Shown in pieces: positions 1 through 64,000 of a stretch of DNA of 64,000 nt (positions are counted from its first letter, which is position 1; each line of letters opens with the position of its first letter). Under the pieces are notes generated by a model. That model was given only the letters and a program-made list of their open reading frames with translations, ran no database searches and was not told where the DNA came from. The stretch comes from Lachnospiraceae bacterium (lineage in GTDB: Bacteria; Bacillota; Clostridia; Lachnospirales; Lachnospiraceae): positions 107,489 to 171,488 of the forward strand of contig JAFWZV010000015.1 of assembly GCA_017517305.1 (NCBI GenBank). Direction: 5' to 3'. The translations under genes and the position numbers were made by a program.

Positions 1-54
1 AATATTATCATACAATGTACGTTTCACCAACTCATTTTTATTGCAGAATTTTTA

Positions 55-2658
55 TCATTTTTTAAGCTTTCTTCCAAGCTGTATAAGAAAGGTTGGCACA
101 AATGCCAGAATGACTATTGCTTTAAGCTGTCCTATTCCTAATTCTGATATGACAAATAGCTTACCTAAAATCGGAATCACCAGCACAAGTCCCAACAGTA
201 ACACACCAACTCCAAATGCATACAAGCTCCACTTGTTGCTGGTAAAACCAACCTCAAAGATAATCTTCTCACTTCTACAATTAAAGCCATGTAAAAGTCT
301 GGCTAATGTCAATGTGGCAAAGGCCATCGTGCTTGCTGTCATAGCAGATTTTTCATATCCCATATAAAAGGCAACAATAGTCACAATGGCTATAGGCAGT
401 GCATACATAACAAGCTTAGTAACAAAAGCTTTGGTCAAAAATCCCCGCTTCGGGTCTCTAGGCTTATTCTTAAGCAAGCTTCTATCTGTAGGCTCCATTC
501 CAATGGCTAAAGCTGGAAGGGAATCTGTAAGCAAATTGATAAATAATAGGTGCACCGGCTCAAATGGTGTTGGTAATGCAAAGATAGAGCAAAACAATAC
601 CACAAATATAGCCGCCAGATTACCAGATAATAAAAACAAAATTGCATTTAATATATTTCTGTACACATTTCGTCCGTTTAGCACCGCCTTAATAATAGTT
701 GCAAAGTTGTCATCAGATAAAATCATAGCTGAGGCATCCTTAGAAACTTCAGTTCCTGTAATTCCCATAGCAACACCTATATCTGCCTTTTTAAGGGCTG
801 GAGCATCGTTGACTCCATCACCGGTCATGGCAACTATTCTGCCCTTATTCTGCCATGCATCTACTATACGAATTTTATTCTCAGGAGACACTCTAGCATA
901 GACAGAAACCTTCTCTAAGATATCTGACAGCTCCCCATCTGTAAGATTATCCAGCTCCTGCCCTGTAAGCGCCAAATCTCCCTCTTCATATATACCTATT
1001 TGTCTGGCAATTGCTGTAGCAGTTACCTTGTGGTCACCTGTTATCATAACTGGCTTTATACCTGCCCTTTTTGCGTCAGCTACTGCCGCCATAGACTCCG
1101 GTCTTGGTGGGTCAACCATAGATGCAAGTCCTATGAAAGTGTAATTATTCTCCCCAGTAGTAATTAAGCTTTCTTCAGATGAAAGCTCTTTGTAAGCAAA
1201 GGCTAGTACTCTAAGACCACTTCTGGAAAACTCTTCATTTTGCTTTAGAATTTTCTCCTTATCCTGCTTAGTTATATCCCTTACACCCTGACTGGTCATA
1301 ATCCTCACAGTTCTATCCAACAGAACATCCAAAGCACCCTTAGTAAATACAGTTGGTACTCCATGTACCAAATATTTGCTACTCATAAGCTTTCTATCTG
1401 AGTCAAATGGTATCTCCTCAAGTCTCTCCATACTGTTACGAAAATACTCCTCATCGATTCCCTTTGCATCAAAGCAAGCCTCTCTGGCCATAGTAAGAAG
1501 ACAGTACTCTGTAGGATCTCCGATTCCCTTTCCGTCCCTAAGTGAGGAATCATTGTTAAGCATTGCATTATATAAAAAGTATCTGTGAATTGATTTCCCC
1601 AAATCAAGCTCCACAGGCATAATGCATTCTCCATCCATATAAAGCTCCTGAACAGTCATCTTGTTCTGAGTAAGGGTACCTGTCTTATCAGAGCATATAA
1701 CTGACACTGAGCCTAAGGATTCCACTGCCTTTAGCTCCTTAATTATGGCGTTTTCCGTTGCCATCTTTCTGGTTCCCATAGCCTGAACTATGGTTACGAT
1801 TGAGCTTAGCGCCTCCGGTATAGCTGCAACCGCCAGTGCTACTGCAAACATTAGCGAATCAAGAATAGGCTCCCCCTGCCATAATCTGATTCCAAATACA
1901 ACGCCACTGATTATCATTATGATAATAGCCAGCTTCTTGCCGAAATCATCTAAGCTTTTCTGTAGTGGCGTCTTCTTCTGACTTGTAAGATTCATAAGAC
2001 GCGCAATCTTACCCATCTCCGTATCCATTCCTGTAGCAGTAACCAAAACAGTAGCTCTGCCATAGGTTACAAGGCTTCCGGAGTACACCATATTTACTCT
2101 GTCTCCAAGAGGCATATCTTCCCAAATTTCTATGTCCTTCTTGTCAACATTTAAGGATTCTCCTGTAAGGGAGCTCTCATTCACCTGCAATGAATAGTTA
2201 TTAATGATTCTTCCATCAGCCACAATCATATCTCCTGCCTCAAGAAGTACCAAATCCCCTTTAACTACATTCTTAGATTCAATCTCCCGCTTCACCCCAT
2301 CACGAAGAACCTTTACGTGAGGTGAGGACAAGGCTTTAAGAGATTCCAATGATTTCTCAGCCTTAACATACTGCACAGTACCTAAGATTGAATTAAGTAT
2401 TATAACAGCAAATATTACTATGGTGCTCTCCACGTTCCCTGATATCATGGATATCACCGCTGCCACTATAAGAATAACAACCAATAGGTCTGCAAACTGT
2501 CCTAGAAATACAGACATCACACTTTTTCTCTTGGTTTCTTCTAGTACATTTTCCCCATCTGTCTTTAGCTTTTCAAGAGCACGCTTAGTAGTCAGGCCTG
2601 TTTTTGTATCGATTCCACTAAGCAGCTCTTCTTTAGTAATCTGATAAGCTTCTCTCAT
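55..2658 (-). CDS. P2-type cation-transporting ATPase, probable Mn2+/Ca2+ exporter
   Basis: A P-type ATPase of about 867 residues that should move divalent cations across the cytoplasmic membrane using ATP. Visible marks are the actuator TGES (about residue 165), the phosphorylation motif DKTGTLT (about 325), the hinge MTGDGVNDAPALKKADIG, a helix-4 PEAL motif and an M6 segment with NLLTDSLPALAIGMEP, all typical of the PMR1/PacL-like P2A branch. An upstream in-frame ATG at 2688 would overlap the ribosome binding site; the ATG at 2658 follows an AGGAAGGAG and gives MREAYQITKEE, so that start is preferred. The Mn2+ riboswitch directly upstream points to manganese as a physiological substrate, as for Lactococcus yoaB; Ca2+ remains possible. 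Length is normal for the family. Confidence 0.93.
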   Translation of the reverse strand: MREAYQITKEELLSGIDTKTGLTTKRALEKLKTDGENVLEETKRKSVMSVFLGQFADLLVVILIVAAVISMISGNVESTIVIFAVIILNSILGTVQYVKAEKSLESLKALSSPHVKVLRDGVKREIESKNVVKGDLVLLEAGDMIVADGRIINNYSLQVNESSLTGESLNVDKKDIEIWEDMPLGDRVNMVYSGSLVTYGRATVLVTATGMDTEMGKIARLMNLTSQKKTPLQKSLDDFGKKLAIIIMIISGVVFGIRLWQGEPILDSLMFAVALAVAAIPEALSSIVTIVQAMGTRKMATENAIIKELKAVESLGSVSVICSDKTGTLTQNKMTVQELYMDGECIMPVELDLGKSIHRYFLYNAMLNNDSSLRDGKGIGDPTEYCLLTMAREACFDAKGIDEEYFRNSMERLEEIPFDSDRKLMSSKYLVHGVPTVFTKGALDVLLDRTVRIMTSQGVRDITKQDKEKILKQNEEFSRSGLRVLAFAYKELSSEESLITTGENNYTFIGLASMVDPPRPESMAAVADAKRAGIKPVMITGDHKVTATAIARQIGIYEEGDLALTGQELDNLTDGELSDILEKVSVYARVSPENKIRIVDAWQNKGRIVAMTGDGVNDAPALKKADIGVAMGITGTEVSKDASAMILSDDNFATIIKAVLNGRNVYRNILNAILFLLSGNLAAIFVVLFCSIFALPTPFEPVHLLFINLLTDSLPALAIGMEPTDRSLLKNKPRDPKRGFLTKAFVTKLVMYALPIAIVTIVAFYMGYEKSAMTASTMAFATLTLARLLHGFNCRSEKIIFEVGFTSNKWSLYAFGVGVLLLGLVLVIPILGKLFVISELGIGQLKAIVILAFVPTFLIQLGRKLKK

Positions 2659-2686
2659 AAAACATTTCTCCTTCCTAACATAGAAC

Positions 2687-2736
2687 AAAAAAGAAAAGAC
2701 CTTTGGCGCACTTCAATCAAAGTACGCCAAAAGTCT
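2687..2736 (-). terminator. Riboswitch-controlled intrinsic terminator
   Basis: Read on the minus strand, an 18-bp stem (AAGACUUUUGGCG... pairing with ...CGCCAAAGGUCUU, two G-U wobbles) closes a six-base loop and is followed by a U-rich tract. Its 5' arm contains CUUUUGG, which is also the 3' strand of the aptamer's closing helix. The two folds are therefore mutually exclusive, the layout of a transcriptional ON switch. Confidence 0.85.
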
Positions 2737-2845
2737 TGTTTGATAATTTATTATACATTCTATCACCCATTATCCGGTTCATATCCCTGAACGTGATGAC
2801 GAATAACGGGACACACTCATGTGTGCAACTACTCCCTTTTGGGTT
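2727..2845 (-). promoter_or_regulatory. yybP-ykoY (Mn2+-sensing) riboswitch
   Basis: On the minus strand the RNA reads CCCAAAAGGGAGUAG, then CGUCAUCACGUUC, GAACCGGAUAAUGG and finally CAAGACUUUUGG. These match the conserved blocks of the yybP-ykoY family (GGGGAGUAG, CGUCAAUACG, ACCGG, CAAGACCUUUCC). CCAAAAG and CUUUUGG pair to close the aptamer. Established knowledge: this family binds Mn2+ and often precedes P-type ATPases or other Mn2+ exporters. Sitting just before the ATPase and overlapping its terminator, it should allow expression when Mn2+ is high. Confidence 0.88.
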
Positions 2846-2884
2846 GAGATTTGCTCTATGTTTTGCATATCTTAACATAGAATA

Positions 2885-2913
2885 TGTATAAATGTAAATG
2901 AATATTCGGTGAA
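2885..2913 (-). promoter_or_regulatory. Candidate promoter of the riboswitch-ATPase unit
   Basis: On the minus strand TTCACC and TATACA are separated by exactly 17 bases, placing transcription start about 30 bases before the aptamer. The -35 is not a perfect consensus, so this is a reasonable but unproven assignment. Confidence 0.45.
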
Positions 2914-2970
2914 GATTTAGTAAAGGATTGTTGACATATCGTCACTATCCATCAACATTCTTCAAGCGTC

Positions 2971-3657
2971 TTATTCTCTCGACACTCCTATACAGGTTCC
3001 CACACATTCTACCTCTTCTAAATCCTTTAGGATGATATCCTCTCTATGTCCTGCCACACATCTTAGGATATATTTTCCGTCCTCATCCATAAACTTTCGG
3101 ATATATCCCACGCCGTCCCTAACGAAAACAGCACGCTCCCCATGGTCAGGGTATCTGTCTTCTATAAGTAGTATGTCACCCTTACAATATGCCGGTGCAT
3201 AAGAATTACTAACAATCTTTATAGCCACATAAGCATTAGGCTTTATAGTCTCAACCTCTATAACCTCGCTATCTGTGTAGGCAAAACCATGATTTACTCT
3301 ACCTGATGGAACAAGACATGGTATCTTGTGTTTATCAGTGTGTTCACGCTCATTCTTTGAAACTGTAGCCTCATGTCTTGCAGTAAGCGCTATAAGACTT
3401 TTTCCATGTCCACCACAAAGTCTGTAATATTGTAGCAGTTTTCTCTCCTCTGCTGTATGCTGACACTGTCCCATAAGACAGTTAACACTAATTCCAAATG
3501 CATTGGCTATGGCCAGTACTGTGGATACCTTAGGATCATTAGTCTTTCCATAATAAATATTCTTCACTGTCTCCACAGGAAGATTAGCCATATCAGCCAG
3601 TTGCTGAATGGTAATATTCTTAGATATCATTATGTCTCTAACTCTAGTACAAAGCAT
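2971..3657 (-). CDS. XRE-family repressor with S24 (LexA/CI-like) C-terminal domain
   Basis: A 228-residue regulator. Residues 5-62 form an XRE helix-turn-helix (ITIQQLADMANLPVETVKNI). Residues about 130-225 resemble the peptidase S24 fold: the serine position lies in SNSYAPAYCKGDILLIE and the lysine position in GYIRKF, the arrangement of LexA/CI-type proteins. No clear Ala-Gly or Cys-Gly cleavage site is visible between the domains, so self-cleavage is uncertain. It is divergent from a Spo0A C-terminal-domain gene, with a palindromic site in the shared intergenic region, and the start follows an AGGAGG. It probably represses itself and its neighbour; the inducing signal is unknown. Confidence 0.85.
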   Translation of the reverse strand: MLCTRVRDIMISKNITIQQLADMANLPVETVKNIYYGKTNDPKVSTVLAIANAFGISVNCLMGQCQHTAEERKLLQYYRLCGGHGKSLIALTARHEATVSKNEREHTDKHKIPCLVPSGRVNHGFAYTDSEVIEVETIKPNAYVAIKIVSNSYAPAYCKGDILLIEDRYPDHGERAVFVRDGVGYIRKFMDEDGKYILRCVAGHREDIILKDLEEVECVGTCIGVSRE

Positions 3658-3694
3658 AGCGTACCTCCTAAGTGTTCATTTTTGTGCTTATATG

Positions 3695-3717
3695 TTGACT
3701 GATGTCAAACTTGACAT
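3695..3717. promoter_or_regulatory. Overlapping palindromic operator between the divergent regulators
   Basis: TTGACTGATGTCAA (3695-3708) and ATGTCAAACTTGACAT (3702-3717) are overlapping inverted repeats built from the same TTGACAT half-site, and a further GTGACAT follows at 3724. Repeated dyads between a repressor gene and its divergent partner are the usual operator layout of CI/XRE regulators. Binding by the 2971-3657 product is inferred. Confidence 0.6.
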
Positions 3718-3813
3718 TTTATTGTGACATTTTTTTATCATAAAATGTTTTTTATAATATTTTCATTCTTCTTCCGACGTAATATGATTACATCACGAAA
3801 GGGGGAATCAATC

Positions 3814-4176
3814 ATGATTCAAGGAGAAATGTGTGCTGTTCAGGTTGATGACATTCAGGATGTCCTACTTGATATAGGAATTCCATCTAGCCTACTAGGC
3901 TTTATGTACATCACCTACGCGGAGCAGCTAGTGTTATCAGATCCAAGCTATATGAGAAAAATAACCAAGGGACTTTACAAGGATATTGCTGAGCAATTTA
4001 ATTCTACACCTACCAGAGTTGAGCGTTGTATCAGACACGCCATAGAGGTAGGATGTACTCAGGGCAATACTGAAAGCATCTACAGGTTATTTAGACACAG
4101 TGTAAATCCACTTAAGGGAACACCTACAAATGGTCAATTTATAGCAAGAGTTTATTATCACCTAGCCAACCGTTAA
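3814..4176 (+). CDS. Stand-alone Spo0A C-terminal DNA-binding domain protein
   Basis: A 120-residue protein that is almost entirely the effector domain of Spo0A. Recognisable blocks are DIGIPSSLLGFMYI, ITKGLYKDIAEQF, STPTRVERCIRHAIEVG and GTPTNGQFIARVYYHLA, matching the sigma-A activator and recognition-helix regions of the family (TASRVERAIRHAIEVAW and KPTNSEFIA in Bacillus). There is no receiver domain, so no phosphoryl-Asp control. The ATG at 3814 follows a GGGGG ribosome binding site; an in-frame ATG at 3724 would add an implausible AT-rich leader. It may bind 0A-box-like sites constitutively or compete with full-length Spo0A. Expression is probably governed by the divergent XRE-S24 repressor. 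Confidence 0.85.
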   Translation: MIQGEMCAVQVDDIQDVLLDIGIPSSLLGFMYITYAEQLVLSDPSYMRKITKGLYKDIAEQFNSTPTRVERCIRHAIEVGCTQGNTESIYRLFRHSVNPLKGTPTNGQFIARVYYHLANR

Positions 4177-4181
4177 TACAT

Positions 4182-4230
4182 AAAATAGAGAAGCTGTAAT
4201 GAAATATCATTATGGTTTCTCTATTTTATT
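4182..4230 (+). terminator. Intrinsic terminator of the Spo0A-C gene
   Basis: AAAATAGAGAA pairs with TTCTCTATTTT around a 22-24-base loop, starting six bases after the stop codon and ending in a T-rich stretch. Confidence 0.65.
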
Positions 4231-4446
4231 GCATATTAATATTCAATGTCAGCAGTGACACAACATTCACCTTTTATGGAGTGAATTTTACAGTAGTAAA
4301 CTTTTTTCGTCAATACTTTTTATTTTTTAAACTATATTTTTTACTGTTTTTTTGCCTGAAACTTGTGATTCATTGGCAAAAATGTAGCTTTACTTGATTT
4401 TTTAATTATTTCTACAGTTTTCGACAAAAATCAAATAATACAACTA
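4231..4446. other. AT-rich spacer without a recognisable gene
   Basis: Very AT-rich sequence between two terminators. One short plus-strand frame (from 4212) is open but lacks a ribosome binding site and codes mostly for Phe and Leu from T-runs, so it is not called. Nothing else is recognised. Confidence 0.5.
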
Positions 4447-4477
4447 AAAGCACAGTTCTAAACCAGAACTGTGCTTT
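4447..4477 (-). terminator. Intrinsic terminator downstream of the short RlmD-like gene
   Basis: AAAGCACAGTTC and GAACTGTGCTTT form a perfect 12-bp stem around a seven-base loop, with a T run on the minus-strand side. It lies about 95 bases beyond the stop of the methyltransferase gene. Confidence 0.7.
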
Positions 4478-4572
4478 ATCTTAGAATACTAACTGACTAC
4501 TTGTACAAATGTATAAGCTCTGTAGTAATTTCTTTTTCATCAACCCATAACTCACATTATGACCTCTCTCCA

Positions 4573-5763
4573 CTATATTCTCTCCAAAAGCACAATTGAT
4601 TCAATATGTTCAGTAAACGAGAACATATCGCACCCAACCATTCTCTCAACCTTATACTTACCACCCTTGGTCATGAACTTTAAATCCCTAGCCAAGGTAT
4701 CCGGTCCGCAGGATATATATACAACCCTCTTAGGGGCAAGCTTCATAACCGACGACATAAACGCCTGGTCACTTCCAGTTCTTGGAGGATCCATAAAAAC
4801 AGCATCCACCTTGGCGCCCTGCTCCGCCATCTGTACCATAAATTTTCCAGCATCATTATTATAGAAGCTTATATTCTTACATCCATTCAGCTTGGCATTA
4901 TTGATAGCATCACGTACCGCTTCCTTATTAAGCTCTACGCCTATAACCTCCTTAGCCCTGTCGCTTGCAACCATACCGATGGTTCCGATACCACAGTAGG
5001 CATCTAGCACTACTTCATCTCCAGTTAATCCTGCAAATTCTATAGCCTTCATATAAAGCTTTTCTGTTTGCTCAGGATTTACCTGATAGAAGCTGTTAGG
5101 AGATATTCTAAAACGTTTACCACATAGTACATCCTCTATAAATCCCTTGCCGTACATTACATTATTCCTGTCGCCAAGAACCATACTGGTATGCTTTTGG
5201 TTAATGTTTTGTACCACTGTAGTTATCTCAGGATGTATATTTCTTAGTGCCTTTACAAAGTTGTTCTTAGATGGAAATACCGGTGATGCCGTTACTAAAA
5301 CCACCATTATCTGTCCCGTCTTTCTTGCAGTTCGAATCATGACATGTTTAAGAAGCCCATAGCCTGTATCCTCGTTATGAGTTGTTATCTTAAATGACCT
5401 GACTAAATCTCTAATAGTACTCATAATCCTAGTTGCCTGCTGGTCCTCTATAAAGCAGCTTGTAACAGGTAGAATATTATGAGTTCCTTCCTCGTAGGTT
5501 CCCGATATAATCTCTCCGGATTTTTTTCTCTTAAATGCAGCATTAACCTTATTCCTATAATGGTAAGGGTTATCTGAGCCTATTATCGGCTCCATCTCCC
5601 CAAATCCTCCTAAGAGCTTTCTAAGCTCTTTATCCTTTAAGGCAAGCTGCTCCTCATAGGTTTTGTCAATGTACTGACAACCACCGCATTTATTTGAAAC
5701 GGGGCATTTGCTGTTACTTTTAAATTGTCTTTGCGCCTTTGTATTAGCATTTTGCTTCTTCAT
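4573..5763 (-). CDS. RlmD/TrmA-family RNA (uracil-C5)-methyltransferase, short form without TRAM
   Basis: A 396-residue SAM-dependent RNA m5U methyltransferase. Near the N-terminus CPVSNKCGGC supplies cysteines for the 4Fe-4S cluster of the RumA/RlmD branch. The SAM site reads VLDAYCGIGTIGM (about 245) and the catalytic region VYISCGPDTLARDL holds the nucleophilic Cys. The family normally starts with a TRAM domain; here that domain is absent, whereas the second copy at 48907-50442 has it. The target is probably a uridine of 23S rRNA, but which one is not readable from sequence. The gene is monocistronic, with an extended -10 promoter (TGTTATAAT) upstream. Confidence 0.9.
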   Translation of the reverse strand: MKKQNANTKAQRQFKSNSKCPVSNKCGGCQYIDKTYEEQLALKDKELRKLLGGFGEMEPIIGSDNPYHYRNKVNAAFKRKKSGEIISGTYEEGTHNILPVTSCFIEDQQATRIMSTIRDLVRSFKITTHNEDTGYGLLKHVMIRTARKTGQIMVVLVTASPVFPSKNNFVKALRNIHPEITTVVQNINQKHTSMVLGDRNNVMYGKGFIEDVLCGKRFRISPNSFYQVNPEQTEKLYMKAIEFAGLTGDEVVLDAYCGIGTIGMVASDRAKEVIGVELNKEAVRDAINNAKLNGCKNISFYNNDAGKFMVQMAEQGAKVDAVFMDPPRTGSDQAFMSSVMKLAPKRVVYISCGPDTLARDLKFMTKGGKYKVERMVGCDMFSFTEHIESIVLLERI

Positions 5764-5795
5764 AATCTATCATTGCCCTTCCATATACTTTTTAA

Positions 5796-5804
5796 ATTAT
5801 AACA
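5796..5804 (-). promoter_or_regulatory. Extended -10 promoter of the short RlmD-like gene
   Basis: TGTTATAAT on the minus strand is a perfect extended -10 element, about 35 bases before the start codon. No convincing -35 is seen, as is common for extended -10 promoters. Confidence 0.45.
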
Positions 5805-5881
5805 CACTTTCACAAATGTTTGATATAAATAATTATACTAAATCAATACTTTCCTATCGGTCTTTGTATAAAAATTATACT

Positions 5882-5930
5882 AAAAAAATTAAGGTCCTCC
5901 ACTCAGGACACCGTCCCTTGTGAAAGACCT
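5882..5930 (-). terminator. Strong intrinsic terminator after the 46-residue membrane protein gene
   Basis: On the minus strand AAGGTC and GACCTT enclose further pairing (TTCAC with GTGGA, GGGAC with GTCCT), followed by AATTTTTTT. It ends the transcript of the small gene at 6013-6153. Confidence 0.7.
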
Positions 5931-6012
5931 TTTGATGTGAAATATAAACTTTTTATCAATGAAATGCACTAGTGTCCTAGAACAAACCCATTCATTGCTA
6001 CGCCGCTTACCG

Positions 6013-6153
6013 CTACATGATCGCTTCGCCGTACTTAGCCTTGCGATATATCTTCTTAATTATTGTTGCAAACATAACTCCCACTATCATAACTATAGAG
6101 CCAATGCCTACAAATGCCTCAACTACAAACATAATCCAAATTAATATATCCAC
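6013..6153 (-). CDS. Small single-pass membrane protein (46 aa, GTG start)
   Basis: A 46-codon frame starting with GTG, nine bases after a perfect AGGAGG. It begins MDILIWIMFVVEAFVGIGSI, continues as one long hydrophobic helix to about residue 32 and ends in a basic tail, KKIYRKAKYGEAIM. The strong ribosome binding site, membrane-protein composition and downstream terminator support a real gene. No family is recognised. The product should be an N-out or N-in single-span peptide with a positively charged cytoplasmic tail. Confidence 0.55.
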   Translation of the reverse strand: MDILIWIMFVVEAFVGIGSIVMIVGVMFATIIKKIYRKAKYGEAIM

Positions 6154-6398
6154 CTTATTAATCCTCCTGTATATGTATATATATTAAATATTATTTCAAT
6201 ACAGTTCCTGATTATAATAAATATGAGAAATATTTCTATGGGTTTTAGGGTTCCTTTACCGCGTCTTTGCCAAAACAATTTTTTCTTAACTAATTCTTAA
6301 CCTGGCCCACATAACTATACACCAAAATGCAGAAACACTAAACAGCAAAATTCATATTATTTCAAAATCATAGTACTTACCTCATCAATTCATATCAA

Positions 6399-6433
6399 CA
6401 AAAAAGTGCTGTGAAATCCTCATTTCACAGCAC
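6399..6433 (-). terminator. Intrinsic terminator overlapping the end of a small membrane protein gene
   Basis: GTGCTGTGAAAT and ATTTCACAGCAC form a perfect 12-bp stem with a four-base loop and a TTTTTT tract on the minus strand. The upstream arm lies inside the last codons of the 6420 gene, so the stop codon falls in the loop. Confidence 0.85.
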
Positions 6434-6608
6434 CTGTATCTCTCCTAATCCATAGCTTGTATATTCCAATACCTACAAATACAGCCACCGCGGCACCCGT
6501 TCCTCTGGCCAACCATACATTCATAGGTGTAGTCTCTAGGATTTTACATACAAATGTTCCAATCCCGGAAGCTATGATATAAAACAATATATATTTTATG
6601 GTAATCAA
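6420..6608 (-). CDS. Small membrane protein with two predicted helices
   Basis: A short hydrophobic protein with helices at about residues 5-22 (YILFYIIASGIGTFVC) and 38-53 (GTGAAVAVFVGIGIYKLW), ending in RRDTGAVK. Two starts are possible. The ATG at 6617 directly abuts AGGAAGG, leaving no spacer; the in-frame TTG at 6608 has the ideal nine-base spacing and is preferred, giving 62 residues. No family is recognised. It lies next to another small membrane protein gene on the same strand, each with its own terminator. Function unknown. Confidence 0.6.
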   Translation of the reverse strand: MITIKYILFYIIASGIGTFVCKILETTPMNVWLARGTGAAVAVFVGIGIYKLWIRRDTGAVK

Positions 6609-6699
6609 ATAATTCATCCTTCCTGCATAGTATTTCCATTTACTATTATATGCAAATTGGGTATGAATTATTACTTATATTTAGTCGTAACAAAACACA

Positions 6700-7308
6700 C
6701 TACAAATTCGTGTGCTGTTTTTTTCTTCTAATATCGATAAAATCTATAAGTATTCTTACAGCTTCATCCACACCAATTCTACAAGCATTAATGGAAATAT
6801 CATAGTTTCTAGAGTCTCCCCATTTTAATTCGCAATATGGATTGTGATACTTCTTTCTTCGCTTATCTCCAGCTTTCATAATTTCAGCTGCCTTCTTTTT
6901 ATCACAGCCATGTTCCTTCATAAGACGACCTATCTTAGATTCCTCATCACCTAACACAAAGATAGATATAAGATTCTTGTTGTATTTTAGTATAGTCTCC
7001 GCACATCGACCTACAACCACAAATGAATCTCCCTTATCTGCTTTTTTCTTAAGGTAATCAAATTGTAGCTGTGCTACATTATGCTCCGGTGAACTGTTCA
7101 TACCCTTAACTGTTCTATATAATAATTTGTTATGATGTCCCTCATCATGTGGATGCAAATCATCATGCTTTAAGTTCTTTTCTCTGGCAATCTCCTCCAA
7201 GAGATTTCTATCGTACAGCTTAAGGTTATAATGCTCCGCTAATCTATCGGCTATCTCATGACCCCCACTGCCACATTCACGTCCTACTGATATAATAAGC
7301 TGCTCCAT
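6700..7308 (-). CDS. Cytidylate kinase-like protein
   Basis: A 202-residue P-loop protein of the cytidylate-kinase-like family. It opens with LIISVGRECGSGGHEIADRLAE, the variant P-loop of this group, then LKLYDRNLLEEIAREK. A conserved VVVGRCAETIL block and the lid-like RRKKYHN stretch follow. These proteins are distinct from the essential Cmk, and their substrate is generally not established. The start is preceded by GGGGG. It appears monocistronic between a small membrane protein gene and a transporter gene. Confidence 0.85.
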   Translation of the reverse strand: MEQLIISVGRECGSGGHEIADRLAEHYNLKLYDRNLLEEIAREKNLKHDDLHPHDEGHHNKLLYRTVKGMNSSPEHNVAQLQFDYLKKKADKGDSFVVVGRCAETILKYNKNLISIFVLGDEESKIGRLMKEHGCDKKKAAEIMKAGDKRRKKYHNPYCELKWGDSRNYDISINACRIGVDEAVRILIDFIDIRRKKQHTNL

Positions 7309-7460
7309 AGCTTCGTCCCCCTTATCTAATCTGCGTATTAAGATTTATTATCAATGTTAAATAATTTATAACCCACCTATAAGCTTATATATATTATATC
7401 AATGCTGAAATTTAAAGTCTACCAATTTATGTAAACTCACGCTTCAACTTTTGTATAATT

Positions 7461-8816
7461 TTATAGATATCTCAGGAATAAAATAAGGGTTGCAATAATT
7501 AATACTATCAAGGTCGCAGGCACCATTAGCTTACAGTATCTGCCCCACTTAATTATGTGTCCTTCCTTAGCTGCTGTTGCTATTCCAACAACATTTGCAG
7601 AAGCACCAATCGGTGTTGCACTACCTCCGATATCCGTACCAACAGCTAAAGTCCACGCAAGTACATCTAAGTCAACGCCTTGAGTAGTGGCAAGATTCTT
7701 AATTACAGGAATCATAGTTGCAGCAAATGGAATATTATCTACAAACGCACTGGCAATAGCTGAAATCCAAAGAATTATTGCCACCATAAGATGCATATTT
7801 CCACCACAAAGCTTTCCTATAAATCCTGCAATTCCCTCTAGAATTCCAGTCTCCTCTAAGCCACCTACTACAACGAAAAGACCTATAAAGAAGAGTAAAG
7901 TCTTATAATCCACATCCTTAAGTAGCTTAAAGGCTGACTTACCTGACGCAAGTAAGCTTAAAATAGCTACCAATGCACCTATAAATGCAACTGTAAGCCC
8001 TGTCTGAGCGTGAGTTACCAAAAGAACTATAGCGAGTAAAAATATTACTGTATTAACTCCAAAACCAACCTTGCTCTTAATGGCTGATTCAGGGCTAGGC
8101 AACGTAGACAAATCTATCTCCTGGGTCTCTGCCAGCTTTAATTCCTTTCTGCAAACAAGGTAAAAATATGCAAGCACCATAACAAGGGCTACGGCAGCAA
8201 TAATACCAGTATTTTTAATAAAATCTGCAAAGGAATACCCCAGAGATGTTCCGATTATAATATTTGGCGGATCTCCACACATAGTTGCAGAACCACCTAA
8301 ATTAGCACAAAAAACTTCAGCAAGTATCATAGATACAGGATTAAACTTAAGTAACTGTGAAAGCTCTATGGTTACTGCTGCTAAGAAAAGTATAACTGTG
8401 ATGCTATCAATAAACATTGCAAGCACAAAGGAAAGCACCATAAATGTCATAAAAATAGGCACAACCTTATATTTAACCGCCTTAGCAATTCTCATACAAA
8501 GCCATCTAAAAAAGCCAACTTTAGCCATTCCCTCAACCATAACCATCATACCAGCTATAAAAATTATGGTGGCCCAGTTGATTCCACTACTCGACTCTGA
8601 ATGCTCTCCTGCAGCATACCAAAATTCCAGAGAAAATATACTCTTTATGTTAAGAGTATCCATAACGGCCTTCATACTCTGCATTCCTATACCAAAAACT
8701 AAAATAAGCGTTAGTAATCCACTAGCCAATGTTATAATGTGTCTCTCAAAAACCTCAGTTACTATGAGAACGAACATAGCTATAAAAATCACTACCGCCA
8801 AAACCTGTGCTAACAT
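7461..8816 (-). CDS. ArsB/NhaD-type ion transporter (P-protein like)
   Basis: A 451-residue polytopic membrane protein with about 11-12 hydrophobic helices. The motif GGSATMCGDPPNIIIGTSLGY and its inverted-repeat counterpart GGSATPIGASANVVGIA mark the two re-entrant binding loops of the ion-transporter superfamily (ArsB, NhaD, P-protein). Substrate cannot be told from sequence: Na+/H+ exchange or anion export are both possible, and no arsenic genes flank it. The full length agrees with the family. The start follows an AGAGG box eight bases upstream. Confidence 0.88.
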   Translation of the reverse strand: MLAQVLAVVIFIAMFVLIVTEVFERHIITLASGLLTLILVFGIGMQSMKAVMDTLNIKSIFSLEFWYAAGEHSESSSGINWATIIFIAGMMVMVEGMAKVGFFRWLCMRIAKAVKYKVVPIFMTFMVLSFVLAMFIDSITVILFLAAVTIELSQLLKFNPVSMILAEVFCANLGGSATMCGDPPNIIIGTSLGYSFADFIKNTGIIAAVALVMVLAYFYLVCRKELKLAETQEIDLSTLPSPESAIKSKVGFGVNTVIFLLAIVLLVTHAQTGLTVAFIGALVAILSLLASGKSAFKLLKDVDYKTLLFFIGLFVVVGGLEETGILEGIAGFIGKLCGGNMHLMVAIILWISAIASAFVDNIPFAATMIPVIKNLATTQGVDLDVLAWTLAVGTDIGGSATPIGASANVVGIATAAKEGHIIKWGRYCKLMVPATLIVLIIATLILFLRYL

Positions 8817-8958
8817 TTTTAAAACCTCTTTTCCCTCTAATAATTTTATCTTAGTGTTAAATTTATTCGCACAAGTTTGAATTATAGCACTTTTAAAAAA
8901 TAAATCTAGTTTATTTTTAAAATCTTTTACAAAATTATTGAAATCTTTACTTAAAATT

Positions 8959-8987
8959 AGCCGATAAAGATATAATCTCTATCGGCT
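8959..8987 (-). terminator. Intrinsic terminator of the PocR/EAL operon
   Basis: AGCCGATA and TATCGGCT form a stem just beyond the stop of the 8993 gene, with extra pairing inside and an ATTTTAA tail on the minus strand. Confidence 0.65.
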
Positions 8988-8992
8988 TTGCC

Positions 8993-9559
8993 TTATTGTC
9001 TGTTAAAATAATCTATACCTGCACTAGGTCTAAAATAAGTTCTAATATATCCATCAGTTGATACAACTACGAATTCATTAGTACTCTCAAGATAATAAAT
9101 GTGATCTCCATCCTCTGCTTCTGTCTTGTACAAGCTATTAGGATCATTAATCACTCTGTTAGCTCCCGCAAGATATTCCTCCGCAGTTTCATAGTCAAAT
9201 TCTGATCCATGCTTTGCAAAATGATCATCCAGGTTCTGTTGCTTTCTAAATTGGTATGTAGTTTCAACAAGCTGTGCTTCATCATCTGTAGTAGACTCTT
9301 CTGCTATCATTTCTGTATCCTCAGGGTCTGTTTCCACTGTGGTTGACTCTGTAGTTTGGGCTGTGGACTCCTCTACATTAGAAGCTTCTTCATCAACCCC
9401 ATAATCTTCATTTTTGTAATTATCCTGGGATTCATAGCCGACACCTTCACCAGCGCCTGAGGAATCTTCATCTGATGCTGCCAGATAAAAATAACCACCT
9501 ATTACAAATATTATTATTGTAACAATTGATGCTATTAGTTTTTTAGTTTTATTATTCAT
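8993..9559 (-). CDS. Membrane-anchored extracytoplasmic protein with a compact C-terminal domain
   Basis: A 188-residue protein with a single N-terminal helix (IASIVTIIIFVIGGYFYLA) and a long acidic Thr/Ser/Glu-rich linker (about 30-100). The compact C-terminal domain reads LDDHFAKHGSEFDYETAEEY, then NRVINDPNSLYK and, near the end, EFVVVSTDGYIRTYFRPSAG. The His-Lys-His-Gly-x-Glu-Phe opening and the TDGxIRTYFRP ending resemble small bacterial RNase-toxin-like (BECR-type) domains; that is a pattern impression, not a proven match. It is the last gene of an operon and overlaps the EAL gene by eight bases, so the two are translationally coupled. Confidence 0.75.
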   Translation of the reverse strand: MNNKTKKLIASIVTIIIFVIGGYFYLAASDEDSSGAGEGVGYESQDNYKNEDYGVDEEASNVEESTAQTTESTTVETDPEDTEMIAEESTTDDEAQLVETTYQFRKQQNLDDHFAKHGSEFDYETAEEYLAGANRVINDPNSLYKTEAEDGDHIYYLESTNEFVVVSTDGYIRTYFRPSAGIDYFNRQ

Positions 9560-10829
9560 ATATTAGTTTCTCCTCAAATTCCTCTACTGGTAATGGCTTA
9601 TCAAAATAATATCCCTGAGCCATAAAGCAATTATTTCTCTTAATCATCTTCAACTGATCAAGGGTTTCCACTCCCTCAACTATACATTCAAAGCCCATAT
9701 CAGAAGCTATAGCTATGATATGCTTCAGCATAGATTGACGTTTTTCATCGTATTTTTGGGTATCTGGCAGGTAGCTTCTATCAATCTTAAGCACCTCCCA
9801 AGGAGCCTCTCTAAGCATATTAAGAGAAGAATATCCTGTGCCAAAATCATCCACAGAGGAAGCTATTCCATTATCCCTAAGACCTACAACCAACCTCTTA
9901 ATACTGTCAAAATTCTGGTCCATTGTTGTCTCTGTAAGCTCAATCTCAATATACTCATGAGGAACATTATACCTATCAATTATCTCTAAAATATTACCCA
10001 ATGTTTTCTGATTTCTAAGATGGCGTCTAGATAAATTCACTGAAATTCTAACCACCTTTTTACCCTCATCAATCCATCTTCTTAAGTCCTTACATACCTG
10101 CTCTAGCATATAAAAGTCTAATTTACAAATAGCCTGACTCTTTTCATAAACTGGAATAAATTCCCCTGGAGATACTATCTCTCCCTTATGAACCCATCTA
10201 CAAAGTGCTTCTGCACCTGTCATCATATAATTTTTAAGATTTACCTTAGGCTGATAGTATACCTTGAACTCCTTATTCTCTATGGCCTGACTAAACACAT
10301 TGTGGATGTATTTTTCTCTTTCATCCTTTTCTTGTAATTCATGGTCATAAAACACAATATAGTCTAAAGCTACTGCATCCTTTGCAGTCTTAGCAGCCAT
10401 AGATATAGCTTCCATAACATAGTATTTATCCACTACATCCTCCGGTATCATAAATATACCTGCACTTGCTGAAACGTATACAGTTTCCTCATCACTAACG
10501 TAAATATCCTGACCCTTAAGATAATATCTTAATTCATCTAAGCTAGCCTTGTGAAAAAGAAGCACAAAATTATCTCCACCTAATCGACACAGTACATGAT
10601 CAATTCCAACCTTAAGCTCCAAGCCATATAAAAACCTTTTCATAACTCTGGTTCCGTTGGCACGTCCCAACTGATCATTGACTACAGAAAAATTCTTAAG
10701 ATTAAATCTGCAGGCGCCAAACAAGCCTATCTCACCGATTTCAATTAAATCATCTATGCAATTTAAGAAGTAATCCAGGCCATTAATCTCCAGCCTTTCA
10801 TCCTCAGTATTAACGGTATAGTCTATCAT
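9552..10829 (-). CDS. Degenerate GGDEF plus EAL protein, probable c-di-GMP phosphodiesterase
   Basis: A 425-residue cytoplasmic protein. Residues about 1-165 are a GGDEF domain whose signature is altered to GGDNF (in CRLGGDNFVLLF), so cyclase activity is doubtful. Residues about 175-425 are an EAL domain with its catalytic marks intact: GAEALCRW, ELTETTMD, DDFGTGYSSL, KIDRSYL, EGVET and AQGYYFDKPL. The best reading is a c-di-GMP phosphodiesterase with a regulatory GGDEF-like domain. It sits ten bases after a PocR sensor gene and overlaps the anchored-protein gene. The three probably act in one response. Confidence 0.9.
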   Translation of the reverse strand: MIDYTVNTEDERLEINGLDYFLNCIDDLIEIGEIGLFGACRFNLKNFSVVNDQLGRANGTRVMKRFLYGLELKVGIDHVLCRLGGDNFVLLFHKASLDELRYYLKGQDIYVSDEETVYVSASAGIFMIPEDVVDKYYVMEAISMAAKTAKDAVALDYIVFYDHELQEKDEREKYIHNVFSQAIENKEFKVYYQPKVNLKNYMMTGAEALCRWVHKGEIVSPGEFIPVYEKSQAICKLDFYMLEQVCKDLRRWIDEGKKVVRISVNLSRRHLRNQKTLGNILEIIDRYNVPHEYIEIELTETTMDQNFDSIKRLVVGLRDNGIASSVDDFGTGYSSLNMLREAPWEVLKIDRSYLPDTQKYDEKRQSMLKHIIAIASDMGFECIVEGVETLDQLKMIKRNNCFMAQGYYFDKPLPVEEFEEKLIYE

Positions 10830-10839
10830 TAGCTCCTCC

Positions 10840-11991
10840 TTAGACAGCCAACTGTGGTACAGCTATATCTACATGTACGTTGTTATCCTCATCTCTACTC
10901 ATCTTAACCTCTGCGGATATCTGCTCAATAACATGTCTTAATAATCTAACCGCAATTAAAGATGCATCCTCTGGTTCATAAGCAAAATCTTCATTAAGCA
11001 CATAATTAAGTATCTTCTTTCCCTCATCACCAGGGATTTCTGAATTATAGTCTGTTATGGATATGCAAAGCATAGATGCATAGGATTTTTTCTTTACACT
11101 AAAATCCACATATAATTTATCACTAGTTTTATATGTCAGGAAATAATGCAAAATTCTTACAATAAGCTGTCCTATTCTTCCTGCATCACCTAGAAGTTTT
11201 GCTGGCACATCATCATCAATATTCATACGAAAATCTATCTCATCCTGATCTACCAATACAATAACCTGCTTATATATAACATCTCTTAAATCCTTAATCT
11301 TATAATTAGTCTCTCTAATCTCGATTCGTCCATCCAAATGCCTAATATAATCTACAACGTCTCTGACCTCCTTAGGCATCTTGGTCTGATCCATGTCATT
11401 ATAGGACTCCATTATAAAGTCTGCCTGAGCTCTAGCAGCAGTTTCCATTCTTCTGCTTTTTTGAAGAGCCATAAAATTGTGGTACGCCATTTCTGACAAA
11501 CTACTAGCTATACCCTCCAAGAATTTCGCCGCTTTTTCTACATCTTGAAACTCCAGCTGTCTTGCCTTGTTAGCCTCAGCAATAAAAATATCCGGATTAA
11601 TTCCCAACTCCTTGGCTATGGCAGTCATCTTCTCTTCATCAATTTCTTCGGTTCTAACCTGTCCTCCAATAAAGCTTCCTATCATCTGTCCTTCAAGCAT
11701 TATAGGCGCAGCAAAATCAGTAAGTCCTGCATGACAGCTATAAACTGTAGCGCGCTTATTCTCCAAAGTCATTACAGCTCCGTTCTTATCGCACTCCTCA
11801 CATCTTCTACAGCCTAGTCTTGTAGTTCTTACTAAATTAGTACAAAAGTTAGTAAATCCACTACCTTCTGTGATAGGTATTCCATTTTCATCGGTTGTCA
11901 AAGCAGCCATACCAGTATATCTGGAAAATTCATCCTGAATCTTCTGCAGTGCTTTGACATCCATCAAATCAACTAATCTTACGTCTTTCAT
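10840..11991 (-). CDS. PocR-domain sensory protein with histidine-kinase-like C-terminal region
   Basis: A 383-residue protein. Residues about 5-170 form a PocR ligand-sensing domain: LMDVKALQKIQDEFSRYTGM, then FCTNLVRTTRLGCRRCEECD with conserved cysteines, and YSCHAGLTDFAAPIMLEG. Residues about 200-380 look like a reduced kinase ATPase module, with a helical stretch (VRDVVDYIRHLDGRIEIRE) but no clear phosphoacceptor His or full N/G boxes. PocR domains are known to sense small organic ligands such as propanediol-type compounds. It is first in the operon with the GGDEF/EAL gene and probably feeds a ligand signal to it. Confidence 0.82.
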   Translation of the reverse strand: MKDVRLVDLMDVKALQKIQDEFSRYTGMAALTTDENGIPITEGSGFTNFCTNLVRTTRLGCRRCEECDKNGAVMTLENKRATVYSCHAGLTDFAAPIMLEGQMIGSFIGGQVRTEEIDEEKMTAIAKELGINPDIFIAEANKARQLEFQDVEKAAKFLEGIASSLSEMAYHNFMALQKSRRMETAARAQADFIMESYNDMDQTKMPKEVRDVVDYIRHLDGRIEIRETNYKIKDLRDVIYKQVIVLVDQDEIDFRMNIDDDVPAKLLGDAGRIGQLIVRILHYFLTYKTSDKLYVDFSVKKKSYASMLCISITDYNSEIPGDEGKKILNYVLNEDFAYEPEDASLIAVRLLRHVIEQISAEVKMSRDEDNNVHVDIAVPQLAV

Positions 11992-12049
11992 AAAGCTTTC
12001 CCATCAGATAATTCATTTGAAAATACAGTTTCACTAGCTACATTTTAAC

Positions 12050-12092
12050 AAAAAAAGAAGCCATACACAAGTATTCTTACGCATGACTTCTT
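12050..12092 (-). terminator. Intrinsic terminator of the MscS-like gene
   Basis: AAGAAGTCAT pairs with ATGGCTTCTT (one wobble), with inner pairing and a TTTTTT tract on the minus strand, about 55 bases after the stop codon. Confidence 0.75.
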
Positions 12093-12145
12093 TTACCTGT
12101 CCTCACTGAATAGACGGGAATTTATATAAGTGCTGAAAACTCAGC

Positions 12146-13345
12146 TTACTTATCCTCTTCCTTATCATCAAGCTTCTTCTCAAGCTTATCTAAGGTATTA
12201 GCTGCAAATGTACGTCCACCTACACCAAATGCTATAGCAACTGCCACACAGATAGCTGCGATGATTAAAATAAATGTAGTCTCAACCATAGCACCTGCGA
12301 TGCCTAACTGGCTTAAGCACATAAATGCTGTTACAACATAGATAGCAACCTTAGCTGTAAGAGCACCGCCCTTAGCATTAGGAGCCTTCTTAACAATTGC
12401 ATTCTCAGCTGCATTTGCTGCGAATAAACCAATAGCAAGAATGATGATTGTGCTGATTACTGCTGGTAAGTAAGCAATAACTGTTGCACCGATGTTATTA
12501 AGTATTGCAAGGTCAAGAACATTGATACCCTGAACGATGAAAATTACAACGATTACATACTTAACAACCTCACTTAAAATCTTAGAAAGATTAATGTTCT
12601 TCTCAGCATTTCCAGTAATCTTCTCGATTAATGTATCTGCTCCAACACCTGCAAGAAGGTTCTGAAGAAGTGTAGCTACAAGCTTAGCTATAAATACACC
12701 TATTGAAACGATTACAATAGCACCAAGTACATTTGGAAGCATAGCAAATATAGTTGCTACGATTTCATTAGCTGGTCCTGAAATAGCTGCAATCTCAAGC
12801 TGATCTAAAGCTGAAGTAACAACTACTAATACAATAAGACCATATACAACGTTAGCGATTACATTTGAGAAAGAATTACCCTCAGTAGCTGTAATACCAG
12901 CCTTCTCCTGAAGAGTATCTACCTTAATTGCCTTAAGAACTGGAACAAGGAGTTCCTTTACAATCTTAGCTACGAAGATACCAACTACTACAATGATACC
13001 AGCTGCAATAAGCTTAGGGATGAACTCAAGGAATGAGTCAACCATATTAGTAATAGGAGCTGATACGCTCTGCATACCAATCTTGTCTAACACACCTGGT
13101 AAGAAAAGTAAAAATGTTACAAAGTAAGCAAGCTTAGCTACAAACTCAATAGAGCTGTTAGTTTCAGTGTCCTTCACACCTAACTTGCTCAAAAACGCCT
13201 CTGCGTTAATAGCTTTAAGAAGCTTAGTCACAAGCGACTTAACAATCTTAGCTGCCACGAATGCAATTATAAGAAGTACAATTGCAAAGATGAAATTTGG
13301 TACCTGATCAAGTAAATCCTGGAAAAATTCCTTTACTGAATCCAT
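12146..13345 (-). CDS. Conserved multi-helix membrane protein of the MscS-associated TM_helix type
   Basis: A 399-residue membrane protein built from repeats of the mechanosensitive-channel TM_helix unit: a short amphipathic lead followed by paired helices, for example FIFAIVLLIIAFVAAKIVKS, IAAGIIVVVGIFVAKIVKEL, VLGAIVIVSIGVFIAKLVAT and VISTIIILAIGLFAANAAE. No MscS beta-domain is present. It begins at the ATG at 13345, nine bases after AAGGAGGG; the frame also runs upstream to 13474 through a hairpin region and is not used. Likely role: an osmotic or envelope-stress channel-like protein. Small conductance is inferred from the repeats only. Confidence 0.82.
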   Translation of the reverse strand: MDSVKEFFQDLLDQVPNFIFAIVLLIIAFVAAKIVKSLVTKLLKAINAEAFLSKLGVKDTETNSSIEFVAKLAYFVTFLLFLPGVLDKIGMQSVSAPITNMVDSFLEFIPKLIAAGIIVVVGIFVAKIVKELLVPVLKAIKVDTLQEKAGITATEGNSFSNVIANVVYGLIVLVVVTSALDQLEIAAISGPANEIVATIFAMLPNVLGAIVIVSIGVFIAKLVATLLQNLLAGVGADTLIEKITGNAEKNINLSKILSEVVKYVIVVIFIVQGINVLDLAILNNIGATVIAYLPAVISTIIILAIGLFAANAAENAIVKKAPNAKGGALTAKVAIYVVTAFMCLSQLGIAGAMVETTFILIIAAICVAVAIAFGVGGRTFAANTLDKLEKKLDDKEEDK

Positions 13346-13384
13346 TTGTAAACCCTCCTTGGTTAAATATAATATTTCGTGGTA

Positions 13385-13474
13385 AAAAAATTTGCCGATA
13401 TATGTAATAACAGAATCGGAAATGTGCATGCATGTCATGGCACATAAAAACCACGCTATTATATATATCGGCAA
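13385..13474 (-). promoter_or_regulatory. Long hairpin with T-tract between SDR and MscS-like genes
   Basis: TTGCCGATATAT (13392-13403) and ATATATCGGCAA (13463-13474) are perfect 12-base arms enclosing about 59 bases that can pair internally (ATGTGC with GCACAT, AATAAC-like with GCTATT). On the minus strand the stem is followed by ATTTTTTT. It may simply terminate the SDR transcript. It also lies 40 bases before the MscS-like start and could act as an attenuator. No known riboswitch class fits. Confidence 0.6.
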
Positions 13475-13514
13475 TTAATTGACTTTAGTAAAGTTCTATT
13501 TGAAACTTTTTTAT

Positions 13515-14261
13515 TTAATATGGACTGGCAATCTCCTTTTCCGCCTTCTCCACTGCCTCTTCAATAGTCATTCCATGGAACATATCTGCTGCGAACCATC
13601 TTCCAGACTTCTTATCATCTACGAATGCACCTACAATAATTCCTGGAAGTGCACTTTCTGGTGAATTAGGTGCTGCAGGACCACCAAGGTCTGTTCTACA
13701 CCAGCCTGGGTCTGCCAAGTTAATCATAACATTTGTGCCCTCATACTTTGAGCCCAAATCTCTAGTTACCTTATCAAGGGCTGCCTTACTTGCAGAGTAG
13801 CCTGCCTGCTGTGGGTCTAAGTTTATACCACTTGAGGTATTTACAATTCTACCAAAGCCTCGCTCCACCATCTGAGGGATGAAATGATAGCAAATCATCA
13901 TAGGAGCCATGGTATTTACCTTAAAGCTTATATCATAATCCGACATAGGGGTTTTTAAGTATTCATCTCTATATGCTATCTGAAGCCCTGCATTGTTAAG
14001 AACTATATCCACCTTCGTTCCCTTAGCATCAATTTCCTTAAGCATAGCCTCAACCTGCGCTAGGTCTGAAAGCTCTGATGCCACAGCATAAGCCTCTACA
14101 CCAAAAGCCTTAACCTCCTCTAACACCTTAGCTGAACTCTCTAAGTTTCTACTGTGAAGAATTAAGTTACAGCCTCTTTCCGCCATAAATTTTGCTGACA
14201 AATACCCAAGCCCTCTGCTTGCCCCTGTTACTAGAGCCCATTTACCTTTTACGTCTACCAT
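13515..14261 (-). CDS. Short-chain dehydrogenase/reductase
   Basis: A 248-residue classical SDR enzyme. Cofactor binding is shown by ALVTGASRGLGYLSAKF (TGxxxGxG), the structural LNNAG motif lies at about residue 90, and the catalytic Ser plus YxxxK are in NTSSGINLDPQQAGYSASKAAL split across that segment. An Arg after the first strand-helix (HSRN) suggests NADP(H) preference. Substrate is unknown; sugars, keto-acids or lipid carbonyls are all possible. The ribosome binding site GGAGG lies inside the tail of an epimerase relic immediately upstream, so expression may have been rewired by that deletion. Confidence 0.88.
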   Translation of the reverse strand: MVDVKGKWALVTGASRGLGYLSAKFMAERGCNLILHSRNLESSAKVLEEVKAFGVEAYAVASELSDLAQVEAMLKEIDAKGTKVDIVLNNAGLQIAYRDEYLKTPMSDYDISFKVNTMAPMMICYHFIPQMVERGFGRIVNTSSGINLDPQQAGYSASKAALDKVTRDLGSKYEGTNVMINLADPGWCRTDLGGPAAPNSPESALPGIIVGAFVDDKKSGRWFAADMFHGMTIEEAVEKAEKEIASPY

Positions 14262-14263
14262 TT

Positions 14264-14497
14264 TTAATACCTCCGATTTTCATACTTCACAATTCTGCTA
14301 GTTTTATCCTTAAATAATCTATAATCCCTCTCCACATCCTCAACGTGAAATCCTATAAACTCACACACTGTATCAAAGCTTAATCCTTTTAACTTCTCTG
14401 CAACATCAGCTTCGTTCTTGATATCTGCAGTAATCTGTTTTACACCATCCGGCGTTGCCTCCGGCCTGTTGCCCCTGTTAAGAAGCCAAACCTCCCA
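14264..14497 (-). pseudogene. Relic of a NAD-dependent epimerase/dehydratase gene
   Basis: A 77-codon open stretch with no start codon of its own. It reads WEVWLLNRGNRPEATP, then DGVKQITADIKNEADVAEKL, KGLSFDTVCEFIGFHVED and VERDYRLFKDKT. This is the second-strand to fifth-strand part of NAD-dependent epimerases (family pattern LLNRGNR...FDVVCDFI...DVERDxRLFxxKTxQFIFISS). Similarity stops after RLFKDKTS, and the N-terminal Rossmann P-loop is missing. The left part is read in another frame as the tail of the upstream lipoprotein gene. Clear remnant of a deletion. Confidence 0.75.
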
Positions 14498-15099
14498 GCG
14501 AAGCTTTCCTCCATTTTTATAATTATATCGCCTATAGCGTTTTCTTCTCCCTCTATCACTATGGTGTAGAACCTGTCTCCTGTAAATGTAACATAGGTGT
14601 ATAAATAATAGTCATAATCCGCATAGCTTCCTGCTGGATAACAATCTATGGCCTTATAAAATGTATATCCTGATATCTCCACCTTTTCCGTGCTAATATG
14701 CCCTCCACCTTGAGACTCATGCTGCGCCACGTAGGATTCAACAATGTACTCTGCAGGCTCCTGACTATCATACTGCTTAGGATCATAGCCATAATTATTC
14801 TCTATAAGAGAGACCATAGCATTACGCTCAGGACTAATTAACATAAGGGAATAGTTGCCCTCAAACTCATATTCATACTCTTCCTCTGTCCAGTTATAGG
14901 GAACTGATAAGTAGCCTGTTTTTTCACTTCCTCTGGTTGTCCAATAGGCTGAAGCATCAGGTGAAATCTCCTGTGTTACCTCAACATTGTCTTCTTTCGT
15001 AGATTCCTGTGATTGCTCTGACAGGTCAGTTGTTTTATTACAACCTACTAGTAGTATAGCTATTAAAAAAAGTAATTGAAGCTTAATTATCTTTTTCAT
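14440..15099 (-). CDS. Lipoprotein with a replaced C-terminus
   Basis: A lipoprotein of about 219 residues: MKKIIKLQLLFLIAILLVGC is a signal peptide with lipobox LVGC. It continues with a Ser/Glu/Thr-rich linker and a globular domain (YLSVPYNWTEEEYEYEFEGN, NYGYDPKQYDSQEPAEYIVE, YVTFTGDRFYTIVIEGE). The last 16 residues (GFLTGATGRRQRRMV) are an out-of-frame reading of an epimerase relic, so the natural C-terminus has been lost. The ATG at 15099 follows GGAG with correct spacing; a longer frame from 15123 is unlikely. It overlaps the upstream membrane protein gene by 17 bases. It may still fold, since only the end is affected. Confidence 0.75.
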   Translation of the reverse strand: MKKIIKLQLLFLIAILLVGCNKTTDLSEQSQESTKEDNVEVTQEISPDASAYWTTRGSEKTGYLSVPYNWTEEEYEYEFEGNYSLMLISPERNAMVSLIENNYGYDPKQYDSQEPAEYIVESYVAQHESQGGGHISTEKVEISGYTFYKAIDCYPAGSYADYDYYLYTYVTFTGDRFYTIVIEGEENAIGDIIIKMEESFAGRFGFLTGATGRRQRRMV

Positions 15100-15637
15100 T
15101 ATTATTCTCCAAAGGTTCATCATTTAAAAAGTCATATTCGTCCTTAACTACATAACCCACTACTTTCTTAGGCTTCACTATTTTTTCCTTAGGCTCTATA
15201 CCAAGGCTTGTCTTAACCGCCCTTATTATCAACACAATTATTACACCCTGTATAAAAGATGCTAAAACAATCCATCCACTAAGACTTTTAATAGCATCCG
15301 AATAACTTTTGTATTCTGATAATATTTCTGGATTGTTAGGATTGTAGTACATATACTTACTCTCGCCTGGCTTTCTTTCACCAGATTCAACCTTAGTAAT
15401 AGTTACACCATCTACTACATACTCGTATGTATTAGTATATAAAGTTAGTTTACTTTTTACTGTTCGGTAAGTACTTTTCTCTCTGTGAACACATTCTACT
15501 TTAACAGCCTCAAACTCCTCCACCTCTTCGTACAAAGACTTATGCTGTCCCAACACCCAACAACAGTGTACAAATACACCGATAACTGCCATCTGCAATA
15601 TTATTACCAATGATGCTAAAAATGTTTTATTATGCAT
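15083..15637 (-). CDS. DUF3592-like membrane protein
   Basis: A 184-residue protein with helices at about 8-29 and 118-142, flanking an extracytoplasmic beta-rich domain (YRTVKSKLTLYTNTYEYVVD, GERKPGESKYMYYNPNNPEI). The motif of a membrane protein with GxxxxVYYNPxNPxxS is typical of the DUF3592-type family. A charged cytoplasmic tail (EPKEKIVKPKKVV...) follows. Function is unknown for the family. Its 3' end overlaps the next lipoprotein gene, so both are probably co-translated. Confidence 0.72.
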   Translation of the reverse strand: MHNKTFLASLVIILQMAVIGVFVHCCWVLGQHKSLYEEVEEFEAVKVECVHREKSTYRTVKSKLTLYTNTYEYVVDGVTITKVESGERKPGESKYMYYNPNNPEILSEYKSYSDAIKSLSGWIVLASFIQGVIIVLIIRAVKTSLGIEPKEKIVKPKKVVGYVVKDEYDFLNDEPLENNNEKDN

Positions 15638-15679
15638 TTCCCTTTTACCTCTCTCTCTTCCAAAACTTTATCCATTGCT

Positions 15680-16552
15680 TTAATTAAACTGACACAAGGT
15701 ATAATAGTAGGATGCACCCGCTATAGATGGAAATGGGATGTATACATTTAACACTCCGTTTTCATCCAAATACATAGGAAGGTCTGCAGTTGTGTCCTCC
15801 CTAGCTGGTTCCAGATAAAACTCTATTTCTTCTGGTTCTGTAATTCCAACACTATTTGCCATAGTCATAAAATGCTCCTCTTCCATTTTACAAGCCTCTT
15901 CCACAAATCCATCAACAGTCATATTATTCATAGCAAGTAATTCCGTGTTAGTTACTTCCTTATCATTTTCAAAATCATAGGTATAAGCGTAATAATATTT
16001 ACAATCATTTGGATATGGTGCTATAGCTACTATTGCAACTATGTCTCCATACCGAAATACCTCATAGGTTAGGTTATAGCATATCAGCGAAAAACCTCCG
16101 TCCATATTTATAACCTCTGTTTCAATTATCCTATATAGGTCAGCCTCTATCCTCTCATTCAATGCCTTTGCACTGTCAGAGGTAACATTAAACTGTGGTA
16201 TCTGATAGTGATATGTGCCTGTGTTATCTACACTGTCTGTATACTCTCCAGACATATTAAGAAGCTCATTGATGTAAGGATTATCAGTTTCTTTAAGTTC
16301 ATAAGCAACAAGTCTATCAGAATAATCAATAGCCTCAGTAGTTGCCTCAGCAGTTGTTGCGGATTCTGTTGTCATCTCTGATGTAGCCTCTGTGGTTGCT
16401 TCCGTAGCTTGCGTTGTAACCTCTGTGCTAGTTTGATTCGCCTCTGTTACTTCTTCCTTGGAAGCCTCTCTGTTTTTTCCTTCCTCTGATTTTCCACAAG
16501 CAGAAAGAGCCAGTAGTGATATCATCATAATTATTAAAAGTCTTTTCCTCAT
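15680..16552 (-). CDS. Lipoprotein with Thr-rich linker and DUF4163/RsiV-like domain
   Basis: A 290-residue lipoprotein. MRKRLLIIMMISLLALSAC carries the lipobox LSAC. A low-complexity Thr/Glu/Ala linker (about 30-85) is followed by a globular domain: NVTSDSAKALNERIEADLYR, YEVFRYGDIVAIVAIAPY and YTYDFENDKEVTNTELL. The layout (query of residue pairs before a DUF3298-type end) resembles the PdaC/RsiV extracellular fold. The start at 16552 follows GGAGG. Similar Thr-rich linkers occur in the anchored proteins at 8993 and 42753, suggesting a shared surface style. Function unknown. Confidence 0.75.
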   Translation of the reverse strand: MRKRLLIIMMISLLALSACGKSEEGKNREASKEEVTEANQTSTEVTTQATEATTEATSEMTTESATTAEATTEAIDYSDRLVAYELKETDNPYINELLNMSGEYTDSVDNTGTYHYQIPQFNVTSDSAKALNERIEADLYRIIETEVINMDGGFSLICYNLTYEVFRYGDIVAIVAIAPYPNDCKYYYAYTYDFENDKEVTNTELLAMNNMTVDGFVEEACKMEEEHFMTMANSVGITEPEEIEFYLEPAREDTTADLPMYLDENGVLNVYIPFPSIAGASYYYTLCQFN

Positions 16553-16578
16553 ATTTACACCTCCAAAAAACATAAATC

Positions 16579-16615
16579 TATATAATAATTTTAGTTATTA
16601 CAACAAATTAGTCAA
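16579..16615 (-). promoter_or_regulatory. Promoter-region element shared with the FecR gene
   Basis: The 37 bases here are 30/37 identical, without gaps, to 22882-22918 upstream of the FecR gene. On the minus strand both carry TTGACTAATTTG, then ACTAAAATTAT and ATATA. Inside, TTGTTG (here) or TTGGCA (there) lies 17 bases before ATATA[G/A], a plausible sigma-A promoter. The TTGACTAAT part may be an operator. Confidence 0.5.
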
Positions 16616-16651
16616 TATCTAATTATCCCTTTAGTTTCATGAAGATTTAAG

Positions 16652-16685
16652 AAAAAAGCAGGCAACCTCCCTCGGTTGCCTACTT
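16652..16685 (-). terminator. Intrinsic terminator of the ABC exporter operon
   Basis: AGGCAACC and GGTTGCCT form an eight-base stem with a six-base loop and a TTTTTT tract on the minus strand, 28 bases after the permease stop. Confidence 0.8.
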
Positions 16686-16712
16686 GTATATAATCTCTTA
16701 TTCACATTTCCC

Positions 16713-17819
16713 CTAAAACTCCGTTACATCCGCCTTGCACATCATCCTACCCTTGCTTAAAACAAGTGGTATAACTACTAGCAGGTCACAGAGTAAAAAT
16801 CCCTTTATACCAAGGTCCGAGAAGTAAAGCAGATATCTTCCTGTTGGTATGTATAAAAGCTCATTGATAAGATAGGTAAATATTGAACTTATTCCAATTC
16901 CTATGGCACATGCCATCACATTCATACCGATTATCTCTGCTGCCACCTTGGTCTTTACCTCTCTCTTACTTCTGCCTAAAGCTCTATACACTCCAAACTC
17001 ATAGATTCGCTTCATATACTGACCTGTTACAACTGAGTTAACAGTCACTGCAAGCACCACAGCTATAAGGATAACCACCGCATAGAATATTACAAAATAT
17101 GCTCTGAACTGCTCGTCTATGCTCTCCTTAAAATGTCTTTTTAGCTCTACCTGTCTGTCTCCCAACATATTTGTTAGGTAAGCACGAAGCTCCTGCCCTT
17201 CCATGGTATCACTATAAATATATGCTCTGGCATGATTTGCCTCATCATCCTCATATATGTAAAAGCTTGCAAATCCAGCATCTGGAATAATGGCGTCCAC
17301 CGTCCACTCTGCGCTCAAATCCTCATCAAACTCAGGCCCTATCAAATCTCCAAGCTCTATGCCCTTATCCTTGGCAAACTCCTCGCTTAATACCACACTA
17401 CGATTCTTACAGTTGGAGAAATCTCCTTTAATTCCAACATGGGAAAGAACAGCTTCCATATCCTCCACAGAATTAAAGGTATAAGAATCACCACCTATAG
17501 GAAGATTTAACACTGAGTTATGAAGCATAGAAGAAAATCCTCGACCAGTTTTAGTTACACATTTTAGATTTTCATCTGCTTTCACTTCCTCTAAAAAGGA
17601 CTGAAAGTCTTCTCCTGTTTCATCTATAGACAGATACTCTGCGGAAACCACCTTATCATTAAACTCTATCTCCGGCTCAAAGGTCCAGTACAGAGAGTAA
17701 ATATAATTTCCCGCAATTAACATTCCCACTGTAAGAAACATCATAAACATAGCTATAAAGGCACGACCCTTATTCTCTCGTATATAATAAACTGACGAAA
17801 ATGGTTTTATGTCCCTCAT
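16713..17819 (-). CDS. ABC transporter permease, FtsX/MacB type
   Basis: A 368-residue permease with one helix near the N-terminus (AFIAMFMMFLTVGMLIAGNY), a large extracytoplasmic domain (about 45-245) and three C-terminal helices (VILIAVVLAVTVNSVVTGQY and two more), the MacB/FtsX topology. The conserved cytoplasmic stretch RIYEFGVYRALGRSKREV contacts the ATPase. The ATG at 17819 follows AAGGAGAGG, one base after the stop of the ATPase gene; an upstream in-frame start would overlap that gene widely. It forms an exporter with the next two products. Cargo unknown, probably a peptide, lipid or antimicrobial. Confidence 0.88.
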   Translation of the reverse strand: MRDIKPFSSVYYIRENKGRAFIAMFMMFLTVGMLIAGNYIYSLYWTFEPEIEFNDKVVSAEYLSIDETGEDFQSFLEEVKADENLKCVTKTGRGFSSMLHNSVLNLPIGGDSYTFNSVEDMEAVLSHVGIKGDFSNCKNRSVVLSEEFAKDKGIELGDLIGPEFDEDLSAEWTVDAIIPDAGFASFYIYEDDEANHARAYIYSDTMEGQELRAYLTNMLGDRQVELKRHFKESIDEQFRAYFVIFYAVVILIAVVLAVTVNSVVTGQYMKRIYEFGVYRALGRSKREVKTKVAAEIIGMNVMACAIGIGISSIFTYLINELLYIPTGRYLLYFSDLGIKGFLLCDLLVVIPLVLSKGRMMCKADVTEF

Positions 17820-17820
17820 A

Positions 17821-18513
17821 TTATTCCTCTCCTTCTTCCCTTTGGGATGCTGTTGTGACCTGGCTAAGCTTTCCATCCCACATCTCCACAGTCATATCCA
17901 CATCACTAAGTATTGACCTATCATGGGTTACAACTATTACTAATCTATCCTTGGAATATTTCTTAAGTATCTTCATAACATTAAATGCATTCTCATGATC
18001 AAGAGATGCTGTTGGCTCATCTGCAAATATAACTTTAGGGTCATTAATCATTGCCCTCGCTATAGCCACTCTCTGACACTGTCCACCGGAAAGCTTGGCA
18101 GGTTTCTTCTTAAACTCTCGCTCCTTTAAGCCTAAGGTCTTAAGATACTCTGCAGCCTTTTCTTTAATATCCTTAACATTTCCTGTACCTGCCACAGCTA
18201 CATTGTCCATGGCATTCATATATGGAACTAAGTAGTGCTTCTGGAATATAAAGCCGAACTCATTTCTTCTTAGATTTTCTCTATCTTTATTAGAGAGAGT
18301 AGTAAGCTCTCTGTCATTGTAAACTATACTACCCTCAGTAGGGCTTTTTAGAGTGGACATACAGTACATAAGGGTACTCTTTCCACTTCCACTAGGCCCT
18401 ATCACTCCAACCAGGCCTGTGTCCGGAAGCTTAAGGTTAAAGCCATCTAGGGCGTACATCTTCTCCTCTGTGTCCATATCGTATATCATGCTAATATCAT
18501 TTATCTCAAACAT
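17821..18513 (-). CDS. ABC transporter ATP-binding protein, LolD/MacB type
   Basis: A 230-residue nucleotide-binding subunit. Walker A is GPSGSGKST (about 40), the Q-loop is GFIFQKHYLVPYMNAMDNV, the signature LSGGQCQRVAIARA, Walker B VIFADEPTASLD, and the switch His lies in VIVVTHD. Sequence type fits the MacB/LolD class that drives mechanotransmission rather than substrate import. The gene lies between two FtsX-like permease genes with gaps of one and ten bases, so the three are co-expressed and form a heterodimeric-permease exporter. Confidence 0.94.
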   Translation of the reverse strand: MFEINDISMIYDMDTEEKMYALDGFNLKLPDTGLVGVIGPSGSGKSTLMYCMSTLKSPTEGSIVYNDRELTTLSNKDRENLRRNEFGFIFQKHYLVPYMNAMDNVAVAGTGNVKDIKEKAAEYLKTLGLKEREFKKKPAKLSGGQCQRVAIARAMINDPKVIFADEPTASLDHENAFNVMKILKKYSKDRLVIVVTHDRSILSDVDMTVEMWDGKLSQVTTASQREEGEE

Positions 18514-18523
18514 AATCTTCCTC

Positions 18524-19684
18524 CTACTCCTCTATCATATCTATGGTTTTAATCTTATAAAGTGTTGCCAGAATCGGTATCTGAAGCACACCCACTATAG
18601 CTGCGAAAACTGCTATTATCCTCACTATCTGGTCTGGATAAAACATCTGATAGCTAAGACCTAGATAAGCCAGCAAGTTCTCTCCTAAAAGTATCATAGC
18701 TACTATACTGACAATGGCTCCTATCACCATGCTTATGCCGAATATCATCATAAGCTCCCTCATCATCATGGAATATATTGCCTTTCTGGAATATCCTATG
18801 GATGAGTAGAGACAATATTCATTTACCCTGCTTCTCATAAATGATACATAAGCCACTACGATTGCTATAGTAAGGAACACAGTTATAACTATAAGGATTC
18901 CTGAGATCATATCCTCTAAGACACCCACCAAATCATTGTCATACAAATCTCTCCAGGCATTTACATCAAACACTTCATCCCAGGCAGTAAACTTTCCCCC
19001 TAGCTCCTCAACTACAACTGACATATCACAGTGTTCCTCATCACAAAGCACTACTATGTACCAGCCTGTATTGTTAAAGCCCTGTGGTGTACCAACAGTG
19101 GTAAAATTATCTGATTCAAGAGCACCCACTATCTTAAAGTTCTTGCCATAAATATCCTCCTTGAAGAAATCTCCCACCTTACATTCCTGATTCTTTAATA
19201 CCTTGCTGTCCACAAGTATCTCACCTGAGCCTTCCGGAAGTCTACCCTCTACAAGCTTTGCTCCCATATGGTCTAGGTATGGTTCAATCATATCTACTTC
19301 AACCAGCGGAAACTTATATCCAATACCACCTGCTATACCGTTATAGGTAGAGTTTAAAACCTGAGTTTGGTAGGCATCTGTTATTCCCGGATAGGCTTTT
19401 AAGTCTTCCATGAACTTGTCTTTTCTTGCCTGAGCTGCTGCTGCAGCCTCCTCAAGAGTTTCATAGTCATCTATAGATATACCAAAGGTATCATAGTTAA
19501 CACTTATAAAGGCCACCTTCTTAGGTTGCTCCAAGCACATAGGCCTAAAGCTTACCTCCGATGCCATAAATAAAAAGTTTATAATGTACATGGTCATAAA
19601 TGATAGTGCTAATGCTATAATCAGCACCCAGACCTGCTTTTTGTTGTTCCGTATGAATTTTGATGCGGATAATTTGCTGTTCAT
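18524..19684 (-). CDS. ABC transporter permease, FtsX/MacB type
   Basis: A 386-residue permease with the same layout as its partner at 16713: a first helix (VWVLIIALALSFMTMYIINF), a large outside domain (about 40-260) and three C-terminal helices. The cytoplasmic coupling segment reads SRVNEYCLYSSIGYSRKAIY. The start at 19684 follows AGAAGGAG. It is the first gene of the exporter operon, preceded by a TATAAT-type -10 and the terminator of the two-component genes, so it has its own promoter. Adjacent response-regulator genes are likely to control it. Confidence 0.88.
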   Translation of the reverse strand: MNSKLSASKFIRNNKKQVWVLIIALALSFMTMYIINFLFMASEVSFRPMCLEQPKKVAFISVNYDTFGISIDDYETLEEAAAAAQARKDKFMEDLKAYPGITDAYQTQVLNSTYNGIAGGIGYKFPLVEVDMIEPYLDHMGAKLVEGRLPEGSGEILVDSKVLKNQECKVGDFFKEDIYGKNFKIVGALESDNFTTVGTPQGFNNTGWYIVVLCDEEHCDMSVVVEELGGKFTAWDEVFDVNAWRDLYDNDLVGVLEDMISGILIVITVFLTIAIVVAYVSFMRSRVNEYCLYSSIGYSRKAIYSMMMRELMMIFGISMVIGAIVSIVAMILLGENLLAYLGLSYQMFYPDQIVRIIAVFAAIVGVLQIPILATLYKIKTIDMIEE

Positions 19685-19722
19685 TTTATCTTCTCCTTCT
19701 TCCATCTGTTGACTATATCTGT

Positions 19723-19728
19723 ATTATA
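19723..19728 (-). promoter_or_regulatory. -10 box of the ABC exporter operon
   Basis: A perfect TATAAT on the minus strand lies about 40 bases before the permease start and just after the preceding terminator. No good -35 is present, in keeping with activation by the neighbouring LuxR-type regulator. Confidence 0.45.
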
Positions 19729-19743
19729 TCAATGATAAAAAAC

Positions 19744-19787
19744 AAAAAAAGTGACCACAGTCATATTCTTCCTATGACTGCAGCCAC
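19744..19787 (-). terminator. Intrinsic terminator of the two-component operon
   Basis: A 15-bp stem (GTGGCTGCAGTCATA with TATGACTGTGGTCAC, a few wobbles), seven-base loop and TTTTTTT on the minus strand, 15 bases after the response regulator stop. Confidence 0.85.
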
Positions 19788-19802
19788 ATTTAAGTCATAT
19801 GA

Positions 19803-20495
19803 CTAGGACTCCTTCAGAGCCACTATAAGCTTGACTCTGTCGTGAATTCCTGTCTTATCGTATATGTTGGATATGTAGTTTTTTACTGTTCCCTCAGAGA
19901 TATAAAGTTTCTGGGCAATCTGCTTGTTGGTAAGGCCCTCCACCATAAGAGTGCAAATCTCCTGCTCTCTCTGAGTTATATCCCGAGCTAGATTTGATAA
20001 GTTAGGTGATTTATCGCCTTCATTAGTATTCTCTGTTTCAGCTTCCATGCTTGTCTTAACCCCTGGCCCGGCTTGGCTCATAAGCTGTGTAAGTCTAAGC
20101 ATAACCTTCTGATCTAGAACCGTAACTCCGCCCATTATCTGGTTGATAGCACCAAGAATGGTATCCTTGCCACTATCCTTAAGCAAATATCCGTCAGCAC
20201 CACCTGTTATGGCCTTGGTTATATTGTCATCATCATAGAATGTGGTAAGCACAAGTATCTTCACATCCTTATGCTTCTCTTTCATGTGACCTATAAGCTC
20301 GATTCCGCCCATACCCTTCATGTTAATATCAACTAAGGCTATGTCACACTCCGTGCCCTCTAGTATATCCAGTGCCTCTTTGCCGTCATTGGCCTTGCCC
20401 ACTATCTCCATACCATTTAGGGACAGTATTATTTCTAAACTGTCCAAAAGCAAATTTTCATCATCAACTAACAATACCTTATACATATCTCTCAC
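19803..20495 (-). CDS. NarL/LuxR-family response regulator
   Basis: A 230-residue response regulator. The receiver (1-120) has the acidic pair in LLVDDEN, the phosphoacceptor in IALVDINMKGMGG and the Lys in GYLLKDSGKD. A linker leads to a LuxR-type helix-turn-helix (about 165-228: DITQREQEICTLMVEGLTNKQIAQ is the start of it). The frame opens with GTG at 20495, but the ATG at 20486 (MYKVLL) has the better ribosome-binding position, so the start is uncertain by three codons. Paired with the histidine kinase gene 32 bases upstream; the likely target is the ABC exporter. Confidence 0.92.
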   Translation of the reverse strand: MRDMYKVLLVDDENLLLDSLEIILSLNGMEIVGKANDGKEALDILEGTECDIALVDINMKGMGGIELIGHMKEKHKDVKILVLTTFYDDDNITKAITGGADGYLLKDSGKDTILGAINQIMGGVTVLDQKVMLRLTQLMSQAGPGVKTSMEAETENTNEGDKSPNLSNLARDITQREQEICTLMVEGLTNKQIAQKLYISEGTVKNYISNIYDKTGIHDRVKLIVALKES

Positions 20496-20527
20496 CTAAC
20501 ATCTAACTTATCATCATGTTTCATATC

Positions 20528-21679
20528 TTATTCGGCTATCAACGACAATTCAACAACTGCATTGAACCCATCCTCATTAGCAAATGTAGCCTCTCCGCCA
20601 CACCTTTGCACATAAGAAACTATCTTCTTAAGTCCAAAGCCCTGCTGTAGCTTTAACTGACTATTTTCAGCATTATAATCGCTACTACCATTATCCTCCA
20701 CTGATAACCTAATATGGCCGGCATCACCCTTTAACACAACCTTAAAATATGTGGCCGCACCGTGCTTTACCCCATTGGTAAGAAGCTCCATTAAAACTCC
20801 TGTCAAAAATTCGCTATGCTCATGAGAAACATTTACCTCATCAGGAAGCTCTTGATAAAACTCATCTACCTCAATGCTTGTATCCATAACAAATTCCTTA
20901 ACTATATCCTTCATAGCAGCCTTTAAATCAGAGGCTGTGATTCCATCAGTCTCACTGTCTAAAACTCTAACCGCCTGCCTGATAGACTCTAAGCTTCCCC
21001 TAATTCGCTCATTGGCCTCATTCATCTTCTTCCTGGCATCCTCCGGCCTAACATCATAGAGCATATCCGCCGCATCCAATGTCATAACTGCCGCTGTTAT
21101 GGAATGTCCCACGCTGTTATGAATATTTCTACTAATATTTTCACGCTCCATAAGTCTGGCATTCTTCTGTGCCAGGTAGCTTTGCTTAAGAAGCTCTCGG
21201 TTGGCTCTCTTCTCATGCATCTCGCTGATGTTTGACTTCATTAGTATGTTTTTGTCAGCGATTTTACGCTCCTCATATTTAGTAAGCATTAGCTTTATAC
21301 CAAGCACTATAGCAAGTGAAGCTGCTAGAATTATAGCACCTACTATAATATGTGCCGTGTCATGCTCTTTGATTATCAAAAGATTAGCAACCATATATGT
21401 CACTACTGCCATAATAAGCCTAATCTTATTTTTTAACTCATCTAAGAGAAAGAATGCCACAAAACCCACCAAGCTTTGGGAGGCAAATGCGTACAAAGCT
21501 ACAACAACTAGCTTGATGATAATAGCAAACTTACCTCTATCCTCGTCTAAAGATGTCATAGTAGTAACCACCATCAAAGCTCCTGCTACTATTATAAATA
21601 AAGCCGGATTGCTACACCTAAAGACACATAGTAGTGTTAGCAAAACTAATATTAAATTGTCTATGATGGTGTGTAGCAT
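20528..21679 (-). CDS. Sensor histidine kinase, NarX/DesK-like (HisKA_3)
   Basis: A 383-residue kinase. About five or six N-terminal helices (1-130) make a membrane sensor without a large outside domain. A coiled stretch precedes the HisKA_3 phosphoacceptor motif (ENISRNIHNSVGHSITAAV, His near 186). The ATPase part holds the N box MELLTNGVKHGAATYF and the G box VEDNGSSDYN with GFGLKKIVSYV. Membrane-embedded sensing of this kind is common for cell-envelope or antimicrobial stress kinases next to ABC exporters. Overlap-free gap of 34 bases to the FecR gene. Confidence 0.92.
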   Translation of the reverse strand: MLHTIIDNLILVLLTLLCVFRCSNPALFIIVAGALMVVTTMTSLDEDRGKFAIIIKLVVVALYAFASQSLVGFVAFFLLDELKNKIRLIMAVVTYMVANLLIIKEHDTAHIIVGAIILAASLAIVLGIKLMLTKYEERKIADKNILMKSNISEMHEKRANRELLKQSYLAQKNARLMERENISRNIHNSVGHSITAAVMTLDAADMLYDVRPEDARKKMNEANERIRGSLESIRQAVRVLDSETDGITASDLKAAMKDIVKEFVMDTSIEVDEFYQELPDEVNVSHEHSEFLTGVLMELLTNGVKHGAATYFKVVLKGDAGHIRLSVEDNGSSDYNAENSQLKLQQGFGLKKIVSYVQRCGGEATFANEDGFNAVVELSLIAE

Positions 21680-21713
21680 TATCGTATCATCCTCATCATA
21701 ATTTACTCACAGA

Positions 21714-22781
21714 CTATCTTTCTATAGTAAATACATTACCATTATCCATTTTAATCATAATAATATATTTATCACCAGCTTTAAACCACAAATCATCAGG
21801 AATACTGTGCTTTATAATTGTTCCACTTGCAGTCCAGCTTTTGATCCAAGTATATGGGTCACCTTCACCTGACATAACAAAAAGGTATCTGGACCCTCCT
21901 GCCGAAACTGTTGCTTCACTTCCATTATCTAACACAACTCTATATCCATCACCGTAAGCTGTAAATCCTGGCCTAAGGACAAAATGGTAGGTTCCATCCC
22001 TCTCTATAACCTGGAAATACTCATGTGAATTCTCTGGAGTAAGCTCTATTCTTTCCACCAAATACTGGGATTCAAATTCCGCCTGAGGTATTGAATCATA
22101 TGGACCATTACCATCACCTTGCAATGGTTCAATATCCGTTCCTATCTCCAAGCTACCATTTGTACCCAGATTTTCTCCTTGCTCTTGATCTGGCGTTCCT
22201 ACCTGAATTGCTCCCTGTGAATCCACATAATAGGTTTCTCCGGCATTACCCATAATTACTTGCTTTTCTGATGTAATTTCCACTGTACCTTCTATAATCT
22301 CCACTGTTGTGCACAATAAATCTCTATCATAGGTAGCTCTGAAAATAGTACCTCTAACACCAAGAATTGCATTAGGTGTTTCCAGTTCAAAGGTGGAATC
22401 CTTGTTTAATTTGTTATCGATGGTAATAAGGGCAGAACCATATTCCAAATGAATGATAATACCACCCTTTTTCTCATTTCCTGTAGCAGATATAGAAAAT
22501 CCGGTATTTTCCTCCGCCAAAATGTGCTTATCTCCATCTGCTAGAAGAAGTGCATTGGATGTTTCACCTGTAGCAACTCTATCACCTGACTTTAGGTGTA
22601 TACCACTGAATATTTTCACAGGCTTATCTTCACGTTTTAATTCCACTGTACCTTCTACTGAATCAATAGCAATTAGTCTATACACGTCTTTTTTATTTGC
22701 AATTAATACTACCACTGCAATAATTGACAAAGCAACAATAATAACTGCCACCATTAAAATTGTTTTCTTCTTACTGTTCAT
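21714..22781 (-). CDS. FecR-domain membrane-anchored protein
   Basis: A 355-residue protein with an N-terminal anchor helix (ILMVAVIIVALSIIAVVVLI) and an outside FecR-type domain (about 40-190: SVEGTVELKR, SGIHLKSGDRVATGETSNAL, LETPNAILGVRGTIFRATYD, VEIIEGTVEIT). The rest is a second beta-rich region ending in a domain with RIELTPENSHEYFQV and VVLDNGSEATVSAGG. In Gram-negatives FecR relays signals to sigma factors; here no sigma gene adjoins and it may instead be a surface ligand-binding protein for the kinase downstream. The start chosen (MNSKKK) overlaps a short leader frame. Confidence 0.82.
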   Translation of the reverse strand: MNSKKKTILMVAVIIVALSIIAVVVLIANKKDVYRLIAIDSVEGTVELKREDKPVKIFSGIHLKSGDRVATGETSNALLLADGDKHILAEENTGFSISATGNEKKGGIIIHLEYGSALITIDNKLNKDSTFELETPNAILGVRGTIFRATYDRDLLCTTVEIIEGTVEITSEKQVIMGNAGETYYVDSQGAIQVGTPDQEQGENLGTNGSLEIGTDIEPLQGDGNGPYDSIPQAEFESQYLVERIELTPENSHEYFQVIERDGTYHFVLRPGFTAYGDGYRVVLDNGSEATVSAGGSRYLFVMSGEGDPYTWIKSWTASGTIIKHSIPDDLWFKAGDKYIIMIKMDNGNVFTIER

Positions 22782-22854
22782 ATTTATATCTGCTCCCACT
22801 GTTCCTGCTTAAAGCCCACTGAAATATAGGTTTTATACTCCTTTGTCTGTCCAT
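22771..22854 (-). CDS. Possible 27-residue leader peptide overlapping fecR-like gene
   Basis: A 28-codon frame starting MDRQRSIKPIFQWALSRN, preceded by GGGGGG at a good distance, that ends eight bases inside the FecR gene in another frame. It could couple translation. Part of it (22793-22820) is 27/28 identical to the 3' end of the ArsC-like gene at 33280, though there it is read in a different frame, so the stretch may be a duplicated relic rather than a true peptide gene. Confidence 0.35.
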   Translation of the reverse strand: MDRQRSIKPIFQWALSRNSGSRYKYEQ

Positions 22855-22881
22855 AATTATTCCCCCCAGTAACATATCTTT

Positions 22882-22918
22882 ATATTATAATTTTAGTACT
22901 AATGCCAAATTAGTCAAC
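22882..22918 (-). promoter_or_regulatory. Promoter-region element of the FecR/two-component unit
   Basis: Counterpart of 16579-16615 (30/37 identical, no gaps). On the minus strand TTGGCA lies 17 bases before ATATAA, a plausible promoter, with TTGACTAAT immediately upstream. Confidence 0.5.
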
Positions 22919-22962
22919 ATTAAGTTAGGCTTTTTGTCCTTTTTCATTCGCTTCTTAAATCA

Positions 22963-22992
22963 AAACAGGCAACCATCTCTGGCTACCTGTTT
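22963..22992 (-). terminator. Intrinsic terminator of the lactose operon
   Basis: AAACAGGTAGCC pairs with GGTTGCCTGTTT (two wobbles) around a six-base loop, just after the araC-type stop codon. The following T-rich tail is weak. Confidence 0.65.
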
Positions 22993-23004
22993 GTATTAAA
23001 GCTT

Positions 23005-23832
23005 CTATTTAATTTCCTCTCGTCTTTTTTCCTGAATAAATTTTCTATAATCTCTAGGACTCATCTTGTACTCTTCCTTAAATACACGATTAAAGGTTCT
23101 TATACTGTCAAACCCACACTCTAATGAAACCTCGGTAATTGAAAGATTTGTATTCTCCAGATAGGAAACTGCATAATTAAGTCTGGTCTTGTTTATATAT
23201 TTGCAAAAGCTACAATGAAATGTTTTAGCGAATATACGGGATAAAACATATTTGTTTACTCCCAATTCAAGTGCCATTTTGTCTAGATATATACTCTCCC
23301 TAAAATTTGCTGCCACATAGGAAACCACATTGTAAATCAAATCATCATCCTTAACCAATTCCTTCTCTACTAATTTTACTGTGGTTACCACATACGCCAT
23401 TATCATCTGTGCATAGGCGTGACTCATGGTGAAGTTGACTGCTTGTGCTTTAGTAAGCATTTTTATAGCTGACACAATATCATCCTGTAGCTTACTCTTT
23501 GGAATAACCGGATTTTCAGGGCAATACCTCTTTAAGTCCTCTTGAAGTCCTACCAGCAAAGAAGGCTCAATAAATAGGTATATGGCTTTGTTTGTACCTT
23601 CTGTAAATACCTGATAGTGATGCACCGTATTAGGAAATACTATCCCCAAATCCCCTTCATCCATATGATAAAGCTCTTTTCCAACACCTAACTCCACACT
23701 TCCCTTAGTAACATACACCACCTCAATCGCCTCATGCAAATGAGGTGGCACATGCACAGAGTTTTTGTATTCATAGGATATTTCTTTGTTTTTCGTCTCG
23801 TAGGTTGGGTACATGACTAAACTCCTATCCAA
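23005..23832 (-). CDS. AraC-family regulator, last gene of the lactose operon
   Basis: A 275-residue activator. The N-terminal cupin (about 20-100) contains HVPPHLHEAIEVVYVTKGSV and GIVFPNTVHHYQV; the C-terminal AraC DNA-binding pair of helix-turn-helices (about 165-265) contains FRESIYLDKMALELGVNKYV and LSITEVSLECGFDSIRTFNR with the signature tail FKEEYKMSPRDYRKF. It follows galT by 17 bases. It may tune expression of its own operon or another locus; a different AraC-type gene is divergent from the operon, so two ligands may be sensed. Confidence 0.9.
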   Translation of the reverse strand: MDRSLVMYPTYETKNKEISYEYKNSVHVPPHLHEAIEVVYVTKGSVELGVGKELYHMDEGDLGIVFPNTVHHYQVFTEGTNKAIYLFIEPSLLVGLQEDLKRYCPENPVIPKSKLQDDIVSAIKMLTKAQAVNFTMSHAYAQMIMAYVVTTVKLVEKELVKDDDLIYNVVSYVAANFRESIYLDKMALELGVNKYVLSRIFAKTFHCSFCKYINKTRLNYAVSYLENTNLSITEVSLECGFDSIRTFNRVFKEEYKMSPRDYRKFIQEKRREEIK

Positions 23833-23849
23833 AAACTTTCAAAAATTAA

Positions 23850-25331
23850 TTACAAAGCAGATATAAATCTCTTAAAGGCTTCCTGTCCTTCTTCTGTGCG
23901 CTTATATACCCCTGAACACTCTAATACCTGAACGAAAACCTTTGCGATTTCATCCTTTATAATTTGATGAACATTTTCAGTGGTAATAGAATAATTATCT
24001 CTCCACTCATCCACCCAGTCAGCGTGCTTTTCTATTTCATCTATAGCGTGAATATCCTTTCCTGCTACAATTGCTTCAGCAAGCAGCTGCATCTCACTCT
24101 TTAACCTTGCAGGTAGTACTGCAAGTCCCATTACCTCTATTAGCCCTATATTTTCCTTCTTGATGTGATGAAGCTTCTCATTAGGATGATACACTCCCCA
24201 AGGGCACTCCTCTGTGGTAATATTATTACGAAGCACCAAATCCATCTCATACATATTGCCATTCATTCTGGCAATTGGTGTAATAGTATTATGAGGTTCT
24301 CCATTAGTCTGGCTATAGATAAATGCATCCTCATCTGTATAGCTACGCCACTTGTTTAATATATGGTCAGAAGCTTCAACTATTCTATCAGGATTCTCAC
24401 TTTGTAATCTTATAACTGACATAGGCCATTTAACTATGCCTGCTGTCACATCCTCATAGCCTTTTATATCAAACTTAAACTCATAAGGTGCCTTAGCCAT
24501 GGCAAATGTATAAGAACCACCCTGAAAATGGTCGTGACTTAATATTGAACCACCCACTATAGGAAGGTCAGCATTTGAACCAACAATGTAGTGTGGAAAC
24601 TGTCTCACAAAGTCTAAGAGCTTACCAAACAAAGCTTTGTCTATCTTCATTGGAGTATGCTCCTTATTAAATACTATACAGTGCTCGTTATAGTATACAT
24701 ATGGGGAATACTGGAAGTAGTAATCACAACCACAAAGCTGTACAGGAATAATTCTATGATTTTGTCTGGCAGGATGCGAAAAGTGACCTGCATATCCCTC
24801 ATTTTCCTCACAGAGCAAGCATTTTGGATAATCATTTTTCTTGGCAGTTGCTGCCTTAGCTATATCTCTAGGATCCTTCTCTGGCTTAGAAAGATTAATT
24901 GTAATATCAATCTGTCCATACTCTGTATCAGTTGTCCACTTTTCATCCTTAATTATTCTATCTCTTCTGATATAATTCGTGTCCTGACTAAGCTTGTAAT
25001 AGTAATCAGTGGCTAACTTAGGATTCTCATTATAAAGCTTCTTAAAGCTTTCTCTAACCTGTGACGGCATAGGAGTTATTAATCCCATGATTTTTGTATC
25101 AAATAAATCCTTAGAGGTTATGGTGTCATCCTCCATAAGGCCCTGCTTTAAAGCATATTCCATCATGTCAGACAAAATAAGATGAATCGGCCTAACCTTT
25201 TCCTCACTCCATACAAACTCCTTCTTGTCAAATAGCTCTAGCAATCTATTAATTACATACACCCTGTCATCACATGAGATAAGTCCATTTTCCATACCAT
25301 AGCTTACTAATTCTGATATTAGCTTATCCAT
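23850..25331 (-). CDS. galT: UDP-glucose--hexose-1-phosphate uridylyltransferase
   Basis: A 493-residue enzyme of the Firmicutes-type GalT, longer than the 350-residue Escherichia type. It exchanges galactose-1-phosphate with UDP-glucose. The catalytic loop GGSILSHDHFQGGSYTFAMA carries the HxH nucleophile, and CEENEGYAGHFSHPARQNHR and NEHCIVFNKEHTPMKID are other family blocks. Located 18 bases after galE, so the three Leloir genes are contiguous (galK-galE-galT). Product UDP-galactose is recycled by GalE. A conserved position suitable for translation coupling to the downstream araC gene is seen. Confidence 0.95.
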   Translation of the reverse strand: MDKLISELVSYGMENGLISCDDRVYVINRLLELFDKKEFVWSEEKVRPIHLILSDMMEYALKQGLMEDDTITSKDLFDTKIMGLITPMPSQVRESFKKLYNENPKLATDYYYKLSQDTNYIRRDRIIKDEKWTTDTEYGQIDITINLSKPEKDPRDIAKAATAKKNDYPKCLLCEENEGYAGHFSHPARQNHRIIPVQLCGCDYYFQYSPYVYYNEHCIVFNKEHTPMKIDKALFGKLLDFVRQFPHYIVGSNADLPIVGGSILSHDHFQGGSYTFAMAKAPYEFKFDIKGYEDVTAGIVKWPMSVIRLQSENPDRIVEASDHILNKWRSYTDEDAFIYSQTNGEPHNTITPIARMNGNMYEMDLVLRNNITTEECPWGVYHPNEKLHHIKKENIGLIEVMGLAVLPARLKSEMQLLAEAIVAGKDIHAIDEIEKHADWVDEWRDNYSITTENVHQIIKDEIAKVFVQVLECSGVYKRTEEGQEAFKRFISAL

Positions 25332-25349
25332 ACCAAAACCCTCCTTATA

Positions 25350-26333
25350 CTAATAACCATTTGGATGATTTTCATGCCACTTCCATGCTGTTTCAATTAT
25401 TGTGTGTAAATCTGCGTATTTTGGATTCCATCCTAATATGTCCTTTGCCTTCTGGCTTGATGCTATAAGAGTGGATGGATCTCCAGCCCTTCTAGGCTCC
25501 TCCTTAGCAGGTATCGGATGCTTTGTAACCTGACGTGCTACATCTATTACCTCTTTTACAGTAAATCCAACTCCATTTCCAAGGTTAAATATATCGCTGT
25601 TTCCACCCTTTGCAAGATACTCCATGGCAAGAATATGTGCCTGAGCCAAATCATTTACATGAATGTAATCTCTCACGCAGGTTCCGTCCTTAGTGTCATA
25701 GTCATTTCCAAACACTGATATATATTCTCTCTTTCCATTTGGCACCTGCAATATAAGAGGAATCAAATGTGTCTCTGGATTATGGGCTTCACCAATTTTT
25801 CCGTTTGGATGAGCGCCACAAGCATTAAAGTATCTAAGAGATACATATCTTAGATTGTGAGCTATGGAAGTCCATTTAAACATCTTCTCCATGGAAAGCT
25901 TTGTCTCTCCATAGCAGTTAGTAGGTAATGTTCTGTCAGTTTCCATTATAGGAATACTCTCCGGTTCTCCATATGTAGCAGCAGTTGACGAAAATACAAT
26001 CTTATCGATTCCATGTTCTACCATACTCTCAAGCAAAACCTCTGTTCCACATAAATTATTATTGTAATACTTAAGTGGATTGGTCATACTCTCACCTACC
26101 TGTGAGCTTGCCGCAAAATGTATAACTCCATCTATCTTCTCCTTTGAAAACACCTCATCTAAGAATTTTCTGTCACGAATATCCCCCTGGTAAAATTTTG
26201 CCTCAGGATGAACTGCTTCCTTAAAACCAGTCAAAAGATTATCAGCTACTACAACCTGATGACCTGCATCTATAAGCTCGTAAACTGTATGTGAGCCGAT
26301 ATAACCTGCTCCACCTAATACCAAAATATTCAT
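25350..26333 (-). CDS. galE: UDP-glucose 4-epimerase
   Basis: A 327-residue SDR-extended enzyme interconverting UDP-galactose and UDP-glucose with bound NAD+. NAD site: LVLGGAGYIGSHTVYELIDA; active site: FSSTAATYGEP (Ser/Thr) and NCYGETKLSMEK (YxxxK); substrate loop: LRYFNACGAHPNGKIGE. Full length for the family. It lies between galK (13 bases) and galT (18 bases) and closes the Leloir cycle. Confidence 0.96.
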   Translation of the reverse strand: MNILVLGGAGYIGSHTVYELIDAGHQVVVADNLLTGFKEAVHPEAKFYQGDIRDRKFLDEVFSKEKIDGVIHFAASSQVGESMTNPLKYYNNNLCGTEVLLESMVEHGIDKIVFSSTAATYGEPESIPIMETDRTLPTNCYGETKLSMEKMFKWTSIAHNLRYVSLRYFNACGAHPNGKIGEAHNPETHLIPLILQVPNGKREYISVFGNDYDTKDGTCVRDYIHVNDLAQAHILAMEYLAKGGNSDIFNLGNGVGFTVKEVIDVARQVTKHPIPAKEEPRRAGDPSTLIASSQKAKDILGWNPKYADLHTIIETAWKWHENHPNGY

Positions 26334-26346
26334 AACTTACACCCTC

Positions 26347-27627
26347 CTATTCAATCACCTTAATACCACCATATTTTCTAATTCTTAAAGCCTTACATGA
26401 GCCCTCTCCGAAAATAGCATCCATCTGCATCTTATAAGGCAGTACCATCTCATTTTTCACAAACGCCTGTATAGTACCTGCAAAGCCACCACCATGAACT
26501 CTGCTTACACCGTTTGATTTCAGTGTTATATCACTCATTAAAAGTGCCACTGATATATTCTGATTTGCTACATCACAATTAGCATATACATTTTGCAAAT
26601 ATTTAAATGAGGAATCTCCTGATGCTTTTACAGTATCTAAAAACGCTCCCATTTCTCCCTGCCTAAGAGCATCTACTTCCTTTTTTACTCTCTCATTTTC
26701 CTCAAAGAAATGCATAGCTCTTATTACACTTCTATCCCCAAGCTTTTCCCTTAAGACCGGTATTGACTTTATCACATCCAGTTGCTCTACTTCACGAAGA
26801 ACTGACTTACCAAAATAGGTTGCTACTGCTTTCATCTCCTGTGGTATCGCCGCATATTCATGGGTTAAATCTGCGTGAGACCCCTTTGTATCTGTTATAC
26901 ATAAGCTATATCCATAATCACTCATATTAAAATCAAGCTTCTCAACCTGTGGATTCGTTGGATCCTCAAAGTCTATATGCACCAGATTACCTACTGAACA
27001 AGCCATCTGATCCATAAGTCCACATGGTTTTCCAAAGTATACATTTTCTGCATACTGGCCTATAATAGCAATTTCAATGGCTGATATGCTCATATTATTA
27101 AATAATCCTGATAAAATAGTTCCAACTAAGGTTTCAAATGCCGCTGATGAGGAAAGTCCTGCACCAATTAACACATCACTGGTAGCGTAAGCACAAAATC
27201 CTCCAACCTTATAGCCTCTTTCTACAAAGCCTGCAACAACACCCTTAATTAAGGCCTTTGTGGTTTCCTTCTCCTCTTCCTTAATTTTCAGATCATCTAT
27301 GGAGATTACAACCTCATCATAGTCATCAGAGATGATTTTGATTAACCCATCCTCAGTTTTTCTTGCTACGCCTATGGTATCAAGATTAATTGATGCAGCC
27401 AGAACCTCTCCGTGCTGATGGTCGGTGTGATTTCCACCCACCTCACTTCTACCTGGAGCACTGTAAAGCTCTGCCTCGCCAGCTCCGTAAGAGTACTCAA
27501 AGTGCTTGATTGCTTGAACATAACGATTTCTCTGATAATCAAGCATTCCCTCATCCACATATATATCAATTAGCTTTTCGTCAAGCTTTCCTGCCTGAAT
27601 TCTTTCAATCATAACCTCTGTATTCAT
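26347..27627 (-). CDS. galK: Galactokinase
   Basis: A 426-residue GHMP kinase making galactose-1-phosphate from galactose and ATP. The galactokinase signature is GRSEVGGNHTDHQHG (usually GRxNLIGEHTDYNxG), the GHMP glycine-rich loop is VLIGAGLSSSAAFETLVG, and motif 3 is GVSRVHGGGFAGTIQAFV. About 30 residues longer at the N-terminus than the Escherichia enzyme; the start (MNTEVMIERIQAG) follows AAGGGG with good spacing. Downstream of lacM by 20 bases, so it uses the galactose released by LacLM. Confidence 0.95.
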   Translation of the reverse strand: MNTEVMIERIQAGKLDEKLIDIYVDEGMLDYQRNRYVQAIKHFEYSYGAGEAELYSAPGRSEVGGNHTDHQHGEVLAASINLDTIGVARKTEDGLIKIISDDYDEVVISIDDLKIKEEEKETTKALIKGVVAGFVERGYKVGGFCAYATSDVLIGAGLSSSAAFETLVGTILSGLFNNMSISAIEIAIIGQYAENVYFGKPCGLMDQMACSVGNLVHIDFEDPTNPQVEKLDFNMSDYGYSLCITDTKGSHADLTHEYAAIPQEMKAVATYFGKSVLREVEQLDVIKSIPVLREKLGDRSVIRAMHFFEENERVKKEVDALRQGEMGAFLDTVKASGDSSFKYLQNVYANCDVANQNISVALLMSDITLKSNGVSRVHGGGFAGTIQAFVKNEMVLPYKMQMDAIFGEGSCKALRIRKYGGIKVIE

Positions 27628-27647
27628 ATTGACACCCCTTTTTTATT

Positions 27648-28601
27648 CTAAGAAATCACAAATGAATATGTGATATCTTCCTCTGCACTAATATGATAAT
27701 CAGCTTCAACATCGCTACCCCAGCTGTCTATTCCACCTACTCCTCTCACTGCTCCATAAACACAAAGAACAGTTCTTCTTGCAGGCGGTAGCTCCTCATG
27801 GTGCATAGCATTCTCTATCTCGCTGGCAGTATATGGCAGACAGGAAAATGCAAATGGCTTATCTGCCTTCTCAATTTTAAGCACCTGCTTACTATTATCC
27901 TTTCTGCTATTGTTAAGGCTTGTGTGTCTGGTTATCTCAACCCAATCAGTTTCCATTCTCATGCCACATTCCTGTGGTACAAGGTATGGTGTAAGACTTA
28001 AATCATCTACCTCATATACCCCATGTGTTGCCCCTGCCATTCTATCTGGATATGTTTCTCCTGAGAGACCTTCATACATATATTTATCAGCTAATGTTGG
28101 CATAATAAATCTTAATCCGAATACAGGTAGCTGTGGCAAGCCCTTCACACCCTTATAGGATACCTTCACTGTGATACGACCCTCACTGTTCACATCATAT
28201 ATTACTTCTACCGTAGTTGCCGGTGTTGTAACAGTTTTATATTCAAATTTCACTACCACGTTATCCGCTGGAACATCTCCACCGTAGCGGTTATTGTCCG
28301 GAGCACAAGGCTTTCCCTGTGACACTCCGTCTGTAATAACCTCCACATTAGTACAGCCTATAAACATATCTGCTGCCAGCCAGCTACCACTCTTTATGTG
28401 AAAGCTACTTCCTCTGTCATTATCTGTAAGAGCTCTCCAAAATGTAGGCTTAGGACAACGGTACAACCACTCGTAACCATTTTTCATAATGGATTCAAGT
28501 CCGCCCTGTGAGTAGGAGAAGATATAATCAAAGCCTTCTCCGTGTACGCCCAATGTATAATCCCCATATACAATTCTTAATGCTTTAAATATACAACCCA
28601 T
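27648..28601 (-). CDS. lacM: Beta-galactosidase small subunit
   Basis: A 317-residue protein matching the LacM subunit: RIVYGDYTLGVHGEGFDYIF, FSYSQGGLESIMKNGYEWLY and PTFWRALTDNDRGSSFHIKS correspond to the C-terminal beta-galactosidase domain (Bgal small N, domain 5 of LacZ). It carries the C-terminal half of the active site but no catalytic Glu. It overlaps lacL by 17 bases in a different frame, exactly as in Lactobacillus lacLM. Heterodimer assembly with LacL is established for the family. Length agrees with the known 316-319 residues. Confidence 0.92.
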   Translation of the reverse strand: MGCIFKALRIVYGDYTLGVHGEGFDYIFSYSQGGLESIMKNGYEWLYRCPKPTFWRALTDNDRGSSFHIKSGSWLAADMFIGCTNVEVITDGVSQGKPCAPDNNRYGGDVPADNVVVKFEYKTVTTPATTVEVIYDVNSEGRITVKVSYKGVKGLPQLPVFGLRFIMPTLADKYMYEGLSGETYPDRMAGATHGVYEVDDLSLTPYLVPQECGMRMETDWVEITRHTSLNNSRKDNSKQVLKIEKADKPFAFSCLPYTASEIENAMHHEELPPARRTVLCVYGAVRGVGGIDSWGSDVEADYHISAEEDITYSFVIS

Positions 28602-30492
28602 AATAATACCTCACTTCCTGCATAGCCGGTTTTTCCCTTCTATCTGCAAAAACAATTCCGTTACCCGAAAACTCATAATCAGATGGTCTGTCGTCGAAAT
28701 CTCCACCGTATCTCAAAACATCTCTTCCTGTAAGCTCATCCTTTACAAATAACGCCTGGTCTATAAAATCCCATATAAATCCGCCCTGATACATCTCGTA
28801 TTTATCTATAAGCTTCATATATGTACCCAGACCTCCCATTGAGTTACCCATATCATGCATAAACTCACACAGGATGTAAGGCTTCTTAGCACTATTAATA
28901 AGATAATCCTCTACCTCACTTGGTTTTGCATACATACGGCTTTCCATATCAGATATAGTTTCCTCATAAGCTCTATTGTAGAAGGAGCTTTCATAATGAA
29001 CTAATCTTCCATCATTCTTATCCTTAAAATACTTATTCATTGCCTCTATATCATCACCTGCATAAGACTCATTTCCCAATGACCAGAACAATATAGATGT
29101 GTGATTTTTAAATGTCTCAAAGTTATTTCTTGCTCTGTCAATTACCGCTTCTCTCCACTGTGGTATGGAACCTGGTACATTACAGGATGGCTCAATTGCT
29201 CCTAACTTTTGGAAGGATCCATGACTTTCCAAGTTTGTCTCTGACATCAAGTATATTCCTTCCTCGTCACACATATAGTACCAAGGAATCTGATCCGGAT
29301 AGTGACAGGTTCTGACTGCATTAATATTATTTTTCTTAATGCATTCCATGTCTAAAATCATTTCTTCCAAGCCCATAACACGTCCGGTTTTAGGATTCCA
29401 CTCATGTCTGTTCACACCTAATATAACCAGTCTCTTTCCATTCAGGTGCATAACCTTATTAATTATCTCAAGCCTTCTAAACCCTATCTTATATGGTACA
29501 ACCTCCTGAAGCTGACCATTTTCATATATCTCGACAAAGGTATTGTAAAGATATGGATTATGATTGTCCCAAGGAATTACCTTCTCAACTTCAACAGTTA
29601 CAGAGCCTTCCAGCATACCAGCTACGTCTGACAGCGAAATGTCCTGACACAGAATTTTTGTTCCCAGCTTATCAGCAAGTATAAGCTTTGCGCTTCTTGA
29701 ACCATCTTTAACAGCTGATACCTTAACATCCACTCTAATCTGACCACTTGCATTATCCTGGTTAAGAATAGGCTGAATCCACATATCCTCTATGTGAGTA
29801 TCAGGAATTGCCTTAAGAGTTACATTTCTAAATATTCCAAAAAATCTAAAGAAATCCTGATCCTCTAAGAAGGCAGCTGTACTCATCTTATGTACCTGCA
29901 CTGCAAGCACATTATTTTTCTCCCTGATATAAGGAGTAAGGTCAAATTCTGATGGTGTAAAGCTATCCTCAGCGTAACCTATGAATTCACCATTCAGCCA
30001 TACATACATGGCTTCCTCCACACCCTCAAAGCATATGCGAATTCTCTTTCCCTGCATATAATCCTCAAGGTCAAAGGTTTTAATATAGGAGCCTACCGGA
30101 TTATACTCCGCTTCACTAAACATTCCTGCACCATCACCGGCACCCTCTATACTGTGCGCCCCTCTAAGATATCTTTTTCCTTCCCATGGATACTGAGTAT
30201 TGATGTACCTTATCTGGTCATAGCCCGCTAACTCAATGTGTCCCGGAACCATAATCTTGTCAAAATCGTCTCTGTCATAATCCACCTGATAGAAATCCAC
30301 AGGTCTTTCCATAGGATTTATGCTGAACTTAAAATCCCAGCTTCCATTTAAGGATTGTGTAAGCTTATTATCCTTCTTCTCTAAATCTCCGTAGCTTAGA
30401 TAATAGCTGTGGTCGCTGTGGGCATCTATCTGATTTACCCTAAACACCTCCGGATTGTCTAACCATCTTATATCTGCCTTCATACTGTTCAC
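28585..30492 (-). CDS. lacL: Beta-galactosidase large subunit (GH2)
   Basis: A 635-residue GH2 subunit hydrolysing lactose. It has the sugar-binding, immunoglobulin-like and TIM-barrel domains. Acid/base Glu: ILFWSLGNESYAGDD; nucleophile Glu: YILCEFMHDMGNSMGG; end of barrel: YGGDFDDRPSDYEFSGNGIV. It stops where LacZ would go on to domain 4, and the remaining domain is supplied by lacM. Length close to the LacL norm of about 626-628. A single-chain LacZ split by mutation is unlikely because the missing linker and the 17-base overlap are those of the LacLM family. Gap to the symporter gene is 15 bases. Confidence 0.93.
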   Translation of the reverse strand: MNSMKADIRWLDNPEVFRVNQIDAHSDHSYYLSYGDLEKKDNKLTQSLNGSWDFKFSINPMERPVDFYQVDYDRDDFDKIMVPGHIELAGYDQIRYINTQYPWEGKRYLRGAHSIEGAGDGAGMFSEAEYNPVGSYIKTFDLEDYMQGKRIRICFEGVEEAMYVWLNGEFIGYAEDSFTPSEFDLTPYIREKNNVLAVQVHKMSTAAFLEDQDFFRFFGIFRNVTLKAIPDTHIEDMWIQPILNQDNASGQIRVDVKVSAVKDGSRSAKLILADKLGTKILCQDISLSDVAGMLEGSVTVEVEKVIPWDNHNPYLYNTFVEIYENGQLQEVVPYKIGFRRLEIINKVMHLNGKRLVILGVNRHEWNPKTGRVMGLEEMILDMECIKKNNINAVRTCHYPDQIPWYYMCDEEGIYLMSETNLESHGSFQKLGAIEPSCNVPGSIPQWREAVIDRARNNFETFKNHTSILFWSLGNESYAGDDIEAMNKYFKDKNDGRLVHYESSFYNRAYEETISDMESRMYAKPSEVEDYLINSAKKPYILCEFMHDMGNSMGGLGTYMKLIDKYEMYQGGFIWDFIDQALFVKDELTGRDVLRYGGDFDDRPSDYEFSGNGIVFADRREKPAMQEVRYYYGLYI

Positions 30493-30507
30493 CCCTTCAA
30501 TAAATTT

Positions 30508-31896
30508 CTAATCCATATACTGTGATAATCTTTCCTCTGCCTTTTGATGCTTCTCAAGCTTTGCATTTGCCTCCTCAACATTTAAGAATGAGAGAATAAT
30601 AGTTATGATTAAGTCAAAGGCAAATGGGAGCCAGAGATACATTATGTTCATCATGCTGATACAGCTATCCGGCTGAACCGGTGCGTTATTGATATATCCG
30701 CTCATATCAAGCAACCATCCTGAAAGTGCAACTCCAATACCACCACCAAGCTTAGTACCAAATGATGTGCATGAGAACATTGAACCGTCGATTCTCTTAC
30801 CATCCTTAAGGTATGTATGCTCTGAACAGGAAGCTATAACCGCTCCAACATCTCCCTGCCAAGGACCCTCTCCAAGTGATGTAAGTACTGTGAACAAAAG
30901 CATCAAAGGAACACTTCCAAGATATCCGGCAACCACAAGACCTAATCTACAGGCTGTTGCAAACATATAGCTGAGCTTGTTTACCTTATACATTCCCTTC
31001 ATCTTTGCCACAAGGGTTGGTGTAATGGCAAGTGCAATAATAAGTGGAATGTTGATTGCCCAGGAGAATACTCCAAACAGCTTCTGGTTAAGAAGTACAT
31101 ATGTCATAAAGTATGTTCCAACGCTTACCATAGCTGCACGTAGCTGCTGAAGAATATATATAACAACTATCATTAAAAAATATTTGTTTGACACAAGAAG
31201 CTTAAAGGTCTGTCCAAGTGTAAGCTTGCTGTCTTCCTCGTTAATCTCACCATCCCTAAGCTCCTCCTCTGAAAGCTCCTTTACTGAGAAGCAGGATAGT
31301 GTGTTTGTGATGATACCCACGATACAATATATTATTGCAATGGCTCTCCAGCCTGCTGCTCCACCACCTAATGCCTCAACAGCTCCAAATGTTATGGACT
31401 GAATTAACAGGTTTGTACCGAATGAGAACATGAATCTGAATGAGCCCATCTCAACTCTTTCCTTGCTGTTCTTTGTTACAAGAGATGTAAGTGCTGCATA
31501 TGCTATGTTGTTAGCTGTATAGAACACTGCGTTAAGTAGTGTATATGCTATAAAGAACCACGCATACTGTGCTGTCTTACCCATAGTAGTTGGAATTGCA
31601 AATACTCCAAATAGTGTTACCGCGCATCCAAAGAATCCATAAAACATCCAAGGTCTTGCCTTACCCATCTTACTTTTTGTTCGGTCAATCATGGAACCAA
31701 AGAACACATCTGATATTCCATCGAACAGCTTTGACACTGCAATCAGAGTTCCTACAATTCCTGAGTTTAAGCCTACTGTGTCCGTCAAATAAATCATTAC
31801 GAAGGAGGTAAGGAATGCATATACCACATTACCTGCTATATCTCCCGAACCGTACCCCACCTTATTATACCATTTCAGATATCTTTTTTCTTCCAT
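30508..31896 (-). CDS. GPH-family sugar:cation symporter (probable lactose permease)
   Basis: A 462-residue, roughly 12-helix transporter of the glycoside-pentoside-hexuronide family. GYGSGDIAGNVVYAFLTSFV opens helix 1, and the loop MIDRTKSKMGKARPWMFYG is the family signature after helix 2. There is no C-terminal PTS IIA domain, unlike streptococcal LacS. Start at 31896 follows GGAAGG (MEEKRYLK); a longer in-frame start seven codons upstream lacks support. As first gene before lacL, it most probably brings lactose or another beta-galactoside in with H+ or Na+. Confidence 0.9.
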   Translation of the reverse strand: MEEKRYLKWYNKVGYGSGDIAGNVVYAFLTSFVMIYLTDTVGLNSGIVGTLIAVSKLFDGISDVFFGSMIDRTKSKMGKARPWMFYGFFGCAVTLFGVFAIPTTMGKTAQYAWFFIAYTLLNAVFYTANNIAYAALTSLVTKNSKERVEMGSFRFMFSFGTNLLIQSITFGAVEALGGGAAGWRAIAIIYCIVGIITNTLSCFSVKELSEEELRDGEINEEDSKLTLGQTFKLLVSNKYFLMIVVIYILQQLRAAMVSVGTYFMTYVLLNQKLFGVFSWAINIPLIIALAITPTLVAKMKGMYKVNKLSYMFATACRLGLVVAGYLGSVPLMLLFTVLTSLGEGPWQGDVGAVIASCSEHTYLKDGKRIDGSMFSCTSFGTKLGGGIGVALSGWLLDMSGYINNAPVQPDSCISMMNIMYLWLPFAFDLIITIILSFLNVEEANAKLEKHQKAEERLSQYMD

Positions 31897-32008
31897 AAAA
31901 TTCTTCCTTCCTTTCATCTTTGTTTTGTGTTGGTTTCCGTTTCTTTATTTTGTAAGCTTATTATATTTTATTATATATACAAAATACATATCTTAGATTA
32001 GACAAAAC

Positions 32009-32125
32009 ATGCACAAAATGATACAATAGCATAAAGCAACCAGTAAATTGGTGGTGATTTATTAATTTTTATGCACTAAATTATACTGAGCCGACTCGAT
32101 ATCCGATTATTCATATGCACAAAAT
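32009..32125. promoter_or_regulatory. Three direct repeats ATGCAC(A/T)AAAT, candidate AraC operators
   Basis: ATGCACAAAAT occurs at 32009-32019 and 32115-32125, and ATGCACTAAAT at 32071-32081, all in the same orientation. The first and third continue with similar bases (ATACAATAG and CAAACAATAC regions). They lie between the divergent regulator gene and the symporter gene. Direct repeats are the usual target form of AraC-type activators. Binding by the product of 32180-33046 is inferred. Confidence 0.55.
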
Positions 32126-32179
32126 CAAACAATACCTAATACTCATCAAAGGAATTAGTGTCATCAGAAAGGAGTAGCT

Positions 32180-33046
32180 ATGTACACAAGTAATGCTTAT
32201 TTAAATAACTCAACACTTGATATTAAGGACAAATCAAAACCACTTATTGTCACAAGCTGTGGAACATATCATCTATTTACCAAGCCTAAGCTACCTACCT
32301 GGCGTCCCAGAGGGCGATTAGATTTCCAGCTTTTATATATTGCAGCGGGAAAGGCACATTTTCATTTTGATGGAAAGGAAAAAATTGTCACCGCCGGCCA
32401 TATGGTTTTATACAGACCTAAGGAGCCTCAAAAATACGAATATTACGGTGAGGATCAGACTGAGGTTTACTGGGTTCATTTCACCGGAAGTGATGTAACA
32501 AATATTTTGAACTCCTACGGATTAACCAAGGGGAAGCATGTTTTTTATTGCGGAAAGGGCCTAGACTACCAAAACCATTTTAGAACCATGATTCAAGAGC
32601 TGCAGATGTGTAAGGATCACTATGAACAAATGCTTGAGATGCACCTAAGAACAATTTTTATTATGATGCACCGCCATCTTATGACAGATACCAGGCACAA
32701 TAACAGTCCTATTGCTGATGACATAGACATTGCCGTTATGTACTTTAACCAACACTACAACGAGGAAATATGCATAGAGGAATATGCCGAAAGCAACGGT
32801 ATGAGCACCAGCTGGTTTATCAGAAAATTTAAGGAATATACAGGATTTTCACCATTGCAATATATACTTTCCGTAAGAATATATAATGCGGAGGCACTAC
32901 TTAAGGATGACCAGCACAATGTTACTGAAATATCCAGCATTGTAGGCTATGATAATCCTTTGTACTTTAGCAGAATATTCAAAAAGGTTAAGGGATTATC
33001 TCCTTCAGAATACCGCAAGAGTATTAATAAATCACTTGATATATAG
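32180..33046 (+). CDS. AraC-family regulator, divergent from the lactose operon
   Basis: A 288-residue regulator with an N-terminal cupin (about 35-110: LDFQLLYIAAGKAHFHFDGK, GHMVLYRPKEPQKYEYYG) and a C-terminal AraC DNA-binding domain (about 185-285: ICIEEYAESNGMSTSWFIRK, LNNVTEISS-like helix, then VGYDNPLYFSRIFKKVKGLS). RafR/MsmR-like proteins of this type activate sugar operons when bound by the sugar. The divergent position and the direct repeats between the genes make it the probable activator of the lactose operon. Its own start follows AAAGGAG. Confidence 0.92.
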   Translation: MYTSNAYLNNSTLDIKDKSKPLIVTSCGTYHLFTKPKLPTWRPRGRLDFQLLYIAAGKAHFHFDGKEKIVTAGHMVLYRPKEPQKYEYYGEDQTEVYWVHFTGSDVTNILNSYGLTKGKHVFYCGKGLDYQNHFRTMIQELQMCKDHYEQMLEMHLRTIFIMMHRHLMTDTRHNNSPIADDIDIAVMYFNQHYNEEICIEEYAESNGMSTSWFIRKFKEYTGFSPLQYILSVRIYNAEALLKDDQHNVTEISSIVGYDNPLYFSRIFKKVKGLSPSEYRKSINKSLDI

Positions 33047-33073
33047 CTATAATAAAACAAGACTCATAAAAGC

Positions 33074-33112
33074 AAAGGAGCAACACCTCTCGTCTAAGGT
33101 GTTGCTCCTTTT
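33074..33112 (+). terminator. Intrinsic terminator after the AraC regulator
   Basis: AAAGGAGCAACACCT and AGGTGTTGCTCCTTT form a perfect 15-bp stem with an eight-base loop, ending in TTTTG. A-rich sequence on the other side lets it work in both directions. Confidence 0.82.
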
Positions 33113-33207
33113 GCAAGAATTGTCCACTTTTCATATTTTTTTGGCTAGCAATGCTTTTTGATTAAGCTTATACTGAGCCCAGAAAGTATGGAAAGGAGAT
33201 GACAATT

Positions 33208-33279
33208 ATGAAGAATTATATTCACAACTTACTTTCATTCTACGAGGATTTTTTAAAGCACAATTTATACAGACCTTAG
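33208..33279 (+). CDS. Possible 23-residue peptide gene
   Basis: A 24-codon frame (MKNYIHNLLSFYEDFLKHNL, ends RP) with a strong AAGGAG nine bases before its ATG. TATACT at 33169 may be a -10. It ends one base before the convergent ArsC-like stop. The peptide is amphipathic and aromatic-rich. It could be a type I toxin-like or signal peptide, or a chance frame. Confidence 0.35.
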   Translation: MKNYIHNLLSFYEDFLKHNLYRP

Positions 33280-33624
33280 TTACATTTCCTCCCACTGTGC
33301 CTGCTTAAAGCCCACTAATACCTTATCATCCACTACAAGAAGTGGACGTTTTACTAGCATACCATCTGTGGCAAGTAACTGTAACATATCTTCCTCACTC
33401 ATAGTAGGAAGCTTATCCTTAAGCTGAAGCTCCTTGTACTTTAAACCGCTGGTATTGAAGAATTTCTTAAGGGGAAGTCCGCTTAATTCATACCAACTTT
33501 TTAACTCCTCATAGGTAGGGTTGTTCTCTACTATATGACGCTCTGTATATTTCTTACCCTGCTCATCTAACCATTTTTTTGCCTTCTGACAGGTTGAACA
33601 TTTTGGATAACATAAAAATAACAT
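33280..33624 (-). CDS. ArsC/Spx-family thioredoxin-fold protein
   Basis: A 114-residue protein of the arsenate-reductase-like YffB/Spx family. The CxxC pair is in YPKCSTCQKAKKWLDEQG and the conserved RP loop in GMLVKRPLLVVDDKVLVGF. Lacking arsenic-resistance neighbours and the Arg set of true ArsC, it is more likely an Spx-like redox regulator or glutaredoxin-linked reductase. Last in the ABC-F / kinase-GNAT unit (46-base gap). Its terminal coding bases recur at 22793-22820. Confidence 0.88.
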   Translation of the reverse strand: MLFLCYPKCSTCQKAKKWLDEQGKKYTERHIVENNPTYEELKSWYELSGLPLKKFFNTSGLKYKELQLKDKLPTMSEEDMLQLLATDGMLVKRPLLVVDDKVLVGFKQAQWEEM

Positions 33625-33670
33625 TGTATATACCTCCGTATTTCATATTTCGATGTGTATCATTACTTAA

Positions 33671-34957
33671 TTACTGTTCGCACACCATTATATACTCTTC
33701 TTCATTCTCATCTATAATCTTAAAGCCCACTTTCTTATACATCCTTACAGCATAGTTTTCCTTTTGAACTGCTAATGATGCTTTCTGATAGCCTCTGTTC
33801 TTTAATTCTATCAGCATTTGCTTCATCATGCTAGTCCCAATTCCCAGACCACGATATTCTTTGTATAAAGATATGGCAAAGGACGGTACTCCATCCTCCA
33901 CGTGTCCATAGTCATCCATGATTCGCACCCAAACTGCACCAACCACTCTGCCAGATACCTCAGCTACAAAGCATATATCTCCATCACGTTCTCCGAAGCT
34001 TTCCACATACACCTGTAGCTCCGGTGCTTTGATTATATCCTTAGGTGGGGCTTCAACTCCTTCAGGGATGAATATTGCTTCGTATAGAAAATCATCTAGC
34101 TGAGAATATTCCTGAAATGTCATTGGCCTTATTGTGTAACTAAGCTCACCATCGCTAATTTCTTTAGTATTGACGTGTAACATCACCTGCTCCATATCAT
34201 AATCCTTCGCTCTAAGCACAACTGCATTCTCTCCTATCACTTCCCTTATGATAGTTAGTTCCAGCTCCTGTCTATGTTTAAAATGGTTAACCAAATCATC
34301 AAAGCACTTTAGTCCATATTTCCTTCCATAAGGTGAATCAGCCAAATACCCCCGCATCATGTCATACCACAGTTCGTTTCCTTCCTCATCGCTGCGTTCC
34401 TTTTTTATGATATTAATGCTTTCCTCCAAATTATCATTCATTAGATACAGCAACATAAATTTCTCTTTATCAACCAGCTTAAATAACTCACCATAAAACT
34501 CTATTATTTCATCATCACTAATCATATGGAACAGAATCAAATCCTCCATTATATTCTGGAAAAATGAACACTCAAATAGATACCCTGCTTCTGTGAAATT
34601 ACTAAATCTTGTTAATATAATACATTTAAGCTCACTCCAGGACTTCCTTCCGTTGTACACCTCATAATTCTCCAAATCCTTATGAAACCCAGGAATGTCA
34701 GTGATTATTCTAGTGTAGGTAACAACATAATGTTCCTGCTCTTTAACAGTATTTTTTACTATATCATCTTTTATAGGACTATACTTTTCCAACACAGCTT
34801 CGTATTCTTCTTTAGACATATAAGCACACCAAGCCAAATCCACCGGACAGTAGTCACCCTCTCTGCATATGTTTAGACCAGGCTTTGATTTATAAATATT
34901 ATTTACCAGGGTGCTCTTTCCAGAGCCTTGGATACCTTCTACGAATATATTTTTCAT
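33671..34957 (-). CDS. Fusion of P-loop kinase and GNAT acetyltransferase
   Basis: A 428-residue two-domain protein. Residues 1-about 190 are a P-loop kinase: Walker A in MKNIFVEGIQGSGKSTLVN, then a helical lid-like region with DITGFHKDL-type motifs and kinase-like SIIKKERSDEEGNELWYDMM. Residues about 275-428 are a GNAT domain: IRPMTFQEYSQLDDF, ICFVAEVSGRVVGAVWVRI, the acetyl-CoA loop LYKEYRGLGIGTSMMKQML and ENYAVRMYKKVGFKII. Substrates are unknown. Both folds occur in antibiotic-modifying enzymes (phosphotransferases, acetyltransferases). It follows the Lsa-type ABC-F gene by 21 bases, so it is probably under the same leader. Confidence 0.82.
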   Translation of the reverse strand: MKNIFVEGIQGSGKSTLVNNIYKSKPGLNICREGDYCPVDLAWCAYMSKEEYEAVLEKYSPIKDDIVKNTVKEQEHYVVTYTRIITDIPGFHKDLENYEVYNGRKSWSELKCIILTRFSNFTEAGYLFECSFFQNIMEDLILFHMISDDEIIEFYGELFKLVDKEKFMLLYLMNDNLEESINIIKKERSDEEGNELWYDMMRGYLADSPYGRKYGLKCFDDLVNHFKHRQELELTIIREVIGENAVVLRAKDYDMEQVMLHVNTKEISDGELSYTIRPMTFQEYSQLDDFLYEAIFIPEGVEAPPKDIIKAPELQVYVESFGERDGDICFVAEVSGRVVGAVWVRIMDDYGHVEDGVPSFAISLYKEYRGLGIGTSMMKQMLIELKNRGYQKASLAVQKENYAVRMYKKVGFKIIDENEEEYIMVCEQ

Positions 34958-34978
34958 ACATCAACTCTCCCTTCCCAG

Positions 34979-36505
34979 CTATAGCTCAACTACCTTAGTT
35001 GCTATTTTCTCACAAAATCTGACATCATGCTCAACAAACAACATAGTAGGCTGATACTGTAAGATTATCTTTTCCAGCTGCATACGCGAAAACACATCAA
35101 TATAATTTAATGGCTCATCCCAGATATAAAGGTGTGCCGGCGTAAGTAAGCTTGTTGCTAACAGCACCTTCTTTTTCTGTCCCTCTGAATAATTTTCTAT
35201 GTTCTTTACGAACTGCTCCCTTTCAAAATCAAGCTGTCTAAGTATGGAACAAAACAAGCTCTTGTCCAAATTATGCTCCTTGCAGTAATTTTCAATATTT
35301 CCTTTTAATCCCGCAGTCTCCTGACCAACATAGGAAATAACAAGACCACTTGCCACTTGGCAGATTCCTTCTTCTGTTACATTCATAGATATCATATCTG
35401 GGTTACATTTTTGCAAGATGCTCTTAATCAATGTTGTTTTTCCGCTTCCATTTTTCCCTGACAGTACAACTCTATCCCCTTTTTCAACAGCAAAGGATAT
35501 TTCATTAAGAACTGTTTTCTCGGAGTTATTATATCTCACACAATAATCCCTCACATCAACCAGACGCTTCTTGTGATGCGTAAGCTGAACCAATTTCAAA
35601 TCCACTGGGGATTCTATATCCTGCAAAAGGCCCTCTTTTTCATCAATCTCACGCTGGATACGTTTCTCCATCTGTTTTACTCTGCTCTGCATTTTCTTGG
35701 TTTTTGCACCTATGTAACTCCTTGTGCTAAGACATCTGTCATGCTCTTTTATTGGGTCAAATCCTATTTTTGTACCTTCGTTCTTATCAGCCCATCTTGC
35801 AACACGATACGCAGCACGATTTAGCTTCTGAATTTCCTTCAAATGCTTTTCGTTCTCTGCCAAGGCAAATTTATCTTTCTTCTCCTTATTCTCCCACCAA
35901 ACTGAGAAATTTCCATTTTGCACATCAATACTGCTTCTGTTCAACACTAGACAATGATCCGTACAAGCATCCAGCAAATCTCTATCGTGGGAAACAAGTA
36001 TAAATCCCTTCTTAGAAGCCAGATAGTCCTTCACACTCTCACGTGCAGCTTTATCCAGGTGGTTTGTTGGCTCATCTATGAGCAAGAATTCATTTTCCTC
36101 TGAAAATAAAATAGCAAGCAATGCCTTTGTTCGCTCTCCTGGACTTAATGTACAAAAGGGTCTATACAAAATATCTGCTTCCTCAGAAAGCTCACTAAGT
36201 TCACAGATTACCCTCCACATTTCACATCCCGGCTTCAGCTCCTCCATAAAGTCAGCCACAGAAAGTTCCATCTGTTGCTCTGTAATGTGATAAGGAAAAA
36301 GATCAAACTTTGTTGATGTATGAATACTCCCTTCAAATGAATATTTCCCCATAAGAAGGTTGAGAAAAGTAGTTTTACCCTTTCCATTTCTCCCTACAAA
36401 ACCTAGCTTCCAATTTGTATCTATGGAAAATGAAACATTTTCGAAAACAATATCAAAGCTTCCCTCATAACCGAAGGTAAGATTATTTACATTAATTTGT
36501 GCCAT
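34979..36505 (-). CDS. ABC-F ATPase, Lsa-type (ribosome protection)
   Basis: A 508-residue soluble ATPase with two nucleotide-binding domains and no membrane part. First: GFVGRNGKGKTTFLNLLMGK, LSPGERTKALLAILF, FLLIDEPTNHLDKAARES. Second: VVLSGKNGSGKTTLIKSI, ENYSEGQKKKVLLATSLL, LYIWDEPLNYIDVFSRMQL. The linker between (about 195-310) is long and basic, as in antibiotic-resistance ABC-F proteins; the opening INVNNLTFGYEGSFDIVFENV is close to Lsa. These proteins displace lincosamides, pleuromutilins and streptogramin A from the ribosome. ATG at 36505 follows AAAGGAGG. The inducible leader upstream supports that role. Confidence 0.9.
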   Translation of the reverse strand: MAQINVNNLTFGYEGSFDIVFENVSFSIDTNWKLGFVGRNGKGKTTFLNLLMGKYSFEGSIHTSTKFDLFPYHITEQQMELSVADFMEELKPGCEMWRVICELSELSEEADILYRPFCTLSPGERTKALLAILFSEENEFLLIDEPTNHLDKAARESVKDYLASKKGFILVSHDRDLLDACTDHCLVLNRSSIDVQNGNFSVWWENKEKKDKFALAENEKHLKEIQKLNRAAYRVARWADKNEGTKIGFDPIKEHDRCLSTRSYIGAKTKKMQSRVKQMEKRIQREIDEKEGLLQDIESPVDLKLVQLTHHKKRLVDVRDYCVRYNNSEKTVLNEISFAVEKGDRVVLSGKNGSGKTTLIKSILQKCNPDMISMNVTEEGICQVASGLVISYVGQETAGLKGNIENYCKEHNLDKSLFCSILRQLDFEREQFVKNIENYSEGQKKKVLLATSLLTPAHLYIWDEPLNYIDVFSRMQLEKIILQYQPTMLFVEHDVRFCEKIATKVVEL

Positions 36506-36536
36506 ATAACTTCCTCCTTTCATGGTTCCACGCAAT

Positions 36537-36566
36537 AAAAAAGAACCATTTGTTGCCAAACAGTTC
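36537..36566 (-). terminator. Second leader terminator before the ABC-F gene
   Basis: GAACTGTTTG and CAAATGGTTC pair (two wobbles) around a GCAA tetraloop, followed by TTTTTT, 31 bases before the ABC-F start. GGTTC can instead pair with GGAACC just downstream, an alternative fold. Confidence 0.75.
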
Positions 36567-36844
36567 CATTACATACTATAACCTCTAATTTTTTGTAGAA
36601 AGAGCCACTGAATGCACCTGCGCCTTTCACACTTCTTCAAATTTTATGCACAATCACATCACATGCAAAGCATGTTCAGTGATGGACATTCGCCAAATGG
36701 ATTTTCATGCAAGCATGAATCCACTTGGCTCATTGTTAACACAAAAAGAGAGGTTATGAGAACATAATCCACTTTTGGCAACACGAAAAATAGAATGAGC
36801 ACTACGCTCATACCTAAGTAAATCTTCATGTAATCAAAAGTAAA

Positions 36845-36856
36845 TTATCTTCTCAT
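36845..36856 (-). CDS. Three-codon leader frame (MRR)
   Basis: ATG AGA AGA TAA preceded by GGAGAGAGGTG. So short a frame with a strong ribosome binding site at the beginning of an ABC-F leader fits a drug-sensing uORF, where a stalled initiating ribosome blocks the downstream terminator. Confidence 0.6.
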   Translation of the reverse strand: MRR

Positions 36857-36885
36857 CTTTTCACCTCTCTCCTTAAGATATGTTT

Positions 36886-36914
36886 ATGGTAGCATTACCA
36901 GAGTTGACTGTCAA
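36886..36914 (-). promoter_or_regulatory. Promoter of the ABC-F leader
   Basis: TTGACA and TACCAT on the minus strand are 17 bases apart, and TG at -15 makes an extended -10 (TGCTACCAT). Transcription should begin near 36879, about 20 bases before the MRR frame. Confidence 0.7.
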
Positions 36915-36975
36915 TATATATCTTTTTTCTCTTCGTATCGATTCTTTGTCAATGCAGCTTAAAAGGTATACATAC

Positions 36976-37860
36976 TCACTCATCCTCACACATGATATAC
37001 TTATCTCCAATTCCTAAGCCGTCTATCAGGTCTTTGATTAGTTGAATTCCTTCCTTTGCTATGACAAAATCTTTATCATATATTATCTTGTCTATGCTAT
37101 TTACATCAAATTGTCTAGTTCCGTTGATAGCCACGATAACCTTCCCTTCTCCAAATCTAACTCCCATACTTCTGTTCTGATTTTGAAGAATCAGCAGGTG
37201 TTCTATCATTTCTTGGGTTAATATTTCGTGAGTTTGAGCTGGTTCTGCTGAAAAAACATCAAAATTATCATTGAATAAAAAATCATCAACATCCACTCTG
37301 CGGTCATTTATATTGAGCCAGCTTTCGTATCCTCGAGAAAAAACCTTTACATTTTGAACATTTATTTTGTCTGTTCTAAATTCAAAGATTCTTCCATCAA
37401 AATACTTCGTAATGCTGGATTTTTCACCTATGTAAGTTTCGTTCTGTATAATAACATCTGCCTGGCGAACACCAACCCCCTTGTAATGACCTTGAAAATA
37501 ATTGTTTGAATAATATATATTACCTATCTTAATTATTCCAAATGTACCAACCTCTATGTCTGTGAAACCACGGTCCTGTTCATAATATGCATGTTCTATC
37601 ATTGAACTTAATAAATCATCGTATAGTTCCTTACTCTTTTCTTTTTGCTTAGCAGATCCACTTACCCATATAGCCGCAATCGGCCCCGTTACAATAATCA
37701 TAATATATGTAATGATAGTCATAATTTCATCTTCTTTTATCCACTCAGGTAGAAGAAAATAAATCAAATAAAATAAACCAACCAAAAGAAGAGCTATTCT
37801 AGACCCTAATATATTCATCCTTATACCTTTAAGTTTTCTAATTGCATCACTATTATCCAT
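36976..37860 (-). CDS. DUF3137-like membrane protein, copy 2
   Basis: A 294-residue protein with two N-terminal helices (ALLLVGLFYLIYFLL; IITYIMIIVTGPIAAIWVSG) and a cytoplasmic beta-rich domain. Blocks GFTDIEVGTFGIIKI, YYSNNYFQGHYKGVGVRQAD, KYFDGRIFEFRTDKI and FLFNDNFDVFSAEPAQTHEI fit the DUF3137 (Galanin-like) pattern YKGVxxxxxDVxI, FxGRxxxFxxxK, FxVxSxDPxEA. It is about half identical to the product of 37904-38764, 43 bases upstream, from a tandem duplication. Function of the family is unknown. Confidence 0.75.
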   Translation of the reverse strand: MDNSDAIRKLKGIRMNILGSRIALLLVGLFYLIYFLLPEWIKEDEIMTIITYIMIIVTGPIAAIWVSGSAKQKEKSKELYDDLLSSMIEHAYYEQDRGFTDIEVGTFGIIKIGNIYYSNNYFQGHYKGVGVRQADVIIQNETYIGEKSSITKYFDGRIFEFRTDKINVQNVKVFSRGYESWLNINDRRVDVDDFLFNDNFDVFSAEPAQTHEILTQEMIEHLLILQNQNRSMGVRFGEGKVIVAINGTRQFDVNSIDKIIYDKDFVIAKEGIQLIKDLIDGLGIGDKYIMCEDE

Positions 37861-37903
37861 ATATATTTCCTTGTCCTCTCCCTATCTCTTCATTTACATG
37901 ATT

Positions 37904-38764
37904 TTACTCTGACACCAATCCTAACCCCTCTATCAGATCTATGGCAATTTGAATTTCAGTTTCCATTACGGCTATTTTTTCTTCATAACTCACATCCTCC
38001 ATACTTGCTACTTCGAAGGGTCGTGCACCATTGATAGCTACATATACCAGCCTTTCATCGAATCTAACACCAATACTCCTATTCATGTTTTGAAGAACCT
38101 GTAAATGTCCCATCAATTTATCAGTTAGAAACTCTTGAACTTCCGATGGGTCTGAAGCGAACACATCAAAATTATCATTAAAGAATAGTCTATCAACATC
38201 CACCCTAGAATCATTTATATCAAGCCTGCTATCGAATCCCTTGGAAAAAATTTTTACATTATTTGCGGTAATCTTATCGGTTGTAAATTCCAATACTCTT
38301 CCATCAAAGTATGTTGTAGTCTCCCAATTATCATTTTTATAATCATCTCTATATATAACAACATCAGCCTGACGAACGCCAACGCCCTTGTATGTACCCT
38401 TAAAATAATTATTTGAATAATACTTTTGATCTAACTTAATTATTCCAAAGGTATTAAACTCTACATCTGAGAATCCTCGTTCCGGTTCATAAAGAGAACA
38501 GTCTAGCATACTACACCATTCTCTTTCGCACAAAAACTCGCACCGCTCCTTTATCTTTTCCACTCTCTTTTCACATGCTAAAAACGCAAAAATAAATAAT
38601 ACCAAAACACCTATGATAAGATATACCTTTATCACTTCATTAATCAATAAAACCTTAGCAACGAATACCACAATAATGGCAGCAACCATAAATGGAATCA
38701 TTCTATACGCAATAATCTTTTGAGTTAGACTATTAAGTTTTTCAACTCTCTCTCTTTTTTCCAT
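37904..38764 (-). CDS. DUF3137-like membrane protein, copy 1
   Basis: A 286-residue paralogue of the following gene with the same two helices (MIPFMVAAIIVVFVAKVLLI; VYLIIGVLVLFIFAFLA) and matching blocks: GFSDVEFNTFGIIKL, YYSNNYFKGTYKGVGVRQAD, TYFDGRVLEFTTDKI and FFNDNFDVFASDPSEVQEFL. In both the domain ends in MNRSIGVRFDERLVYVAING. The difference is largest in the N-terminal helices. Start follows GGGGG. Confidence 0.75.
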   Translation of the reverse strand: MEKRERVEKLNSLTQKIIAYRMIPFMVAAIIVVFVAKVLLINEVIKVYLIIGVLVLFIFAFLACEKRVEKIKERCEFLCEREWCSMLDCSLYEPERGFSDVEFNTFGIIKLDQKYYSNNYFKGTYKGVGVRQADVVIYRDDYKNDNWETTTYFDGRVLEFTTDKITANNVKIFSKGFDSRLDINDSRVDVDRLFFNDNFDVFASDPSEVQEFLTDKLMGHLQVLQNMNRSIGVRFDERLVYVAINGARPFEVASMEDVSYEEKIAVMETEIQIAIDLIEGLGLVSE

Positions 38765-38856
38765 ATGTTATTCCCCCTCATCATTAACTCCATACCATTA
38801 TACATATATTCCAACCTATGTACAAATAAAAATACAAAAACCTAGCATTTTAGGTA

Positions 38857-38885
38857 TTGTAAGCGCTTACATTTTATTGTAGAAT
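38857..38885 (+). promoter_or_regulatory. pfp promoter with cre box over the -35
   Basis: TTGTAA (38857-38862) and TAGAAT (38880-38885) are separated by 17 bases. TGTAAGCGCTTACA (38858-38871) is a perfect palindrome fitting the CcpA cre consensus TGNAANCGNNNNCA and covers the -35 element, so CcpA should block RNA polymerase here. Confidence 0.72.
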
Positions 38886-38919
38886 GACTTTATTATTTTC
38901 AAAATAGGAGGTAAATATT

Positions 38920-40146
38920 TTGCACGGAAACATTATTGTCGGACAATCCGGCGGACCAACTTCTGTCATCAACTCCAGTTTAGTTGGAGTTTACAAAACA
39001 GCCAAAGATCGTGGAGCAAAAAAGGTGTACGGTATGCTTCACGGTATCAAGGGTCTGTTAGATGACCAATATGTAGATTTGTCTGACCACATTAAGACTG
39101 ATCTTGATATTGATTTACTTAAGAGAACTCCATCATCCTTCCTTGGTTCTTGTCGTTACAAGCTTCCATCAATAAGTGAGGGCAAGGAGGTTTATGAGAA
39201 GATTTTCGCCAAGCTTAAAGAGCTTGACATCGAGGCATTTTTCTACATAGGTGGAAATGATTCCATGGACACTATCAAGAAGCTGTCTGATTATGCAATC
39301 CTAGTTGACAGCAACATCAAATTCATGGGAGTACCAAAAACCATCGATAATGATTTAGCAACTACTGACCACACTCCAGGCTACGGAAGTGCTGCAAAGT
39401 ACATTGCTGCAGTTACTAAGGAAATCATTCGTGACGGCCTTGTGTATGATTATCCACAGTTTACTATCATTGAGATTATGGGACGTAACGCAGGCTGGCT
39501 TACTGCTGCCGCTGCCCTTTCTAAATCAGAGGACTGCGAAGGCGTAGATATGATTTTCCTACCTAAGGTTCCATTTGACATTGATAACTTCATGGAGAAG
39601 GTTAAGGCGCTAAGCAAGAAAAAGAATTCTATAGTTATAGCTATTTCAGAGGGAATAAAGGTGGCTGATGGTCGATATGTATTTGAGCTTGCAGACCATG
39701 TTTCATTTACAGACGCGTTCGGACATAAGCAGCTATCTGGTTCGGCTAAATTCCTGGCTAATAAAATCGGGGCTGAGTTAGGTGTCAAAACTCGTGCAAT
39801 TGAACTTAGTACATTGCAAAGAAGCGCTGCACACATGACTAGCCGTGTAGATATCACTGAGGCCTTTCAGGTTGGTGGTGCTGCTGTTAAGGCTGCATTC
39901 GAAGGGGAAACTGGAAAGGTTATCGTACTTGAGCGAGTTTCTGATGACCCATACATCTGTATTACTAATTCACAGGATGTAAGAAAGATTGCAAATATAG
40001 AGAAGAAGGTTCCTGTAGAGTGGATTATCAATGATAACACTTACGTATCAGATGAGCTTATCCACTACATCAGACCTCTCATCCAGGCGGAGCTTTCACC
40101 GGTAATGGTTGATGGTCTTCCTAGACATTTGAAGCTTAATTTGTAA
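38920..40146 (+). CDS. pfp: Diphosphate--fructose-6-phosphate 1-phosphotransferase
   Basis: A 408-residue PPi-dependent phosphofructokinase. The nucleotide/PPi loop is VGQSGGPTSVINSSL and the decisive motif is FYIGGNDSMDTIKKL, where GGND replaces the GGDG of ATP enzymes; VPKTIDNDLATTDHTPGYGS is the substrate block. It converts fructose-6-phosphate and PPi reversibly to fructose-1,6-bisphosphate, sparing ATP. TTG start after AGGAGG (38920). Monocistronic with its own promoter and terminator. Confidence 0.95.
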   Translation: MHGNIIVGQSGGPTSVINSSLVGVYKTAKDRGAKKVYGMLHGIKGLLDDQYVDLSDHIKTDLDIDLLKRTPSSFLGSCRYKLPSISEGKEVYEKIFAKLKELDIEAFFYIGGNDSMDTIKKLSDYAILVDSNIKFMGVPKTIDNDLATTDHTPGYGSAAKYIAAVTKEIIRDGLVYDYPQFTIIEIMGRNAGWLTAAAALSKSEDCEGVDMIFLPKVPFDIDNFMEKVKALSKKKNSIVIAISEGIKVADGRYVFELADHVSFTDAFGHKQLSGSAKFLANKIGAELGVKTRAIELSTLQRSAAHMTSRVDITEAFQVGGAAVKAAFEGETGKVIVLERVSDDPYICITNSQDVRKIANIEKKVPVEWIINDNTYVSDELIHYIRPLIQAELSPVMVDGLPRHLKLNL

Positions 40147-40190
40147 TCTAGGTTATGGAATAACAAAAATCACATATAAGAGAATGTAAT

Positions 40191-40234
40191 AAAGGTCAAT
40201 GGACACATTCTAATAATGTGCCATTGACCTTTTA
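40191..40234. terminator. Bidirectional terminator between pfp and the glycosyltransferase gene
   Basis: AAAGGTCAATGG and CCATTGACCTTT form a perfect 12-bp stem, with CACATT and AATGTG pairing inside, and T tracts on both strands. It lies between convergent genes. Confidence 0.85.
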
Positions 40235-40253
40235 CTTATTGTTCATCTAATAG

Positions 40254-41879
40254 TTACTCAGTTCTTGTCAATACATAAACCACTGAAAATTCAGTATTAC
40301 CTATATATTGACAGGAAGAATATCCTGCATTCTTAGCATAGGAAATATAATCTTCTATAGTGTTCACTCTTTCCAAATTATCAGGGTCTAACGCCCCTTC
40401 GTTAACATACAATAGAATCTGATTATCTTTATCAAACCAACCCAAATTATCTATGGTTTTATAATCTGCAATGTATATCTCATCATGCATTGACAATGCA
40501 TAGCTATCACTAACATATTGATAACTTATATCTGTAACATATATGGCGTTTGTACCAGCATATTTTTCCTCTATAATATTAGGAACCACTGCATTATCTT
40601 CATATAGATATGAAGGCTCTTCTTGCACTGTGTAGGATAATATCACACCAATTATAAGTAAAATACTTACAATATATTTTATACATCTATGCTTAAAATA
40701 TTTATCAATATAATCTATGACGAAAACAACTGTCAAAATAATAAGAGGGTATATTCCAAACAAATATCTTGCAGTAATATATGCCGCGGTCTTACTAATT
40801 AAAACAAAGGATATCAACGTGGTTATACCTATGGACCAGCGAATTATGCTTATTGGTTCTCTACTAGCTAGTGCCTCGTTCTCTAATTCCTTTTTTAAAC
40901 TTATCTCATTTCTGTGTTTAAAACATATATATACTATAGCTACTATAATGGATATAGCAATTACCCAAAAACAACCTCCAAACAATTGCTGATCAACAAA
41001 GCCCCACATTTTACCAACTCGTACAAAGACACTTTCATTCATAGCATTATCAAATGCCTCCACGCCTCTATATCCATAAAATATATGTTTAAAGGATGCT
41101 CCAAATATCAGTTGAGTTCCAATTGCAGCAGCAACACAGGTAATCACATAATACAATATGTCCTTAGTTTTTTTATTTAACTGCAAATACATCACATATA
41201 ATCCAGACAATATTACCGCAGGAATAATAAAATGATAATGTGTTAGGAATCCACAAATAATTACCAAGCATATGAAAATATAATGTTTCTTAGTTAGTGG
41301 CCTTTCCTGTTTAAAAAATCCAATCATCATTCGTGTATACAGCAATATCCAAAACAGTAGCATCATATACATTCTAATAAACATAAGACAATTAATTGTC
41401 CCTACGGATATCCCAAAGAACACACTAGCTATAATAGCGTATCGCTTTTCATAGCATAACTCCTTTGCAATGCTGAAAAACAAAAACATTGACAGAATAT
41501 AGAATACATAATTTACTCCAATTCCTATCCAAGGGGATATTGTTTCTTTGAATACAGATGACACCAAATGAATCAAAGCATAATAAAATGGTGGATGTAC
41601 ATCTTGTGATTGGTTATACCACACAGATCCAAATTGAAATGCATCCTCATCAGACACGGTTAAATATTGAAATATTTCTTCTCCGGAATGATAGGTATTG
41701 ATATATTCACCCTTTTGTTGAATAAATGGAACGTAGTAGCTATTTGATAGACCATATGAAAACAGCTCGTCCACAAAAAATCCTTCCTTTTGGCTTGTCC
41801 AAACAAAGGAGAAGATAATAACACCTACAAAAATCACTCCATATATTATGTTCTTTATGTTAAATCTACGTCCTTCCAT
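40254..41879 (-). CDS. GT-C type membrane glycosyltransferase
   Basis: A 541-residue protein with about 11 helices. After the first helix comes the acidic loop SQKEGFFVDELFSYGLSNSY, where D-E is the catalytic pair of the GT39/ArnT-like GT-C fold using polyprenyl-phosphate sugars. A C-terminal outside domain (about 405-541) follows. Paired with the GT2 gene 15 bases upstream, which probably makes the lipid-linked sugar donor. Acceptor unknown: a protein, teichoic acid or surface glycan. Confidence 0.85.
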   Translation of the reverse strand: MEGRRFNIKNIIYGVIFVGVIIFSFVWTSQKEGFFVDELFSYGLSNSYYVPFIQQKGEYINTYHSGEEIFQYLTVSDEDAFQFGSVWYNQSQDVHPPFYYALIHLVSSVFKETISPWIGIGVNYVFYILSMFLFFSIAKELCYEKRYAIIASVFFGISVGTINCLMFIRMYMMLLFWILLYTRMMIGFFKQERPLTKKHYIFICLVIICGFLTHYHFIIPAVILSGLYVMYLQLNKKTKDILYYVITCVAAAIGTQLIFGASFKHIFYGYRGVEAFDNAMNESVFVRVGKMWGFVDQQLFGGCFWVIAISIIVAIVYICFKHRNEISLKKELENEALASREPISIIRWSIGITTLISFVLISKTAAYITARYLFGIYPLIILTVVFVIDYIDKYFKHRCIKYIVSILLIIGVILSYTVQEEPSYLYEDNAVVPNIIEEKYAGTNAIYVTDISYQYVSDSYALSMHDEIYIADYKTIDNLGWFDKDNQILLYVNEGALDPDNLERVNTIEDYISYAKNAGYSSCQYIGNTEFSVVYVLTRTE

Positions 41880-41894
41880 ATGTATTCTCCTACT

Positions 41895-42647
41895 TTACAT
41901 ATTATTACCCACATTACATCTAAGTTGTTTTATTGTCTTTCTTTTTACCTTCAATATATTAATTAGTTCTTTTATGGAAGACTTTAATGCTTCACCGCTC
42001 CTCAGGGTAGATTCCAAATCATTTATTGTTAATACATCCACACTACGGATCTTAGAGCCTATAGCCTGCATATAAATCAATAACTCTATATCTATCAGCC
42101 ACCTATCGCTCCTAATGTATGGTATTACTTTTCTTAATTGCTTCGTATTAAACATTTTAAAGCCACACTGAGTATCCTTATAGTCTATTCCAAGCACAAA
42201 TTTTGTACATAAGCCAGAAAGCTTAGATATTAATCGTCTTTGTATTCCTCTATTGCTTTCATTATTTTGTCTGCAAGCAAGCACCACATCATATCCCTGC
42301 TTAAGCATAGCATCATAGAACTCTTTTATATGTTCTAGTTCTATACTTAAATCAGCATCCATCATCATGGTGTATTCCCCTCTAGACATCTCAAACCCCT
42401 GCTTTAAGGAATAGCTTTTACCACGATTTGTATCCATATGAACAACAGTTACCTTGTCATTATTTTCTCCAAATTCATTTAAAACATAGTATGTATTATC
42501 CTTGCTACAATCATCAAATAATATGACTTCATAATTTATACCTGTGGCTTCCATATACTCTTCTACACTTTGTAGCCGTTTTTTAAAATCACCCCTACTG
42601 GCTTCATTATAACAAGGTATTACTATTGTTAATTGAATATCACCCAT
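41895..42647 (-). CDS. Family 2 glycosyltransferase, DPM/DPG-synthase like
   Basis: A 250-residue enzyme: LTIVIPCYNEASRGDFKKRL is the nucleotide-sugar start, GEYTMMMDADLSIELEHIKE holds the DxD, and GIQRRLISKLSGLCTKFVLG and DTQCGFKMFN are typical of the dolichyl-phosphate-sugar synthase type (GT2, QCGFK motif). It most likely transfers glucose or mannose from a nucleotide sugar onto undecaprenyl phosphate. It is followed by the GT-C gene, an established pairing. No membrane helices of its own. Confidence 0.9.
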   Translation of the reverse strand: MGDIQLTIVIPCYNEASRGDFKKRLQSVEEYMEATGINYEVILFDDCSKDNTYYVLNEFGENNDKVTVVHMDTNRGKSYSLKQGFEMSRGEYTMMMDADLSIELEHIKEFYDAMLKQGYDVVLACRQNNESNRGIQRRLISKLSGLCTKFVLGIDYKDTQCGFKMFNTKQLRKVIPYIRSDRWLIDIELLIYMQAIGSKIRSVDVLTINDLESTLRSGEALKSSIKELINILKVKRKTIKQLRCNVGNNM

Positions 42648-42752
42648 AATCTTTCTCCCTCGTATCAGACTTTAAGCACTCACTCTTTCAAGCTTCCCTA
42701 AACTCATTCATTTATTAGTCAAATATGTATTCTATAATAGTGGTTCCCTTTG

Positions 42753-44186
42753 TTAATCACAATACTCATACTGATACTCCAATATCTCACCAGTAGCATA
42801 GTCACAATCTAACCATATAAATATACTCTCATCTTCACTCTCATCTAAGTAAACTGTAACACTATAGCATAAGGTCTCGTACTCATCATCCTTATCACAC
42901 ATATAGTTCTCATAGCCACCATACAACGCCACAAATTCGCTTGCATTACCTGTAAGGGCTATGTTGCCAGGGAATACAATTTCTACTGTTTTTGAATAGT
43001 CATCATATGCATCGATCATAGTAACCATTCCATTTGCAGTGTATATTGTGTCATCAGTAAAATTCTTAATCTCACAGAAGAACTTCTCTCCATCCTTCTC
43101 AAATGCACTTAAAGTCCAAGAGTCTGCATTGATGTACTCCTCTGTCATAGATTCTATCATCCAACCATTCTTAGTAAACTCTGAAACTGGACATGGAAGC
43201 TGATAGTTATATCCATCTATGGTTATGATACTGTCTTTTATGTCTGTTGAAGGACCTGAAGGCGCTACATAAGAATTGTTAATATCAGGTGCTACAGTAG
43301 ATATTTCTGTATTTACCTCTAATCCCTCAGGCATGGCCATATTTTCTATAGCTATTTCATAGCATAATCCATTTGCATCCATTTCCATATCCAAGGTACC
43401 CTTGTAATCATCTGTAATGTAGGACACATATTCCATATCGCCATATTCTTGAACCCAATCTGGAGCTCCAAAGGCAGCCTTGAAATCACTCTTTGTTGCA
43501 GTAAGAAATACTAAGTTATCTCCAAGCTTTACCACATCCTCTGTACAGTCACTTTCAATCAAAAGTCCTGTAACTATACAGCCATCTATAGGCTGTGCAG
43601 TAGCGTTAGGATTAGTTACATAAAATGTAAAATCCTTTCCACTGTGAGGGCTAGCAGCAAACACAATCTCAGTTTCACCAGAACCCACACTGGTTGGGGC
43701 ATTATCTATTACCCAACCATTTGCATTTAACACATAATATGGGAATGGGAACTGATAATACACATCATTTATAGATATCTGAAAATCTGTCCAATCACCA
43801 CTAAATGAAGTTGGTGCAACATACTCATAACTCGAACCAGTAGCTACCTGCTGTGTTGTTGCCTCTGTTGAAGCTTCCGTTGTCCCCTGTGTATCTGCAG
43901 TATTCTCTGTTGTAGCCTCCACAGAGGTTGTTGCTTCTGTTGTTATTTCTTCTGTTTTATCCCCAGATGAATCCTTCTTTTTTACAATTAAAACTACTAT
44001 CACCACTAGCAAAGCAACAGCCAACACACCTACAATTATCCACAGGATAGTATTATTGTTGTTACCAGAAGAATTACCTCCTCCCTGAGGCTGATTATTC
44101 TGATAAGATGGTTGATATCCATTTGCCGGCTCTTCCTTAAAAGACACCCCTCCTATTGACTTAGGTTTTAAATTGTTGTTATCCAT
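42753..44186 (-). CDS. Membrane-anchored protein with two repeated outside domains
   Basis: A 477-residue protein. The cytoplasmic N-terminus is Asn/Gln/Gly-rich, one helix (ILWIIVGVLAVALLVVIVVL) follows, then a Thr/Glu-rich linker (about 75-115) and two related outside domains. Domain 1 begins at about 125 (ISINDVYYQFPFPYYVLNAN, GWVIDNAP) and domain 2 at about 320 (IITIDGYNYQLPCPVSEF, NGWMIES). Both go on to a patch with LTATKSDF or LTGNASEF. No enzyme motif. It is a cell-surface protein of unknown role, similar in style to the anchored proteins at 8993 and 15680. Confidence 0.72.
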   Translation of the reverse strand: MDNNNLKPKSIGGVSFKEEPANGYQPSYQNNQPQGGGNSSGNNNNTILWIIVGVLAVALLVVIVVLIVKKKDSSGDKTEEITTEATTSVEATTENTADTQGTTEASTEATTQQVATGSSYEYVAPTSFSGDWTDFQISINDVYYQFPFPYYVLNANGWVIDNAPTSVGSGETEIVFAASPHSGKDFTFYVTNPNATAQPIDGCIVTGLLIESDCTEDVVKLGDNLVFLTATKSDFKAAFGAPDWVQEYGDMEYVSYITDDYKGTLDMEMDANGLCYEIAIENMAMPEGLEVNTEISTVAPDINNSYVAPSGPSTDIKDSIITIDGYNYQLPCPVSEFTKNGWMIESMTEEYINADSWTLSAFEKDGEKFFCEIKNFTDDTIYTANGMVTMIDAYDDYSKTVEIVFPGNIALTGNASEFVALYGGYENYMCDKDDEYETLCYSVTVYLDESEDESIFIWLDCDYATGEILEYQYEYCD

Positions 44187-44225
44187 TATTCACATTCCTC
44201 CTATGAAAAATCTATTTGAACTTAC

Positions 44226-47200
44226 CTATTTATTATCAAGGAAATTCAAAGTAGCCAATCCATCCTTTTGGTTTATCTCCAATTTCTTGTAAGTAGCCTC
44301 ATTCACCAGCTTCTCCACATGAGTAATAATACCTATCTGACGATGCTGCTTAGTCATATCGTTTAGCACCATCATGGATTTTTTTAGGCGCTGACCATCC
44401 AAGGTACCAAATCCCTCATCTATAAACATACTCTCAATGTTAACTTTACCAGTTTTCTTCATCTGTACCACTTCAGAAAGACCAAGAGCTAAGGCAAGAG
44501 AAGCTTCAAAGGTCTGGCCTCCGGAAAGTAAAGCCATACCATTATAATTTCCCTTCTCATCCACTGCATAAATTTCCAACTTACAAGCATCCTCTGAATC
44601 ATTTTCCGTAGATTTTTTATCACTATCCACCGCTTCTAAACTAAATTTTCCATCCATTAATTTCGAAAAATAATGAGAAGCGTACTTAACAATCTGCTTA
44701 AAGAAATCTCCTAATACATAATCCCTTAACTTATAGGTACGACCTGCAGTATTATCCACCATTGGTTTTAATTCTAATTCAACCTTATGGAGCTGCTGCA
44801 GCTTGTCCATACCCTTATGAATACAGGCAATATTCTCTCTTGTCTTCATTAAGGAGCTGTAGTCTTCCTTGGTCTTAGCCTCTAAGGCTTCCTTTTCTTT
44901 AAGTAATTTGGCAATCTCATCAGATAAACCTTTTATATCCACATAGGATAAATCCTTAGTATTCTTCTGATTCTCATTTAGACGGCTTTCCACGTCTGAT
45001 GCCTTACTCCTATATTCTGTCACTTCCTTCTCAGTCTTATCACACCATTTTGACACCTCATCAAGAGAAGAAAGAACTCTTCCATCCACCCTAAGAACCT
45101 CCATCCCTTGGGAAATGTTCTCATATCCAAGGTCTTTTAATTTACCTTCCAGATTCTTCTTTGCCTTATTCTCTTCCTCCTGAAGAGCATCAATCTGCTT
45201 TGAATTCTCCTGTAGCTGACCAATCACCTCGCCTAAGGATTTTTCCATATCCTGATAGGCCTTCCTTGCTTTCTCATAGGAGTCTTTTAAGGACTGTATA
45301 TCCTTCTGCGCTTTTTCCATGGTTTTTTCTGCCAAGTCCTTAGTAGCAGGAGCGTCTTTTAATTGTTTCTTGGCATTTTCTACATCACGAGAAATAGTTA
45401 CAAGCTTCCTATCTTCGGCCTGCATCTTAGTTGTAAGATCCTCTTTTTTCTTTGCAAAATCCTCGTGTTCTACTTTCAATTGCTCCTTTTTTAGAAGTGC
45501 TTTATTTTTTATCTCCTTAGCTTTAATTGCATCCTCATATGCCTTGTTTGCCTTTTCCTGCTCTAAACTCAAGCGCTCATCTTCCTTAGCCACTACATCT
45601 GAGGATAATAACTCCTCATAAGTAAGATCCTTATGAAAAATTTTCTTTGCATCATCATTTATGGATTTAATGGCAAGGTCCACTTTACCCTTTAACAGAC
45701 TGTAGTTTCCATGGAGTTTTTGCTCCTCGTTTCTCGCCCTCTCAAGCTCATTGTAGAGAGAATCTACTTCTTTCTCGTCAGGGACCTTTTCACACACCTT
45801 GGTAAATCCCCCAATATCCTCCTTTGTATGCACCACGCCACACACAGGGCAAGACACTGACACTTCATTAGAAGAATTTAAGGCATCTATCATCTCCTTT
45901 GCAAGACTACCTGCACGACCTTCTCGGAGCAAACGGCTTGCTTTATTATAGTCTTCCTGTGCCTTCTTAGTTTGCTCCTCCGCTGCAAGAAATTTCTTGT
46001 TGCAGGAAATCATATTAGCTTTCGAAAGCTTTGTCTCCTCTAACGCTTGGGCAAATGTTTTTATTCTCTGTGACTGCTCATTCACCCCTTTTAATACGGA
46101 AGCAGCATTGGCCACTGCACTTTCACCAGCATCTTCATAGGCGGAAAGAATTGCCTCATTTTCATTTTTCTTCTCTTCTACTTCGGTTAGTTGCTTAACC
46201 ACCTTATCTAATTCTTCGGAAAGCTTCGACACTATACCTTTGCAATCATTATAGCTCTTTGTATGCTTATCTAAGTCATCATAGACTGGTGATAGCTCCC
46301 GAAGCCGTATAACTTCTTTATTTTTCTCATCAATTGTTGAAAGATTTTCATTCTCTAATTCACGTGCCTTCTTTCCCAAAAGAGAAACTTGTTCTTCACA
46401 GTTGTCCTTCTTCTTTTCTAATTCTTCTTTCTTACTTTTCGCCTCTTTAAGCTTCAAGGATACGTTATCGAAGGTCTCCTTATAAGGTAGAAGAGAACCT
46501 GCCTTCTTAACATCATTCTTCTTCTGTTCTAAAGCCTCATATTTAGTGGCACTTTCTAATAAGACTTCCAGTTCTGCCTCTAATTTATTTCTTTGATCTA
46601 ATAGAGCATTATTCTGCTCCGCCTTAGCTTTTTTATCAATGAGTTCAGTCTTCTTCTCTTCCTGCTTTCTTATAGTTTCATTGATTTTATCGTTTTCTTT
46701 AATTAATAATTCTTCCACCTTAGAAAGTGCTTCAAATAAATCATTCTTATCCTCCACATATAAATCAAGACGAGCCTTATCATCTTCGTCTAATCCTTCT
46801 GGAATCTTACAGGAAGATAATGCCTCCTGCATATTCTTATCCAAGGTCTTCTTTCGTTCCGATAAGCAATTACGAACACCATTTAGACGGCATTCCAAAT
46901 CAATATGAGGAGAATTATTATATATTCGACCAAGAATCTTATTTCGATCTGCTCCTTTCGCCTCCAAAAATTCTTGAAACTCTCCTTGGGCTAACATAAC
47001 AATCTTCTTAAAATCATCTCTTTTTAAGCCTGTAATCTTTTCCACAGCCTGGGTAACTGTACTCTTCTCAGGATTTGCAGCCTTATCTCCACCCTGATCC
47101 GTTTTATCTACACCACCCTCAAAAAGCTGGTGACTCAAATTTGCGCTTTTAGCTTTTCCCCCTGATCCCCAGGAAAGTTCGCGACGCACTCGGTACTCAT

Positions 47201-47480
47201 TGCCATTTTCTGTAAATTCCAATTCCACCACCATTGGTGGTCGCTTTCCCTTGTCATCCTTTTCCACACGGTTGCAGTAAAAGTCCTCCAATTTTAATCC
47301 ACTACGCTTTTTAGACGAAGGTTGCCCGAATAATGCAATGGAAATACCATCAAATATCATGGTCTTACCAGCTCCAGTATCTCCCACAATAAGGTATACC
47401 ACATCGCCTATTTTATCAAAGTCCACCGTCTCATTTATGAAGGGTCCAAAATTCTTCATATGAAGTTTATGAGGTTTCAT
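44226..47480 (-). CDS. sbcC: SbcC, SMC-like exonuclease ATPase subunit
   Basis: A 1084-residue Rad50-type protein. Walker A is VGDTGAGKTMIFDGIS near the N-terminus, the Q-loop is LAQGEFQEFLEAKG, long coiled coils flank a zinc-hook CPVCG at about residue 541, and the C-terminus has LSGGQTFEASLALALGLSE and Walker B ESMFIDEGFGTLD. With SbcD it opens hairpins and trims blocked DNA ends. Starts 33 bases after the SbcD stop. No oddity seen. Confidence 0.95.
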   Translation of the reverse strand: MKPHKLHMKNFGPFINETVDFDKIGDVVYLIVGDTGAGKTMIFDGISIALFGQPSSKKRSGLKLEDFYCNRVEKDDKGKRPPMVVELEFTENGNEYRVRRELSWGSGGKAKSANLSHQLFEGGVDKTDQGGDKAANPEKSTVTQAVEKITGLKRDDFKKIVMLAQGEFQEFLEAKGADRNKILGRIYNNSPHIDLECRLNGVRNCLSERKKTLDKNMQEALSSCKIPEGLDEDDKARLDLYVEDKNDLFEALSKVEELLIKENDKINETIRKQEEKKTELIDKKAKAEQNNALLDQRNKLEAELEVLLESATKYEALEQKKNDVKKAGSLLPYKETFDNVSLKLKEAKSKKEELEKKKDNCEEQVSLLGKKARELENENLSTIDEKNKEVIRLRELSPVYDDLDKHTKSYNDCKGIVSKLSEELDKVVKQLTEVEEKKNENEAILSAYEDAGESAVANAASVLKGVNEQSQRIKTFAQALEETKLSKANMISCNKKFLAAEEQTKKAQEDYNKASRLLREGRAGSLAKEMIDALNSSNEVSVSCPVCGVVHTKEDIGGFTKVCEKVPDEKEVDSLYNELERARNEEQKLHGNYSLLKGKVDLAIKSINDDAKKIFHKDLTYEELLSSDVVAKEDERLSLEQEKANKAYEDAIKAKEIKNKALLKKEQLKVEHEDFAKKKEDLTTKMQAEDRKLVTISRDVENAKKQLKDAPATKDLAEKTMEKAQKDIQSLKDSYEKARKAYQDMEKSLGEVIGQLQENSKQIDALQEEENKAKKNLEGKLKDLGYENISQGMEVLRVDGRVLSSLDEVSKWCDKTEKEVTEYRSKASDVESRLNENQKNTKDLSYVDIKGLSDEIAKLLKEKEALEAKTKEDYSSLMKTRENIACIHKGMDKLQQLHKVELELKPMVDNTAGRTYKLRDYVLGDFFKQIVKYASHYFSKLMDGKFSLEAVDSDKKSTENDSEDACKLEIYAVDEKGNYNGMALLSGGQTFEASLALALGLSEVVQMKKTGKVNIESMFIDEGFGTLDGQRLKKSMMVLNDMTKQHRQIGIITHVEKLVNEATYKKLEINQKDGLATLNFLDNK

Positions 47481-47513
47481 GCATACATCCCCTTCCTTTT
47501 CATCTAATACAAT

Positions 47514-48812
47514 CTATTCTGAACTACCATTAACAATCTGCATAATTTCTTCTAAGAGAGCATCGACTTCACTATCCGACATCATTTTCTTATCGTTATC
47601 AATATACTCTCCGTCAGTTTCTTGGGATTCGAGTATCACCTCTAAAATCTTCTGCTGCACATCGGATAATCCCCTTCCATTTGGATCCCTCTGTTGATAC
47701 ATCTGTTTAAATTGTTCCGCCAAATCAAGATCCTTCACCTCGGAAGAAACTTTTGGGGAACTACCTGTACTATTATTACCGCTTACAGGGTCAATATTTA
47801 AGACATTTCTCCCATAAACATGTTTTAACACGTCCTGTCCACCTGCAGGAATTCCACCTTTCACTATAAGTTTCACATAATATAGCTTTTCATAAGGACA
47901 ACCAGCACTGCGTAATTTTTCATTCTCTGCCTTTACGGAAGCAACCCACGCTGGGCCCTGTTTCTTTAATTCTTCAAATGTGCCCTCTGCCTGATATAAG
48001 TAATAAGGAAGATAAATATCCTTATAGGTATGGCTAATACTACCATCATCTGCGATAGTAACAATGGTAAGTGCCTTCTTTCTATTCACCTCAGAGAAAT
48101 CATAGTACATTGGACAACCACTATAACGAATGGTCTCTCGTCCAACCTTTTGTCCATTATGAATATGTCCTAATGCCACATAATCAAATTCATCAAAGCG
48201 AGAGGCAAGCACCTCTCCCACCCCTCCGATATTTACGGACTCTGAACCACTAGGCTCTGGTTTATCTTCTGCCGAAGCAATTACATTCTGATGTGCCACT
48301 AAAACATTTGGATGAGTATGATCCACCTTTTGAAGATCTATGATAGCCTTTAAAGCAGTATCATAAGTATCTATGGACTCATCCTCCAAAAGGGATGCCA
48401 CTGTCTTACGAAATACATAAGGAAGAAGCCAGAAGGTCACTGGAGTTTCTCCTGTAGTTGTTATGTGCATAATCTCCTTCTCTATATTTCTTGCAATATA
48501 TATCTTCTTATCTTCATAAAGCTTCGCTCCAACGGAAAGACGCACATGGCTGTCATGATTTCCCGGAGTGATAAATACATACTTACCTCGTTTAGCAAGC
48601 TCTGTAAGAAAATAATCAAATAAAAGAATAGACTCTTGATCCGGATTTCTCGTATCATAGACATCCCCCGCAATTACCACAGCATCTGGATTAACCTCAT
48701 CCATTGCCTCTAAGAATCGCTCCACCCAATAAGGCTGGTGCTCCTGAACTAATGCCACATCATGCAAGATCTTTCCAAAATGCAAATCTGACAAATGAAT
48801 AAATGTAAACAT
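47514..48812 (-). CDS. sbcD: SbcD, exonuclease subunit (Mre11-like)
   Basis: A 432-residue calcineurin-type phosphoesterase with the metal motifs FIHLSDLHFGK, VIAGDVYDTRNPD, FITPGNHDSHVR and YVALGHIHNGQ in order. It is the nuclease partner of SbcC. The ATG at 48812 (MFTFIHLSD) is preferred; the longer frame from 48839 adds nine residues (MFVSGWERY) without family match. Full length for SbcD. Confidence 0.94.
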   Translation of the reverse strand: MFTFIHLSDLHFGKILHDVALVQEHQPYWVERFLEAMDEVNPDAVVIAGDVYDTRNPDQESILLFDYFLTELAKRGKYVFITPGNHDSHVRLSVGAKLYEDKKIYIARNIEKEIMHITTTGETPVTFWLLPYVFRKTVASLLEDESIDTYDTALKAIIDLQKVDHTHPNVLVAHQNVIASAEDKPEPSGSESVNIGGVGEVLASRFDEFDYVALGHIHNGQKVGRETIRYSGCPMYYDFSEVNRKKALTIVTIADDGSISHTYKDIYLPYYLYQAEGTFEELKKQGPAWVASVKAENEKLRSAGCPYEKLYYVKLIVKGGIPAGGQDVLKHVYGRNVLNIDPVSGNNSTGSSPKVSSEVKDLDLAEQFKQMYQQRDPNGRGLSDVQQKILEVILESQETDGEYIDNDKKMMSDSEVDALLEEIMQIVNGSSE

Positions 48813-48906
48813 ATACCTCTCCCATCCACTTACAAACATTATCCTTTGTAGTACAATAATTATATCAATTTTTACTCAAATTATAAATGCATCCCTGCTG
48901 CCACAT

Positions 48907-50442
48907 TTATTGGGACATCAAGACAACCGTTTCAACATGCCCACTATGTCCAAACTGATCTACTACAGCGACTTTCTCTAGCTTAAAGCCCTTCTCAACT
49001 AGTATCTTCACGTCTCTAGCCAATGTTGCCGGATCACAGCTAACATACACAAGTCTCTTAGGTGCCATAGCGTGTATGGTGTCAAGAAGCACACTATCGC
49101 ATCCCTTTCGTGGAGGGTCCACAACTATTACGTCAGGATGCTTACCAGTAGCTGTTGCGTCACTACAATCTGTAGCACTGTCACCTGACAAATTACTAAC
49201 TCCTCCAAGCTCTCCACGATAAAAGGCTGGCACAACCTCCTCGGCCTTGCCACAGAAAAACTCAGTGTTGGTCAAATTATTTACCCTTGCATTAACCTTT
49301 GCATCCTCAATTGCCTGGGGAACTATCTCAACTCCATACACTTTACCCGCCTTTTTCGCCAAGCTAAGGGAAATGGTTCCGATACCACAGTACATATCCC
49401 AAACCACTTCATTGCCAGATAAATCAGCATACTCCACCGCCTTGTCATAAAGCACCTTGGTTTGAGTAGGGTTTACCTGATAGAAGGACATAGGGGATAT
49501 ATTAAACTTAATATCACCTATATAATCGGAAATGTAATCCTCACCCCATAGGGTTTTACATTTATCCCCTAGTATTCGATTGGTTTTGTCTCGGTTAATA
49601 TTTATACTTAAGCTGGTAAGCTTAATTTTAAGGAAGCTTTCCTTAGTTTCAGCACACTTAAGTTCTTGGTTCTGATTATACCTCTCCACAGCCTTTTCAA
49701 CTGCAGCCTTTAGCTCCTTCTCACAGCTCATATCTCCCACAAACTTACCTATGCCATTACCATTGATAATAAGGCACACCATAAGCTCACCGGTTACAAA
49801 TCCCACTCTGGTAAGGATATGTCTAACTAATCCCTTGTGAGCCTCCTCATCGTATATAAACACACCTGTCTTATCCTGCCACTTCTGTAACCAAGGACGA
49901 AGCTCTGCCACTATATAATCATTTACAGGATGACCGATATGACACTGCTCCAAATCTATAATACTGTGGGTTCTTCCTGCGTAAAAGCCTATCTGCACCT
50001 TGCCATCTCTATCTAACCCTACCGGAAACTGCATCTTGTTTCTAAAGCTGTAAGGCTTGTCCATACCGTAAATAGGCTCCATAATATCAGTCACATCAGC
50101 AATTCCGCCAATTCTCTCTAAGCAGCTTTTAACCTTGTTCCACTTGTAATCAAGCTGCTTCTCATAGTCCATGTGCATAATAGAACAGCCACCACAGCGT
50201 CTGGCATTTGGACACACCGGCTCCACCCTGTATGGCGAAGGTGTAATAACCTCCATAAGACGACCGTAGGCATAATTTTTCTTCACCTTTATAAGCTTAA
50301 CACTGGCAACATCACCGATTACAGCATCCTTTACGAATACTGCAATGCCCTTGTCAGAGCCCTCTTGGTAAATGTGTCCGATGCCCTCACCGTCATTGCC
50401 TATATCTTCAATTGTAATTTCATATACGTCGTTTTTCTTCAT
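48907..50442 (-). CDS. rlmD: RlmD-type 23S rRNA (uracil-C5)-methyltransferase with TRAM domain
   Basis: A 511-residue enzyme. A TRAM domain (about 5-65: YEITIEDIGNDGEGIGHIYQ) precedes the 4Fe-4S cysteines in CPNARRCGGC. SAM site: VVWDMYCGIGTISLSLA. Catalytic region: YVSCDPATLARDVKILV. About 60 residues longer than usual because of an insertion at about 240-270 (before the PTQTKVLYDKA block) and one before DVIVVDPPRKGCD. Two family members in one window (other: 4573-5763, lacking TRAM) suggest different target uridines. Confidence 0.93.
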   Translation of the reverse strand: MKKNDVYEITIEDIGNDGEGIGHIYQEGSDKGIAVFVKDAVIGDVASVKLIKVKKNYAYGRLMEVITPSPYRVEPVCPNARRCGGCSIMHMDYEKQLDYKWNKVKSCLERIGGIADVTDIMEPIYGMDKPYSFRNKMQFPVGLDRDGKVQIGFYAGRTHSIIDLEQCHIGHPVNDYIVAELRPWLQKWQDKTGVFIYDEEAHKGLVRHILTRVGFVTGELMVCLIINGNGIGKFVGDMSCEKELKAAVEKAVERYNQNQELKCAETKESFLKIKLTSLSININRDKTNRILGDKCKTLWGEDYISDYIGDIKFNISPMSFYQVNPTQTKVLYDKAVEYADLSGNEVVWDMYCGIGTISLSLAKKAGKVYGVEIVPQAIEDAKVNARVNNLTNTEFFCGKAEEVVPAFYRGELGGVSNLSGDSATDCSDATATGKHPDVIVVDPPRKGCDSVLLDTIHAMAPKRLVYVSCDPATLARDVKILVEKGFKLEKVAVVDQFGHSGHVETVVLMSQ

Positions 50443-50540
50443 GAAAGTGCTGTTCCTTTATTACTACTATTTTTCTAAGCTAATTCATAGCTCTAACCTA
50501 TCTTTTCTAAGTATATTTTCACTATATTAATTACTTCAAA

Positions 50541-52772
50541 TTAATGAATCTCCTCAAAGTATCCTGTTATAGTTATGGGATATGCCGGCATAACATAACC
50601 CTCTAATGCTTTTATATCAGCTTCTACCCAATCCAGATTAATCTTATCTCCATTAAAATCTGTAATTTCATATCTGTCAAGCTCATATTCAAGCTTTGGT
50701 TTATCATGCAAACGAATTACACTATCCTCTACCAGATAGATATAATTCCCATAGTCATATCCATTAAGATGATATGTTGTCTGCACATCTCCATCAACGC
50801 CGGTTGTGGCCACCCTATAGTATGGAAGATACAACATAATATATTCATCATCACCATCAAGATGCTTCTCAAAATAAGCCTTTGGATACGCGCCTGCAGT
50901 ATACTTATGCTGTGATTCGTCATACTCAGATATGTTAAGGTTAGCTTTAAAATAAAAATTATCTACAACTATACAATTAACATCCTTTAAAGACTGTCCC
51001 TGGTCAGCAGTTATCTTTATATCAGCGATATAACAAAGGTTATTCTCGGATGCTATGCTCTGTCCGTAATATGCTGCCTTCCCGGTTTCAACATCATATA
51101 TTCTCCAGCCTACACATTTTCCTGTGCATACATCATTTTCATCTATAGGACCAATGTTATCCAGAATCTCACCAGGACGAAATACCTCATAGCCTAACTC
51201 CAGACGCTTTAGAGACATATCATTATACACACCCACATCAAAATATATCTCAATCAAAAGTGCTTCATGGGCTTCTTCACTGCTATTGTAAAACATAGAA
51301 TCCTTAGATGTGCCCTTAAGCTCCACTCGCTCTACATCTACACCATCCACCGTAACCGGAACATCATCTGTAGCTACATATGGTATGGGAAATGAAACCT
51401 TTACTGTAACCTTATATTTTCCACCATATCCTATAATTTCATTATCATCTATATACTCATAATCACCTGTTCCAGTATACTTTTCTATATATTGCTCCCA
51501 ACGGATTGATTCAATTTTATATCCGTTATTTTCAACTATATTCACATCACCTACCATATCGCCTATTCCGCAGGACATGCTAAGGTCAATGCTTTCTACA
51601 TACTTTTCCTGACTATCTGCATCACCATTTTCTGCAGCTACACTAATGCAAGCATTCTTCACCTGCTCAGTATTGGCAGTTTCATACTCTAGCTCATAAT
51701 AGTATATAGGTGAGCCTGATGATAGCATAGAAGTATCATTTATCTGTCTTAGAGTAAGCCCATCCTGGTTAAGCTTTTCCTCTACGCATGTCGCAAAAAA
51801 TCTTCCATCTCCCAGCTTATCCGATACCTTATTACTTGATTCTTTATCCCTATTATTATATTCCAAGCCAAATGTTTCACTCAAACTACCATAATCCTCA
51901 AAATAAGGATATGCTCCCGTTGATGCATCAATTTTATGATATGAAAGCTCTATATCTATGCTTTCATCACAGAACCTTAGCAGATTCTCCCAGTCATCCT
52001 CGCCACGCTTAAAGCTTTCATATTCCTGCTCCAACTCAGTCACGCTATATTCTCTTCCTGAGCTTCCATATAAATTGACAAACTCCACCTTAACTGTGGC
52101 ACGATTGTCCTCTATACCATGAAGATGCCCAAAGCATAGCTCTATCTTATCCTCACTTACCTGTTTGCATTCTTCTCCAGCATCTACCACTCCATTTATG
52201 GTATCAGGCAAATTAAGGGCAAATGCTATAGCCACCCCTAATAATATAACACTAATTTTCTTTCCTGCCTGCTTTAATACCTCCAATTCATAGTCACAAT
52301 CCTCCGCTATGACCTCTACTTCTATATTCTTATATGCCTTGCTATTATAAATCACTGAGAATATGGCAAATATAATGGCACATAACAATAGTACATTAAG
52401 AAGGCTAAAGCTCTTCATACAAAACATAGTGACCAAACAATATATTGCACCTGCTATCCCTTGAACGGTAACAGCTACATTCGTAGCAAAAAGTTCACCC
52501 TTCTCACCTGTGTTACTATTCATATCCATCTGTGTATGCAGATGAACAGCTCCACATATAAAGGTAATTATTGCCAATATATTATTAAGCTTACCAAAAG
52601 CTGCCGGCCACAAAAACTCCTGATAATATTCTCGCTGTATAAGCCCCTGTGCCAAGCATACTATATCAATATGATTATGATTTAAGATTAAACATACTAC
52701 AAAAATAAGAAGAAAGATAATGCTCCATATATCTCTGATTAATTTCTTTATATTGATAGTTTTTTTCTCCAT
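50541..52772 (-). CDS. Five-helix membrane protein with large outside region (paralogue A)
   Basis: A 743-residue protein with helices near 15-31, 60-76, 97-115, 120-142 and 172-192 and everything after 195 outside. The conserved module (KVEFVNLYGSSGREYSVTEL, then W in DDWENL) stands at about 230, and an Ala-Cys motif (NACISVAAEN) at about 365. Beta-rich domains follow (YKVTVKVSFPIPYVATDDVP; YIADIKITADQGQSL) and the end is AYPITITGYFEEIH. Same length and order as paralogue F (58991-61132), including CFGHLHGIEDNRATVKVEF. No enzyme, sortase or adhesin motif. Last gene of the array. Function unknown. Confidence 0.8.
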   Translation of the reverse strand: MEKKTINIKKLIRDIWSIIFLLIFVVCLILNHNHIDIVCLAQGLIQREYYQEFLWPAAFGKLNNILAIITFICGAVHLHTQMDMNSNTGEKGELFATNVAVTVQGIAGAIYCLVTMFCMKSFSLLNVLLLCAIIFAIFSVIYNSKAYKNIEVEVIAEDCDYELEVLKQAGKKISVILLGVAIAFALNLPDTINGVVDAGEECKQVSEDKIELCFGHLHGIEDNRATVKVEFVNLYGSSGREYSVTELEQEYESFKRGEDDWENLLRFCDESIDIELSYHKIDASTGAYPYFEDYGSLSETFGLEYNNRDKESSNKVSDKLGDGRFFATCVEEKLNQDGLTLRQINDTSMLSSGSPIYYYELEYETANTEQVKNACISVAAENGDADSQEKYVESIDLSMSCGIGDMVGDVNIVENNGYKIESIRWEQYIEKYTGTGDYEYIDDNEIIGYGGKYKVTVKVSFPIPYVATDDVPVTVDGVDVERVELKGTSKDSMFYNSSEEAHEALLIEIYFDVGVYNDMSLKRLELGYEVFRPGEILDNIGPIDENDVCTGKCVGWRIYDVETGKAAYYGQSIASENNLCYIADIKITADQGQSLKDVNCIVVDNFYFKANLNISEYDESQHKYTAGAYPKAYFEKHLDGDDEYIMLYLPYYRVATTGVDGDVQTTYHLNGYDYGNYIYLVEDSVIRLHDKPKLEYELDRYEITDFNGDKINLDWVEADIKALEGYVMPAYPITITGYFEEIH

Positions 52773-52785
52773 TATGCAATACCCC

Positions 52786-54108
52786 CTAATTTATTCCTGA
52801 AGGTGTTAGCCATATGTACACAGTCAAATTATCATGTTCAACCTCTACCTCAAGTTCCTCGTATTCTACTCCATTGATTGCAACCTTAGCATCCTTTGAA
52901 AACGCATAAGGCATACCGCAATATGCTTCAAGTTGCACTCTATACATTGTTCCTTCTCTAATTACATCTACCGGTTCACTTCCACTCTGAAATCTTTCAC
53001 CTACACTGCCAGCCTCATACCATAGCATTGTAGAAGGATAAAATTTATCACTGTCCACAATTACTGACACATCCGACTTATCTCCACTTTCCGGTATACT
53101 AATATGGAATACCAGCTCCTCTTCTTCCCCTACAAGCTCGATAGGTACCTGATTGGTAATACATTCATATACATAACGGCACGCTTCATCTAGCTGTTCA
53201 TCACTGGCAGTATCAACATCAATATCCTTCAATATAAGATATCTACATGTATAAACCCAAAAGCCTTTTGCCGGATTACCATTATAGTCATAATCAGAAA
53301 AGCTTACAGGGGTTTCTCTAAACGCAAACACATCGTTCAAAAACTCTATACAATACCACAAAGTGTACCATGAGCCTTCTTTATTCTTAAAATTAGCTAT
53401 ACTCTCCTCTAATTCCTCAATAGTAAAGCTCTTGCCATCCTGATTAAAATAATTTACGAACTGTAATCTGTTATATATAAGGGCATGATCATCTCGAAGC
53501 AGCCCCCATATTTCACCCTCATAAATCTCACAAAATTCCAGGTATTTTTCATCCCACTTATCATCTATATCACGACCATAATATATACCACCAGCTACTG
53601 TAAATACCACAGTAACAATCACACCCAAAAGCGCCTTCTTCATACCGGTATGCTCACTTCTTATCTCCTTGTACTTCGTAAAATATATAAGATTTATCAC
53701 AAAAAGCACTAGCAAAAGTGCACCCATAATATAAGCAGTAATCACACTCCAGCACATCACATGTAAAGTAAGCTGAGTTGTAAGTCCATAGCCTACAAAT
53801 GCAGTTGCCAGAAAACCTATACTCATATTCTCCAGCCAGATTCCATCCCTGTTCTTCCCGTCAAAGCTTTTCCAGCCAAAAATCATAATTAATGCACCAA
53901 GCACTATCAACGCACCAAAGAAATAATTATGAGTTTTATAAACTGAAGGTACATAGTAATTCTCTACAAAATAATTTATCTCCTCAAACTTATGAATTCC
54001 TGTTGCACCTAATAAACCCTTACCGGTAAGCAGGATAAATCCCATTATAGCCGAGCAGGTCAAAACCAGCTTATTTACTATGAATTTACATTTGTTGTAC
54101 CATTTCAT
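52786..54108 (-). CDS. Five-helix membrane protein, short outside region (paralogue B)
   Basis: A 440-residue protein. Helices near 13-30, 62-80, 95-112, 117-145, 160-178. Conserved module: LQFVNYFNQDGKSFTIEEL with W in GSWYTLW. Ala-Cys motif: DEACRYVYECI. One beta domain: YRVQLEAYCGMPYAFSKDAK followed by VAINGVEYEELEVEV and VYIWLTPSGIN at the end. It is closest to paralogue G (61143-62558): both start MKW, share GW(K)SF...DGI, and end in a domain with IWxxPG. Gap to paralogue A is 13 bases. Confidence 0.8.
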   Translation of the reverse strand: MKWYNKCKFIVNKLVLTCSAIMGFILLTGKGLLGATGIHKFEEINYFVENYYVPSVYKTHNYFFGALIVLGALIMIFGWKSFDGKNRDGIWLENMSIGFLATAFVGYGLTTQLTLHVMCWSVITAYIMGALLLVLFVINLIYFTKYKEIRSEHTGMKKALLGVIVTVVFTVAGGIYYGRDIDDKWDEKYLEFCEIYEGEIWGLLRDDHALIYNRLQFVNYFNQDGKSFTIEELEESIANFKNKEGSWYTLWYCIEFLNDVFAFRETPVSFSDYDYNGNPAKGFWVYTCRYLILKDIDVDTASDEQLDEACRYVYECITNQVPIELVGEEEELVFHISIPESGDKSDVSVIVDSDKFYPSTMLWYEAGSVGERFQSGSEPVDVIREGTMYRVQLEAYCGMPYAFSKDAKVAINGVEYEELEVEVEHDNLTVYIWLTPSGIN

Positions 54109-54128
54109 AACACTAATTCTCCTTAGCT

Positions 54129-56222
54129 TTAATCCTCTCTAAACGTCCACTTTATCTCCACTGGATATGTCTTCATATAAAGCTTATTATCCTCTATCTC
54201 TATCTTAGAATCCTTTGGAGTTCCAGTCATTAAACATCTTGATTCATATCCAGCCACCTCATAACCCTCATCTGGCTGTGGATTCATAGTTACAACAGTT
54301 CCATGAGCTGCAAATGCCACATCTGAGGTTATAATTCCATGCTCCCCATACATTTCCACTGCATAGAAATATATATTAACAATTATCTCACCGTCGCTAT
54401 CCATCTTATAGTAGCCGGTAATATCCACCATCGGTGGTTTTTTATCTATTCTTTCAAGCTCAAATCCATTATATGTAACCTTAAGCTCCTCAGAAAATGC
54501 ATAGCCTGTGTCAGGATGAATTCGTAATCTGGCACAATACACTGGATTTTTATGGACAAATGTCTTAACAGAATCCTTACCCTCATACTCAGGATTACAG
54601 TACTTATAATTTACCTTTTCTGCATCAAAATACAGCCAGTTCAAATCCTGACATAATACATTTTCCCCTAAGGAAATCTCAGTTGCATCCATTCTATCAG
54701 CTACATTTCCCGCAAGTACAAGTCCTGGAATCTCTTTAATTTCCACAGTATCAACCTGCTTAACCTGAGATATCTCCTCCTTATCACCAACTATTATCCA
54801 TACATACATCTTAATAGCATCACCAGACACATCATACTCTATTTCTTCATAGTCTAAGCCCTTAAGCTCAGCTGTAATATCTTCATTAAGCTTATATGTA
54901 ACCTCTGGATATATAGCAATTGTTGCCTTATACACACTGTTGTCCTGAATTATTATATTGGTATTCGTATCAGGTGTTGAATACTCTATCCAATCATTAC
55001 TACCCACATATGGTACCTTTTCCCACCTGGAAATAACTGCATACGTCAAATCATAATCATGATTTAAAGTATAATTAACCTCTTGTCCTATACCCATCCC
55101 CTCATCATAGGTAACAGTTATCACATCATTTCTTTCCCCTATGGTTTCTAAAGGCTTTTTGGTCAATATTATATCGTGGACGAATACACATGCCTCATCC
55201 ACCTTTTTCCTAACCTCTTCATCCTCAAGGTTTGGATAATCTATTCCTATATGTTCTAGCTTATCATACACCATAGATCTATACAGCTCAAAATTATTCC
55301 TTCCAGAAGCATCTTCAGCATTAAAATATTTAGATAACTCATACTTTTCTTCAATCTCATCGTATAACTCATTAAATTCCATTATGCTATACCAAGAGCC
55401 TGTGTAGTAATACAGATTATTAACTGCTGTCTCCATCTCTTCTGTAGAAAATGTTCTGCCTTCATCATTAAACAGGTTAACATACTGAAGGGCTATGTAA
55501 TTACTAGGACTATCCGTAACCTTTTCGTCCGGTTCTAGGAACATAACGTCGATGAGCTTTCCATACTCTCTTGCAGAATATTTGTCTGATAAGGTCTTCA
55601 CCTTTGCCTTAATGTCCCACAAAGGAGCTACAGTAACGGCTCCAATTACCAACATTAAAATCACAATAACTCCAACCCCTGCACTATCTGGATTTGGTGA
55701 AAATTTAGACTCATTTGCATAATAATTCTTAATTACATTCACCAGTACAAAAACATAGTATACAAAGCTAAGTACAAGTACAATTCCCACCAAATCTATT
55801 CTTCTAAAAATTATCATATCCTCTATGATAAATGTAGCTATAACCACAAGCTCAGCTATAATAGCCATGTTGTAACGCACTACACCACTTCTTAACTTTT
55901 GGTTATAGTCCTGTCCCACAAAGGCAAATAATGTAGTAGCAAGACCAAATGCTGCACCCAAAATCAGCATATCCACTATAAAATTCTCTGTCACATATCT
56001 TTTATAAAACTCCTTATACTCAGGAGCTGAAATTATTATTCTTCCAACAGAATGCATTACCATCAGTGAAAACACAAGCAAGGTACTTGCTAAGCTTAGC
56101 CCCTTGCTAATTGTGCACAGCTTTTTACTATTTTTTTCATACCAAGTTAGATTGTCTGTATCAGACTGCGCTGACTGACTTTCATCTATTATATTTTCAG
56201 CATCTATTTTGTCTTTTCCCAT
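54129..56222 (-). CDS. Five-helix membrane protein with InlB-like repeat end (paralogue C)
   Basis: A 697-residue protein with five helices between about 40 and 205. Module: LQYVNLFNDEGRTFSTEEM with W in GSWYSIMEF. Ala-Cys motif: DEACVFVHDII. Beta domains: YKATIAIYPEVTYKLNEDIT, LKGLDYEEIEYDVSG and VYIW after it, then a second such unit. The end (EHGIITSDVAFAAHGTVVTM, PQPDEGYEVAGYES) is a divergent InlB B-type repeat, found in many Gram-positive surface proteins. Gap to B is 20 bases. Confidence 0.8.
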   Translation of the reverse strand: MGKDKIDAENIIDESQSAQSDTDNLTWYEKNSKKLCTISKGLSLASTLLVFSLMVMHSVGRIIISAPEYKEFYKRYVTENFIVDMLILGAAFGLATTLFAFVGQDYNQKLRSGVVRYNMAIIAELVVIATFIIEDMIIFRRIDLVGIVLVLSFVYYVFVLVNVIKNYYANESKFSPNPDSAGVGVIVILMLVIGAVTVAPLWDIKAKVKTLSDKYSAREYGKLIDVMFLEPDEKVTDSPSNYIALQYVNLFNDEGRTFSTEEMETAVNNLYYYTGSWYSIMEFNELYDEIEEKYELSKYFNAEDASGRNNFELYRSMVYDKLEHIGIDYPNLEDEEVRKKVDEACVFVHDIILTKKPLETIGERNDVITVTYDEGMGIGQEVNYTLNHDYDLTYAVISRWEKVPYVGSNDWIEYSTPDTNTNIIIQDNSVYKATIAIYPEVTYKLNEDITAELKGLDYEEIEYDVSGDAIKMYVWIIVGDKEEISQVKQVDTVEIKEIPGLVLAGNVADRMDATEISLGENVLCQDLNWLYFDAEKVNYKYCNPEYEGKDSVKTFVHKNPVYCARLRIHPDTGYAFSEELKVTYNGFELERIDKKPPMVDITGYYKMDSDGEIIVNIYFYAVEMYGEHGIITSDVAFAAHGTVVTMNPQPDEGYEVAGYESRCLMTGTPKDSKIEIEDNKLYMKTYPVEIKWTFRED

Positions 56223-56257
56223 CTATTTCTCCTTATAATATTACTGTTACAACAGAA

Positions 56258-56641
56258 TTATTCTCCCTGATTCTCCTTATGCTTTCTACGCATACTCTCA
56301 GTCTCTATATCACGTTGCTCATTAAGCTCCTCCTGCTTAATCTCCCAGTGAATAAGGAAGGTTAATGTTGCTCTTAAAGCAATAATTCCCGCAACTATAG
56401 CAATCTCCTTCCACTCTCTTACAATTACTGTTCTAAGAATCTCACTGCCAAGCTTAAACTCAAGACCCATGGCAAGACCCTTAGCCAGATAAATTCTTGT
56501 ATCAGGTTTCCTGCGAACATACTTAGTCAAGCTTACCAAGCTGGTCCAGATTATAATGCCAACTCCGATATACTCGAATATAAGAATTCCCGCTTCCACT
56601 ATATATTCTAATACTGTTTGTAAAACCTCTAAAATCTCCAT
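56258..56641 (-). CDS. DUF1622 membrane protein
   Basis: A 127-residue protein with three helices (EYIVEAGILIFEYIGVGIII; LKLGSEILRTVI region; IAIVAGIIALRATLTFLI) and an Arg-rich loop. The pattern YLAKGLAMGLEFKLGSEILRTV plus REWKEIAIVAGIIALRATL is that of DUF1622. The ATG at 56641 follows AAGGAGG; the longer frame from 56683 does not. It is the only gene of the array that is not a paralogue of the others, so it could be a shared partner or ion-conducting accessory. Function unknown. Confidence 0.85.
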   Translation of the reverse strand: MEILEVLQTVLEYIVEAGILIFEYIGVGIIIWTSLVSLTKYVRRKPDTRIYLAKGLAMGLEFKLGSEILRTVIVREWKEIAIVAGIIALRATLTFLIHWEIKQEELNEQRDIETESMRRKHKENQGE

Positions 56642-56710
56642 AGCTATCCTCCTTGTCTTAAGTATGCCCTTAACCTGCAACATTAATTACATAACCTATT
56701 TGTCTATTCA

Positions 56711-58957
56711 CTATTCCTTCTCATATACCGGAGTAATCTTTATAGGTGCCGCCGGCATAACAAATGTATTATTCTCTATAACCGGCTCCCATTTTTCGAA
56801 TGTAGCTCCGTTAACTAAATCTATCTCCACTTCATATTCCTTAAGCTTATAGCCTCTGGCAGGATTAGGCTCAAGAGTTATAGTAGTTCCCGCTACTGCA
56901 TAATCGAAACTTACCTGAAGGTCTCCATGCTCGGAATCTCCTATGTCGATTCTGTAATAATATGCGCTAAATTTTATTCCGGATTCCCCCCATAAGTTTG
57001 TAAATCCGCCACTCCAAAAATCATTCAAATCATCATAATATTTCGGAAGCTGCTTTCCATTAACACTACCCATTGTATCCTCTGAAAAGCCATAACCAGT
57101 TTCACTTAATAGTGGAGCATATAACTTATACATCAGTGGCTCCTTAGAAAATGTAGCCCCTTCTTCATAATCATTAGATTTATAATGAGCTGACCATGAC
57201 ACATCTTTTACCACAACATTTGGATTATTAGGATTAACTACATCTAATCCTGACACAGCTCTTATACTATCGCCCTCACAAATCCCCTGCGGAACATCAA
57301 ACTTTAAGTCCTCTATAACCTGATAGCTTCCATCATAGTCACCTGTTGTCACCCAAATATACACAGGAAAAGCTCCACGCTCAGTCTCTAAGGACTCATC
57401 CCTGTATCCAAAAAGCTCCTCATCTATGCTTATATTCTTGTAATCTATTCCCTTTACAGAAATGTTTATATCCTCAGAAAATCTATGCTGCAAATCAGAA
57501 GCAATCATAAGCTTTAACAGATAGGCACTGTCATCCTTAATTACAAATTTTTTCTGAGATTTATAGTTATGTACTTCTAAAGTCTTGTCAGAACCAACAA
57601 AGCTTACTCTTGATATATTATATATGTAGGCACTATACGCACCTGAGTTGTCACTACAAACCACACTAAGATTAGGAGATTCTCCCACAACCAGATTGCC
57701 ATTTACAGTGATTTCAATGTCTTCATCATACACTTCAACACTTTTCTCTGCTTCAAAATGTTCATCTACCTTCTGACAAGCATTAGCCATTGCCTCCTCT
57801 GGAATTTCAGGCTGACCATTTTCAAAGCCATAACAGTATCCATCGTAATAAAGCTGCTTTTGAACCCATTGCTCATAGTCATTCATAGCATATGCCGTCA
57901 TATTATAATTATCAAATAACGAAGTACGGGCAAGTTCATAATAATCATCACTAAAATCCTTATACACCTTCCAGGAGGAGCCATCATCATTATAAAAATT
58001 ATGAAAGCCTTCCATCACTTCTCGGTAATCATAGCATTTCCCATCTGTGTTATACTGATTATAAAAGTGAAGCTTCAGATATATTCTGTTATCTGTATCC
58101 ACCAAATCATCCTGATCAACTACCCATAGTTGCACCTTATATACATTATAATATCTCTCCTCTCTAGCCCTTAATTCAGTCATGTCATTCTTAACATTTT
58201 CGGCTCCCATAGCAACTATCAATGCTACACCAATAATACCGAAAATGTACGAGCCAATCCTTTCCACGGATTTATCCGGATGCTCTGTGGCAAAATCCTT
58301 AGCTGCTAATGGCAGTAACAATAAACAAATGACACCTATTAACACATACACCAACGATGTGACAGACAATATCTTATATAAGCCAATCATAATCGCACCA
58401 TATAAAATCATAGATGCACCTAGAGTAATAAGTGTAAAATTAATAATGAAATTACAAGCTACAGGACACTTATCACTTTCATATCTGGCTGGCACTAGCA
58501 CATTGCATATCAAAAGTACCATGGCAGCAGCAGCGAGAATAACCTTAAACTCCAGCATTACTTCGCTTGTATCCACAGCCAGATACTTATCTCGAAAGTT
58601 CATATACATGTCTGTATACTCCGGTCTTCCCAGCTTGCCTAGAAATAGCACGCCCTTTGTAAGACCTAGCTTTGCTGTCACCCAGCAGGCTACGGTAAAT
58701 GCACATAATAAGCCTGTTACCAGCTTTTTATGCTCCACATACCAGCCAGTGAATTTCCCCCTCAAGGATTTCTTAGCATTTTTATCTTTCTTCGTTTTTT
58801 TACCCACCTTGGATTTTTTCTTTTTTACTGTCTCTTCCTCTGTTTTTTCTTTATTTGTTTCATTTACATATGCTTCATCTGTCTCACTCACTTGGAGTTT
58901 TTCCTCCTCCATATTCTTTTCTTCCACGCTTTTATTTTCTATATTTGTATCTCCCAT
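56711..58957 (-). CDS. Five-helix membrane protein with charged N-terminal tail and InlB-like end (paralogue E)
   Basis: A 748-residue protein. The first 75 residues are a cytoplasmic tail, acidic (EEKNMEEEKLQVSETDEAYV) then Lys-rich. Five helices follow to about 255. Module: LHFYNQYNTDGKCYDYREV with W in SSWKVY. Ala-Cys motif: ANACQKVDEHF. Beta domains: YLLKLMIASDLQHRFSEDIN and VYIWVTTGDYDGSYQ, then an InlB-like end (EHGDLQVSFDYAVAGTTITL, NPARGYKLKEYEVE). Similar to paralogue C in order. The tail is unique to it and could bind a nucleic acid or lipid head group. Confidence 0.8.
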   Translation of the reverse strand: MGDTNIENKSVEEKNMEEEKLQVSETDEAYVNETNKEKTEEETVKKKKSKVGKKTKKDKNAKKSLRGKFTGWYVEHKKLVTGLLCAFTVACWVTAKLGLTKGVLFLGKLGRPEYTDMYMNFRDKYLAVDTSEVMLEFKVILAAAAMVLLICNVLVPARYESDKCPVACNFIINFTLITLGASMILYGAIMIGLYKILSVTSLVYVLIGVICLLLLPLAAKDFATEHPDKSVERIGSYIFGIIGVALIVAMGAENVKNDMTELRAREERYYNVYKVQLWVVDQDDLVDTDNRIYLKLHFYNQYNTDGKCYDYREVMEGFHNFYNDDGSSWKVYKDFSDDYYELARTSLFDNYNMTAYAMNDYEQWVQKQLYYDGYCYGFENGQPEIPEEAMANACQKVDEHFEAEKSVEVYDEDIEITVNGNLVVGESPNLSVVCSDNSGAYSAYIYNISRVSFVGSDKTLEVHNYKSQKKFVIKDDSAYLLKLMIASDLQHRFSEDINISVKGIDYKNISIDEELFGYRDESLETERGAFPVYIWVTTGDYDGSYQVIEDLKFDVPQGICEGDSIRAVSGLDVVNPNNPNVVVKDVSWSAHYKSNDYEEGATFSKEPLMYKLYAPLLSETGYGFSEDTMGSVNGKQLPKYYDDLNDFWSGGFTNLWGESGIKFSAYYYRIDIGDSEHGDLQVSFDYAVAGTTITLEPNPARGYKLKEYEVEIDLVNGATFEKWEPVIENNTFVMPAAPIKITPVYEKE

Positions 58958-58990
58958 ACTTATTCTCCATGATAAAAATTCGCTAGCCTA

Positions 58991-61132
58991 TTATTCCTCC
59001 GGCTCAAAATATCCGGTAACAATTATAGGTTCTCCCGGCATATAAATGGTAATATCTGTAGCCGAATTTTTCTCCACATCTATCTCATTACCGTCAAGAT
59101 CTGTTACAACATTTTTCACATAATCATATCCCAGATTTGGTCTCTGATAGATTCCAAATCCTGCCCCCTCTGGCAGGTACACGTTATTGGTATAGTTAAA
59201 CTGATTCCACAAATCACCATATTCACCTGTAGTGTAGGCCATGAAGTAAGGCACGTATGCTAAGATATATTCCTTTCCATTTTCATTAACCTTTTCAAAA
59301 TATGCCTTAGGATATTCCCCTGCCTTATAGTCATGTATGGATGAATCATACTCATAAATACTTACTTTGTCTCCGTAATATACAACCTCCACATCATCAA
59401 AGGCTATGCCCTGTTCAGGAGTAACCTTTATAGTTGCAATGTAGCACAGATTGTCTCCTGAGAACTCTTCCTCCTCGTAATCTGTAGCTTGACCGGTCTT
59501 AATATCGTACACCTTCCAACCTATGTACTCAGAGTCACAAACTCTGCTTTCATCCCAGCCCTTGCAATCAACCACATCAGTGCCAGGCTCTGTGCTCTCA
59601 AGACCAATCTGAACACCCTTAAAGGTCTGCTCTTCAACACCAGCCTCCTCAAGCTTAATATCAACCTTTATCTCATTAAGCTCTCCATCATACTTCTCGT
59701 CTATCTCTATGCTCTTATATTTTACTCCTTCTAAGCTAAGGGCCAGATTATCTGCCACATCATAGGCCAAAGGTAGCTTAAAATACAGAGAAATCATATA
59801 TTCCTCGTCGTGCTCATATCTTGTCTCACTATTTATGTAGCTATAGCTATCCGCACCCACTGCATAAAACCAATCTATCCTATCTATATCAAGTCCTTTA
59901 GACTCTGTAATTTCCATCTCTGATATTCTCATACCAGGATTTGCATTAATATATAAATCTATGGACTCCACCTTCTCAATTAAAGGTGCGGCTCCATCCA
60001 CAGGCTCCTTCTTAGCAGCAAAGCTATGACAGGCTTCAACCACCTGCTCCTTAGTTGCGCTCTCATATTCAAGCTCCAAAAAGTTAGGAAGGTCCTCATT
60101 TAAATCAGCACTGTCGTTAAGCTGTCTTAAAGTAAGCCCCTTAAGATTAAGCTCATCCTCCACACACACTATGAAGTAGTGAATGTCATAAAATTTATCA
60201 TTTCCGTCTTTTTCTCTCTGTTCCTTTTCTTCACGCTCATATTTTTCCTCTGGAAAATAATATTTCCACAGAGAGTTGATATTGACATCATACAAAAGTA
60301 TGTTTCCTAGCTCTGATAATGAGCTTTGTGTTTGTAGCTCTATATCTAAACTTTCCTCACAAAAATACCAGAGATTACTCCATGAACCCTTACCAGTCTT
60401 AAAGTTAGTATACTCCTGTTCAAGCTGCTCTAAAGTGTACTCCCTGTCTGAGTTACCATACATATTAACAAATTCCACCTTCACAGTGGCAAGGTTTTCC
60501 TCAAAATCCTGAATATGTCCAAAGCAAAGATCAACCTTTGCCTTAGATACATTCATATATTCCTCTCTGGCCAAAAATGCATTCTTCGCCATTGTATTAA
60601 AAAGCAAAAGACCTAAAACCACAATAATTACAAGCCATACATTTAGACGCATTCCAACTCCGCCCCATATGTCGTCTATGGTTACGTCCTCATCTATATC
60701 CTTATACTCCTTATAATTATGTTTTATGCTCATAATAGCGAATATTACAACAGCCACAAATGCTATCACACTTAAATTAAAAAGCTTTAATCCAAATGTA
60801 CAAACTAAGGTATAGGTTACACCCAGCGCACTAATCATACCAAGTGCCGAATTCTTAATTGCAAGCTCCTCTTTGGCACCAACCTTCTCGTCTAAATCCA
60901 TAAGACGCTCTGAATGGTAAAAGGCAGCCGTAATTAACGGTATAATAAAAAATATATTTACATAAGTATAAAGCTTTGGCCACAGGTGATTAACATAGTA
61001 AGCCTTATCCTCTACCAGCTTCGCCAAACACATGCTCTTATCATATAGCGGTATAGCAAGAAGCATTATAATCACAAGCACTACAAGTATAATTATCCAT
61101 ATAATATCCTTAATATTTCTTTTCTTCTTCAT
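58991..61132 (-). CDS. Five-helix membrane protein with large outside region (paralogue F)
   Basis: A 713-residue protein, closest to A: helices near 10-28, 55-72, 93-113, 118-140, 163-182; then LCFGHIQDFEENLATVKVEF and module VEFVNMYGNSDREYTLEQL with W in GSWSNLWYF. Ala-Cys: EACHSFAAKK. Beta domains: YMISLYFKLPLAYDVADNLA, LCYIATIKVTPEQGIAFDDV. The C-terminal end, YMPGEPIIVTGYFEPEE, matches that of A (YVMPAYPITITGYFEEIH). Start follows AGGAGG. Confidence 0.8.
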   Translation of the reverse strand: MKKKRNIKDIIWIIILVVLVIIMLLAIPLYDKSMCLAKLVEDKAYYVNHLWPKLYTYVNIFFIIPLITAAFYHSERLMDLDEKVGAKEELAIKNSALGMISALGVTYTLVCTFGLKLFNLSVIAFVAVVIFAIMSIKHNYKEYKDIDEDVTIDDIWGGVGMRLNVWLVIIVVLGLLLFNTMAKNAFLAREEYMNVSKAKVDLCFGHIQDFEENLATVKVEFVNMYGNSDREYTLEQLEQEYTNFKTGKGSWSNLWYFCEESLDIELQTQSSLSELGNILLYDVNINSLWKYYFPEEKYEREEKEQREKDGNDKFYDIHYFIVCVEDELNLKGLTLRQLNDSADLNEDLPNFLELEYESATKEQVVEACHSFAAKKEPVDGAAPLIEKVESIDLYINANPGMRISEMEITESKGLDIDRIDWFYAVGADSYSYINSETRYEHDEEYMISLYFKLPLAYDVADNLALSLEGVKYKSIEIDEKYDGELNEIKVDIKLEEAGVEEQTFKGVQIGLESTEPGTDVVDCKGWDESRVCDSEYIGWKVYDIKTGQATDYEEEEFSGDNLCYIATIKVTPEQGIAFDDVEVVYYGDKVSIYEYDSSIHDYKAGEYPKAYFEKVNENGKEYILAYVPYFMAYTTGEYGDLWNQFNYTNNVYLPEGAGFGIYQRPNLGYDYVKNVVTDLDGNEIDVEKNSATDITIYMPGEPIIVTGYFEPEE

Positions 61133-61142
61133 GCCACACCTC

Positions 61143-62558
61143 CTAGTTATCCTTGCCTGGAATCACCCAGATATCAGCATATACAGTATCATTTCCTCTA
61201 ACAGAGGTTTTTACTTCCTCATAGATAACACCATCTATACTAACCAATGGTAGCTTTGACTCTACCGATGCATAGTAAGGAAGTACAAGCTGCATCCTTA
61301 CGCGAGCATAATATATTTTACCATCCTCTAAGGTAGTAGCTGGCTCCAAACCATTTATACTCCAATCACCTACATTATCCATCTCATACCAATCGTTAAT
61401 GTAAGCTCGGTAGCCTTCTCCCTCCCATGAGACTTTGATATCGTCCACATTTTTTGACTCAGGAATATCAATATGCACCACAAGCTCTCCCTCATCATCG
61501 CCTAAGCGAATCATAGGAGTCTGGCCTACATACATATCATACACATACTGACATGCCTCATCTAACTGCTGGTGAGTAGCTTCAGATGAAGACAAACCAT
61601 CTGCAAGAAGCTTGTCTTTTACTTTTGATACAAATACAGCGTAAGTGTCCTGCCATTCGTAGTCTAAGCTACTGAATACATTTGTCTGATTATATTTTTT
61701 ATTAGTAGAATAAAAGTACTCAAGACAGTACCACAAATTATCACAGTTCTTTATACTGTGATAATTATCTTCGCTTATATAGTTCTTTATCTCCTGCTCT
61801 ACAGCCTCATAGGATATAGTTCTTCCCTCAGAATTAAAATAATTAACATACTTTACTACTATATAATCATTTTCATTAATTTCATCATTTAACAGAAAGC
61901 TTACATCTTCGTATCTTTCCCAAAAATCCTCCAACGCATCTTTACTTATGCGACTATAGAATTTAGAAAAATCAACTACACTAAGCACAGCAAAACCCAG
62001 AGCGATAATAGAAGGTATTCCCACCCTGAGTAGCTTTTTTATCCTATTCTTCTTAGCATCTTCCTCGTCTTCGTCTTTGATAATTCTTTTATTTTTGCTG
62101 TAATGTATTATATTCTTTACAAATAAAGCCAACATTAAAGCACCTACAGAAAATGCAGGCACAACCTCCCATGAGAAAGCCTTAAGTAAAAATATAGTTG
62201 TAAATCCATATCCTAGCATTGTAGCCGAAAGCAAGCCCACTCCAGCATTGTATAGTACAATGCCATCCGAGTATCTATTCTTAAATCTTTTCCAACCACA
62301 TAAAATTATGAATACACCAACTACACAAAGCACAAAAAACAAAGAATTATATGGTGTCTTAATTTCCTTTAGAAAATATTCCTCCAAAAAACATTTTTCC
62401 GCATCACTAGAGGAAATAGCTATGGCATTATATGCATTTAAACTATCCCTCTTAATACCGGTAAGGTTTGACATGGAATATAAAACCACGCCAAACATAG
62501 TTCCAAAGAATATAACTAACTTTCCCCATATTGACTTATTTTTAAAATGCCATTTCAT
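61143..62558 (-). CDS. Five-helix membrane protein, short outside region (paralogue G)
   Basis: A 471-residue protein, closest to B: MKW start, helices near 12-29, 73-91, 101-123, 130-152, 178-196, the shared inner loop GWKRFKNRYSDGIVLYNAGV and GYGFTT. Module: VKYVNYFNSEGRTISYEAV, with W in NLWYCLEYF. Ala-Cys: DEACQYVYDMY. Beta domain: YARVRMQLVLPYYASVESKL, VSIDGVIYEEVKTSVRG, ending ADIWVIPGKDN. First gene of the array, 78 bases after yhaM, start after GGAGG. Ten bases before paralogue F. Confidence 0.8.
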   Translation of the reverse strand: MKWHFKNKSIWGKLVIFFGTMFGVVLYSMSNLTGIKRDSLNAYNAIAISSSDAEKCFLEEYFLKEIKTPYNSLFFVLCVVGVFIILCGWKRFKNRYSDGIVLYNAGVGLLSATMLGYGFTTIFLLKAFSWEVVPAFSVGALMLALFVKNIIHYSKNKRIIKDEDEEDAKKNRIKKLLRVGIPSIIALGFAVLSVVDFSKFYSRISKDALEDFWERYEDVSFLLNDEINENDYIVVKYVNYFNSEGRTISYEAVEQEIKNYISEDNYHSIKNCDNLWYCLEYFYSTNKKYNQTNVFSSLDYEWQDTYAVFVSKVKDKLLADGLSSSEATHQQLDEACQYVYDMYVGQTPMIRLGDDEGELVVHIDIPESKNVDDIKVSWEGEGYRAYINDWYEMDNVGDWSINGLEPATTLEDGKIYYARVRMQLVLPYYASVESKLPLVSIDGVIYEEVKTSVRGNDTVYADIWVIPGKDN

Positions 62559-62636
62559 ATAGCTGTTCCTCCGCTAAAAAGTAATTACCTATTAATACGT
62601 TTATGAATGTATTTTTTATGGAAGTTTTATAATTTT

Positions 62637-63575
62637 TTATTCTGTAATTCTCACATTGCTATCAAACATCTTAATATATCCAAGCCAACCTGACTTATCT
62701 TGATTGCTCTTTATAATTTCGGTAAAGGTCTGAAGCTTAGCATCCATATTGTCTGCATGAGCAAGAGCCATAGCCTCAATAATTCCAGGCTTCTTAGGTG
62801 AACCGAACTCAAGCTCTCCATGATGAGCTAAGATGCAGTGAATAAGCTCATCTGCTAATACCTTAGGGAAACCCTCTATGGTCTTTATTCTCTCCTTAAG
62901 CATCATAGCTCCCATAACTATATGACCTACCAGCTGCCCCTCATCAGTGTAGTCATTTTCAGGAAATGTTGATAACTCGTCTACCTTTCCTATATCATGG
63001 AATATGGCAGCAGTCACAAGTAAATCTCTCTTAATAACCGGGTAAGCTTCAGCTATATAGTTGCAAAGCTTTGCCACAGAAAGAGAATGCTCCAAAAGTC
63101 CACCCATAAATCCATGATGTATAGACTTTGCTGCTGAGTGCATCTTAAAGCGCTTAATAAAATCTTTGTCATCCATGAAGAAGCTATTAAGAAGTGCCTT
63201 AAGATGTGAATCTTTAACAGTTCCAATTAAATCAGTTAACTCCTTATACATTTCCTCCACATTTTTCTCTGAGCAAGGCATGTAATCACTCATTACATAC
63301 TCTCCCTCATCAGCAACTCTCACGCGTCTTACATTAAGCTGCAATGTGCCATTAAAGCTTGTAACCTGGGCATCAATCTTTATATAATTCATAGGTTCAA
63401 AGTGAGCTATACCACTATTTAGGTCCCAGATTTTAGCATCCACTGTTCCTGTCTTATCCTGAAGTGTCATAGAATAATAATTCTTACCTGCTTTAGTCTG
63501 AGCTGTAACCTTTGTCTTGCAAAGATACACCTCAGAAATCATATCTCCCTCGCGCAATGTGTTAATGTAATTCAT
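62637..63575 (-). CDS. yhaM: YhaM-family 3'-5' exoribonuclease
   Basis: A 312-residue protein. Residues about 15-95 are an OB-fold (KNYYSMTLQDKTGTVDAKIW, TSFNGTLQLNVRRVRV) and the rest an HD domain: HHGFMGGLLEHSLSVAKLCN, AAIFHDIGKVDELSTFP, GHIVMGAMMLKERI, CILAHHGELEFGSPKKPG and HADNMDAKL supply the metal ligands. It trims RNA from the 3' end and takes part in mRNA turnover. Upstream gene of the membrane-protein array and on the same strand; co-transcription is possible but a role in common is not evident. Confidence 0.93.
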   Translation of the reverse strand: MNYINTLREGDMISEVYLCKTKVTAQTKAGKNYYSMTLQDKTGTVDAKIWDLNSGIAHFEPMNYIKIDAQVTSFNGTLQLNVRRVRVADEGEYVMSDYMPCSEKNVEEMYKELTDLIGTVKDSHLKALLNSFFMDDKDFIKRFKMHSAAKSIHHGFMGGLLEHSLSVAKLCNYIAEAYPVIKRDLLVTAAIFHDIGKVDELSTFPENDYTDEGQLVGHIVMGAMMLKERIKTIEGFPKVLADELIHCILAHHGELEFGSPKKPGIIEAMALAHADNMDAKLQTFTEIIKSNQDKSGWLGYIKMFDSNVRITE

Positions 63576-63689
63576 AATAATTCCCTCAACTTTCTAATAC
63601 TTTCCCAAAAAAGTTCAATTAGAATAATTTTATCATTAAGTGTGGATAGATACAAGTTAATAACACTCAAGTTATTTTTCTTCTTCCTT

Positions 63690-64000
63690 GGGCCTATGAG
63701 TGATTTTCCTCTCCACAGGCCCAGCTTCTGTCTGTTGCACCTTCACCTCTTCGACTTTCACGGGCCTATGTGCAACTTATCTTCTCTCAGGCCCATGTCC
63801 GCGCTCTCTACAGCTTGCTTTTTCTCACAGCCTGGGCCTATGAGTGATTTTCCTCTCCACAGGCCCATGTCCACTCTCTCTACAGCTTGCTTTTTCTCAC
63901 AGTCTGGGCCTGTGACTGATTTTCCTCTCCACAGGCCCAGCTTCTGTCTGTTGCTCCTTCACCTCTTCGACTTTCACGGGCCTGCGAGCAACTTATCTTC
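63690..64000. repeat. 72-bp tandem repeat array with GGGCCT...AGGCCC hairpins
   Basis: GGGCCT starts at 63690, 63762, 63834, 63906 and 63978, an exact 72-base period running off the edge. Each unit begins with a 33-base hairpin (GGGCCT to AGGCCC) followed by a 39-base spacer. Two versions of hairpin and two of spacer alternate (a-X-b-Y-a-Y-a-X-b). Longest stem: CTGGGCCTGTG with CACAGGCCCAG. The block is clearly richer in GC than its surroundings. Its function is unknown. Confidence 0.9.
63696..64000 (+). CDS. Possible repeat-encoded partial protein
   Basis: The plus-strand frame is open from upstream of the repeats to the edge of the window with no stop, and 72 bases is 24 codons. From the ATG at 63696 it reads MSDFPLHRPSFCLLHLHL, with MSDFPLHRP, STACFFSQ and LFDFHGP recurring. 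All three minus-strand frames contain stops. No ribosome binding site precedes the ATG. It may be a coding repeat or an open frame produced by the repeat. Confidence 0.22.
   Translation, partial: MSDFPLHRPSFCLLHLHLFDFHGPMCNLSSLRPMSALSTACFFSQPGPMSDFPLHRPMSTLSTACFFSQSGPVTDFPLHRPSFCLLLLHLFDFHGPASNLS

What the first reader, a model, noticed from the sequence alone, without database searches (positions are those of the whole stretch)
50541..62558. Array of six paralogous membrane proteins plus one DUF1622 protein
All six have five N-terminal helices and a large outside part that starts with the same motif, hydrophobic-x-[FY]-x-N-x-[FY]-x-x-x-[GD]-[RK] (VNYFNQDGKSF, VNLYGSSGREY, VNLFNDEGRTF, YNQYNTDGKCY, VNMYGNSDREY, VNYFNSEGRTI), followed by a Trp, an [EN]AC motif and beta domains with Y-x-[VA]-x-[LVI]. 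I know no characterised family with this architecture. A 12-kb single-strand run with small gaps should encode one multi-part envelope system. This is the best candidate for a previously undescribed system here.
Basis: partly seen in the sequence, partly recalled or inferred. Interest (0 to 1): 0.8.

Follow-up and report, generated by a model that had tools for sequence, protein, structure and literature searches.

The report
Orphan immunity array against T7SS effectors
This bacterial chromosome carries a row of six related membrane proteins sharing a domain with proteins encoded inside a bacterial weapon-export system of its relatives, and they likely serve as a swappable stock of shields against neighbouring bacteria's predicted toxins.

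Summary
No Pfam, NCBIfam, PADLOC or PHROG family covers them; two end in a Flg_new_2 repeat. In 7 of 8 genus genomes with clear members the array lies at yhaM-rlmD (the eighth is a bare fragment); copy number runs from 0 to at least 8. DUF1622 is also there where the array is absent, so it is a neighbour. The array is a recombination mosaic under purifying selection. Key finding: in relatives the alpha domain also occurs inside type VIIb secretion loci, in membrane-anchored proteins directly behind effector-position genes and, in two genera, at the C-terminus of effector-type proteins. At the pfl locus a relative has a T7SS island with such proteins; this genome has only two membrane-anchored alpha proteins there. 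Best reading: an orphan immunity island, like the S. aureus tsaI arrays but unrelated in sequence. Protection is untested. "One multi-part envelope system" is unlikely: species with one copy or none exist.

The parts
61143..62558 (-). 5-helix membrane protein, 471 aa (P0007), first gene of the array; closest paralogue P0002
58991..61132 (-). 5-helix membrane protein, 713 aa (P0006); closest paralogue P0001
   Evidence: AlphaFold model (pLDDT 85.2, pTM 0.64)
56711..58957 (-). 5-helix membrane protein, 748 aa (P0005) with a Lys/Glu-rich N-terminus; closest paralogue P0003
54129..56222 (-). 5-helix membrane protein, 697 aa (P0003); its alpha+beta1 block is diverged against G015 between similar flanks
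52786..54108 (-). 5-helix membrane protein, 440 aa (P0002), minimal form: membrane part, alpha domain, one beta domain
   Evidence: AlphaFold model (pLDDT 87.3, pTM 0.78)
50541..52772 (-). 5-helix membrane protein, 743 aa (P0001), last gene of the array
61515..61913 (-). alpha domain of P0007
60002..60538 (-). alpha domain of P0006 (with a long insert)
57740..58129 (-). alpha domain of P0005
55152..55568 (-). alpha domain of P0003
53143..53523 (-). alpha domain of P0002
51621..52148 (-). alpha domain of P0001 (with a long insert)
56717..56950 (-). Flg_new_2 / InlB B-repeat domain at the C-terminus of P0005
   Evidence: Pfam PF18998, 26.4 bits vs cut-off 23.6
54138..54347 (-). Flg_new_2 / InlB B-repeat domain at the C-terminus of P0003
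   Evidence: Pfam PF18998, 24.6 bits vs cut-off 23.6
56258..56683 (-). DUF1622 protein, 141 aa (P0004): a neighbour inside the array, judged not to be part of the system
   Evidence: PF07784 E 1.9e-17; present at the locus in G011 without the array
62637..63575 (-). yhaM-like 3'-5' exoribonuclease, conserved upstream boundary of the locus
   Evidence: best NCBIfam hit NF010007 YhaM E 9e-57, 192 bits, below the equivalog cut-off 460
48907..50442 (-). rlmD-like 23S rRNA methyltransferase, conserved downstream boundary
   Evidence: TIGR00479 above cut-off
49820..54470 (.). block 98-100% identical in DNA to relative G015 (150-base bins), flanked by more diverged DNA: recent exchange of the rlmD 5' part, P0001, P0002 and the end of P0003
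   Evidence: dS of P0001/P0002 0.015 vs 0.49 for yhaM and 0.25 for rlmD

Best explanation
The array encodes six related membrane proteins, each with five predicted membrane helices and a helical domain that is homologous to a domain found in the effector-position and the immunity-position proteins of type VIIb secretion (T7SSb) loci, and it likely works as an orphan immunity island whose predicted outward-facing domains would bind and neutralise effectors delivered by neighbouring bacteria. Shown here: paralogy; a clade-restricted array of variable copy number at one site; mosaic identity to a relative; homology of the alpha domain with membrane-anchored proteins encoded directly behind T7SSb effector-position genes and with the C-terminus of effector-type proteins; effector-less relatives of those membrane-anchored proteins in this genome at the very site where a relative has a T7SSb. 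Predicted: five helices with the N-terminus in and the large C-terminal part out; the fold. Inferred, untested: that the effector-position proteins are secreted toxins, that the alpha domains of effector and membrane protein contact each other, and that the six proteins protect the cell. The six copies would then be different specificities, kept or lost according to which rivals are met.
For: (1) Alpha-domain homology across architectures. A profile of 16 five-helix alpha domains scores 10 of 11 single-helix or effector-type alpha domains at E 7.5e-7 to 0.03 (the eleventh at 4.4; best of 550 shuffles 0.41). Profile against profile: 97.7% probability, score 74.2, against at most 2.0%, score 18.2, in 100 column shuffles and at most 0.2% for five helical T7SS decoy families. 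(2) Context. In G008:C11 the alpha proteins follow effector-position genes (14-nt gap in one module, 38-nt overlap in another) in a locus with EssC (TIGR03928, 1153 bits vs cut-off 778), YukD, and WXG100-like and YwqH/Lap-like genes (these two below cut-off). In G165, another genus, the same module lies directly before YukD and EssC (1121 bits): a 608-aa effector-position protein with a C-terminal alpha domain (5.6e-12 among the ORFs of the locus; 9e-10 at database size 20,000 with a different profile), then 5 nt on a 202-aa lipoprotein-like alpha protein (2.9e-8 and 6e-5). In G106 effector-like and 1-helix alpha proteins alternate. (3) Orphan pattern. The 9 alpha proteins detected in this genome (14 of 29 first-look candidates scored) are all membrane-anchored, none effector-like; no LXG protein at E <= 0.001. 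Between grcA and pflA, G008 has about 26.6 kb including the T7SS; this genome has 2.1 kb with two alpha proteins 34% and 32% identical to G008's effector-adjacent 195-aa protein. (4) Array behaviour (0 to at least 8 copies, mosaic) is what is reported for T7SS immunity arrays: variable copies for esaG, tsaI and tipC, recombination for esaG and tipC (PMC9484751, PMC10765036). (5) Orphan polytopic membrane immunity islands exist: ExiCD (PMC12744356); tandem five-helix immunity: TsaI (PMC7456083).
Against: No five-helix member was seen next to a T7SS effector: where flanks are known they lie at yhaM-rlmD, beside mnmG/gidB, or (G106) at a further place without T7SS genes. Of 11 LXG-protein neighbourhoods fetched (two of them on contigs under 4 kb), only 1 (G008:C11) holds alpha proteins. 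An effector C-terminus homologous to its putative immunity protein is not what the immunity pairs in the papers read here look like. The link from five-helix proteins to the G165 effector is transitive: the five-helix-only profile does not detect it nor its partner, and the genome-scale search reported only the partner (1.1e-5). The 1-helix profile misses P0003 and P0005. The C-termini of the two G008 effector-position proteins are not detected as alpha domains by the profiles (only a partial pairwise similarity of the 607-aa one, E 1e-5). dN/dS is 0.12-0.28 for all whole-gene or gene-piece comparisons in the array, that is, purifying, not positive, selection. Recombination, seen here, is reported as little for tsaI (PMC9484751), the closest analogue.
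Confidence: 0.55

Rival explanations
1. The alpha domain is a general docking module (binding a wall polymer, a surface protein or the secretion machine) that T7SSb effectors, their neighbours and the five-helix proteins have all borrowed; the array is then a set of surface anchors, sensors or effector-capturing receptors rather than immunity proteins.
Against: Partners sit in the immunity position directly behind the effector gene in two genera, and effector-less relatives lie at the T7SS site; copy-number variation is what immunity repertoires show.
Confidence: 0.25
2. Diversifying surface antigens, adhesins or phage receptors/decoys: the array presents variable outer domains to hosts, other cells or phages.
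For: Large predicted outer part with beta domains; mosaic with a diverged ectodomain block (P0003 alpha+beta1: 74-75% identity and dS 0.7-1.3 between flanks at 90-97%).
Against: No positive selection; no LPxTG-like sortase motif in any of the six; alpha-domain kinship points to T7SSb; no match of P0002 in phage or plasmid records, no PHROG for the six.
Confidence: 0.1
3. One multi-subunit envelope machine made of the six proteins and DUF1622.
For: One strand, small gaps, ribosome-binding-like sequences before most genes.
Against: Relatives have 1, 2, 6, at least 8 or no copies at the same site; DUF1622 is there without the array in G011.
Confidence: 0.07

Closest known systems
tsaI (DUF443) arrays of Staphylococcus aureus, immunity to the T7SS toxin TspA (PMC7456083 passages; PMC9484751 abstract and passages)
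   Same: [quoted passage not shown] immunity to a T7SS effector shown for TsaI.
   Different: No DUF443 match here; TsaI is predicted N-out/C-in, whereas the array proteins are predicted N-in with a 240-550-residue C-terminal outer part; tspA lies next to tsaI, but no effector lies next to this array; little recombination is reported for tsaI, mosaic exchange is seen here.
ExiCD of staphylococci, polytopic membrane immunity pair against extracellular EsxX (PMC12744356; abstract and two result sections read)
   Same: Membrane immunity acting from the outside, encoded as orphans in antitoxin islands of strains without the toxin.
   Different: Both proteins are needed together; sequences not compared here.
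TipC, membrane-anchored immunity to TelC of streptococci (PMC6193138; passages read)
   Same: N-terminal membrane anchor with an outward inhibitory domain, several paralogues, encoded with the effector: the layout of the 1-helix alpha proteins.
   Different: TipC is a mixed alpha/beta crescent with a seven-stranded sheet; the alpha domain here is all-helical in the models, and the array proteins have five helices.
TilA / DUF576 tandem lipoproteins, immunity to TslA (PMC10730906; passages read)
   Same: Lipoprotein immunity in variable-copy arrays; the G165 partner is lipoprotein-like.
   Different: No Pfam match at all for the G165 partner.

Membership tests
T7SSb immunity proteins (functional class) | Encoded directly next to an effector gene (cognate pairs; orphan copies lack this by definition) | tested here: not met
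   No effector-like gene flanks the array. For its 1-helix alpha-domain relatives it is met in G008 and G165.
T7SSb immunity proteins (functional class) | For orphans: homologous to a protein encoded in the immunity position of a T7SSb locus | tested here: inconclusive
   Homology shown for the alpha domain only, not for the whole five-helix protein.
T7SSb immunity proteins (functional class) | Neutralises an effector | not testable with these tools
   Needs co-expression or binding assays.
T7SSb immunity proteins (functional class) | Non-identical tandem copies, varying in number between strains (a common, not universal, feature) | tested here: met
   0 to at least 8 copies; mosaic with G015.
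DUF443 / TsaI | DUF443 domain | tested here: not met
   No DUF443 match at E up to 1 in any of the six proteins.
DUF443 / TsaI | Five membrane helices | tested here: met
   Two AlphaFold models and hydropathy; prediction only.
DUF443 / TsaI | N-out, C-in topology | tested here: inconclusive
   Charges of the N-terminus (no acidic, 3 and 5 basic residues in the first 8 of P0002 and P0006) and the large C-terminal domain suggest the reverse; no topology experiment.
TipC | Outward domain with three helices and a seven-stranded sheet on a single membrane helix | tested here: not met
   Five helices and an all-helical alpha domain in the models.
ExiCD | Sequence or fold kinship with ExiC or ExiD | not tested
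   Sequences were not fetched.
Flg_new_2 / InlB B-repeat domain | Pfam PF18998 above its cut-off | tested here: met
   P0003 and P0005 only, C-terminal domain only.
Claudin/TARP/connexin-type four-helix membrane fold | Structural match well above chance | tested here: inconclusive
   [not shown]
DUF1622 | Pfam PF07784 above its cut-off | tested here: met
   P0004 only, 63.4 bits vs 24.

The most novel reading that the evidence does not exclude
Weapon and shield use the same domain: T7SSb effectors of these bacteria end in an alpha domain, and target cells display the same domain on membrane proteins that pair with it. The five-helix array is a chromosomal self/non-self recognition repertoire that diversifies by swapping whole ectodomain blocks between species, a kind of bacterial compatibility locus, with toxin and immunity derived from one ancestral domain.
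Probability: 0.27. Interest if true: 0.85.

Novelty: new variant of a known kind. Interest (0 to 1): 0.62.

Why it matters
It would be an undescribed, multi-copy membrane immunity family in Lachnospiraceae, and it comes with a testable partner: a T7SSb effector family in which some C-terminal domains are homologous to the domain on the putative immunity proteins. If the two domains pair, this gives a simple route for how toxin and immunity arise from one another, and a marker for reading which species defend against which in gut communities. It also explains a gene array that the family libraries used here do not name.

Tried and rejected
Phage or plasmid origin: no tblastn match of P0002 in phages or plasmids and no PHROG for the six. 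Known defence system: PADLOC gave nothing for the six proteins. Solved relatives by sequence: nothing below E 0.12 for the alpha domain or 0.19 for the long form. Fold search: no Foldseek match at E <= 0.001 for two models; the four-helix claudin/TARP/connexin resemblance of the membrane part is noted but not used. Citrate-transporter, MATE, NADH-dehydrogenase and similar Pfam/NCBIfam hits are far below their cut-offs. DUF1622 as partner: rejected (G011). Positive selection: not found. The yhaM-rlmD gap as a general hotspot: in G001, G010 and G013 it holds unrelated genes without alpha domains; in at least 13 other genus genomes the two genes lie within about 90 nt of each other by the coordinates. 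Dropped before counting: weak alpha hits in G041, G174, G105, G376, G277 and G141 (not fetched), in G181 and G106:C6 (looked at and judged partial or chance), a 34-aa-frame hit in G011:C86, and G011's two weak profile matches (its 559-aa one showed no Pfam family). A beta-domain match in G268 was fetched and not analysed.

The family- and order-wide searches scored only 3 to 14 first-look candidates per genome, and the protein searches scored about 8,000 candidates each, so relatives may have been missed.
Full report
OBSERVATION. The region holds seven genes on the - strand between a yhaM-like gene and an rlmD-like gene. Six encode related proteins of 471, 713, 748, 697, 440 and 743 aa (in transcription order; the 141-aa DUF1622 gene lies between the 748- and the 697-aa genes). 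Paralogy is certain: three close pairs and significant links between the pairs, with nine invariant columns. AlphaFold models made from alignments of 29 and 36 sequences reach pLDDT 87.3 / pTM 0.78 (440 aa) and pLDDT 85.2 / pTM 0.64 (713 aa). The basic N-termini and the big C-terminal part suggest N-in/C-out; this is a prediction.

DISTRIBUTION. Protein searches found 9 relatives of the 440-aa and 22 of the 713-aa protein in 5.8 billion sequences, with about 8,000 candidates scored each. In the genus, 9 of 37 genomes match at E <= 1e-5; G011 matches only weakly, so 8 have clear members. In a family-wide draw of 397 genomes including this one, one other genome (G106) has a full-length member; five more matched only in the Flg_new_2 region (at most 3 candidates scored per genome). 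A second family-wide search and an order-wide search of 295 genomes added no full-length member. In 7 of the 8 genus genomes array genes lie on contigs that carry yhaM or rlmD; the eighth, G005, has a 3.6-kb contig only. Copy number: 1 in G006 and G016, 2 in G007 and G008, 1-2 in G017 and at least 3 in G005 (both fragmented), 6 here, at least 8 in G015. In G011, whose YhaM is 94% identical, yhaM, DUF1622 and rlmD stand without any array gene. By position DUF1622 lies in this interval in 8 genomes, G011 included. So the array looks like an accessory beside a steadier DUF1622. A seventh five-helix gene of this genome lies between mnmG/gidB and mnmE, with a counterpart (56% identical, beside the same mnmG/gidB) in G017.

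EVOLUTION. Against G015, the block 49.8-54.5 kb is 98-100% identical in 150-base bins, while the flanks and other parts range from 57 to 100%. dS is 0.015 for P0001 and P0002 but 0.49 for yhaM and 0.25 for rlmD. P0003 carries an alpha+beta1 block of 74-75% identity (dS 1.26 and 0.68) between a membrane part at 90% and an end at 97% (40 codons). This is a mosaic, best explained by exchange. All nine gene or gene-piece comparisons in the array (DUF1622 included) give dN/dS 0.12-0.28; sub-parts range from 0 to 0.36, apart from one 180-codon stretch with four changes (0.83), which is uninformative. G015 is a 490-contig draft genome (91% complete, 5% contaminated), so assembly error could add to the mosaic; the rlmD/P0001/P0002 block, however, lies on one contig.

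THE ALPHA DOMAIN LEADS TO TYPE VIIb SECRETION. A search with the alpha domains (alignment A4) found them outside the five-helix proteins. In G008:C11, three proteins with a single N-terminal membrane helix and an alpha domain (324, 322 and 195 aa) lie in a T7SSb locus. That locus has EssC (TIGR03928, 1153 bits vs cut-off 778), YukD (PF08817), WXG100-like and YwqH/Lap-like helical proteins (below cut-offs), an LXG protein (PF04740), and two effector-position proteins of 538 and 607 aa. The first alpha protein of each module follows these two directly, with a 14-nt gap and a 38-nt overlap. In G165, of a third genus, the same module occurs: YwqH-like 171-aa, Lap-like 93-aa (40% identical to G008's) and 97-aa genes, a 608-aa effector-position protein, a 202-aa lipoprotein-like protein 5 nt on, a weakly AAA-like protein, YukD and EssC (63% identical to G008's). 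There the effector-position protein itself ends in an alpha domain (residues 487-600, E 5.6e-12 among the ORFs of the locus), and its neighbour carries one (2.9e-8); the genome-scale search had reported only the neighbour (1.1e-5). In G106, effector-like proteins related to the G008 607-aa protein (phmmer 5e-17 for the N-terminal piece) alternate with 1-helix alpha proteins, and the effector-like C-terminus is an alpha domain; no EssC lies in the 13 kb held there, which ends at the contig end.

CONTROLS FOR THAT HOMOLOGY. A profile of five-helix alpha domains alone scores 10 of 11 single-helix or effector-type alpha domains at 7.5e-7 to 0.03; the eleventh is at 4.4; the best of 550 shuffles is 0.41. 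With 15 full-length targets it finds the G106 effector-like proteins (3e-5, 5e-5) and five single-helix proteins between 4e-5 and 0.03, one at 0.12, but not the G165 or G008 effector-position proteins, the G165 partner, the 322-aa and the 196-aa proteins, and one G106 partner only at 8; the best of 600 shuffles is 1.1. The reverse profile, without any five-helix member, finds P0001 (5e-9), P0006 (2.5e-6), P0002 (1.4e-3) and P0007 (4e-3), misses P0003 and P0005, and finds the G165 effector at 9e-10 and its partner at 6e-5. Profile against profile: 97.7%, score 74.2; 100 column shuffles reach at most 2.0%, score 18.2; the reversed alignment 0.1%; five helical decoys at most 0.2%. In a tree of 30 alpha domains the 16 five-helix ones form one group (97/95), and the G106 effector-like and partner domains group together (100/99); several branches are long, so finer order is unsafe.

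ORPHANS AT THE T7SS SITE. In G008 the T7SS island fills about 26.6 kb between grcA and pflA. In this genome the same interval is 2.1 kb and holds two membrane-anchored alpha proteins (178 and 196 aa; 34% and 32% identical to the G008 effector-adjacent 195-aa protein, E 3e-22 and 1e-20) and a 163-aa protein; G015 and G005 have counterparts. With the improved profile 9 alpha proteins were detected in this genome (14 of 29 first-look candidates scored): six in the array, one orphan, two at the pfl site. All are membrane-anchored and none is effector-like. It has no LXG protein at E <= 0.001, whereas 6 of 38 genomes examined do (5 above the cut-off). Against a simple picture: of the 11 LXG neighbourhoods only one (G008:C11) has alpha proteins, so the alpha domain belongs to a subset of T7SSb modules; and one single-helix alpha protein (G015:C244) lies outside any T7SS-like neighbourhood, judged by eye from its 20 kb.

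MECHANISM. The anatomy fits a membrane-held, outward-facing immunity function: T7SSb effectors reach targets from outside, and known immunity proteins of that kind are TipC (one helix, outward domain), TilA (lipoprotein), TsaI (five helices) and ExiCD (polytopic pair) (PMC6193138, PMC10730906, PMC7456083, PMC12744356). Strings of non-identical immunity copies, also in strains without the toxin, are reported (PMC10765036, PMC12744356), and recombination among them for esaG and tipC, though little for tsaI (PMC9484751). The array matches this behaviour while being unrelated in sequence to DUF443. What is special is that an effector C-terminus and its membrane partner can share one domain, which suggests that they pair through it. 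Inferred, not shown: toxicity, pairing, protection, topology. The main rival is that the alpha domain is a docking module with a common ligand.

VERDICT. Real, not in any family library used here, and best explained as an orphan T7SSb immunity island: a new variant of a known kind. No paper describing this family or alpha-domain T7SS modules was noticed in the listings of searches of an open-access library; the family has no name to search by, so this is weak evidence of absence. Papers seen: abstract and two sections (PMC12744356), abstract and passages (PMC9484751), passages (PMC6193138, PMC10730906, PMC7456083, PMC10765036); PMC8980031 in a listing only.

Noticed in passing
window 63690-63983: Tandem array with a 72-base period (about 4 copies, 69-87% matches) upstream of yhaM; it looks like an intergenic repeat running towards the window end.
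   Followed up: partly
L038 2445-4586 (G015): The orthologue of the 713-aa protein is interrupted in G015 (two open frames of 204 and 497 aa), so single array members can be lost.
   Followed up: no
L049 7187-8608 (this genome, contig 2) and L046 8698-10074 (G017): A seventh, orphan five-helix alpha protein between mnmG/gidB and mnmE, with a syntenic counterpart (56% identical) in G017.
   Followed up: yes
L066 9188-12974 (G106 contig 16): Alternating effector-like and 1-helix alpha genes next to a YchF-like gene, several effector-like frames broken or partial: possibly a degenerating effector/partner series at a contig end.
   Followed up: partly
L118 12564-14893 (G008 contig 11): Upstream part of the G008 T7SS island has a 346-aa protein with an HExxH-like stretch (HEMRH, seen by eye), followed by two similar membrane-anchored or lipoprotein-like proteins; no alpha domain in this stretch.
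   Followed up: no
L098 3283-4890 (G015 contig 299): A 535-aa single-helix alpha protein with a long extra C-terminal part at the pfl site.
   Followed up: no
window 50541-62558: The only DNA-level similarity among the six genes at E <= 1e-3 is a 206-base stretch (70%) between the 743- and 713-aa genes, so the duplications are probably old.
   Followed up: yes
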